Positions 1-33,526 of a DNA stretch of 33,526 nucleotides are shown here, one piece after another. The notes beneath the pieces are model-generated. The model ran no database searches. It had not been told where the DNA came from and was given only the letters and a program-made list of their open reading frames with translations. The translations under genes and the position numbers were made by a program. Position 1 is the stretch's first letter. Every line of letters begins with the position of its first letter. The DNA comes from Microcaldota archaeon (lineage in GTDB: Archaea > Micrarchaeota > Micrarchaeia > Micrarchaeales > Micrarchaeaceae): contig JAGWHI010000010.1 in assembly GCA_028866905.1 (NCBI GenBank), forward strand, positions 1 to 33,526, read 5' to 3'.

Positions 1-1
1 C

Positions 2-394
2 ATCTTCTCCGAACGAAATTACAATCTTCAAAAACCTTCCATTCCGCATTTTTGGAAAACATACCCTAATAGCCAACCAACCTGGCTTGAGCCAAAAACT
101 GATCGGAAAAGATTGCATTTCCTCGTGAGGCAAATTTTCAGCTCGGAAAAATGGAATGTGCACGATGCATTTCCATCAGCATGGATAGGCATATTTTATA
201 GTACAAAAGACCCTGAAACTGGCTCGCTTCCGGTAAAAATTCGTGCTGTAGTTTGTCACGTGAAGCACTATCTCAATGCATTAGATATAGAGAATCGTGC
301 GCTGCTCAAGCGCGCCAATAACGCAAATAAACGCAATCTGAGGCCTATTCCTCAAGGCTACAGGAAGGAAATAGGTTATCTAAATAAGTGCTAG
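2..394 (+). CDS. hypothetical protein, 5'-truncated by window edge
   Basis: The frame is open from the window edge (codons start at base 2) to a TAG at 392-394. About 130 C-terminal residues are visible. The only internal start giving a substantial protein is a TTG at 113, so the gene more likely begins upstream of the window. The translated part is rich in Trp, Pro, Asn and Lys, with five Trp in 130 residues, which suggests real coding sequence rather than a shadow frame. No domain is recognisable. The region is clearly more A/T-rich than the genes to its right and may be recently acquired. It converges with the next gene, whose stop is about 90 bp away. Confidence 0.5.
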   Translation: MFSERNYNLQKPSIPHFWKTYPNSQPTWLEPKTDRKRLHFLVRQIFSSEKWNVHDAFPSAWIGIFYSTKDPETGSLPVKIRAVVCHVKHYLNALDIENRALLKRANNANKRNLRPIPQGYRKEIGYLNKC

Positions 395-454
395 AAATAC
401 TTGAATAGAATCAGAATCAGCCATTCTCCTTTATGGATGGCTCCTTCCTCTGCA

Positions 455-470
455 GCAGGCTAAGGCCTGC
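455..470. terminator. perfect 6-bp hairpin between convergent genes
   Basis: GCAGGC (455-460) and GCCTGC (465-470) form a perfect G/C-rich stem around a TAAG loop in the gap between two convergent stop codons. It has no T-run, and archaeal terminators are usually T-rich, so a termination role is only a possibility. Confidence 0.2.
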
Positions 471-485
471 GTACATGGCCCCTGC

Positions 486-1043
486 CTATGCCATCCTAAC
501 TATGTCGCCGTACACGCTTATTATACCGACCTCAAGCAGCTCCTCTGTGTTTGTGGGGTTTGCAGAGGCAAGCTTGTGCGCGGTCTCCAATATCCCTGCA
601 GTATAGGGCTTTAGCAGAGTGCCTGCAGGGTCCGGGGTTATCCCGAACCTCTGGTATACTTTGTTCTCTACTATCATGCGCACGAACGATAGGCTGAACT
701 CCATCGGCACTATAGCACTGGCCACAGCAGCCTTGATCTCCTGGGGTATGAGATTGCTTATCCCCTTTGCCAGGTATATAGAGAGCTGGCTTGTGTTGCC
801 CATTATCGATGATTCCCTTGAGAAAGTGCCGTGTATGTCCCAAGCGCCTACGCCGAAGGTGAGTGCAGTCCCCTGGTAAATGCCTGCCGACACAGCCACC
901 TTGAGAAGGTGGGTGCCCATCGCGCGCTTAGCGTATCGCTTTGCCTTTGTTATGTCTGTCCTAAGCAGCTCCCTGGCCCTGCCGGCAATCTCCACCAATT
1001 CAGGGGAGAACGCCTTCCTCAGCTCAGATGTGCGGTTTCCCAT
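486..1043 (-). CDS. hypothetical protein, 185 aa
   Basis: An intact ATG-started frame of 185 codons with local codon character (many ATA Ile and AGG Arg). The N-terminal third is basic and helical. The middle (about residues 44-70 and 90-125) is moderately hydrophobic and Gly/Ala-rich, but no segment is convincing as a transmembrane helix. I recognise no family. A/T-rich sequence at 1061-1089 just upstream offers two TATA-like boxes, about 25 and 40 nt before the ATG. A 17-bp inverted repeat lies between those boxes, so transcription may be locally controlled. Cysteines are absent. Confidence 0.6.
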   Translation of the reverse strand: MGNRTSELRKAFSPELVEIAGRARELLRTDITKAKRYAKRAMGTHLLKVAVSAGIYQGTALTFGVGAWDIHGTFSRESSIMGNTSQLSIYLAKGISNLIPQEIKAAVASAIVPMEFSLSFVRMIVENKVYQRFGITPDPAGTLLKPYTAGILETAHKLASANPTNTEELLEVGIISVYGDIVRMA

Positions 1044-1065
1044 AGAGCATCATTATCCAATTAAT

Positions 1066-1082
1066 TATTAGAAATTCTAATA
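1066..1082. repeat. 17-bp inverted repeat (operator-like)
   Basis: TATTAGAAATTCTAATA: 8-bp arms (1066-1073, 1075-1082) around a single central A, in the 49-bp gap between two minus-strand genes. It sits between two TATA-like stretches upstream of the 1043 start. It could be a dimeric regulator site or chance in A/T-rich DNA. Confidence 0.3.
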
Positions 1083-1092
1083 TATTAAACGA

Positions 1093-1620
1093 TTAATACG
1101 CGTTTGACTTTTCCTTCCCGGAATCCACCCTCAGGTACGTCGGCGCAACGTTCTCGTAGTAGTAGCCGTCATCGAACCCGCGGTTCATGGCCATTAGCCT
1201 AAGCAGTTCGCTCTCCTTGCCGAGTATTATGGTCTCGTTCGTGCACATTATGCCCTTAGTCCTGTCGATAAGCGCGCCGTTTTCTATGGTCAGCGAATCA
1301 ATCATCGGGTTGATATCGTTGCCCTTCCTGTACAGCTCGATGTCAAGGCCGAGCACTACCCTGTTGCCAATCTCATATGCGTACGGGAAGGCAACGCCGT
1401 GGCCGTGCTCCACTATGAAGTCGCGCACGCTCCTGTCGCCTATCTTGACGCTTTCGATGGCCCCTACGAAATGGCCAACGCTATCGCCGCTGACCTTGGC
1501 GAAAGTGTCAAGGGTGTAGAGCTTGACCCTGGCCACCTCTCCGCTGTCGCCGAATACCTTGACCGTGTCGAACTTTGCAACCTTCGCGTCCTGGTTCGCT
1601 ATGACCTTCGAATTGCTCAT
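1093..1620 (-). CDS. hypothetical protein, 175 aa
   Basis: A 175-codon ATG-started frame with no recognised family. The predicted protein looks mostly beta-stranded and soluble: repeated short Val/Ile strands alternate with Asp/Gly turns, and there is no signal peptide or membrane segment. There is one Cys (about residue 126) and an aromatic C-terminal stretch containing YYYE. It has its own strong promoter (TATA at 1649-1658), part of a 21-bp element almost identical to the one before the M20 peptidase gene at 22472-23551. The two genes may therefore share a regulator. Nothing in the sequence tells the function. Confidence 0.6.
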   Translation of the reverse strand: MSNSKVIANQDAKVAKFDTVKVFGDSGEVARVKLYTLDTFAKVSGDSVGHFVGAIESVKIGDRSVRDFIVEHGHGVAFPYAYEIGNRVVLGLDIELYRKGNDINPMIDSLTIENGALIDRTKGIMCTNETIILGKESELLRLMAMNRGFDDGYYYENVAPTYLRVDSGKEKSNAY

Positions 1621-1637
1621 GTTGTCACGATATATTT

Positions 1638-1658
1638 GCGGCTTAGGAAATATTTATA
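1638..1658 (-). promoter_or_regulatory. promoter with duplicated 21-bp TATA/operator element
   Basis: Read on the minus strand, a TATA box (reverse of ATATTTATA) is followed at once by the reverse of GCGGCTTAGGA. The same 21 bp, with one mismatch, recurs at 23573-23593. A CGATATA heptamer also recurs 3-4 bp further towards the start codon. The conserved non-TATA half lies between the TATA box and the expected transcription start, where an archaeal repressor would act. Confidence 0.55.
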
Positions 1659-1763
1659 GCCTGCCGGGAGTATGCCATCTGTCTACATGCATCCGGGACT
1701 GAGGAATAGCGGATTTATGGGGGGTCTATGGATATCGACGATGGCCACGCCAGTAGGTGCGGT

Positions 1764-2516
1764 TCAACTTATGTCCTGAGCCCTGAAATGGAACTCGTCC
1801 TGCACCAGCAGGAAGGCTGGTGAAAGATCAACACCATACTGCTCTGCAACGCTCGCCATTTCGTCCATTGCCCTATCCATCAGTTCGTTGTCTTTGAACC
1901 CTTTCTTTGAAGACCTCATCTTGGCAGCCAAGGAAGCAAGGGCAAAGTTTATCTCCGTCTCGGCAACAGTCTTGAAGAAGTGTGAGTTGTTTTTGGAGAG
2001 CTCTTTTATTCTCTTGCCAATAAGGCCGCTGAAATATTCGTAAGGCTGCATTTCTGCGTAGATGCCATTTTGCTGTTGCGTTAAGGGTTCACTAGTTACA
2101 TAGTCCAGGCATGCTTTGGATAACTGGTTGAGCTTAGAAAACGCAAGTTTCTGCTGGTTAAAAATCTCATCAGTCACGATATTAGGGTAGTCTATGGCTA
2201 TTATTGCGTCCACTTGATCCTCCGAGTATACGTTTATCTCCCCATGTGCCAGTTCCATCGCTTTTTCAAAATACGACCTTGCCGCAGAAAAATGCCTCGG
2301 AGTCCCTTCTGAATCTGCCCCTCTTTTTATTGCAGACGCCATGTGTGACGCACCCTTTTCGATACAGAACTTGGACGATGTCATTATTGCATCTTCCAAT
2401 TTTCTTACAATAGCCACATTGGCCTTGTTAAAATGCCTGTCATGTATGTCAAGGACTATATCATTGATTTCGAAAGCCTTAGTCTTTTTATTAATGACGA
2501 GTCTTTTGTCGGCCAT
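1764..2516 (-). CDS. hypothetical helical protein, about 250 aa
   Basis: The frame opens at GTG 2525; an in-frame ATG at 2516, giving a start MADKRLVI, is equally plausible. A TATA box at 2544-2553 is 20-30 nt upstream of either, consistent with a leaderless mRNA. The protein is soluble and almost wholly helical, with Ala/Lys/Glu-rich amphipathic segments reminiscent of TPR-like or four-helix proteins, but I cannot assign a family. There is no membrane segment or catalytic motif. Base composition is more A/T-rich than the flanking metabolic genes, which hints at separate origin. Confidence 0.6.
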   Translation of the reverse strand: MADKRLVINKKTKAFEINDIVLDIHDRHFNKANVAIVRKLEDAIMTSSKFCIEKGASHMASAIKRGADSEGTPRHFSAARSYFEKAMELAHGEINVYSEDQVDAIIAIDYPNIVTDEIFNQQKLAFSKLNQLSKACLDYVTSEPLTQQQNGIYAEMQPYEYFSGLIGKRIKELSKNNSHFFKTVAETEINFALASLAAKMRSSKKGFKDNELMDRAMDEMASVAEQYGVDLSPAFLLVQDEFHFRAQDIS

Positions 2517-2543
2517 TTCATCCACTTCTATTTAATTTCAAAG

Positions 2544-2553
2544 ATATTTATAA
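2544..2553 (-). promoter_or_regulatory. TATA box for the 1764-2516 gene
   Basis: On the minus strand TATAAATATC lies 20-28 nt upstream of the two candidate start codons. This matches the TATA form seen before several genes in the window. Confidence 0.5.
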
Positions 2554-2583
2554 TTTGGCAAGGTCCTTTGTAGTCGGCATACG

Positions 2584-3027
2584 CTAAAGCGATTGGAACT
2601 GGTCAGATATCTCGACAATCTTCCTGAGTAGCTTCCATGCGGCGCCGTCGGACTTCAATATGCGGTCCAGCTCGTCTATTGTTTCGACGCCCGCGGCCTC
2701 TATGAGCAGCATGCGCATCAACGGATCGTATGCCAATTGGCCCTTATTCGTCTGGCAGATGGACCCTCCTATCTTCTCGACAAACCCCGATTCGAGGAGC
2801 CTGTCGTAGGCGGTGTCATACCTCTTGGGCGTCAGGTTCAGGAGCTGCCTTGCGGATTCGCCGGACCTGAACCCCACAACCCTGCCGTCTTCCCTGGTGC
2901 CTGCAAGGAGGAACATTGCAAAGCGATCAAAATTCGCAAGCATCTTTAGGTTATCTGATGTCCCCCTCAGGGCCTCTTCAGTCACCCATGGGTACGTCTG
3001 CCTGAGCATTTCAACGCATTTGGCCAC
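2584..3027 (-). CDS. probable winged-helix DNA-binding protein, 147 aa
   Basis: A 147-codon frame starting at GTG 3027, 55 bp after the stop of the P-loop kinase gene and on the same strand, so probably the same transcript. The central part (about residues 50-105) reads like a helix-turn-helix/winged-helix unit. A helical SGESARQLLNL segment is followed by a recognition-type helix (KRYDTAYDRLLESGF) and a strand-turn-strand wing ending in QTNKGQLAYD. I infer a transcriptional regulator or a nucleic-acid binding accessory protein. No ligand-binding domain is visible. No ATG lies in frame between the upstream stop and the GTG. Confidence 0.5.
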   Translation of the reverse strand: MAKCVEMLRQTYPWVTEEALRGTSDNLKMLANFDRFAMFLLAGTREDGRVVGFRSGESARQLLNLTPKRYDTAYDRLLESGFVEKIGGSICQTNKGQLAYDPLMRMLLIEAAGVETIDELDRILKSDGAAWKLLRKIVEISDQFQSL

Positions 3028-3082
3028 GGACTCCTCGTTCCGCGTCGCTGTTATCGATTTCGGTTGCTCCTTGCTTATGCAA

Positions 3083-3736
3083 TCATTCCCCTGTCGTTGG
3101 CTCTGGCCTTTCCAGGATCCTCAGGAATTCCCGGTGGGCGCTCCTGAGCTCGTTGTTGTGTATGACGTGCTTCAGCGTGTCAAGGTGGTTGCCGAGTATC
3201 TCCGCGTAGTATTCGTGCGCAGAGGCGTTGGAGTTCCTCTCGGCCTCTATGTCCATCATCGCCATCGTCCCCCTGGAGCGCTGGCCATCTGAGTTTACCC
3301 TCTCGTAGATCTTAGCGGTGTCCGCGTCGACAAGTATGCAGTGGCACGAATCAAAACCGGTGACCGATGCGGTTGCGCCGATAAGGGATATGCTCTCGCC
3401 CTTTAGCGCATTCGCGAACCCCTCGGCCGATCCCACCGAGTAGTGCGTGTCCAACACTACGTTCGTCTTAGGGCCGTGGTTCGCGCCCATGAATCCCGTT
3501 ATCAGCGTCATCACCAGCGGTTCGAGATTCCTCAGGTAGCTTATCTGGTATTTCTTGATATCGTCCCTGAGCACTTCGTAATTAACGCCCTGGACAGACA
3601 ACACGTGATCCGAAGCTATCTTGTACATGTCGCCCGTGCTCGCTACCACTGTGTCCTGCCTTCCCTTTATCTGGCTGAGCAGGGTGCTCTTCCCTGCGCC
3701 TGCCGGGCCGCCGACAATAATCAGGCTCTTGTTCAT
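3083..3736 (-). CDS. adenylate-kinase-like P-loop nucleoside kinase
   Basis: The 217-residue protein opens with a strand and a Walker A loop GGPAGAGKST (residues 9-18). ASTGDMYK follows, where archaeal adenylate kinases (AdkA type) have their NMP-binding segment, then VVLDTHY (Walker-B-like strand). A CHCILVDAD strand and an Arg-rich lid-like region (NSDGQRSRG) come later. This order fits archaeal-type adenylate kinases, which are about 190-200 aa. Adenylate kinase or a related (d)NMP kinase is therefore the best call, but the substrate cannot be fixed from sequence. A TATA-like box lies at 3757-3768. The start is ATG 3736. Confidence 0.65.
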   Translation of the reverse strand: MNKSLIIVGGPAGAGKSTLLSQIKGRQDTVVASTGDMYKIASDHVLSVQGVNYEVLRDDIKKYQISYLRNLEPLVMTLITGFMGANHGPKTNVVLDTHYSVGSAEGFANALKGESISLIGATASVTGFDSCHCILVDADTAKIYERVNSDGQRSRGTMAMMDIEAERNSNASAHEYYAEILGNHLDTLKHVIHNNELRSAHREFLRILERPEPTTGE

Positions 3737-3793
3737 GCATATGTTGCTGTCTTTGGAAATATTTAGGTCTTTTGCCGAGGGATTGCCTGCCGC

Positions 3794-4345
3794 TCACTGC
3801 CCATTCAGCCTTATCGAGCCTATGATGTTCTGCGCCTGGGGGAGGAACCTCGAGTAGGCGCTGGCGTTCGCCGCGATGTACTGGATTATGAAGTAGTTTG
3901 TCGTCGCGTTGGCAAGGATGTAGAGGAATGCTGACCCTCCGCCTGCCGTACCTGCGAACTCCCGTGCGGCGTATCCAGACAGGGTTATGTTCTTATTGGC
4001 TGTGAGGTTTCCGCTGTCCGCGAGGACCGCGTTAAGCGTTGTGTTGTAGAGGAGGAAGCTGAAGGTCTTCGCTTCGGGCGCTGCTGCCGGCAGCGACGTT
4101 ATGTGCATCTGGACGTATCTGCCTGACGACGTAGGGAAAAGCACTATGCTCTTCGCCGGGGTGCCGGTCTGGTACACCTGCGATGTCACGCTCCACGACT
4201 GTGGGTACATGAAGCTGACGTTGTAGGCGTTGCTAGTGAACGGCACGTACCCCTGGTACGGGTTGCTGAGGTAGACGATCCCGGCAACCACAAGGAGTAG
4301 CGCAACGACGACAAAGGCGTACAGCGCGATCCTTTTGCCGTTCAT
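3794..4345 (-). CDS. N-terminally membrane-anchored extracellular protein
   Basis: 183 residues. A short basic N-terminus (MNGKR) leads into one hydrophobic segment (about residues 6-26), acting as an uncleaved anchor or signal peptide. The rest is a soluble beta-rich domain containing MYPQSWSV, a pattern seen in PsbP-like folds, where a similar Tyr-Pro-x-x-Trp segment occurs. At least six Asn-x-Ser/Thr sequons (NVS, NTT, NLT, NIT, NAT, NAS) indicate a glycosylated domain outside the cell. A TATA-like box (about 4369-4380) overlaps the end of taw1, so the gene probably has its own start. The specific role is unknown. Confidence 0.65.
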   Translation of the reverse strand: MNGKRIALYAFVVVALLLVVAGIVYLSNPYQGYVPFTSNAYNVSFMYPQSWSVTSQVYQTGTPAKSIVLFPTSSGRYVQMHITSLPAAAPEAKTFSFLLYNTTLNAVLADSGNLTANKNITLSGYAAREFAGTAGGGSAFLYILANATTNYFIIQYIAANASAYSRFLPQAQNIIGSIRLNGQ

Positions 4346-4368
4346 GACGCGCTAATAGGGATGCGAAG

Positions 4369-5391
4369 TTATTTATTTTGCATCCGAGAGCTGTCGGCCA
4401 CCTGTATCCTGCTGAAGTCTATTATCCTGTTCCTCTTCGAATCCTCGTCCCTCGAGAGGAGTATTATCCTGCTCGGCGCGTGCTCGGCCGTCACTATGTA
4501 GCCGGTGAGGTCCGCCAGCCTCCGCGCGAAATCCCTTACCTCCCCGTGCGTCGGCACCGTGTCTATGCTGAGCCCCCTCTGCGGGTCCCTTGCCCCTCCT
4601 ACGAAGGAGAAGCCCTTCACCTCTACGTAGTTTGGCCTGGCCAGGGTTATAAGCTCCGAGTAGCCCTCGGGGTTGTGCATGTTCAGGCTCTTCACTAGCG
4701 TCATCCGCAGCACGGTCCTGGTGTTCAGGGTGCCGAGCACGGACAGCGCCTTCCTGTACCTCCCCCAGGTGCCTGGTATCTTGGGCCTCACGGTCCTTAT
4801 GAACGTCTCCTCGTCCGGGGCCTGCATGGACACGTACAGCTGCGTTGGCAGCGGATCCAACCGCTCCATCGCCTCCGGCAGTGTGCCGTTGTGCACCAGG
4901 AAGGTGCTGATGCCGCGCTTGTGGAACTCCCTTATCAGCTCTCCCATGCGGGGGTAGAACATCGGCTCGCCGGTCAGGCTGAGCGCCACGTGCCTCGGCT
5001 GCCGCGCCTCCTCCCACCTGCGCATCTTCAGCTCTGTGTCTGCGTCTGTCTTGAAGCCGCTGACAACGGCCCTCTGCTCCTTTATCATGCCCTCGACTAT
5101 CGAGACCGGGTCGTCCCATCTCTCCACTGCGTTGAGCTCGTTCCACCTGTAGCCGTGCTCCTCCGGGATCAGGCGCCAGCAGAACGTGCAGCCGAGGTCG
5201 CATCCTATGGCTGGCGTTGCCTGCATGCACTGCCAGCTCCTTATGCCATAGAAGGTGTACTTGTAGCAGAGCGTCTTTCCGCGCAGGCCGTTGGCTGTGT
5301 ACTCGCACGTCTTCACCGCAGAGTGCTGGCCCACGAAATGGTAGCCCTGCTTCTGCATTCGCTGCTTCAAAGGTTCTGGAATGCTCTTCAT
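4369..5391 (-). CDS. taw1: S-adenosylmethionine-dependent tRNA 4-demethylwyosine synthase
   Basis: Taw1/TYW1 is a radical-SAM enzyme. It condenses pyruvate carbons onto N1-methylguanosine 37 of tRNA-Phe to make the wyosine tricycle. The radical-SAM triad CxxxCxxC is Cys64, Cys68 and Cys71 (CDLGCTFC). Three further cysteines, Cys29, Cys42 and Cys55, are spaced 13 apart, as in Taw1's auxiliary Fe-S cluster. LSLTGEPMFYP corresponds to the SAM-binding GEP region. I start at ATG 5391, which overlaps the upstream stop as ATGA. The frame extends 23 residues further, but that part lies inside the ITPase gene and is basic and unlike Taw1. The resulting 340 aa fits archaeal Taw1. Confidence 0.93.
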   Translation of the reverse strand: MKSIPEPLKQRMQKQGYHFVGQHSAVKTCEYTANGLRGKTLCYKYTFYGIRSWQCMQATPAIGCDLGCTFCWRLIPEEHGYRWNELNAVERWDDPVSIVEGMIKEQRAVVSGFKTDADTELKMRRWEEARQPRHVALSLTGEPMFYPRMGELIREFHKRGISTFLVHNGTLPEAMERLDPLPTQLYVSMQAPDEETFIRTVRPKIPGTWGRYRKALSVLGTLNTRTVLRMTLVKSLNMHNPEGYSELITLARPNYVEVKGFSFVGGARDPQRGLSIDTVPTHGEVRDFARRLADLTGYIVTAEHAPSRIILLSRDEDSKRNRIIDFSRIQVADSSRMQNK

Positions 5392-5972
5392 AGCCCCATC
5401 CTGTTCTTCCTGTACCACACCACGAACTTTGTCGTGTAGTCCTCTACACCGTCGTGCCACTGCTCGTATTCGTCCCTTCCCATCTGTGCCAGGGTCTTGC
5501 GCTCGCCGTCTGGTATGAACACGTAAAAGAGCTTGGACCAGAAGTAGTCTCCGTCGTTGCCGATCTTCCTGTGCGCAAGCCTGCCCCTCTCGACAGCCTC
5601 GAAGAGGATTGGGCCGCGCGTCCTGCCGTCTATGTAAGCGAGGCAGTTCCTGAACTCGCAGCGCCTGTCAGTGCCCTTTGCCAGTTTCAGTATGCCGTCC
5701 ACGCCTATGGTATCGAGCGCGAAGTTGACGAAGCTCCTCGGGAATCCGTTCAGCGATGGTATGAAGAACCCGGAATCCAGCACAACGCACGGCCTCTTCA
5801 GCTCGCCGTAGGCGTGCGCCGCCTTTGCCGAGGCTATTACCCTGAGGTCGTAGCTCCTGGGCTCTGGCATGTCTATCGGGGCGACCTTGGCCCTTATCCC
5901 TGCCTTCGCCAGGGCCTTTGCAAGGAAGCGCCCCTTGTTGGCGTTGGTTGTGGCGATGTTCACTATCTGCAT
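5388..5972 (-). CDS. RdgB/HAM1-type XTP/dITP pyrophosphatase
   Basis: This house-cleaning enzyme hydrolyses deaminated purine triphosphates (ITP, dITP, XTP) to monophosphates. Visible family marks are the N-terminal strand IATTNANK, equivalent to the usual A-T-x-N-x-x-K phosphate-binding turn, and a central VVLDSG...LNGFP segment matching the DSG/GFPG core. The usual GFPG-x-x-S is altered to GFPRSFVNF, so the protein is a divergent member. About 194 aa is normal. ATG 5972 is preferred over GTG 5981, since MQIVNIATTN is a typical beginning. It overlaps the upstream gene's stop and its own stop overlaps taw1 as ATGA, so the three genes look co-translated. Confidence 0.75.
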   Translation of the reverse strand: MQIVNIATTNANKGRFLAKALAKAGIRAKVAPIDMPEPRSYDLRVIASAKAAHAYGELKRPCVVLDSGFFIPSLNGFPRSFVNFALDTIGVDGILKLAKGTDRRCEFRNCLAYIDGRTRGPILFEAVERGRLAHRKIGNDGDYFWSKLFYVFIPDGERKTLAQMGRDEYEQWHDGVEDYTTKFVVWYRKNRMGL

Positions 5973-6664
5973 TTGCACCACGTCATCTGATAACTAGTAA
6001 CCAATCTTGATACACCTTGCCCTGCGCAGCCATTATCCTCCAGCGTGCTTGGCATCAGCTTGGGCTCGAGAAGCTTTTCCACTATGCCCATGAGCTCCAC
6101 TATCATGCGCTGGACCTGTTCGTTGGCCTTCCCGGGTACAATGTAGAGGTGCTTGTCACGCAGGTTCTCCAGCGCCATGGGCCTGTCCAACGATGCCTCC
6201 AGCGCCTTCCTCTTCCTTATCTCAGCGTCCTCTGCAAGCAGCCCGTCCTTCCTGGATATGGCGTAGCTCTCGACGCCTTCCCATATGTATGATACCTGCC
6301 TGTATGCGCCAAGAAACCTATCCAGCGAGTCCGGGCCGCTGCTGTCCAGGCAGAACATCTGTATAGCCAGGGCCTTGAGCAGCGCCATCTGGAAGTCGCC
6401 CCTCTTTGTGTCGCCAGCTACACCCTTTGTGAATTCGTCTGACGACAGCCTCAGGAGCGCCTCCAGGCGGTCCATGCTATTCGCGCTGTCCAGCTCGTTG
6501 AGCTTGCCGTTGAGCCACTTCGCGAAAAGCGCCACGTTTGCGTATCCGCCTGCGTCCAGCCTGGTGAACGCCTTGATGACAGTCGGGTCATCGCCCAGCA
6601 CTCCGTAGTTCCTGATGCTTATGCCGCCATGTTGGCCGCCGATCCCCTTCATCTGCTTTGCCAT
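5963..6664 (-). CDS. hypothetical protein, 233 aa
   Basis: No family recognised. The frame could open at 6724, but a TATA box at 6695-6703 sits inside that extension. The ATG at 6664 (MAKQMKGIGG) is about 33 nt downstream of it, so 6664 is the likely start. The protein is soluble and mostly helical, with regularly spaced Leu/Ala/Met and charged residues and no membrane segment. It leads an operon with the ITPase-like gene and taw1, whose genes overlap, which might point to nucleotide or tRNA metabolism. It diverges from the dehydrogenase operon. Confidence 0.6.
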   Translation of the reverse strand: MAKQMKGIGGQHGGISIRNYGVLGDDPTVIKAFTRLDAGGYANVALFAKWLNGKLNELDSANSMDRLEALLRLSSDEFTKGVAGDTKRGDFQMALLKALAIQMFCLDSSGPDSLDRFLGAYRQVSYIWEGVESYAISRKDGLLAEDAEIRKRKALEASLDRPMALENLRDKHLYIVPGKANEQVQRMIVELMGIVEKLLEPKLMPSTLEDNGCAGQGVSRLVTSYQMTWCKCR

Positions 6665-6692
6665 CCGATCCCTGGGATTTGCATTCTCACCT

Positions 6693-6735
6693 GAGATATA
6701 AATGATTTTCGAAATACAAATCAATTTATTTATTG
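6693..6735. promoter_or_regulatory. divergent promoter region upstream of pdhA
   Basis: Two TATA-like boxes point apart. One is on the minus strand at 6695-6703 (ATTTATATC read in that direction), and one is on the plus strand at about 6722-6734 (CAATTTATTTATT). Between them lies an inverted repeat, TGATTT (6703-6708) and AAATCA (6718-6723), enclosing the palindrome TTTCGAAA (6707-6714). It is placed where one regulator could control both directions. Confidence 0.45.
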
Positions 6736-6768
6736 CTAGTCCATCTACGACTACCTGCCGGTGTGTGA

Positions 6769-7845
6769 TTGATAAAGAAGGTGTACGAGGGCTCGATAAA
6801 CTACATGCAGATCCTGGACGAGAACGGGGTAGTTGACAAGAGCCTGATGCCGAAGGAGATAACGGGCCCGCTGGTGATAGGCATGTACAGGAACATGTCG
6901 CTGACCAGGGCAGTTGACTCCAAGGTGCTCAGCCTGCAGAGGCAGGGGCGGTCTTACACGTACGGGCCGTGCATAGGAGAGGAGGCCACGCAGATAGGGA
7001 GCGCTATGGCCATGCGCAAGCAGGACATATTCGTCCCCAACTTCAGGCAGCACGGCGTATTCATAACGCGGGGGATGCCCCTCGACAGGTTCTTCCTCTA
7101 CTGGAAGGGCTACGAGGACGGCAACGTCATACCGAAGGGGGTCAACGGCTACCCGGTCATAATACCGGTCAGCTCGCAGCTGCCCCACGCCGCAGGGATC
7201 GCGTTCGCGCAGAGGTACATGAAGAGGGACTCCGCTGTCGTCACATACGTAGGCGACGGCGGTTCCTCGGAGGGTGACACCTACGAGGCTATGAACTTCG
7301 CAGGACTCTTCAAGGTCCCGTGCGTGTTCATAATCGAGAACAACCAGTGGGCGATATCCGTGCCCAGGAAGAACCAGACCGCTGCAGAGACGCTGGCGCA
7401 GAAGGGCGTAGCTGCCGGGATAAAGAACATACTCCAGGTCGACGGCAACGACGTATTCGCAGTTTACAAGGCCGTGTCCGACGCTATTGCAGCTTCGTCA
7501 GGCGGGCCAACGGTCATAGAGTGCGTGACCTACAGGATGAGCATGCACACCACTTCGGACGATCCCACGAAGTACAGGGAGCAGTCGGAGGTAGACATGT
7601 GGAAGCAGCGCGACCCGCTCGAGCGGCTGAGGAAGTACATGGCTGCCAACGGCCTGTGGAACGACAACCTGCAGAAGGAGATGGAGGAGCAGAACATCAA
7701 GGTCGTTGACGATGCCGTGGAGAAGGCGGAGGCGTTCAAGCTGGACCCCAGGAGCATGTACCAGAACGTATACAGCTTCATGCCGCAGACGCTGCAGGAG
7801 GAGATGGACGAGATGCTGGAGAGCAGCACCGCACATACCGAGTGA
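6769..7845 (+). CDS. pdhA: pyruvate/2-oxoacid dehydrogenase E1 component, alpha subunit
   Basis: Thiamine-diphosphate-dependent E1-alpha, which with E1-beta decarboxylates a 2-oxoacid and acylates the lipoyl group of E2. The ThDP/Mg motif begins at GDGGSSEGD (about residue 163) and ends at ENN about 28 residues later. The HTTSDDPTKYR segment is the conserved loop near the phosphorylation-loop position of E1-alpha. 358 aa is a normal length. The first in-frame start is TTG 6769, with GGTG five bases before it; the plus-strand TATA at 6722-6734 supports a start near here. Substrate is not certain, since archaeal enzymes of this type can prefer branched-chain 2-oxoacids. It is first of a three-gene operon. 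Confidence 0.92.
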   Translation: MIKKVYEGSINYMQILDENGVVDKSLMPKEITGPLVIGMYRNMSLTRAVDSKVLSLQRQGRSYTYGPCIGEEATQIGSAMAMRKQDIFVPNFRQHGVFITRGMPLDRFFLYWKGYEDGNVIPKGVNGYPVIIPVSSQLPHAAGIAFAQRYMKRDSAVVTYVGDGGSSEGDTYEAMNFAGLFKVPCVFIIENNQWAISVPRKNQTAAETLAQKGVAAGIKNILQVDGNDVFAVYKAVSDAIAASSGGPTVIECVTYRMSMHTTSDDPTKYREQSEVDMWKQRDPLERLRKYMAANGLWNDNLQKEMEEQNIKVVDDAVEKAEAFKLDPRSMYQNVYSFMPQTLQEEMDEMLESSTAHTE

Positions 7846-7849
7846 TATT

Positions 7850-8815
7850 ATGCTAATGAACATGGTTGGAGCCCTGAACAACGCACTTTCGCAGATACTG
7901 GCCGAAAATCCCAATGCGATAATCATGGGCGAGGACGTCGGCAAGGACGGCGGCGTATTCAGGGTCACCGACGGCCTGCAGGCGAAGTTCGGCCCGGGCC
8001 GGGTGATGGACACCCCGCTTGCGGAATCGATGATAATAGGAACTGCGATCGGAATGGCACTGTCCGGGATGCGCCCTATAGCGGAGGTGCAGTTCGCAGG
8101 CTTCATGTACATGGGCTACGACCAGATAGTCAACCATGCGGCGCGATACAGGAGCAGGACAAGGTCGGCGATGTCAGTCCCAATGATAGTCAGGACTCCG
8201 ATAAGCGGCGGCGTAAGGACATTGGAGCACCACTCCGACAGCCCTGAGACGCTGTACGCGCACATAGGCGGGCTGGTGGTACTCGAGCCGTCCACCCCGT
8301 ACGATGCGAAGGGGTTGCTGATCGCCGCTGCGCACGGCAACGACCCTGTGATATTCCTGGAGCCCACAAAGCTCTACAGGCTGTTCAAGCAGGACGTGCC
8401 CGAGGAGATGTACGAGGTCCCCATAGGCAAGGCCAACCTCGTGGCTCAGGGCGAGTCGCTCACCATAGTAACGCACGGGACAATGGTGCCGATGGTCAAG
8501 AGCGTAGTGGAGAAGAAAAAGGTGTCCGCGGACATAATAGACCTCAGGACCATAAGCCCGCTGGACGAGCAGGCCATACTGGACAGCGCCAAGAAGACCG
8601 GCAGGGTGGTCATAGTGCACGAGGCGCCGCTGAGCTTCGGCCCAGGCGCGGAGATAGCCGCGAGGATAGCCGAGAAGGCGATATTCGAGCTTCAGGCCCC
8701 CATAGTCAGGGTCGCATCGGGGAGCTTCCCGTACCCCTTCCCGGCGTATGAGACTTACTACATGCCTAACGAGCAGAGGATAGGCAAGGCAATCGACAAG
8801 GTTTTGCAGGCGTGA
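7850..8815 (+). CDS. pdhB: pyruvate/2-oxoacid dehydrogenase E1 component, beta subunit
   Basis: 321 residues from ATG 7850, four bases after the pdhA stop. The frame is open upstream to 7706, but those 48 codons lie in the pdhA gene and give an Arg-rich nonsense peptide. Family marks are MGEDVGKDGGVF near the N-terminus, DTPLAE, EVQFAGFM, the EHHSDSPE loop (family: HSQS-E), PSTPYDAKGLL, PVIFLEP and the C-terminal transketolase domain with DLRTISPLDE. It forms the alpha2beta2 E1 heterotetramer with PdhA. The stop overlaps the first candidate start of the E2 gene. Confidence 0.93.
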   Translation: MLMNMVGALNNALSQILAENPNAIIMGEDVGKDGGVFRVTDGLQAKFGPGRVMDTPLAESMIIGTAIGMALSGMRPIAEVQFAGFMYMGYDQIVNHAARYRSRTRSAMSVPMIVRTPISGGVRTLEHHSDSPETLYAHIGGLVVLEPSTPYDAKGLLIAAAHGNDPVIFLEPTKLYRLFKQDVPEEMYEVPIGKANLVAQGESLTIVTHGTMVPMVKSVVEKKKVSADIIDLRTISPLDEQAILDSAKKTGRVVIVHEAPLSFGPGAEIAARIAEKAIFELQAPIVRVASGSFPYPFPAYETYYMPNEQRIGKAIDKVLQA

Positions 8816-8817
8816 TT

Positions 8818-10062
8818 ATGAAGGACATAAAATTCGTTGACGTGGGCGAGGGGATAACCGAGGGGCACGTGCAGAAGTTCCTGGTAAAGGACGGCGAGCA
8901 GGTGAAGGAGGACCAGCCGGTCGTGCAGGTGGAGACCGACAAGGCTGTTGTCAACGTGCCCTCCCCGATCGGGGGCACGATAAGGTTCGTAGCGAAGGAG
9001 AACAGTGACGTCCATGTCGGCGACACGATTGCGATAATAGGCACACCTGCGGAGATATCCGCTTACCAGCCAGGCAAGGCTCCGGCACCCCAACAGGTGC
9101 AGGCTAAGGCAGCGCCTGCAGCAGCTACGGCTGCGCCTGCGCAGCAGGTTAAGCAGCCGGTGGGAAGGGAGGTGATTGCGACCCCGGCCGTCAGGAAGCT
9201 CGCCCGCGACCTTAATGTGGACATATCCAAGGTCATGGGCACAGGCCCGAACGGCAGGGTTGTGGAGAAGGACGTTCAGGATTTCGCAGCCGGTGCTACC
9301 CAGCCGGCAAAGCCCGCTGCGCCGAAGTTCGCTGAGCATCTTGAGGAAAGGCATGCGGAGCAGATAGAGCGGATACCAATGTCGCAGACCAGGAAGGCGA
9401 TAGCCAGGAACATGGAGGCGTCATGGACCATACCAAGGGCCGTCAGCATGGAGCTGGTGGATGCGACCGACCTTGTCGAAAGGGTGCAGAAGGAGAGGGA
9501 GCGGGTGATGAAGGAGCACAACGTAAAGCTGACATTCCTGCCTTTCATAATCAAGGCGACCATAGAGGCGCTTAGGGAGAACCCCAACTTCAACTCGAGC
9601 TACGACAGGGACAAACAGGAGATAATAAGGAAGAACTACTACAACATAGGCCTTGCGGCGGAGGCCCCGGATGGCCTAAAGGTGGCAGTGGTCAAGGACG
9701 CCGACAGGAAGAGCATAGTGGAGATAGCGAAGGAGATAGCAGAGCTTGGCGACAAGGTGAGGAACCAGACAATAACCCTGGAGGAGATGCGCGACAGCAC
9801 CTTCACCATAACAAACATCGGCAGCCTGGGCGGCGGCTACCTGTCCGTGCCCATGATAAACTATCCAGAGGTCGCGATACTCGGCGTGCACATGATAAAG
9901 GACATGCCGGTAGTCAAGGACGGGCAGGTTGCTGTTGGCAAGGTGCTCCCAATATCGATAAGCTTCGACCACAGGGTTGTGGATGGCGCCGAGGCTGTGC
10001 ACTTCACCAACGCAGTGAAGAAGTATCTGGAGGACCTGGACTACCTCGAGATCGGGGGCTGA
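8818..10062 (+). CDS. pdhC: dihydrolipoamide acyltransferase (E2 component)
   Basis: The E2 core transfers acyl groups from lipoyl-lysine to CoA. Domains in order are: one lipoyl domain (residues 1-80) with the lipoylated lysine in ETDKA at Lys42; an Ala/Pro-rich flexible linker (about 85-117); a peripheral subunit-binding domain (about 120-155, TPAVRKLARDL); a second linker; and the CAT domain (about 180-414) with catalytic SFDHRVVDG (His385, Asp389). A GTG at 8812 overlaps the pdhB stop, but ATG 8818 gives the standard MKDIKFVDVGEG start. Only one lipoyl domain is present. No lipoate-protein ligase gene is in the window. Confidence 0.94.
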   Translation: MKDIKFVDVGEGITEGHVQKFLVKDGEQVKEDQPVVQVETDKAVVNVPSPIGGTIRFVAKENSDVHVGDTIAIIGTPAEISAYQPGKAPAPQQVQAKAAPAAATAAPAQQVKQPVGREVIATPAVRKLARDLNVDISKVMGTGPNGRVVEKDVQDFAAGATQPAKPAAPKFAEHLEERHAEQIERIPMSQTRKAIARNMEASWTIPRAVSMELVDATDLVERVQKERERVMKEHNVKLTFLPFIIKATIEALRENPNFNSSYDRDKQEIIRKNYYNIGLAAEAPDGLKVAVVKDADRKSIVEIAKEIAELGDKVRNQTITLEEMRDSTFTITNIGSLGGGYLSVPMINYPEVAILGVHMIKDMPVVKDGQVAVGKVLPISISFDHRVVDGAEAVHFTNAVKKYLEDLDYLEIGG

Positions 10063-10066
10063 GCCG

Positions 10067-10702
10067 TCACCCGCCGATTTTCGATATCGCCTCCTCAAGC
10101 TTTGGGAATTCTTTTACGGTGTATCTGGATCTTGGATGCGCGCCCTTGCTTCCGGCGAAGCATATGAATTTCATCCCTGCGTTATACGCGGCCTTCTTGT
10201 CGACAGACAGGTCGCCCACGTAGACGCATTCGCTTGGCGGTATGCCAAGCCTCTTCGCTGCTACCAGCAGGGGGTCGGGATATGGCTTTGGTCTCCTGTA
10301 GTCCCCGAAGGACACCACGATGTCGAAATGCCTTGCGATGCTGCCGATGTCGTACATCATGCTCCGCCCCTCCATTATCCTGTTAGTCACTATCGCAAGC
10401 CTGTATTTCCCCTCCAACCTCCTCAGCGTTGCTGCGGTGCCCCTCACGCTCCTCACCATGCGTGAAGGATACTTCACCTTATCAGCCCAGTGGTCCAGGA
10501 TCCATCTTGCCCGCTCCTCCGATTTCTCCTTGGTCATGAGCCTTATCAGGTCGATAAGCGGCATCGCGTGCCCCTTCTCCAGGATCCTCTGGGTCGGCAC
10601 CTTGTAGCCGAACGCCCTGATCAACCGCTTGAAGAACAGGATGTTCGCATCATGGGAGTCAATGAGCACCCCGTCCACGTCGAATATTATGGCGCGTATC
10701 AT
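10067..10702 (-). CDS. HAD-superfamily hydrolase, phosphoglycolate-phosphatase-like
   Basis: All four HAD motifs are visible in 211 residues. Motif I is FDVDGV (nucleophile Asp8, acid Asp10). Motif II is IVTN near residue 107. Motif III is the lysine in RPKPYPDP. Motif IV is VGDLSVD. A helical cap lies between motifs I and II (subclass IA layout). Such enzymes dephosphorylate small phosphates such as 2-phosphoglycolate; the substrate here is unknown. The gene points against its neighbours: its stop is 4 bp from the E2 stop, and its start diverges from the E3 gene. It is an insertion that splits the dehydrogenase genes into two transcripts. Confidence 0.8.
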   Translation of the reverse strand: MIRAIIFDVDGVLIDSHDANILFFKRLIRAFGYKVPTQRILEKGHAMPLIDLIRLMTKEKSEERARWILDHWADKVKYPSRMVRSVRGTAATLRRLEGKYRLAIVTNRIMEGRSMMYDIGSIARHFDIVVSFGDYRRPKPYPDPLLVAAKRLGIPPSECVYVGDLSVDKKAAYNAGMKFICFAGSKGAHPRSRYTVKEFPKLEEAISKIGG

Positions 10703-10735
10703 TCCGGCACCGGCGAACTGATATGCAAACCCACA

Positions 10736-10745
10736 CTTTAATAAG
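10736..10745 (+). promoter_or_regulatory. TATA-like box for the E3 gene
   Basis: CTTTAATAAG lies about 30 nt before the ATG at 10772. It gives E3 its own promoter, separate from the pdhA-B-C transcript. Confidence 0.45.
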
Positions 10746-10771
10746 ATTGCCGTCTATTTAGGTTTGGTACT

Positions 10772-12142
10772 ATGGTGATGGGTTCCCTTCCCGAGCAGGT
10801 GGACATAGCGGTCATCGGCGGCGGCGTCGGTGGCTATGTGGCTGCGATCCGCGCAGCTCAGCTTGGGAAGAGCGTGGCGCTTGTGGAGAAGAACAAGCTC
10901 GGCGGACACTGCCTCAACTACGCCTGCATACCGTCCAAGACGCTGATACACATATCCGACCTCTACTACGACCTGCAGCACTCGCAGAAGTTCGGTATCA
11001 GCGCGGAGAAGGTCTCGCTCGATGCGAAGAAGATGCTGGACTGGCGTATGAAGGTGTCGCAGAGGCTGGAGGACGGCGTCGCCTTCCTTTGCAAGGCCAA
11101 CCAGATAGACGTCTTCAACGGGACAGCCACATTTGTCGGTTCCAACACGCTCCAGCTGACCGACGGCGTGTCGCTGGAGTACAAGAAGGCGATCATAGCG
11201 ACAGGGTCGGAACCAACGGCAATGAAGGGATTCGAGTTCGGCGGCAACATAATAGACTACAAGCAGGCGCTGATGCTGGACCATGTGCCTGCATCCATGG
11301 CTATAATCGGCGCAGGATACGTGGCCGTTGAGATAGGCACCCTGTACGCTAAGCTAGGCACTAAGGTCTCTATAATAGCAAGGTCAGACGTCCTCTCCAG
11401 GTTCGACAGGGACGCTGTGGAGCTGGTGAAGAAGCGCATGGCGGAGCTTGGCGCAAAGATATACCTTAACGCCACGCCTGCGTCGCACGACGCGGGCTCC
11501 CTGACACTTCAGTCTGGCGAGAGGATAGAGGCTGAGTACACAGTCGTTGCCGTTGGCCTGGCGCCATACACCGGTGAGCTCGGCCTGGAAAAGACTAACG
11601 TCAAGACGGACGCGAAGGGCTTCATAACCGTCGACGGCTCGCTGAAGACCACGGATCCGGACATCTATGCGGTTGGGGACGTCGTCGGCGAGCCAATGCT
11701 CGCGCACAAGGCGATACGCCAGGGCATCGTGGCTGCGGAGGCCGCTTCAGGGACAAACGCGGGATACGACAACCAGGTTGTCCCTGCGGTGATATTTTCC
11801 GACCCGGAGATAGCGATAGCCGGGAGCATAGAGGAAGCGGATGGGATAAAGGTAGCGAAGTTCCCGCTGACCGCGCTCGGAAGGGCGATTGCGCTGGACT
11901 CCACAAACGGCTTCGTCAAGGTGGCTTACGACAACGATAAGATGGTCAAGGGCGTGGAGATAGTCTGCGACACGGCGAGCTCTATGATAGCCGAGGCTGC
12001 GCTCGCGATAGAGATGGGCGCCACTCTCGAGGACATTGCGGACACTATACACCCGCACCCTACGTACAGCGAGGCCGTGCAGGAGGCAGCGGAGGTTGCG
12101 CTGGGGCGCGGCATACACTTCTTCAGCGGGAAGGGCAGGTAG
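10772..12142 (+). CDS. lpdA: dihydrolipoamide dehydrogenase (E3 component)
   Basis: FAD enzyme that reoxidises dihydrolipoyl-E2 with NAD+. The N-terminal FAD-binding GGGVGG (residues 16-21) and the redox disulfide Cys47/Cys52 in GGHCLNYACIPSK are clear. The family norm is GGTCLNVGC, so this site is a variant. A second Rossmann motif (IGAGYVAVEIG) binds NAD. AVGDVV closes the FAD domain. HPHPTYSE in the C-terminal domain carries the His-Glu pair of the partner subunit's active site. 456 aa is standard. An ATG at 10778 is an alternative start. The stop is one base from the alpha/beta hydrolase start, so the two are co-transcribed. Confidence 0.92.
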   Translation: MVMGSLPEQVDIAVIGGGVGGYVAAIRAAQLGKSVALVEKNKLGGHCLNYACIPSKTLIHISDLYYDLQHSQKFGISAEKVSLDAKKMLDWRMKVSQRLEDGVAFLCKANQIDVFNGTATFVGSNTLQLTDGVSLEYKKAIIATGSEPTAMKGFEFGGNIIDYKQALMLDHVPASMAIIGAGYVAVEIGTLYAKLGTKVSIIARSDVLSRFDRDAVELVKKRMAELGAKIYLNATPASHDAGSLTLQSGERIEAEYTVVAVGLAPYTGELGLEKTNVKTDAKGFITVDGSLKTTDPDIYAVGDVVGEPMLAHKAIRQGIVAAEAASGTNAGYDNQVVPAVIFSDPEIAIAGSIEEADGIKVAKFPLTALGRAIALDSTNGFVKVAYDNDKMVKGVEIVCDTASSMIAEAALAIEMGATLEDIADTIHPHPTYSEAVQEAAEVALGRGIHFFSGKGR

Positions 12143-12143
12143 C

Positions 12144-12857
12144 ATGGACTACGCCAGGGACTTCAACGACATCGACGTGCAGACCGGCGAGGGCAGGCTG
12201 AGCTGCAAGGTGCACAGGGCCCAGGGCAGACGGGTGATATTCCTGCACGGGCTGGGCGGAACCACCAAGGTGTGGTTCAGGCTTGTTGAGCACCTCCCGC
12301 CCACACTGGAGGTGTGGCTGGTCGACATGCTGTGGCACGGAAAGTCCGATTACCCTGAAGGCACTGACTACTCGATAGGCCACCAGTCTAACGCGCTGGC
12401 CGGCCTCATAGCGTCGGAGGGTATATCGAGCCCTTACGTTTTCGGCCACTCCTATGGCGGGTGGGCCGCAGCCCAATACGCATCGTCGCACAGCGTCGCA
12501 GGGCTCATACTGGAGGCGCCCGCTGGCCTTGAGGAGTACAAGGACGTGGAGCCAGTGAAAAGGAGGCTGGAGAACGCATTCGTCGGCATGGAGAACGAGA
12601 AGGTAATCGACAGGATAATAGACGCATACCTCAAGAGCGAGCACCACCTGACCGCGGAGGTCCTGGCGAGGATAAGCGCGCCGACCCTGGCGATCTGGGG
12701 CGACCACGACGGCATGGTGGACATTCGATACTCGGAGAAGGTAATAAACAACGTTGCAGGCTCTAGGCTGGAGGTGATAGCCGGCGCAGGCCACAACCCG
12801 CACTACACCAACCCGAAGGATGTCGCCGCGCTGCTCCTTGACTTTATAAAGGCATAA
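12144..12857 (+). CDS. alpha/beta-hydrolase fold protein
   Basis: 237 residues with the canonical hydrolase fold. The oxyanion loop is HGLGG (35-39). The nucleophile elbow is GHSYGG with Ser103, the acid is in GDHDGMVD (around Asp189), and the base is His217 in GAGHNPH. A helical cap lies at about 130-175. The start is ATG 12144, immediately after the E3 stop; the frame is open upstream only as a shadow of E3. Candidate activities include esterase, lipase or C-C bond hydrolase. Tight linkage to E3 suggests a role around acyl or lipoyl metabolism, but that is inference. No signal peptide, so cytoplasmic. Confidence 0.82.
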   Translation: MDYARDFNDIDVQTGEGRLSCKVHRAQGRRVIFLHGLGGTTKVWFRLVEHLPPTLEVWLVDMLWHGKSDYPEGTDYSIGHQSNALAGLIASEGISSPYVFGHSYGGWAAAQYASSHSVAGLILEAPAGLEEYKDVEPVKRRLENAFVGMENEKVIDRIIDAYLKSEHHLTAEVLARISAPTLAIWGDHDGMVDIRYSEKVINNVAGSRLEVIAGAGHNPHYTNPKDVAALLLDFIKA

Positions 12858-12861
12858 ATAT
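12853..12861 (+). promoter_or_regulatory. TATA box overlapping the hydrolase stop
   Basis: GCATAAATA overlaps the TAA stop of the hydrolase gene and lies about 30 nt before ATG 12890, giving the next two genes a separate transcript with little leader. Confidence 0.5.
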
Positions 12862-12889
12862 CTTCGATGAGAGGTCTATCTGTGCTTGG

Positions 12890-13345
12890 ATGAGCACCGT
12901 AAGCAAGCCGCATATCCTGAAGCATGACGAGGCATCGGCCCTTGTCAGGTCGCTCTCTTCCGGCAGCGTCAAGGTCGAGCCGTACGAGCGCCGCCTTGGC
13001 AAGTACATACGCATACATTCTGGCGTAAAGCTCAGGGTCACTGTGGAGGGGATACAGGAGAAGAGCCAGTTTTTCGGATCCAGGTATGGTGAGAGGGAGT
13101 CAAGGCCGATAACCCCGAGGATGCACGAGAGACCGGTCAAGGAGGCCGCATCAAAGGCAGCCAAGGATTCAGGGGTGTCCCTGCAGATCAAGGGATCCAC
13201 AGTGGCGTCGAAAAAGGCGTCGACCGGCTGGGTCCTGACCGTAGAGTCCAAATGCCCGTACCCTACAGAGGATGAGCTGAAGATGCATACTCATTTCATG
13301 GAGAGGCTCAGCAGGGAGCTCAAGACTGTTCTGGGAGCGTCGTAG
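12890..13345 (+). CDS. hypothetical basic protein co-transcribed with DHH nuclease
   Basis: 151 residues, Lys/Arg/Ser-rich, with no membrane segment and no family I recognise. The N-terminal half has short beta-like strands (VKVEPYERRLGKYIRIHSG, VKLRVTVEGI). The C-terminal half is an amphipathic helix pair ending in KMHTHFMERLSRELK. The composition would suit a nucleic-acid binding protein. The stop is only 8 bp before the DHH phosphoesterase ATG, which suggests a joint function with that enzyme. A TATA box at 12853-12861 supports the ATG at 12890. Confidence 0.6.
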   Translation: MSTVSKPHILKHDEASALVRSLSSGSVKVEPYERRLGKYIRIHSGVKLRVTVEGIQEKSQFFGSRYGERESRPITPRMHERPVKEAASKAAKDSGVSLQIKGSTVASKKASTGWVLTVESKCPYPTEDELKMHTHFMERLSRELKTVLGAS

Positions 13346-13353
13346 GTGTGTTG

Positions 13354-14739
13354 ATGGAAAGGTCTGTAGAGGGCATAGTCTCAGCTGTCAGGCTGGAGCC
13401 TGACCTGCGCGACAACATCTACACCGTAGTGTCGGGATCCGGAGTCCACGAGGTGAAGAGCGGCATAGTGCTCGAGCCCCTTGACAGGATAAGCCTGGCC
13501 GGCGATGAGGTCTCGATAAACGGCAGGGCCACGAATGAAGATTACGAATCTGCGATATCCGGGATAGTAAACCGCATAGGGCTCCACGACGGCGCCTTCT
13601 CGGCGTTCGGGGACAGGGCCGGGCCGGTTGCGAAGGTGATGTCGCACCAGATGGTCGAGTGCGCGAAGCTCTTCCTGAAATCGTACATGGGCGGAGCACC
13701 GATTGTCGTGAGGTTCCACAACGATGGCGACGGCGCCAGCGGCGCCGTGGCTATATACAGGGCGCTTGCGAAGATCGGGAGGGATTCGGGCCTGGCGCGC
13801 CAGCCCAAGTGGCGCATGCACAGGGGAGTCTCGTACGACATGGAGTCGTTCTACAGCGACATGGCCGAGTTCGGAAACACCAAGAGCATAGAGAAGCCCC
13901 TTCTGCTGATAACCGATTTCGGAACCGCCCCTGAGAGCGAGAAGGCAATAGAGCTCGCAAGGGAGCAGGCCAACATAATATGGTTTGACCACCACATGCC
14001 ATACGCGGGATTCAGGAAGGAGCTGGTCCCGCACTACGTAAACCCGTGGGAGCACGGCGGCGACTCCAACTTCACAGCTGGGCTGCTTTGCTGCGTCTTC
14101 TCTAGCCTCATTTCCGGAATCGACAACTCCGTGCTGGCGCAGGCGTCGTTCATAAGCGACTACAGCGACATGGCGGACAGGTCAAGCGAGGAGGGCCACA
14201 GGACTGCGCTGCTCCTCGACCACATAACAAGCGCGAAGAGGATAGGGTCCGTGACAAGGGAGCGGATTACGCCGGGTTTCATAGACTCGATAATATCGGA
14301 CAGCGAGACCTCTGGACGCATGTACAGGGAGGTCAGGAACAGCGTGGACGAGGCCCTGGCGCTCGGCCTGTCTCACGTCAAGAGGTACACCACAAAGTCA
14401 GGGAATGCCGTATCCGTGCTCGACTTCGAGCACATATCAAGGGCATCCGACGGCGCAATGCTGCCCGGCAGGTACAGCTCCAGGCTGCACGAGAAGATGG
14501 AGGAGATATCCGGAGACTGCATAACCATCGTGCACTACGGGCAGTACATATCGCTCAGGGTCAGCAGGAGCATAGCGGAGAAGGTCGGGCTCCTGGTTAC
14601 GATAGGGAACATGAAGAAGTTCGAGGAGTATGTGGAATCCGGGGGCGGGCACAACCAGGCCGGCAGCATAAGGATGAAGGGGGATTACGCTGATGAAGTG
14701 ATGCCGATACTCCTCAGGGAGCTCGGCGTAAAGCTTTAA
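13354..14739 (+). CDS. DHH-family phosphoesterase, archaeal RecJ/GAN-like nuclease
   Basis: About 461 residues. An N-terminal region (1-110) precedes the DHH domain, whose metal-binding motifs are FHNDGDGASG (121-130), LLITDFG and WFDHHMPY (the DHH triad). A DHHA1-type C-terminal substrate domain ends with GGGHNQAGSIRMK. This is the layout of archaeal RecJ-like single-strand exonucleases (GAN family), which use Mn2+/Mg2+ and associate with the replisome; some members instead cleave RNA or small nucleotides. In-frame starts are GTG 13348 and ATG 13354; I prefer the ATG. No partner GINS or primase gene is in the window. Convergent with the next gene. Confidence 0.8.
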   Translation: MERSVEGIVSAVRLEPDLRDNIYTVVSGSGVHEVKSGIVLEPLDRISLAGDEVSINGRATNEDYESAISGIVNRIGLHDGAFSAFGDRAGPVAKVMSHQMVECAKLFLKSYMGGAPIVVRFHNDGDGASGAVAIYRALAKIGRDSGLARQPKWRMHRGVSYDMESFYSDMAEFGNTKSIEKPLLLITDFGTAPESEKAIELAREQANIIWFDHHMPYAGFRKELVPHYVNPWEHGGDSNFTAGLLCCVFSSLISGIDNSVLAQASFISDYSDMADRSSEEGHRTALLLDHITSAKRIGSVTRERITPGFIDSIISDSETSGRMYREVRNSVDEALALGLSHVKRYTTKSGNAVSVLDFEHISRASDGAMLPGRYSSRLHEKMEEISGDCITIVHYGQYISLRVSRSIAEKVGLLVTIGNMKKFEEYVESGGGHNQAGSIRMKGDYADEVMPILLRELGVKL

Positions 14740-14760
14740 CCTGCAGATATCTGTGGGATA

Positions 14761-15438
14761 TCAGGCACCGATACGCTGGCTTAATGCCCTAGGCTTTGAT
14801 TCCTCAACCCTGAGCAATATCCTCTTATAGACATCCGCTACCGCTTTTCCATTGTCTGTCGCAGAGAACAATGTAGTGGCGCGCGTTTGGCCGCGAGCGG
14901 TTTCCATCATTCCCTTTTCACCTTTGGCAAGACCTATGTCTTCCAGAGTCCACAGATGAGTCGTGAGGTTTTTATATGTATAACCGGACTCACCCATAAC
15001 AATTCTTATCGCAGATGCCGAAAGCCTCACAGGTGAAACAGCCAGAACGTCAAGGATTTTGCCAGCAGCAGAGAACTTTAAATGGGTATCTTTGAGGTAC
15101 GAACTTGTATTGTCGCCATTGTGGGGTTTCGTGTTCCCCCTGCTGAGGCATCCGAGCGCCTCCTGTAGTTTGCTGCCCTCTTGGGTGACTATGTATTTGA
15201 AGCGGTAACGCTTCTGAAGCTTGGATGGCGGTTTCCCCTGCCTTTTGCCAAGAGAATCGAGTAGCCCCAACCCCACCAACCCGGTTGCCAGGCGCAATAA
15301 CGGGCCCTTTTGTATGCCTATCGCCTCCGATAGCTCCGTGGTGGAGACACCAGGCCTAAGTTTAACGAACGTGAGTATCTGGCTAGCCTGCACTAGGTTT
15401 ATGGTGATATCGGCGACGTTGTGGTTTTTGCTATTCAC
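14761..15438 (-). CDS. tandem winged-helix transcriptional regulator-like protein
   Basis: 225 residues that appear to hold two winged-helix DNA-binding domains. The first is at about 17-95: STTELSEAIGIQKGPLLRLA is a helix-turn-helix, followed by a basic wing. The second is at about 125-210, with LSASAIRIVMGESGYTYKN and a wing ending FSATDNGKAVADVY. The two are joined by a Ser/Asn-rich linker. No ligand-binding or catalytic domain is seen. The start is GTG 15438, 22-30 nt after a TATA box at 15460-15470, so it is leaderless. The gene is more A/T-rich than rfcL and the nuclease gene beside it, which may mark lateral origin. Confidence 0.6.
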   Translation of the reverse strand: MNSKNHNVADITINLVQASQILTFVKLRPGVSTTELSEAIGIQKGPLLRLATGLVGLGLLDSLGKRQGKPPSKLQKRYRFKYIVTQEGSKLQEALGCLSRGNTKPHNGDNTSSYLKDTHLKFSAAGKILDVLAVSPVRLSASAIRIVMGESGYTYKNLTTHLWTLEDIGLAKGEKGMMETARGQTRATTLFSATDNGKAVADVYKRILLRVEESKPRALSQRIGA

Positions 15439-15459
15439 GCTATCTGCTTTAGCATCAAA

Positions 15460-15470
15460 GATATATACCG
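15460..15470 (-). promoter_or_regulatory. TATA box for the tandem winged-helix gene
   Basis: Minus-strand CGGTATATATC, centred 27 nt before the GTG at 15438. This is the spacing expected for a leaderless archaeal mRNA and supports the GTG start. Confidence 0.55.
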
Positions 15471-15497
15471 TTTGTGTGCCGTCCTGATTTAATTGGG

Positions 15498-16733
15498 CTA
15501 ATTCATAGCCGCTATCCAGTCTACCTCGTCGTCGCTCATGCTGTACTTGCGCATGAAGAAGCCGTAGACCATCTCCTTGTCCTTCTCGCCTTCGAGCGCC
15601 TTCTTCGCTATCTGGGAGATGAGCCTCATCTCGCTCCTCACAACGTTCTTCGAGTTTGTGTGCACCTGCCTCTGGAGCTTCTCCGCGATTGCAGAGCCCT
15701 TGTTCCTCTCCTCCTTGGACTTGCTGAGCTGGGAGATTATACGCGGGAAGGTGTACCTCTCAGTTATCTCAGGGTACCTGCTCTTCGAGAGCGTGACGCC
15801 GGCAGACACCAGGACCTTCATGTACCTCCAGTAGGTGTAGTACTGGCTCCTGTTCGCCCTGGTCAGGTATGCGCTGCCGTCTGACAGCGCAGTGAGCGCG
15901 TTGTAGAGGTCCCTGCTGTCCTTGTACCGCTTCGGCAGGTTCTCTTCTATCCAGTTGATGAGCATGTCGTTCGACAGGTCGGACTCTGTCGTCGCAGCCG
16001 CGCGCATCGATGCCGCCATCGTATTCGCGGAGAATATCTTGTCGAGTACCACGAAGATGTCGTTCTTCCTGTCGCGGAGCCCGACGGATTCGAATGCCTC
16101 TTCCGGCGCGTCGTGCATGGCAATGAAATCGTTTATCGCGCTCCTGACGTCGCCCGCGCACCTCCCTGATATGAGGTCCATGGTCTCGCCTCTCGCGCCT
16201 ATCCCGAGCCTCTTGGCGAGCGCGTTGAGAACGTTGGAGACCTGCAGGGGAGTCAGCTTCCTGAACTCCACGCCGTCCGCCTTGCCCCTAAGGAAGACAA
16301 TGCTCTGGTCCCACATGTTGTTCGCTATGAATATGACGGGATTCTTCGATTCGGAAAGCAGCCTCGATATCGCTGCGCTTGCCCCCTTGTCGAACCTTGG
16401 CGCGAGCTCGTCAATCTCGTCGAGCAGTATGAGGTTCCTCGCGCCGAAAAGGCTCCTGGTGGTCGAGGCGCTGACTATCCTGCGCTCTATCGACTCCCTG
16501 TCCCTGTAGTCCGCCGCGCTCATCTCAACAACGTTCCAGCCGTTCTCCTCGGCGAGCTTGTGCGCAGCCGCTGTCTTGCCTGTGCCCGGCGGGCCATGCA
16601 GTATGAGCGGCCTCCTGGCTACCCCTTTGTTTATGTCAGCTGCGAATGCCCTTAGGTAAGACACCGCACTAGAGCAGCCTATGAGCTGGTCAAGCGAATC
16701 TAGTGCGTAGGCATCAGGATTAGAGGCATCCAT
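15498..16733 (-). CDS. rfcL: replication factor C, large subunit
   Basis: AAA+ clamp-loader subunit that, with RfcS, opens and loads the PCNA ring at primer ends. Walker A is GPPGTGKT (47-54) and Walker B is ILLDEIDEL (102-110). The AAA+ lid follows, then a helical collar and a basic helical C-terminus (about 300-411) typical of RfcL. Unusually, the N-terminal WxEKYRP box found in RFC proteins is degenerate (PDAYALD in its place), and I see no PCNA-interacting peptide at the C-terminus, which ends DWIAAMN. The start is ATG 16733, about 25 nt after a TATA box, so it is leaderless. Confidence 0.88.
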   Translation of the reverse strand: MDASNPDAYALDSLDQLIGCSSAVSYLRAFAADINKGVARRPLILHGPPGTGKTAAAHKLAEENGWNVVEMSAADYRDRESIERRIVSASTTRSLFGARNLILLDEIDELAPRFDKGASAAISRLLSESKNPVIFIANNMWDQSIVFLRGKADGVEFRKLTPLQVSNVLNALAKRLGIGARGETMDLISGRCAGDVRSAINDFIAMHDAPEEAFESVGLRDRKNDIFVVLDKIFSANTMAASMRAAATTESDLSNDMLINWIEENLPKRYKDSRDLYNALTALSDGSAYLTRANRSQYYTYWRYMKVLVSAGVTLSKSRYPEITERYTFPRIISQLSKSKEERNKGSAIAEKLQRQVHTNSKNVVRSEMRLISQIAKKALEGEKDKEMVYGFFMRKYSMSDDEVDWIAAMN

Positions 16734-16752
16734 GTTGATATATCGGATACAA

Positions 16753-16795
16753 GCTATTTAATCCTATCACAGCCCCGCTGATAGGAATAAATATC
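16753..16795. promoter_or_regulatory. divergent promoters for rfcL and the HD hydrolase
   Basis: Minus-strand GGATTAAATAGC (16753-16764) is centred about 25 nt before the rfcL ATG. Plus-strand GGAATAAATATC (16784-16795) is centred about 26 nt before the ATG at 16816. Both distances predict leaderless mRNAs. Confidence 0.55.
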
Positions 16796-16815
16796 TCTGG
16801 GGCAAACAGCTTTGC

Positions 16816-17430
16816 ATGGAAGCCAGAACGGCAAGGCCACAGTTCAAGGACGCTGCGCTACAGGAAAGCCGATTCAGGGACTCCGTGCACCTTTCGGTCA
16901 AGATCGACAAGCTGCTCGTGTTCAAGGCGCTGGATTTCGCAAAGACAGAGCACTGCGGCCAGGTGCGCGACGACGGTACCGAATACATTGTCCATCCGAT
17001 AAGGGTCGGAAGGATACTGCTGGAGGAGTTCAAGGTTACAGACCCGAGCGTGCTCGCTGCTGCCATGCTGCACGACGTAGTTGAGGACTGCAGTGTCCAG
17101 AAGAAGGAAGTCTCGGAGAGGTTCGGCGCAAGGATTGCATCGATAGTGGGATCGCTGTCGATGAACCTGTATGGGAGCAAGGGCGAGTACTACAGGAGCC
17201 TTAGGCTTGACCCTGCCGACGTACGGATAATAACTGTGGCGGACAGGACTGACAACCTCCGCAACCTACCCTACAACACCCAGGATCAGGGTTGGACAAA
17301 AGAGAGAGTCGACAGGTACCTTAAGGAGACTGAGGAGTGCGTGCTGCCCCTAACAGTCGGCCTCGGGGACGAGGTAAGGATAAAGCTCAGCGCCCTGGTG
17401 ACCGAGACCAGGGACAGGAAATGGCCCTAG
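16816..17430 (+). CDS. MESH1-like HD-domain (p)ppGpp-hydrolase-type protein
   Basis: 204 residues forming a single RelA/SpoT-type HD domain with no synthetase, TGS or ACT domain, like small alarmone hydrolases and metazoan MESH1. The metal and active-site residues are in place: Arg51 and His60 (IVHP), His86-Asp87 with Glu90-Asp91 (LHDVVED), and Asp143 with Asn147 (VADRTDNLRNL). The predicted reaction is removal of the 3'-pyrophosphate of (p)ppGpp; MESH1 also hydrolyses NADPH to NADH, so the physiological substrate here is open. The TATA at 16784-16795 supports ATG 16816. Its TAG stop and that of the next, convergent gene share the palindrome CTAG. Confidence 0.82.
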   Translation: MEARTARPQFKDAALQESRFRDSVHLSVKIDKLLVFKALDFAKTEHCGQVRDDGTEYIVHPIRVGRILLEEFKVTDPSVLAAAMLHDVVEDCSVQKKEVSERFGARIASIVGSLSMNLYGSKGEYYRSLRLDPADVRIITVADRTDNLRNLPYNTQDQGWTKERVDRYLKETEECVLPLTVGLGDEVRIKLSALVTETRDRKWP

Positions 17431-17972
17431 CCCAGGGCCCCCTTTATCATCGCCTTCTCGTCCTCGGTGAGGACGCCCTCCTTTGCGAAGTACCTGTGGC
17501 CAAGCACAAACCTCAGCGCCTCGGCCCTCTCGCCCTTGGCTTCTGATGTCAGCCTGATTATCTCGGACGGATCGTTGATCCTCGTGTGCTCGCCAGTCTC
17601 CTCTATCCAGTCGTTGAACGTCTTGCTCATCCGGATCAGCAGCGCGATCTCGTCAACGCCCAGGAGGAACCTGTGCAGCTCCTCTATCCTCTGGACCATC
17701 TTCGGGTCGGTCTGAGCGCCGGAGTCCTTGTCGGCAACGTAGCTGTCGTACCTCTCGTGTATCTTCGGGCTCTCCGCTATCAGGTTGTTTATTATGAACA
17801 TGTCGCGCTCCATCTCGGCGGACTTGTCCGGCAGCGTCACCATCGACCCGCCCACCTTTATCCGCCCTGCGTCAATCTCCCTGTGCAACACCTCCATCGC
17901 CTCCAGTATAAGCTCGTCCTTCAGCTTGGTCAGCAGCCCCTGGCAGACTATCCACGCCGGCATCTCGCTCAT
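17427..17972 (-). CDS. hypothetical protein, 181 aa, in glycosylase operon
   Basis: A soluble, strongly helical and acidic protein of 181 residues that I do not recognise. The C-terminal part (FAKEGVLTEDEKAMIKGALG) resembles short-helix DNA- or protein-binding tails but gives no assignment. The ATG at 17972 overlaps the TGA of the Nudix-UDG gene as ATGA, so it is the last gene of a three-gene, translationally coupled operon. It may therefore work with that enzyme or with the tRNA-binding protein. Its stop overlaps the convergent HD hydrolase stop. Confidence 0.65.
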   Translation of the reverse strand: MSEMPAWIVCQGLLTKLKDELILEAMEVLHREIDAGRIKVGGSMVTLPDKSAEMERDMFIINNLIAESPKIHERYDSYVADKDSGAQTDPKMVQRIEELHRFLLGVDEIALLIRMSKTFNDWIEETGEHTRINDPSEIIRLTSEAKGERAEALRFVLGHRYFAKEGVLTEDEKAMIKGALG

Positions 17973-19000
17973 TTCTTCGCCCCCTTCCTGTTATGAGTTA
18001 TCGCTTTGTTGCGCCATTGCCTAGGCGAGGGCCTGGGACTCGCCTTCATCAGCTTTGCGACCTTCGACACATCATCAACCATTATCGGGAACTTGTCCCT
18101 GAACCTCAGCGCCGCGGCAGGGTGGAATGTCGTAAGGTATGTCCTGCCGCCCTTCTCCGTTATCTTCCCGTGGTTGGTTTCGACTGCGCCGTCGCCCAGC
18201 AGGACCTGGTTTGCAAGGTTGCCAAGGAGTATCACGTACCTGGGGTCCACGAGCTCCAGTTGCCGGTAGAGGAAGGGCCTGCACAGCTCCACCTCCTGGT
18301 CCGTGGGCATCCTGTTTTCCGGGGGGAAGAACTGGACTGCGCTCATTATGTAGATGCGGTCCCGCCTGAACTTGTTGCGCCTGAGCACGGCCTCGAGGAG
18401 CTTGCCGCTCCTGCCTACGAAGGGCTTCAGCTTCGCGTCCTCGACTCGCCCCGGCGCCTGGCCGATGATCATCAGCTTTGCGTTCAGCGGGCCCTCCCCG
18501 GGCACGAACCTACTGCTCAGCTCCCACCCCTGCGACTTCTCAGGCAGTGCTGAGTACTCGGAGTTTATAGACTTGATCTCGTCAAGCTTCCTGGCGTATG
18601 AGAACGCTGCGTCGCACAGCGGCAGCATGTCCTCGTATCCGAGCAGCTTCTTGAACTCCTGCTCGCTGACCCATTTGAACCCGGCATGCTCCTCGGATAT
18701 CTTGGCGCCGGCGCTCTTCGACTCGGCGAGGAAGTACTTGACGAACTTGAGGACCCTTTTCTTGTTCTCGAAGTAGAAGTACTTGGCCGTAGAGCTGAAG
18801 TAGGGCACCAGCGTGACCCTGAGAGAGGTCTCCTCCATTATCTCCCTTATCGCGGCAACGCCCGAGCTCTCGCCCTTCTCTATGTGGCCCTTCGGGAGGT
18901 CGTAGCCCTTCCCCTTCCTCTTGAGGATAAGGTACTTGCGAGAGGCTCCGCTGCCAACGAATATGAATGCGCCGGCGGAGTACTGCGTCTCAACCATCAT
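17969..19000 (-). CDS. fusion: Nudix hydrolase + family-4-like uracil-DNA glycosylase
   Basis: 343 residues. The N-terminal domain (1-135) is a Nudix hydrolase with an exact Nudix box starting at Gly38 (GHIEKGE ... REIMEET to residue 58). The C-terminal domain (about 150-320) follows the family-4 uracil-DNA glycosylase pattern: FVPGEG, GQAPGRVED (180-188), PFVGRSGKLL, RPFLYRQLELV and FHPAAALR with His293. A basic tail follows. Key family-4 residues are changed: GEAPG is GQAPG, the Asn before the third Cys is Ser, and only one of four Fe-S cysteines remains (Cys240, with Phe224 at the partner site). It could couple nucleotide-pool cleansing to base excision, or the UDG half may have a new role. 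Confidence 0.85.
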   Translation of the reverse strand: MMVETQYSAGAFIFVGSGASRKYLILKRKGKGYDLPKGHIEKGESSGVAAIREIMEETSLRVTLVPYFSSTAKYFYFENKKRVLKFVKYFLAESKSAGAKISEEHAGFKWVSEQEFKKLLGYEDMLPLCDAAFSYARKLDEIKSINSEYSALPEKSQGWELSSRFVPGEGPLNAKLMIIGQAPGRVEDAKLKPFVGRSGKLLEAVLRRNKFRRDRIYIMSAVQFFPPENRMPTDQEVELCRPFLYRQLELVDPRYVILLGNLANQVLLGDGAVETNHGKITEKGGRTYLTTFHPAAALRFRDKFPIMVDDVSKVAKLMKASPRPSPRQWRNKAITHNRKGAKK

Positions 19001-19326
19001 CTTACCTGGCTGCCCTCCGGCAGGTCCCTGTCTGGAACAATCACGCTGAGCACCCCATCGCCCTCCGCGGCAAGGATCATGCCGTGGGACTCCAGGCCGG
19101 CTATCATCTTTGGGTCTAGGTTGGTCACGCAGACTATCTTCTTGCCTACGAGCTCCTCCCGCGCATACCTGTCCTTTATCCCCGCAATGATCGTGCGCTC
19201 CCCGAGCTCCGGGCCTAGGCTGACCGTCAGCCGGTACATGGGCTTCCTGGCCAGCGTGTGTTCCTCTGCCGCGATTATCTTACCGACGCGTATGTCGAGC
19301 TGCGCGAAGTGTTCGAATGATACCAT
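18997..19326 (-). CDS. tRNA-binding (EMAP-II/Trbp111/CsaA-like) OB-fold protein
   Basis: 110 residues making one tRNA-binding OB-fold domain, as in Trbp111, CsaA and the C-terminus of methionyl-tRNA synthetase. It contains LDIRVGKI, a RTIIAGI strand, and the hallmark NLDPKMIAGLESHGMILAA loop. Such stand-alone proteins bind tRNA non-specifically, often as dimers, and can assist aminoacyl-tRNA synthetases in trans. The frame reaches 19401, but a TATA box (19352-19363) lies in that extension, and ATG 19326 (MVSFEHF) gives a standard length. The stop overlaps the Nudix-UDG start (ATGA). Confidence 0.85.
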   Translation of the reverse strand: MVSFEHFAQLDIRVGKIIAAEEHTLARKPMYRLTVSLGPELGERTIIAGIKDRYAREELVGKKIVCVTNLDPKMIAGLESHGMILAAEGDGVLSVIVPDRDLPEGSQVR

Positions 19327-19351
19327 TGTATCAGCTAACTGAGGTTCTGAA

Positions 19352-19363
19352 GGTATATATAAG
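19352..19363. promoter_or_regulatory. shared, near-symmetric TATA box of two divergent genes
   Basis: GGTATATATAAG reads as a TATA box on both strands. It is centred about 32 nt from the ATG of the tRNA-binding protein gene (19326) and about 20-38 nt from the candidate starts of the aldehyde dehydrogenase gene (19377-19395). No second TATA is evident in the 50-bp gap. Confidence 0.5.
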
Positions 19364-19376
19364 TTAACGAAGGAAT

Positions 19377-20759
19377 ATGTTTGCTGTGGTGTGTGTGACA
19401 ATCAGGTCGATCAATCCCGTAACCGAAGGGATAAACAAGGAGCTCGAGCCTATGACCGCGGCCCAGGCGCTCGAGGCGTGCAGGGCTGCGAAGGGGGCCT
19501 CCAGTGGATGGCGGGACATGGGCCTCGACGCAAGGGTCGGCCGCATAAAAAGGCTCGCCGCTGTGCTCCGCGAGAGGAAGCACGAGATGGCAAGGCTAGC
19601 CACCATGGAAATGGGGAGGGTCCTCAAGGACGCTGAGGTCGAGATAGAGAGGTGCGCAGCGCTCTGCGACCTTTACGCAGCGAATGCGCACAGGTGGCTT
19701 GATGACGAGCCCGTAGAGACGGAGTTCAGCAAGAGCGTTATAGCTTTCGAGCCCATAGGCGTTGTGCTTGCGATAATGCCCTGGAACTTCCCGTACAGCC
19801 AGGTGCTGAGGTGCGCCGTGCCGGCATTGACTGTGGGAAACGCCGTTGTGCTGAGGCATTCCAACAACGTCCCGATGTGCGCCATGGCGATAGAGGACGC
19901 GTTCAAGGGGGCCGGATTCCCGGAGAACGTCTTCCGAACCATAATAACGGACAGGGCAGCGGTGGCAAAGCTCATCAGGAGCAGGTTTGTCGATGGGGTC
20001 TCCTTTACTGGGAGCACCGACGCCGGCAGGGAGATAGCAAAACTGGCCGCGAAGAGCATCAAGAGGTGCGTATTGGAGCTTGGGGGCTCCAATCCCTTCA
20101 TTGTGCTGCCGGACGCCGACATGGATGCCGCTGCGAAGGGCGCGGTGGATACCAGGATGCCCTCCTGCGGGCAGAGCTGCTCCGCATCGAAGAGGTTTAT
20201 TGCAGTCGGCGATGTCGCAGACGAATTCACAAGAAGGGTAATCGAGCGCACAAGGTCCCTTGTCGTTGGCGACCCCATGGATTCTAGGACCCAGATAGGC
20301 CCGCTGGCGAACAGGCAGCAGCTTGAGACCATAGAAAGCCAGGTCAGGGAGGCCGTAGCGAAGGGCGCCACAGTGGAGTGCGGGGGAGAGAGGCTGGGCG
20401 ACAAGGGGTACTTCTACAAGCCAACGGTACTCACAGGGGTAAAGAAGAACATGAGGGTCATGAAGGAGGAGGTATTCGGACCCGTCATACCAATAATGGT
20501 CGTGAAGAACGAGAAGGAGGCGATAAAGCTTGCCAACGACACCGAGTTCGGGCTCGGTGGGAGCGTCTGGACAAGAGACCTTCGCAGGGGAGAGGCGATA
20601 GCTAGACAGATCGAGGCTGGCGTAGCCGGCGTCAACAGGGGAGCCTCGTCGGACAACAGGCTGCCGTTCGGAGGCGTAAAGAAGAGCGGCATAGGCAGGG
20701 AGTTCTCGAGATACGGCATGCTGGAGTTCGCAAACGTAAAGACCATAATAGTGGCTTGA
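19377..20759 (+). CDS. NAD(P)-dependent aldehyde dehydrogenase, succinate-semialdehyde type
   Basis: 460 residues of the ALDH superfamily. The motifs are PWNFP (Asn137), general base Glu234 in LELGGSNPF, and nucleophile Cys268 in CGQSCSASKR. EEVFGPV and the C-terminal LPFGGVKKSGIGRE complete the set. Motifs and order are closest to succinate-semialdehyde dehydrogenases, which make succinate from its semialdehyde, but the substrate is not proven. The ATG at 19377 lies only about 20 nt from the only TATA box. GTG 19386, 19389 or 19395 (giving MTIRSINP) may be the true leaderless start. Its stop overlaps the cutA start by one base. Confidence 0.88.
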   Translation: MFAVVCVTIRSINPVTEGINKELEPMTAAQALEACRAAKGASSGWRDMGLDARVGRIKRLAAVLRERKHEMARLATMEMGRVLKDAEVEIERCAALCDLYAANAHRWLDDEPVETEFSKSVIAFEPIGVVLAIMPWNFPYSQVLRCAVPALTVGNAVVLRHSNNVPMCAMAIEDAFKGAGFPENVFRTIITDRAAVAKLIRSRFVDGVSFTGSTDAGREIAKLAAKSIKRCVLELGGSNPFIVLPDADMDAAAKGAVDTRMPSCGQSCSASKRFIAVGDVADEFTRRVIERTRSLVVGDPMDSRTQIGPLANRQQLETIESQVREAVAKGATVECGGERLGDKGYFYKPTVLTGVKKNMRVMKEEVFGPVIPIMVVKNEKEAIKLANDTEFGLGGSVWTRDLRRGEAIARQIEAGVAGVNRGASSDNRLPFGGVKKSGIGREFSRYGMLEFANVKTIIVA

Positions 20760-21073
20760 TGGAAAAGTTCGTGCAAGTGACAACAACATTCGGAAGCTAC
20801 GCAGAGGCGAGGAAATTCGCGAGGATCCTTGTAGAGAAGAGGCTTGCGGCCTGCGTGCAGATAACCCCGATAGCCAGCACCTACAGGTGGAAGGGCAAGA
20901 TACGCGAGGAGAAGGAGCACCTCGTCCTCATAAAGACAAAGGTCAGCGCGCTGGATGGGATCGGCGGCGAGATAGCGGGAATCAGCGGGTACGAGCTGCC
21001 GGAGATGATAGTGACGCCCATAATCGGGGGCAACGACGACTACCTTGGATGGGTCGACGATAACGTTATATGA
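20759..21073 (+). CDS. cutA: CutA1-family divalent-ion tolerance protein
   Basis: 104 residues with the CutA1 ferredoxin-like trimer fold signature: VQVTTTFGSYAEARKFARIL, then LAACVQI, YRWKGKIREEKEHLVLIKT, and the C-terminal SGYELPEMIVTPI. CutA1 proteins bind divalent copper and other metals and are very stable trimers; their physiological role is poorly defined. The ATG at 20759 overlaps the ALDH stop (TGATG). A TTG one codon earlier is the only alternative. The trailing Trp-containing segment (DYLGWVDDNV) is a normal CutA ending. Confidence 0.9.
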   Translation: MEKFVQVTTTFGSYAEARKFARILVEKRLAACVQITPIASTYRWKGKIREEKEHLVLIKTKVSALDGIGGEIAGISGYELPEMIVTPIIGGNDDYLGWVDDNVI

Positions 21074-21082
21074 TGTGATACG

Positions 21083-21403
21083 ATGGACTTCAACGAATAC
21101 CAGTCGAACGCGGTCAGGACGGCAATGTACCCGGAAAACCTTGAGGGCAACTTCTATTACACCACGATAGGGCTCGCAGGCGAGGTCGGGGAGCTGCTCA
21201 ACAAGGTCAAGAAGATCGCCAGGGACAAGAAGATGCCGGAGCGCGAGGACATAATAAGCGAGCTAGGCGACATACTATGGTACCTATCGCAGACGGCTAA
21301 GGAGTTCGGCACCGACCTCGACGAGGTTGCCCAGTACAACGTGAAGAAGCTCAGGGACCGAATGAACCGCGGCGTAATAAAGGGCAGCGGTGACGTCAGA
21401 TAG
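21083..21403 (+). CDS. MazG-like nucleotide pyrophosphohydrolase
   Basis: 106 residues of the all-alpha NTP pyrophosphohydrolase (MazG) type. The Mg-binding pattern ExxE...ExxD is complete: Glu34 and Glu37 in GEVGELL, and Glu60 and Asp63 in ISELGDILWYL. Single-domain MazG enzymes hydrolyse (d)NTPs to monophosphates, often damaged or non-canonical ones, as tetramers or dimers. It sits 9 bp after cutA in the same direction, ending the ALDH-cutA-mazG run. The window also contains an ITPase-like protein and several Nudix domains, so nucleotide house-cleaning is well represented. Confidence 0.85.
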   Translation: MDFNEYQSNAVRTAMYPENLEGNFYYTTIGLAGEVGELLNKVKKIARDKKMPEREDIISELGDILWYLSQTAKEFGTDLDEVAQYNVKKLRDRMNRGVIKGSGDVR

Positions 21404-21409
21404 GCGAAA

Positions 21410-21418
21410 GGAATAAAG
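21410..21418 (+). promoter_or_regulatory. TATA-like box for the carbamoyltransferase-like gene
   Basis: GGAATAAAG lies 23-31 nt before the GTG at 21441. This supports that GTG as a leaderless start. Confidence 0.45.
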
Positions 21419-21440
21419 CCCATCCTTCAGCATTAATGCA

Positions 21441-22466
21441 GTGGTTGAATTGGTAAGGCACTATCTTGGAATAGACGACCTAACAAAGCAGGAGCATTTC
21501 GAGGTGTTCAAGAGGGCGGAACTCTTTGAGGACGGAACCGAGAGCGGCAAGGATTTTACAGGCCTATGTGGCGGAAAGGTGCTAGGGTTCCTCTTTCTGG
21601 AGGAGAGCACAAGGACCCTTACCTCCATGCAGGCAGCCATAACCAGGCTTGGCGGCGGCTGGACCGGCATAACCAGCAAACGCGAGAGCGGCGACATCAA
21701 GAACGCTGGAGAACTTGCCACCAAAGGGGTGCTTGATGCTGCCAGGAAGAGGCCTATGCAGTACAGGAGGGAGCAGCACGACGTCGAGACACTGGACGAG
21801 GTGCTTAGCACCATGGCAGCGATGTCGGACATTTTCGCCATACGCTCGCACGACAACCTTGGGGACATCGTTAAGGTATTGAAGGTTCCGGTCATAGGCT
21901 GCGGCTTCATGGGCAGGCATGCCATTGGGGGCCTATGGGCACCATTCAGCCTCTGGAAGCTGATGAAGCATGACCTGGATGGCGCAAACATAGGCCTTTA
22001 CGGGGCGCCAGCGTTTTCTAGGGTGACGATCTCCCTTGTCGAGACGTTGTCGAAACTGGCCAAGATAAACGTGTACCAGGATTCGGTGATGCCGGACGGG
22101 GCGATATCGGAATCAACGATCAAAACTGGGAAGGCCAGGATAACAAACGACAGGCTGGACAATTTCATAGGCAAGCTGGACCTCCTGATGGTCTCAGAGG
22201 GCGTATTCAGCTACAAGGATGTGGCGTACAACAAGGAGTTCGCCAGGAAGATGAAGCCCATAACCGCCAAGACCATGGCGAAGGCCAAGAAAACGCTGCT
22301 GTTGTCGCCGGTGGAGCCTGGCCTCATGCTTGACGGCAGGGACAATATCGACATGTCGGTAAGGTACAACAACGACAGGTACTACGGCAGCGGCTACTAC
22401 CTTAGGCAGGCCATAAATGTCAATATGGCGATGATGACCTACCTGATGGGCGTAAAAGTAAGATGA
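21441..22466 (+). CDS. divergent aspartate/ornithine carbamoyltransferase-like protein
   Basis: 341 residues with the two-domain transcarbamylase layout. The N-terminal carbamoyl-phosphate loop STRT is kept (residues 56-59, LEESTRTLTS). The region normally carrying HPxQ reads RHAIGG at 159-164: His160 is kept, but Pro and Gln are lost. The second domain shows YGAPAFSRVTISLVETL, matching the N-SRV-SL strand-helix of these enzymes. The later HPLPR signature is SPVEP, and the usual TRxQ loop is absent (VSEG). It can probably still hold carbamoyl or another acyl phosphate, but the amino acceptor is unlikely to be aspartate or ornithine. No pyr or arg genes flank it. Confidence 0.75.
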   Translation: MVELVRHYLGIDDLTKQEHFEVFKRAELFEDGTESGKDFTGLCGGKVLGFLFLEESTRTLTSMQAAITRLGGGWTGITSKRESGDIKNAGELATKGVLDAARKRPMQYRREQHDVETLDEVLSTMAAMSDIFAIRSHDNLGDIVKVLKVPVIGCGFMGRHAIGGLWAPFSLWKLMKHDLDGANIGLYGAPAFSRVTISLVETLSKLAKINVYQDSVMPDGAISESTIKTGKARITNDRLDNFIGKLDLLMVSEGVFSYKDVAYNKEFARKMKPITAKTMAKAKKTLLLSPVEPGLMLDGRDNIDMSVRYNNDRYYGSGYYLRQAINVNMAMMTYLMGVKVR

Positions 22467-22471
22467 AAGGA

Positions 22472-23551
22472 TTAGCTGCACGCCTCTCTGAGCATGCTGT
22501 GGTACATGTCCTCTCCCCTCAGAAGATCGCTCTTCAGGATGTGCTCATTGGGCTGGTGGGCAAGCGCAGTGTCGCCAGGCCCCACTATGACTGCGGGAAT
22601 CCCGGCCCTGAACCACGCGTGCGGCTCGGCCACGTATGACTGAACCCCCACCCCGCTAACTATCTCAAGCTTCTTCAGCGTTTCAAGGTTGAAGGCTTCT
22701 ATGTCTACCGGAGGGAGCGGATCCACAGACAGTTTGATCTCGGTCCTTGCCCTAGGGTCTATCTTTGTTATTATCGGCATTATTTGCGAGAGAACGGTCT
22801 CGTTGTTAACCGATGTCCTGACATCGACTGTCAATACCGCCTCGGCGGGTATGACGTTCTCTGCGTTAGGAGTCCTCTCTACGCCTGTCGGATTGAGTAT
22901 GGTCTGCCCGAAGCGCTTGTCGAACGGCAGTGCGTGGTTGTCGTTGAGATCCTGTAGCGCAATAACCGCCTTCGACATCTTCACAAGTGCGTTATTCTTC
23001 TCGCCTGGCTTGCCAACGTGGGTGTTTTCGCCGTTAAAACCTACAGTCATGTATATGTTACCCTTCAGCCCCTCCGTTCCCACCACCTTGAATTCTGTAG
23101 GCTCTCCTCCTATGATGGCTTTGGGCTTGAGCGGCTTAAGTAAATCCACAGCTGCGAACGCCCCGCTGAACGTCTCCTCCTCGTCTACGGTGGCCAGCAC
23201 CCCAAAGTTCGTAAGCCCTTCCTTTGAGGCCCTTATCGCAGCGCCGAGCATTGACCCTAACGGCCCCTTGGCGTCGCATGCCCCCCTCCCGTATATCGCA
23301 TTCTCGTCCTCGTCCACCTTTATATCCGGCTCGACCGTATCCATGTGAGACTGTAGAAGCAGGTTTAATGAATCGCCCCTAGTTGCTAAAACGTTGAAGC
23401 CGGTAGCACCATGATGCTTGACGTTCTGCGTGATTACCTTGAAGCCGTGGTCGTGCATCAGGCTGGCTATAAACATCCCGACTTCGCCCTCGCCGTTCTT
23501 TGTTATCGACGACCTATTGACGAGCTCCTTCGTTATGGTTGTGACCTTCAT
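22472..23551 (-). CDS. M20-family zinc deacylase/peptidase (ArgE/DapE/ACY1-like)
   Basis: 359 residues of the M20 amidohydrolase family. Zinc ligands and catalytic residues are His69 and Asp71 (SHMDTV), Asp93 (GRGACDAKG), the general base Glu in DEEE (123-126), Glu in GGEPTEF, and His332 in LAHQPNEH. A lid/dimerisation domain with GENTHVGKPG occupies the middle. The family includes acetylornithine deacetylase, succinyl-diaminopimelate desuccinylase and LysK; the exact substrate is not readable here. It converges with the carbamoyltransferase-like gene, the stops being 5 bp apart. Its promoter carries the 21-bp element also found before the gene at 1093-1620. Confidence 0.82.
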   Translation of the reverse strand: MKVTTITKELVNRSSITKNGEGEVGMFIASLMHDHGFKVITQNVKHHGATGFNVLATRGDSLNLLLQSHMDTVEPDIKVDEDENAIYGRGACDAKGPLGSMLGAAIRASKEGLTNFGVLATVDEEETFSGAFAAVDLLKPLKPKAIIGGEPTEFKVVGTEGLKGNIYMTVGFNGENTHVGKPGEKNNALVKMSKAVIALQDLNDNHALPFDKRFGQTILNPTGVERTPNAENVIPAEAVLTVDVRTSVNNETVLSQIMPIITKIDPRARTEIKLSVDPLPPVDIEAFNLETLKKLEIVSGVGVQSYVAEPHAWFRAGIPAVIVGPGDTALAHQPNEHILKSDLLRGEDMYHSMLREACS

Positions 23552-23572
23552 CTATTCTACCCGATATAATTA

Positions 23573-23593
23573 GCGGCTTAGGAGATATTTATA
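23573..23593 (-). promoter_or_regulatory. second copy of the 21-bp TATA/operator element
   Basis: It matches 1638-1658 at 20 of 21 positions (GCGGCTTAGGA plus the TATA half, seen here on the plus strand). The accompanying CGATATA lies at 23562-23568. It sits 22 bp before the ATG of the M20 gene, in the same relation to the start as in the first copy. Confidence 0.55.
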
Positions 23594-23663
23594 CTTATCA
23601 GGGGTAGAAAGGGGGCCAAATCGACGTAAAAAGCAAACCCCTACCGCGCACACTTGTCTAACC

Positions 23664-24761
23664 TCACCCAAAGGTGAAGGTGTATATCTTGAAGCCTGGC
23701 GAGGCGTCTATCTCAAGGGTGTGCCATCCGTAGGTAGGCCCGGATATCACGTTGTAAAGCCTGGATGCGTTTACTCCAACGACAGCGACGCCGTTGACAA
23801 GCTTGTCATCGGACCCCAGGTAGATCTGGGTCACGTTCTTCCCGTCAAGCTTTATAGTCTCGGTGGAGTTGCCGCTCGCCACAATGTTGACGTTCTTGGC
23901 CCTGTACTTCAGGAATATCTTGGAGCTGTTCACTGCGACCATCCCGTCAGGGGCGTTGTACCACTGCCCTGACAGGTAGGCTGTGCTGTTCCTTATCGGC
24001 ACCGAGAGCATGTACGATACGGTCTTGTTGGGCTGGAAGCCCTCGGAGTTGCCTATGTAATCCCTGCCCGACGCGTACAGGTAGCCGAAGTATACCTCAG
24101 GCGTGTTTATGCCTGAGAAGTTTACAGTGCTTGATACGTTCATGCTGACCATCGTGGCGTTGTAGCCCGCCTGCTGGAGCAGCTGCACAATGTCGTTCTG
24201 CGTGGTGTTGTAGCCGCCTTCGCCTATCTGGATCTCCCTGACGTGCCCGTTCTTGTCTATCAGGTAGTGCTCCGGCCACGCCTGGTTGCCGTACTCGTAC
24301 CATGTGGAGTAGTTGTTGTCCATGGCAACGGCGTAGGTTATGTTGTCGGCCTTGACCGCGTTTAGCACGTTTGTGTAGTTGTGCTCGAACTGGAACTCTG
24401 GGGTGTGCACGCCTATTATCACCAGCCCCTTGCTGCCGTACTCCTTCTGCCACGCCTCAAGATACGGCAGCGTCCTTATGCAGTTTATGCACGAGTACGT
24501 CCAGAAGTCCAGGAGCACGACCTTGCCCTTGAGCTGCGTCAGGTTGAGCGGCTGGGAATTTATCCAGTAGGCGATCCCCTTCAGCGGCGGGGCTATGCCG
24601 TAATCGGTAAGGTTCTGGCTTGGCGCGGTGACGTTTGCGCCGGACGGCGCAGTCGTGTTCTTTGGCGCTGTTATCCTGTTGAATATCGCTGTCGTAGCAA
24701 GGGCTACCAGGACTAGCAGCACGATTATCCCGAACACCAGCATGTAAAGGTCGGATTTCAT
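23664..24761 (-). CDS. membrane-anchored extracytoplasmic thioredoxin-like protein (DipZ C-terminal type)
   Basis: 365 residues: one N-terminal transmembrane anchor (about 6-27), a Thr/Ala/Pro-rich stalk, a TlpA/DsbE-like thioredoxin domain (about 60-205), and a beta-rich C-terminal domain (about 220-365) like the one following thioredoxin in DipZ. FWTYSCINCIRTLPYLEAW holds the CxxC at Cys91/Cys94, and WPEHYLIDKNG gives the usual cis-Pro region. Seventeen Asn-x-Ser/Thr sequons mark it as heavily glycosylated. The frame extends 141 residues upstream, but only as a shadow of the CcdA gene; ATG 24761 overlaps that gene's stop (ATGA). The two proteins together correspond to a DipZ split in two, moving electrons to extracellular thiols. 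Confidence 0.85.
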   Translation of the reverse strand: MKSDLYMLVFGIIVLLVLVALATTAIFNRITAPKNTTAPSGANVTAPSQNLTDYGIAPPLKGIAYWINSQPLNLTQLKGKVVLLDFWTYSCINCIRTLPYLEAWQKEYGSKGLVIIGVHTPEFQFEHNYTNVLNAVKADNITYAVAMDNNYSTWYEYGNQAWPEHYLIDKNGHVREIQIGEGGYNTTQNDIVQLLQQAGYNATMVSMNVSSTVNFSGINTPEVYFGYLYASGRDYIGNSEGFQPNKTVSYMLSVPIRNSTAYLSGQWYNAPDGMVAVNSSKIFLKYRAKNVNIVASGNSTETIKLDGKNVTQIYLGSDDKLVNGVAVVGVNASRLYNVISGPTYGWHTLEIDASPGFKIYTFTFG

Positions 24762-25477
24762 CTCTTGACCACTTCGGCTGTTGTGCCTGCCATGTACGAA
24801 AGGTAAGCTGGAAGCAACGGCAATATGCATGGTGACAGGAAGGTTATAATACCCGCTGCGAGCGCTACGAGCAGGTTCAACTGGCCTGTCGCGGAAAGGG
24901 AGAAGTTGGATCCGAAGAGGAATATTGATAGCATCCCTATGTATCCAGTCACGACAAGCAGGCCTACCGCTATCAGCAGCAGCCCGCCTATTATGTTGAA
25001 GTACTTGAGGAAGACCCTCGCCTTCCTCATGAAGTCCGAGAGCTTGGATATGAGCGCCCCGGCTACCAGGAACGGTATCGCTATGCCGAGCGAGTAGAAT
25101 AGGAGGAGAAGGAACCCTATGCTGGGGGATGTTATCGCGAATACGTATATCGATCCAAGTATCGGCCCAACGCACGGGGTCCATCCGATCGCGAACGCTA
25201 TCCCGAACACCAGCGACGACAGGTAGCTGTTCCTGAACCTCCTCGCATGGAGCTTCCGCTCAGATGAGAATACAGGGATTATGTACTTTACCGACAGTAT
25301 GAGCAGGACGCCGAAGATGGCGATTATCAGCCCGCCTATTATGCTGAGGTCGTTCCTCAGCGTGATGTTGATGTGGGTGAAGAGCGTTTCTATAAGCACC
25401 CCTACAAGCGAGAATACGATGGTGAACCCTATCACGAACATCACCGAGTTCGCGAACACCACCTCGTTCCTCTCCAT
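24758..25477 (-). CDS. ccdA: CcdA/DsbD-type thiol electron transporter, apparently circularly permuted
   Basis: 239 residues with about six transmembrane segments: about 11-33, 44-66, 88-115, 119-143, 160-182 and 203-230. CcdA passes electrons across the membrane through two cysteines. Here one is Cys102 in WTPCVGPILGS, which is canonical for helix 4. The other is Cys217 in FLSPCILPLLPAYLSYMAG, the unmistakable signature of canonical helix 1, yet it lies at the C-terminus. The N-terminus begins where canonical helix 2 would. A TATA box at 25497-25510, about 25 nt before ATG 25477, argues that no N-terminal helix was missed. It is translationally coupled to the thioredoxin-like gene. Confidence 0.85.
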   Translation of the reverse strand: MERNEVVFANSVMFVIGFTIVFSLVGVLIETLFTHINITLRNDLSIIGGLIIAIFGVLLILSVKYIIPVFSSERKLHARRFRNSYLSSLVFGIAFAIGWTPCVGPILGSIYVFAITSPSIGFLLLLFYSLGIAIPFLVAGALISKLSDFMRKARVFLKYFNIIGGLLLIAVGLLVVTGYIGMLSIFLFGSNFSLSATGQLNLLVALAAGIITFLSPCILPLLPAYLSYMAGTTAEVVKR

Positions 25478-25496
25478 CGCATCAGATTGTAGGGTT

Positions 25497-25510
25497 GGTT
25501 TTAAATATTA
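25497..25510 (-). promoter_or_regulatory. TATA box for the ccdA-thioredoxin operon
   Basis: Minus-strand TAATATTTAAAACC begins 3 bp after the 3' end of the tRNA gene and is centred about 26 nt before ATG 25477. This fits a leaderless transcript. Confidence 0.55.
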
Positions 25511-25512
25511 GG

Positions 25513-25613
25513 TGGACTTGGCGGGAATTTCATGCCCCTGCGTTAGCAAGGCCATTTTGAACCCGCAACCTCTCACATGCCATGCGAGCGCGCTACCGTT
25601 ACGCCACAAGCCC
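25513..25613 (-). tRNA. tRNA-Ala (anticodon GGC) with T-loop intron
   Basis: The acceptor stem GGGCTTG/CAAGTCC has the alanine identity pair G3:U70. The D-arm is GCGT/GCGC with loop AACGGTA. The anticodon stem CTCGC/GTGAG encloses loop ATGGCAT, giving anticodon GGC (25579-25581). The T-stem is GCGGG/CCCGC and the discriminator is A; CCA is not encoded. The T-loop is split by a 29-nt intron (25527-25555); removing it leaves a 72-nt tRNA with the standard loop TTCAAAT. It starts 14 nt after the LSm stop with no clear promoter of its own between, so it may be cut from the LSm transcript. Confidence 0.92.
25527..25555 (-). other. 29-nt tRNA intron at position 59/60, bulge-helix-bulge
   Basis: The precursor folds as a complete archaeal splicing motif. 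The T-stem is the outer helix, UUCA pairs with UGAA as a 4-bp central helix, and there are 3-nt bulges AAA (5') and AUU (3') on opposite strands. An inner hairpin pairs UGGCCUUGC with GCAGGGGCA (one G-G mismatch, one U-G pair) around UAAC. Cutting after the second base of each bulge gives the canonical loop TTCAAAT. Confidence 0.88.
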
Positions 25614-25627
25614 ACTTAAGCATCAGG

Positions 25628-25849
25628 TCAGACAGGTGATACGTAGATGATGTTTCCGCCCCTCAGGAGAAGGGTGCCGACCTTGGCCTTGAGCTCGCCG
25701 TCCACAAGCTCCTCCGCCTCCTCGAGCGTTATGTTCATGTGCGCGTCGAAGGAGGTCATCTTCCCCCTTATGACTACGGAATTCTTCAGGCGTATGAGCA
25801 CCTTCTGCCCTATAGCCTTGTTCAGCAGGTCGAACGGCCTTTCGTTCAT
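25628..25849 (-). CDS. archaeal Sm-like (LSm) RNA-binding protein
   Basis: 73 residues, the usual length of archaeal SmAP/LSm proteins, which form six- or seven-membered rings on U-rich RNA. The Sm1 motif appears as GQKVLIRLKNSVVIRGKMTSFD followed by AHMNITLEEAEE (family: D-H-N-hydrophobic-L), and the Sm2 motif as LLLRGGNIIYVSPV (family: I-R-G-x-N-I). It has its own TATA box (25884-25894) in the short gap after rpoA2, and the tRNA-Ala gene follows 14 bp after its stop. Confidence 0.92.
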   Translation of the reverse strand: MNERPFDLLNKAIGQKVLIRLKNSVVIRGKMTSFDAHMNITLEEAEELVDGELKAKVGTLLLRGGNIIYVSPV

Positions 25850-25883
25850 GGTATCACAAAAAACATAAGGTATGAATTGCTAA

Positions 25884-25894
25884 GGTATAAAAGC
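25884..25894 (-). promoter_or_regulatory. TATA box for the LSm (and perhaps tRNA) transcript
   Basis: Minus-strand GCTTTTATACC lies in the 48-bp gap after the rpoA2 stop, about 35-45 nt before the LSm ATG. Confidence 0.5.
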
Positions 25895-25897
25895 TGG

Positions 25898-29490
<3,593 letters not shown>

Positions 29491-29500
29491 AGTATCACTC

Positions 29501-31330
29501 TCACTCTGACTTGAGGCTTATCTTCGGCAGTATGTGCATCGACTTTATCTCGTCGAGCAGCAGCTTGAACGCGTAGCTTATCTCCACGCGCTCGAGCGTG
29601 TGCTCCCCGCACGACGGGCAGACCGGCGTGTTCTTTATGAAGTCGAAGTATCCTATGTCGCCGCAGCGCTTGCATATCCAGATGTCGGCCTTGTCGCTCT
29701 GGTCGAGCATTCGCTCCTTGAGCAGCAGGCTTGCGCCGTGGCCTACCAGCGCGTCTCGTTCCATTTCTCCGAACCTGAGGCCTCCCTTCCTCGGCTTTCC
29801 TTCGGTCGGCTGGTGCGTCAGTATCTGCACAGGACCCCTGCTCCTGACCTGCAGCTTCAGGCTAACCATGTGGTGCAGCCTGTTGTAGTATACTATTCCG
29901 GTGAATATCTGGGCCTTGAACGCCTTGCCCGTTCGCCCGTCGTAAAGGGTCTCGTTTCCGAACCTGTTGAACCCGTGCTGCTCAAGTATCGTGCCGTAGC
30001 TGTCGGCGCGGTCCTTGCCGTTGGCTGAGAATGCGGTTCCGTCTACCTTGATCCCGCTGAGCGCAGAGGACTTGGCGCCTATCATCTCCATCATGTCCCC
30101 GAGCGTCATACGTCCCGGGAGGCTGTGCGGGTTTAGCAGCAAATCCGGGACTATTCCAGAATTCGTGAACGGCATGTCCTCCTGGTTCACTATCAGCGCG
30201 ACCACTCCCTTCTGCCCGTGCCTGCTGGAGAACTTGTCGCCTACCTCGGGCACCTTTATGCCGCGCACGCGGACCTTTGTCATTCGCGTTGCACCGGTAG
30301 TCTCGCTCATCACAACGCTGTCTATCACGCCGTATTCTCCGGACCTCAGCATTACAGAGTTGTCGCGGTTCTTCTCCTCCCCGACTCCGAAGCTTGTCTG
30401 CTCCTCGAGGAACCTGGGCGGCGAGACCTTGCCTATGAGCACGTCGCCCTCCTTTACCTCGAACTCGGGCTCGATTATGCCGTCCTCGTTGAGCTTTGAG
30501 TATGCGTGCTCCCCCTTGTAGCCGTCAGTGGTAGCAGGCGGAATCTTGAAGTGGTCCTGCTGGCCTCCGGGGTACCTGCGCTCCTCGTCATGGTACGACC
30601 TGTAGAACACGCTCCTTCCAAGGCCCCTGTCGACAGCGGCCTTGTTGATCACTAGCGCGTCCTTCATGTTGTATCCGTAATAAGTGGTTACCGCGACAAC
30701 GAAGTTCTGCCCCGAGGGGTGCCTTCCCATGTTGAGCGTCCTGTACGCGGTGCTGTTGACTATCGGTATCTGCGGGTAGAACATCACGAACGCTCGCGCG
30801 TCGTACCTGTTGTTGAAGTTTATCGAGTAGAGCCCCTGGCTCTGCTTTACGAAGTTGGAAGCGAGCGCGTGCTTTCCTACGCTGTTGTATTCGGGGAAAA
30901 CCGACAGGCTCATCGTGAGCCCGAACATCGCTGCCGGGTCTATCTCCAGGTGCGTTGTGCTGTTCTCGATCCTGTCCTCTGTCAGCGCGACCCTGGCGTT
31001 CTCCTCCTCCTCGGCGTCCAGGTACTCGATCACGCCCTTCCTTAGCAGGTAGTTGAAGTCTATCTCCTTGCCCTTGACCTTGTCCTTGAGCTCCTGGGTG
31101 TACCTGCTCGCGCCGTTCTCGACCACTATGTACGGCCTTCGTGCGCGGCCCCTGTCGGCATTAACGTGCACCTCGTTGAGCTTCTTCAGGAAGCTGACGT
31201 TGACCTCTCCTGAAACTACGCCCGCGCGCCTGTTCTTCCTGATCTCCGATGCGAAAGCCGCGCCGTCGGCTACAGTCCCGATGAGCCTCCCGTCAAGGTA
31301 TACTGAGCATTTTACAGGTCTCTTTGCCAT
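29501..31330 (-). CDS. rpoB1: DNA-directed RNA polymerase subunit B'
   Basis: C-terminal half of the split second-largest subunit, 609 residues. Family marks include NVVVAVTTYYGYNMKDALVIN-like wall/hybrid-binding sequence, GDKFSSRHGQKGV, PFTNSGIVPDLLLNPHSLPGRMT, the GGLRFGEMERD segment, and a C-terminal zinc site CKRCGDIGYF...CPSCGEH. It pairs with B'' to make the equivalent of bacterial beta. The gap to the upstream rpoB2 is 8 bp and to the downstream rpoA1 10 bp, a tight operon. Confidence 0.96.
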   Translation of the reverse strand: MAKRPVKCSVYLDGRLIGTVADGAAFASEIRKNRRAGVVSGEVNVSFLKKLNEVHVNADRGRARRPYIVVENGASRYTQELKDKVKGKEIDFNYLLRKGVIEYLDAEEEENARVALTEDRIENSTTHLEIDPAAMFGLTMSLSVFPEYNSVGKHALASNFVKQSQGLYSINFNNRYDARAFVMFYPQIPIVNSTAYRTLNMGRHPSGQNFVVAVTTYYGYNMKDALVINKAAVDRGLGRSVFYRSYHDEERRYPGGQQDHFKIPPATTDGYKGEHAYSKLNEDGIIEPEFEVKEGDVLIGKVSPPRFLEEQTSFGVGEEKNRDNSVMLRSGEYGVIDSVVMSETTGATRMTKVRVRGIKVPEVGDKFSSRHGQKGVVALIVNQEDMPFTNSGIVPDLLLNPHSLPGRMTLGDMMEMIGAKSSALSGIKVDGTAFSANGKDRADSYGTILEQHGFNRFGNETLYDGRTGKAFKAQIFTGIVYYNRLHHMVSLKLQVRSRGPVQILTHQPTEGKPRKGGLRFGEMERDALVGHGASLLLKERMLDQSDKADIWICKRCGDIGYFDFIKNTPVCPSCGEHTLERVEISYAFKLLLDEIKSMHILPKISLKSE

Positions 31331-31338
31331 ACGATCAT

Positions 31339-32811
31339 CTATTCGCTCTCGAGAAGCTTGAGGCTCTTTATCTTCTCCTCAAGTCCCTTCTGGTCCGCGC
31401 CGACGGTTATCTTCGCCATGAGCGCGAGGTACTTTGTAAGCCCTACGTCTATTCCCTCCGGCGCCTCGCTCGGGCAGAGCTTGCCCACATAGGTTCCATG
31501 GACGTCCCTTGCCTTGTAGTGCGGGTGCTTCTTCGCAAGCGGCGACTTGACTCTCCTGAGCTGCGCGAGCGCGCTGGCGAAGTTTGTCCTGTCGAGCACC
31601 TGCGACACTCCGGTCTGGCCGGCAGGCCATGATCCCGTGCCCATGGAGTAAAGTATCTTCTCTGTAAGCGTGTCTGGGTTTATGTTCGTGCGCACGTTAA
31701 GCTTCCTTCCCCTGGCCGTTGTCCTCTCGACCTGGTACTTTATGTCGCGCACAAGGAACCTGAAGGCGTTGGTGAACAGCTCCTCCATGAGGTCTCCGGC
31801 GAGCTTTATCCTCTTGTTTGCGTAGTGGTCCTTGTCGTCGGACTTCACGTGCTTGTAGGCAACGAGCGATGCCCTCTCCACCATGCGGAGCAGGTACTTC
31901 GCCTTGTCCAGCCTCGCCTTCGGTACCGTGCCGAGGTGCGGCAGCACATAGGTGTCGAGCTGCATCTCAGCTCGCTTCTGCTGGTACGCCTTGGCCTGGT
32001 TGGGCGCCGACATGTGCCCCAGCTCCATTATCGCGTCGTCCTCCTTCATGCCCTTCGCCTTGCTGAGGTCAATGTTGAGGAGCATGTCGTTCTTCGTCTC
32101 CTTGCTCTCGAGATTGTCCAGTATCTGCGTGTCTGTCATCCCGAGCGCCCTGAGTATCATGACCAGGTCCACGCCCTTGGATATGGTGGGGAATAGTATG
32201 CTGTAAACGCCGTATGCGTCCCTTGTCACGCTGCACTTCGCCCTGAACGACAGGGTTGTGGAGAACACCTTGCTGGTGACGTCCCCGGACTTCTCCTTTG
32301 TGCAGATTATCCTGTTTGGCGCAAGGTCCTCTATGCCGACGAGCACTCGCTCTGTGCCTTTAATTATGAAATAGCCGCCCGGGTCGTCTGGATCCTCGCC
32401 CTCGGAGAGCAGCTGCTCCTTCCTCATGTTGCTCGTGTAGCAGAGCGCGCTCTTTACCATGACCGGCATCTCGCCTATGAAGGCCTCGCCTGCGTTGATC
32501 GTCTTCTCTATTCCGCTTATCATCGGCGTGTAAGTCAGGTAGATCGGCGCCGAGTATGTCAGGTTCCTTGTCAGCGCCTCGTTGGGTATTATCCTCTTTG
32601 ACGAGCTGTCCGATTCTATTATTACTGGGGGCTCTACCCTTATGGTCCCGAACTTTATCGCGAAGTCGGACACCTCGGGCTCGACAAGGCTCTGGCTGTC
32701 GACCACCCTCTGCATCCCGATGGCTATGAACCTGTTGTAGCTGTCTATCTGCTGCTGCACCATCGACGTCGACGTTAAATAGGATTCAAGCAGTTCGTGT
32801 GTCTCGCTCAT
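31339..32811 (-). CDS. rpoB2: DNA-directed RNA polymerase subunit B''
   Basis: N-terminal half of the second-largest subunit, 490 residues, which supplies the protrusion and lobe domains. Recognisable segments are LVEPEVSDFAIKFG near the N-terminus, LTYSAPIYLTYTP, GEMPVMVKSALCY, DPGGYFIIKGTERVLV, and near the end KSPLAKKHPHYKARDVHGTYVGKLCPSEAPEGIDVGLTK, where the DVHGTYVGKLCP-type fork sequence sits. The protein ends just after this, the usual break point of archaea with split B. It lies 43 bp after rpoH. Confidence 0.96.
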   Translation of the reverse strand: MSETHELLESYLTSTSMVQQQIDSYNRFIAIGMQRVVDSQSLVEPEVSDFAIKFGTIRVEPPVIIESDSSSKRIIPNEALTRNLTYSAPIYLTYTPMISGIEKTINAGEAFIGEMPVMVKSALCYTSNMRKEQLLSEGEDPDDPGGYFIIKGTERVLVGIEDLAPNRIICTKEKSGDVTSKVFSTTLSFRAKCSVTRDAYGVYSILFPTISKGVDLVMILRALGMTDTQILDNLESKETKNDMLLNIDLSKAKGMKEDDAIMELGHMSAPNQAKAYQQKRAEMQLDTYVLPHLGTVPKARLDKAKYLLRMVERASLVAYKHVKSDDKDHYANKRIKLAGDLMEELFTNAFRFLVRDIKYQVERTTARGRKLNVRTNINPDTLTEKILYSMGTGSWPAGQTGVSQVLDRTNFASALAQLRRVKSPLAKKHPHYKARDVHGTYVGKLCPSEAPEGIDVGLTKYLALMAKITVGADQKGLEEKIKSLKLLESE

Positions 32812-32820
32812 TATATCACA

Positions 32821-32836
32821 GAGCGCGCTTGCGCTC
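32821..32836. other. 6-bp G/C hairpin between rpoH and rpoB2
   Basis: GAGCGC (32821-32826) and GCGCTC (32831-32836) form a perfect stem with a GCTT loop in the 43-bp rpoH-rpoB2 gap. It could be an RNA processing or attenuating structure. It has no T-tract, so I do not call it a terminator. Confidence 0.25.
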
Positions 32837-32854
32837 GCATTCCAAACTTCCTTT

Positions 32855-33079
32855 CTAGCTCTTGACTACGTACCTGTAGGCCATGTACTTGCCGGTTGGG
32901 TCCACCCTGTGGACTGCCACGACCTGGCCGGATTTCGCCTTGAGCTTAACAGCCTGCGGGTCAGTCTCGAGCATCTTCGGGAACTTGTCGAAAGTTACCC
33001 CGTACTCCTTGGCAACCTTCCTTGCCTCGCTCTCGCTCAGGAGTTCATGTTTCAATATGAGCGGCGGGGTTCGAGCCAA
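32855..33079 (-). CDS. rpoH: DNA-directed RNA polymerase subunit H
   Basis: 74 residues, homologous to the C-terminal domain of eukaryotic Rpb5, which grips downstream DNA. It shows KHELLSESEARKVAKEYGV, FPKMLETDPQAVKL and the closing GKYMAYRYVVKS (family: consecutive Tyr-Arg-x-Val). The start is TTG 33079, preceded by GGTGA at 33084-33088 with a 4-base spacer. That is a clear ribosome-binding site and fits a leader of about 45 nt from the TATA at 33151-33160. It is first in the order H-B''-B'-A'-A'', the standard archaeal arrangement. Confidence 0.93.
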   Translation of the reverse strand: MARTPPLILKHELLSESEARKVAKEYGVTFDKFPKMLETDPQAVKLKAKSGQVVAVHRVDPTGKYMAYRYVVKS

Positions 33080-33150
33080 GGCTTCACCGGAAGAAGAGAC
33101 CGAGCAGTAGGACTACGCCTGCAAGTTCTCACAAGTTATGAGCGGCAAAG

Positions 33151-33187
33151 GAATATATACCTTGCGGGTTTGCCCCATATATAATAG
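33151..33187 (-). promoter_or_regulatory. tandem TATA boxes of the RNA polymerase operon
   Basis: On the minus strand two TATA-like boxes follow each other: one at 33175-33187 (CTATTATATATGG) and one at 33151-33160 (GTATATATTC). Either gives a leadered mRNA ending in the GGTGA ribosome-binding site before the rpoH TTG. This differs from the leaderless style of many neighbours. Confidence 0.5.
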
Positions 33188-33224
33188 GTAAAGGTCCTTG
33201 TCTTGAAAAATCTTGGAGAACGGG

Positions 33225-33526
33225 TTAATCCTTAGAGGGCCGATCCTTCGCCTTGAGCGCAGTGTCGGCTTCCTCGAGTATTGACGCGAAGTGCTTTTGC
33301 ACGTCGTCGTGGTGCTCGTGTATCCTGGACTTCGCCCCATCGAGGTCCCGCCAATCGAATTCGCAGTGCTCCTCGCTCAGCCTTATGTTCGGGTGGTCTA
33401 CGGTGGCAAGATAGTGGATTATCCAGTGCTTAGTCCCATCCTTGTGGGTGTGGAAGTTTTTCCTGACAAAACCCTTCACTATATTGTAGTCCCTGATTCC
33501 CGCCTCTTCCCATATCTCGCGCTTCT
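33225..33526 (-). CDS. Nudix hydrolase, N-terminus cut by window edge
   Basis: The last 100 codons of a gene that enters from beyond the right edge. The first visible residues, KREIWEEAGI, are the second half of a Nudix box (REUxEExGU), so the first half lies outside the window. The rest follows small Nudix hydrolases: KNFHTHKDGTKHWIIHYLATV strands, the acidic EEHCEFDWRDLDGA region and a C-terminal helix rich in Ala/Asp/Lys. It is likely a hydrolase of nucleoside-diphosphate derivatives such as dinucleoside tetraphosphates, but the substrate is not assignable. A GTG at 33479 is internal and not the true start. Confidence 0.8.
   Translation of the reverse strand, partial: KREIWEEAGIRDYNIVKGFVRKNFHTHKDGTKHWIIHYLATVDHPNIRLSEEHCEFDWRDLDGAKSRIHEHHDDVQKHFASILEEADTALKAKDRPSKD

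Follow-up and report, generated by a model that had tools for sequence, protein, structure and literature searches.

Whether the [4Fe-4S] cluster of DNA glycosylases plays a structural role or senses damage by redox chemistry is debated, and an archaeal gene in which a Nudix domain is fused to a uracil-DNA glycosylase (UDG) domain of family-4 type with an incomplete cluster site raises the question of what such a glycosylase would do. The gene lies at positions 17969-19000 on the minus strand of the window (the whole 33,526-nucleotide stretch of archaeal DNA analysed here), and an earlier note on it had suggested a cluster-free glycosylase, an enzyme with different base specificity, or a DNA-damage sensor fused to a pool-cleansing hydrolase. 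In the open-access literature we found no paper that dealt with a UDG from Micrarchaeota or with a fusion of Nudix and UDG domains, most subscription papers being outside this search.

Domain layout and relation to known UDG families

The open reading frame starts with ATG and encodes a single polypeptide of 343 amino acids, in which Pfam recognised a NUDIX domain at residues 7-120 (E 4.2e-15) and a UDG domain at residues 167-303 (E 7.6e-32). Among the NCBIfam models, the protein passed the family-4 UDG subfamily model TIGR00758 (128 bits, cut-off 125.3) and failed both the type-4 equivalog model NF040953 (130 bits, cut-off 250) and the UdgX model TIGR03914 (95.5 bits, cut-off 189.95). An AlphaFold2 model that drew on 51 members of the family had a mean pLDDT of 92.8 and a pTM of 0.88, with residues 324-343 at low confidence. 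Across 182 residues its UDG half matched T. thermophilus UDGa (1UI0) at Z 27.9, and its Nudix half found its best fold matches in Ap4A/Ap6A hydrolases (Z ~20). The putatively ApnA-hydrolase-like Nudix domain was placed at residues 4-140 (18581-18991, pLDDT mostly >92) and the family-4-type UDG domain at residues 141-320 (18041-18580), with a long helix identified by DSSP on the model linking the two domains (residues 123-150, 18551-18634); all of these features, and those described below, are on the minus strand. The presence of both domains in one polypeptide, as described in the earlier note, was therefore borne out by Pfam, TIGR00758 and the fold match.

Compared with the family-4 enzymes TTUDGA of T. 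thermophilus (1UI0), TM0511 of T. maritima and the S. tokodaii UDG (4ZBX), the UDG half shares the fold of the whole domain (Z 27-28, ~31% identity), the catalytic His, the water-positioning Asn, the stacking Phe, the pocket Glu and HPxxxLR, but it lacks three of the four cluster cysteines, carries GQAPG where they have GE(G/A)PG, Ser in place of the Asn that reads uracil and QFF instead of KCR, and is usually fused to a Nudix domain. It is derived from family-4 UDGs and, by the membership tests, is not to be filed among them: the His and Arg of motif B were present in HPAAALR, while GE(G/A)PG motif A, the uracil-reading Asn of motif 3 (N80 in T. thermophilus) and the four cysteines were not found, Cys240 being the only one left both here and in ~95 relatives. 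UdgX has the same fold (Z ~25) but is distinguished by a motif 3 R-loop insertion with a cross-linking His, by GEQPG rather than GQAPG and by its cluster ligands; based on the sub-threshold TIGR03914 score, the absence of the R-loop insertion and GQAPG, membership in UdgX was rejected. Family-5 UDGb also has the UDG fold (2D3Y, Z 20.6), but the GLAPx motif I, different motif B and four retained cysteines of that family were replaced here by GQAPG and one cysteine. Two genomes of the same order had, as their only UDG, a UDGb-like gene with GLAPS.

The cluster site and its distribution

In an alignment with solved family-4 enzymes, the cluster cysteines of the S. tokodaii UDG fell on Leu152, Ser156, Phe224 and Cys240. 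The N-terminal CxxC site is missing (Leu152...Ser156, 18533-18547) and Cys240 (18281-18283) is the sole remaining ligand position, in agreement with the earlier claim that three of the four [4Fe-4S] cysteines are gone. Cys240 was kept in 92 of the 95 aligned members and in 45 of 48 in an unbiased set. We also looked for four cysteines elsewhere in the domain, and no other column contained Cys in more than 8 of the 95 members; ligands from other cysteines were therefore rejected. The loss of ligands, fixed across the order and without replacement cysteines, supports the proposal of a glycosylase domain that would be cluster-free, in which Leu152, Phe224 and the retained Cys240 are probably packed as a hydrophobic core. 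Cys-to-Ser mutants of family-4 UDGs lost ~40% of uracil excision and kept ~60% (PMC5295032), and at so small a cost an enzyme without the cluster can function. Clusterless MutY homologues (Trasvina-Arenas et al. 2016, as cited in PMC11078426 and PMC5295032) likewise constitute a glycosylase lineage without a [4Fe-4S] cluster, although MutY belongs to the HhH superfamily and differs in fold and substrate. Four HhH-GPD genes were found in the source genome, and three of them have C-x5/6-C-x2-C-x5-C loops. Because these paralogues retain their iron-sulfur loops, a genome-wide loss of Fe-S glycosylases was rejected and the loss is specific to this UDG family.

A protein search of 60 relatives gave full-length fusion matches in most of them. 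When 295 genomes of the phylum Micrarchaeota were searched with a profile, the fusion family was present in both families of one order of these tiny, uncultivated archaea, in most of the sampled genomes, and absent from the other orders of the class, which have stand-alone UDGs of ~190-220 aa; 12 of the 14 stand-alone UDGs examined had all four cysteines and motif 3 KCR. All 54 order members formed one clade in a tree of 74 rows (support 100/99), and its nearest neighbours were two solo UDGs from related orders, L165 (100/97 for the group including it), with no CxxC, KWR, Glu and Ser, and L166 (94/71 with the clade), with CxxC kept, GMAPG and KYY. Being partly stripped of cluster ligands, these two are possible intermediates. 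A whole archaeal order thus appears to have lost the cluster from its family-4-type UDG, whereas clusters were retained in sister orders and in other glycosylases from these very cells, and together with L165 and L166 it would provide a natural series on the purpose of the cluster and its replacement.

Chance was excluded, since dozens of relatives share the entire arrangement. For close pairs, dN/dS was 0.06-0.22 in the UDG and 0.03-0.18 in the Nudix domain; order-wide conservation and these low ratios led us to reject a sequencing error or a pseudogene, and such purifying selection, together with ancient and strong conservation, suggests a protein that is almost certainly working and not decaying.

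Relatives in named collections were nearly all from Candidatus Micrarchaeota. A contig scan with the single protein as query returned no relatives, and with the alignment as query it returned 80 loci. Seven family members lay on contigs labelled Marsarchaeota or Thermoplasmata, where the labels or bins are probably wrong, since some of these contigs equal in length contigs of order members from the other collection (L109 and G033:C10, for example). One divergent fused member has GESPG and ITSIFPIYINGEK around motif 3, has lost Gln223, Asn229 and Cys240, and is perhaps decaying. A second, distinct family-4-type UDG of the cluster-free kind, with no CxxC and with VKSHP for VKCRP, was seen in three genomes of the same order (G008, G032 and G185, genus g9), in none of which was the fusion-family UDG found. 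It retains GEAPG, Asn and Lys, and apparently represents an independent cluster loss.

Catalytic residues and the base-reading pocket

In T. thermophilus UDGa, H155 stabilises the leaving group, N89 positions the water, N80 contacts N3 and O4 of uracil and E41 binds O2 via its main chain; k2/Km dropped ~2500-fold in H155S, ~890-fold in E41Q, ~43-fold in N80A and ~7-fold in N89A (PMC5387724). The equivalents of H155, N89, F54 and E47 are kept in the fusion protein as His293 (in motif B HPAAALR, 18104-18124), Asn229, Phe194 and Glu187, and those of E41, N80 and the KCR triplet are altered. Motif I/A reads GQAPG (residues 180-184, 18449-18463), with Gln181 replacing Glu, and motif 3 (Y217-R230, 18311-18352) has Ser220 at the N80 position, Gln223 in place of Lys and Phe224 in the resulting QFF, ahead of Asn229. 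Both substitutions named in the earlier note, Glu to Gln in motif I and Asn to Ser before the third Cys, were found, the latter four residues ahead of that Cys position, as were the kept PFVGRSG and HPAAALR. With one set of residues kept and the other altered, catalysis would be preserved and base reading changed.

Among the 95 aligned members, His293, Phe194 and Glu187 were invariant (95/95 each), Gln181 was found in 94 and Ser220 in 90, and Asn229 was found in 94, the latter within residues 222-230, where the alignment is biased because the search that supplied 80 of its rows used the pattern VQFFP[PF]xNR. The unbiased set (n=48) gave Gln181 in 47, Ser220 in 44, Gln223 in 46, Phe224 in 47, Asn229 in 47 and His293 in all 48. 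The signature GQAPG ... TSxVQFFPPxNR ... lone Cys ... HPAAALR is close to fixation across ~120 members, with Asn instead of Ser at 220 in 5 of 121. The constancy of the catalytic His (95/95) and, with the bias just given, of the water-positioning Asn (94/95) speaks against the non-catalytic damage sensor of the earlier note, that is, against a UDG half which binds damaged bases with no or very slow catalysis and so brings the Nudix half or other repair proteins into position. Such a binder would fit the change of two residues needed for fast uracil excision, and the usual presence in the order of an EndoQ-like enzyme alongside several HhH glycosylases, but several lineages retain the UDG half without the Nudix half, and we consider this reading improbable.

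The reading we favour, and to which we give an even chance, is that the UDG half has no cluster but is an active glycosylase, one whose readout of the base is weakened or broadened, and that it is joined to an ApnA-type Nudix enzyme. The family-4-derived half would act as a DNA glycosylase without an iron-sulfur cluster and probably works like a family-4 UDG: His293 would stabilise the leaving base and Asn229 position the water, with Phe194 stacking on the base, Glu187 guarding the pocket and HPAAALR entering the DNA. Ser220 would cost the enzyme the two hydrogen bonds that Asn forms with uracil, and the change of the Glu181/Lys223 pair to Gln181/Gln223 would retune base reading. The likeliest outcome would be a slower glycosylase whose choice among deaminated bases (uracil, perhaps hypoxanthine or xanthine) is looser or shifted, acting in cells that seem to have no EndoV (not found in 21 genomes) and mostly have an EndoQ-like enzyme. 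A different base specificity is thus plausible from the residues, since two pocket residues have changed at positions costly in the T. thermophilus enzyme (E41, N80; PMC5387724) and the catalytic residues are kept; because the changes are fixed at positions mutated in Thermus UDGa, base specificity is directly testable.

Each pocket change has a separate precedent, and it is the combination with cluster loss and fixation that is peculiar. Ser at the N80 position also occurs in three canonical Fe-S relatives of other orders and may therefore still allow normal excision of uracil. GQAPG was seen in family-4 domains of phages whose cysteines are intact (in a scan selected for the GQAPG motif), while canonical relatives from other orders have Glu at the motif I position. 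The Glu/Lys to Gln/Gln change at 181/223 looks coupled, a coupling that rests on essentially one event on the tree. Two of the phage domains, from viral contigs, share GQAPG motif I with the fusion protein but keep the cluster cysteines and the Asn and have no Nudix domain; in both, a family-A-like DNA polymerase carries the UDG-like domain as an N-terminal fusion.

The same residues could belong to an ordinary uracil-only DNA glycosylase with useful rates, in which the pocket changes are compensated, with contacts re-established by Gln181/Gln223 and either Ser220 or Asn220 being enough, and the cluster was lost by neutral drift, a reading to which we assign perhaps one chance in three. The occurrence of Ser in iron-sulfur relatives and of Asn in a few members, the little activity that family-4 enzymes lose on cluster removal (PMC5295032), and the g9 enzyme, which shows with its GEAPG, Asn and Lys that cluster loss and specificity are separable, all agree with it, but E41Q and N80A each harm uracil excision in Thermus UDGa (PMC5387724), and the order-wide joint fixation of Gln181, Ser220 and Gln223 points to a changed pocket.

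Gene content bears on this choice as well. The source genome (0.89 Mb, 31 contigs, ~90% complete) was searched for another family-4 or family-5 UDG, and no other gene of the UDG superfamily was found, which makes the fusion gene the only one found there and is in keeping with an ordinary UDG. The genome and 54 of 60 relatives also have a gene that matches TIGR00375 below the model cut-off, and which we take to be EndoQ-like; its presence in most genomes counts against the uracil-only reading, as such an enzyme could take over uracil. In the first 60 genomes the absence of EndoQ seemed to go with Asn220, but this did not repeat in 76 more. Pooled within the family it amounted to 2/20 versus 3/101 (Fisher P 0.19), and it is genus g9, with its different UDG, on which the overall P of 0.006 depends, so the link was dropped. 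The source genome further has a dCTP-deaminase/dUTPase-family gene and an exonuclease III-like gene, and on its contig C31 an EndoQ-like PHP gene lies next to two divergently oriented endonuclease III paralogues.

The Nudix half and its link to the glycosylase

The Nudix box (residues 38-60, 18821-18889) reads GHIEKGESSGVAAIREIMEETSL, and its catalytic and metal-binding residues G38, E44, R52, E53, E56 and E57 were invariant in 92 of 92 fused relatives aligned. The box had earlier been called complete; all catalytic positions of GX5EX7REUXEEXGU are indeed present, and the last Gly of the consensus is Ser59. By both sequence and fold, the closest relatives of this half are ApnA hydrolases and not MutT. 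It has in common with the Ap4A/Ap6A hydrolases aq_158 (3I7U), Ndx1 and NUDT2 the Nudix fold (Z ~20), the Nudix box and the EHxxYxW segment, but is only ~25-29% identical to them and is fused to a UDG. The half thus resembles an ApnA hydrolase in sequence and predicted fold and would be a catalytically competent ApnA-type enzyme working largely independently, although its substrates cannot be read from sequence. With ApnA hydrolases as its nearest relatives, the pool-cleansing role proposed earlier gained no specific support.

The two halves also occur apart. At least six lineages have a UDG of the family without a Nudix domain, and the DNA examined there showed no trace of one; the same was seen at one further locus, for which ~350 bases of upstream DNA were examined; conversely, G008 and G032 of genus g9 have a Nudix-only gene of the fusion family (150-157 bits). 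Separation in both directions indicates that the halves can work apart. This, and the ApnA-like rather than MutT-like character of the Nudix half, weigh against a single pathway in which the Nudix half clears a damaged (d)NTP and the glycosylase excises the corresponding base from DNA, an arrangement compatible with either an altered or an ordinary glycosylase. That most members are fused with both active sites conserved fits such a pathway, as does the precedent of MutY, a glycosylase that carries a Nudix-fold domain (PMC9266487), and we regard it as unlikely. The likeness to MutY extends to the presence of a glycosylase and a Nudix fold in one chain, but the Nudix-like domain of MutY is C-terminal, MutT-like and non-catalytic (PMC9266487) and sits on an HhH glycosylase, in contrast to the N-terminal, ApnA-like domain with a near-intact box described here. 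More speculatively, and with rather little confidence, the protein might represent a new family within the UDG superfamily, without a cluster and with a changed base specificity set by Gln181/Ser220/Gln223. Its fused Nudix domain would destroy the nucleotide that carries this lesion, and a single chain would clean both pool and DNA.

No conserved gene neighbourhood was found: the neighbours in the window recur at few of the 80 loci, and gene order was therefore rejected as a clue to function. Both flanking ORFs share 4 bases with the ends of the fusion ORF. Downstream, the start of a gene for a 181-aa protein (17427-17972, minus strand) overlaps the end of the fusion gene; this protein had no Pfam or NCBIfam match, and its relatives occur at 2 of the 80 related loci, in non-adjacent positions. 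On the other side, the end of a gene for a stand-alone tRNA-binding domain protein (PF01588; 18997-19401, minus strand) overlaps the start of the fusion gene. A DHH nuclease encoded at 13348-14739 on the plus strand matched a Hef-associated nuclease model with 82 bits, far below its cut-off, and the large subunit of replication factor C is encoded close to the fusion gene (15498-16733, minus strand).

Follow-up and report, generated by a model that had tools for sequence, protein, structure and literature searches.

A conserved intron at T-loop position 59/60 of tRNA-Ala(GGC) in Micrarchaeota

Introduction

Position 59/60 is listed among the non-canonical intron sites of archaeal tRNAs (PMC4090602), and both T-loop bulge-helix-bulge (BHB) sites and the broad specificity of the epsilon2 splicing endonuclease (EndA) have been reviewed (PMC6379350, PMC4033280). 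The intron described here, which lies in a 33,526-nt stretch of micrarchaeal DNA (the window), resembles the listed 59/60 introns in its position, BHB motif, small size and expected removal by EndA; theirs, however, are found in Crenarchaeota and Nanoarchaeota with an (alpha-beta)2 enzyme, whereas ours is found in a member of the Micrarchaeota with an epsilon2 enzyme. The tRNA introns of ARMAN-1 and ARMAN-2 (PMC4033280, PMC6379350; enzyme structure, PMC12397907) share with it the phylum, the EndA type and the use of non-canonical positions, but belong to other species than our host. As in canonical archaeal introns at 37/38, the central helix is formed by an exon strand and the intron's 3' part, and the cut is expected after the second base of each bulge, although in the canonical case that exon strand consists of anticodon-loop bases, and here it consists of T54-A57 of the T-loop. 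Since 59/60 introns and the broad specificity of epsilon2 enzymes are both published, we regard this intron as one of an already known type. The original prediction, made from the sequence of the window, had described non-canonical introns, those at 59/60 included, as best known from Thermoproteales; the site is indeed a known one, but the host belongs to the Micrarchaeota, where non-canonical introns had already been reported.

Anatomy of the gene and its splice sites

The features of the gene are collected in Table 1. The precursor, read on the minus strand from 25613 to 25513, is GGGCUUG UG GCGU AACGGUA GCGC G CUCGC AUGGCAU GUGAG AGGUU GCGGG UUCAAA-[29 nt]-U CCCGC CAAGUCC A, in which the 29 nt (minus strand, 25555-25527) are ATGGCCTTGCTAACGCAGGGGCATGAAAT. 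Removal of these leaves a 72-nt RNA with all four stems paired, the anticodon GGC, the G3:U70 pair and the T-loop TTCAAAT, which ARAGORN calls as tRNA-Ala(GGC) of 72 nt plus CCA; no complete CCA is encoded, and U70-C72 are followed by ACCU. The original prediction of a tRNA-Ala(GGC) with a 29-nt intron at 59/60 was thus correct in all of its coordinates, in the G3:U70 pair and in the mature length. Its warning that a standard search could miss the gene was also borne out, in that ARAGORN called no tRNA on the unspliced window, and the Rfam tRNA model gave only a truncated match of 24.9 bits, below the cut-off of 29. In its archaeal mode, tRNAscan-SE 2.0 seeks non-canonical introns by default, using models whose training set came from other phyla (PMC8450103).

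Table 1. Positions of the tRNA-Ala(GGC) gene, its BHB elements, the adjacent gene and other host tRNAs with T-loop inserts (window positions unless a contig is given)
Feature	Position	Strand	Observation
Exon 1, tRNA-Ala(GGC), ends A59	25556..25613	-	58 nt; spliced cloverleaf
Intron, T-loop site 59/60	25527..25555	-	29 nt; excision gives TTCAAAT as in intron-less orthologues
Exon 2: U60, T-stem 3' strand, acceptor 3' strand, discriminator A73	25513..25526	-	14 nt
BHB central helix, exon strand T54 T55 C56 A57	25558..25561	-	standard pairs in 150/152 cells, 38 genes
BHB central helix, intron strand TGAA	25529..25532	-	A57-U to G57-C covariation in relatives
5' splice-site bulge, A58 A59 / A (intron 1)	25555..25557	-	splice/fold analysis
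3' splice-site bulge, A T (intron 28-29) / U60	25526..25528	-	splice/fold analysis
Intron hairpin: 2 bp, G.G mismatch, 6 bp, loop TAAC	25533..25554	-	fold analysis
LSm (Sm-like) gene, 14 nt upstream of tRNA gene	25628..25849	-	Pfam PF01423, 73.7 bits
tRNA-Arg(TCG)	G000:C6:16019 (L041)	+	32-nt intron at 59/60, TTCA/TGGA; unspliced below Rfam cut-off
tRNA-Ser(GGA)	G000:C22:13784 (L088)	+	17 nt at 59/60 (TTCA/TGAA) plus ~11-nt anticodon-loop intron
tRNA-Leu(CAA)	G000:C27:9787 (L063)	-	12-nt T-loop insert, relaxed motif GTTC/GAAC, unequal bulges

The precursor can form a BHB in which the TTCA/TGAA helix is flanked by 3-nt bulges (AAA and ATT), with the T-stem outside and the intron hairpin inside. 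The original prediction had called this motif perfect, which overstates it a little: the inner helix opens with two pairs (T-A, G-C) and is broken by a G.G mismatch before a further 6 bp. When the T-arm is folded by itself in ViennaRNA, the form of lowest energy (-23.4 kcal/mol) contains a 6x6 internal loop, and the BHB form (-21.6 kcal/mol) is 1.8 kcal/mol less stable; we do not count this minimum against the BHB, because its helix covaries in relatives. Among 200,000 shuffled introns, 0.3% gave the same 4-bp central and 2-bp inner helix in register, and given the conservation of the motif in relatives a chance origin is untenable. The splice register is ambiguous from the window sequence alone, as other cuts give TTCAATT, but the intron-less orthologues all carry TTCRAAT, which therefore fixes the register at 59/60 and agrees with the loop that the original prediction expected excision to restore. 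A self-splicing intron of group I or group II would have a large catalytic RNA core; this one is only 29 nt long, and no Rfam family reached its gathering threshold in the window, so we rejected that reading.

The insert among relatives

We compared the mature tRNA by BLAST with 85 genomes of the host's family (f1), where matches fell into two main classes, those of full length (1-72) and those ending at 58-65; identity to exon 1 reached 92% in relatives' orthologues. An insert of 13-48 nt lies at exactly 59/60 in 38 of the 67 tRNA-Ala(GGC) genes that could be parsed in the family; in the other 29 the loop, TTCAAAT or TTCGAAT, is uninterrupted, and the exons are near-identical between the two groups. 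Across the 38 interrupted genes, with four central pairs each, standard pairs occupy 150 of 152 cells, as opposed to 60, 81, 81 and 73 when the partner strand is slid by -2, -1, +1 and +2, although these cells are not independent, since sister genomes contribute several inserts that hardly differ. The fourth central pair is A.G in G006 and G.A in G004. Where A57 has become G57, the intron partner has usually turned to C: within the family, G57-C replaces A57-U in three genomes of genus g26 (G075, G076 and G082), while their relatives G079 and G080 retain A-U, and outside the family G57-C recurs in G216, G207 and G185, with G-U in G249. Such compensation, recurring at position 57, is strong evidence for selection on the helix. 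The 59/60 insert of tRNA-Ala(GGC) is also present in the sister families f2, f20 and f3, whose loci were picked for their shortened BLAST matches and so give presence rather than frequency; in both of the f3 genomes pair four is G-C and pair one is mismatched.

Taken together, the comparative evidence settles the status of the T-loop insert, and confirms it as a conserved, putative splicing substrate. It also bears on whether the insert might never be removed, leaving a mature tRNA with an enlarged, structured T-loop. The insert does fold stably by itself, but its length and sequence vary among the relatives around a constant splice-site helix, the intron-less orthologues show an intact TTCRAAT at the same locus, and the host encodes a fitting splicing endonuclease (see below), so that we find retention barely credible.

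Splicing enzymes of the host

The original prediction had proposed that the endonuclease might be of an unusual type, and inspection of its architecture supports this. The gene lies at L031:1196-2260 (minus strand) and encodes 354 aa when read from its first ATG. At 506.9 bits its product matches the ARMAN-2 (Ca. Micrarchaeum acidiphilum) epsilon2 EndA (4fz2/9w2k), with every other type scoring far lower, and its nearest public relatives by protein are from Micrarchaeota MAGs. In the alignment to residues 38-387 of 4fz2_A, 217 of 350 columns are identical, and the single chain has the three-unit (alphaN-alpha-betaC) organization, with a second, weak C-domain match within the same frame. Moreover, the residues with catalytic and RNA-contacting roles in the ARMAN-2 enzyme (PMC12397907) are all identical in the host, namely Y160 and K161 of the ARMAN-specific loop, K228, Y236, H251, S252, R275, K282 and W384, with the catalytic Y236/H251/K282 corresponding to host Y203/H218/K249 and Y160/K161 to Y127/K128. 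The ARMAN-2 epsilon2 EndA cleaves both BHB and BHL pre-tRNAs in vitro (PMC12397907), and it has been shown to be a homodimer with broad substrate specificity (PMC12397907, PMC6379350); by analogy, the host enzyme would be likewise. The original prediction had further held that such introns require an enzyme of broad specificity. This goes too far for the 29-nt intron itself, since its BHB is near-strict, but is a fair statement for relatives with inserts of 13-16 nt, which lack a proper inner helix and probably do need one. The host genome also contains an RtcB ligase (562 bits) and an archaeal RNase P RNA (89 bits). With an epsilon2 EndA and RtcB, the host thus has the enzymes needed to cut the precursor and join its exons.

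Copy number and other interrupted tRNAs

The original prediction had named a second intact tRNA-Ala(GGC) elsewhere as evidence that would count against it, and none was found in the host genome (31 contigs totalling 885,590 bases, with a completeness of about 90%) by Rfam, ARAGORN or BLAST of the mature sequence. The gene is apparently single-copy in the host, though a second copy could be missing because the genome is about 90% complete. Additional support comes from G075, which we take as a complete chromosome, and in which the sole BLAST match to the mature tRNA-Ala(GGC) is the intron-bearing gene; this argues that the interrupted gene must work. In G075 the match lies at C1:788602-788659 on the minus strand, and a 13-nt intron comes next. 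That the gene is instead a decayed pseudogene with a T-loop insertion, its work done by another copy, would fit with its being missed by standard finders and with the incompleteness of the host genome. We consider it extremely improbable, however, given the intact exons in which every stem is paired, the dozens of genomes that have inserts at the same position with a preserved helix, and the copy-number searches, which found no other tRNA-Ala(GGC) in the host and no other match in G075.

A T-loop-specific splice scan of the host genome, which was cleaner than a strict BHB scan (18,311 candidates spliced and passed to ARAGORN gave 12 matches, several of them spurious re-matches to known tRNAs or clashing calls), identified three more host tRNAs with T-loop inserts (Table 1). 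Several other host tRNAs carry anticodon-loop introns. By eye, the Arg(TCG), Leu(CAA) and Ser(GGA) T-loop inserts are unlike that of tRNA-Ala, which gives no sign of recent copying within the genome. As a separate observation, two weak tRNA matches, at G000:C8:47584-47654 (minus strand, L047; 22.8 bits) and G000:C25:34293-34345 (plus strand, L059; 16.9 bits), resemble tRNAs that have either several introns or extra sequence inserted around the D-arm.

The locus, and gain or loss of the intron

In 28 of the 29 relatives' loci for which flanks were available, LSm lies near tRNA-Ala(GGC), in intron-plus and intron-minus genomes alike, and rpoA'' usually lies beyond it; the order rpoA''-LSm-tRNA occurs with either intron state. 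In the window, the minus strand at 25898-32811 encodes RNA polymerase, its largest subunits divided among separate genes (apparently B'', B', A' and A''); LSm and the tRNA come next. Elsewhere in the window (6769-12142, plus strand) we noted an apparent pyruvate/2-oxoacid dehydrogenase run (E1 alpha, E1 beta, E2 and E3), judging from the translations.

Mapped onto an rpoA' tree of 62 genomes, intron state changes nine times, at least seven of the changes being forced by well-supported branches, on a tree that comes from a quick search, has some long branches and does not distinguish gain from loss. Sister pairs with opposite states are found (G016/G017 and G055/G057). Alignment of f1 introns with f2 introns gave a mean score of -2.66 versus -6.14 (sd 0.35) for shuffles, and part of this likeness is strand composition, because a reverse-complement control in which the helix is preserved scored -3.98. 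The strongest pair, from G016 (f1, L219) and G247 (f2, L319), scored 40, and the top of 200 shuffled sets was 33. As evidence that the Ala introns of different families share an ancestor, these values are no more than suggestive. The G016 intron resembles that of G247 though its sister G017 is without one, which could reflect either transfer or ancestral retention. As judged from these comparisons, this is one tRNA intron common to several families, with what appears to be repeated gain or loss.

Could the intron itself be selected rather than neutral? The molecule would be the same one, but the intron would be kept either because it splits the T-arm and 3' half of the gene, where integrases prefer to attach, or as a processing checkpoint. 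The presence of the intron across families would be in keeping with this, and tRNA interruptions that guard against integration have been proposed in the literature (PMC4390854). Its absence in many genera, and the seven to nine or more changes of state, show instead that it is dispensable, and we judge such a role clearly unlikely. One may speculate further that the 59/60 intron is old in this archaeal class, at one locus, with repeated precise loss and possibly moves between families (G016/G247), and that it is kept by selection, for example for delayed T-loop folding or a broken integration site; we offer this as a doubtful proposition at present.

Discussion

Combined, our observations suggest that this is almost certainly a functional, apparently single-copy, intron-containing tRNA-Ala(GGC), whose BHB would be cut by the epsilon2 EndA and whose exons would be joined by RtcB. 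The anatomy of the gene, the conservation and covariation of the helix, and the presence of EndA, RtcB and RNase P RNA are observed; expression, cleavage, ligation and their order we infer. In the proposed pathway, T54-A57 of the precursor would pair with the TGAA near the 3' end of the intron, stacking the BHB on the T-stem, and EndA would cut each 3-nt bulge between its second and third bases. RtcB would then seal exon 1, ending in A59, to exon 2, starting with U60, and with TTCAAAT restored the elbow with the D-loop could form, and CCA would be added next. Formation of the elbow and modification of the T-loop probably await splicing, because the BHB ties up T54-A57.

In the literature that we searched, leaving aside the original 2011 ARMAN paper, we found no description of the cross-family conservation of a 59/60 intron in tRNA-Ala(GGC), and we claim no priority. 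Compared across relatives, the locus shows cleanly that a T-loop intron of a micrarchaeal tRNA is a conserved, putative splicing substrate, with compensatory changes between nucleotide 57 and the intron. Its natural variants, which at one site range from a near-strict BHB to a minimal insert of 13 nt, form a panel for the substrate tolerance of epsilon2 EndA. Because finders that do not model T-loop introns miss such genes, these genomes can seem to lack part of their tRNA set. The question of intron gain versus loss also becomes testable here, at one orthologous site.
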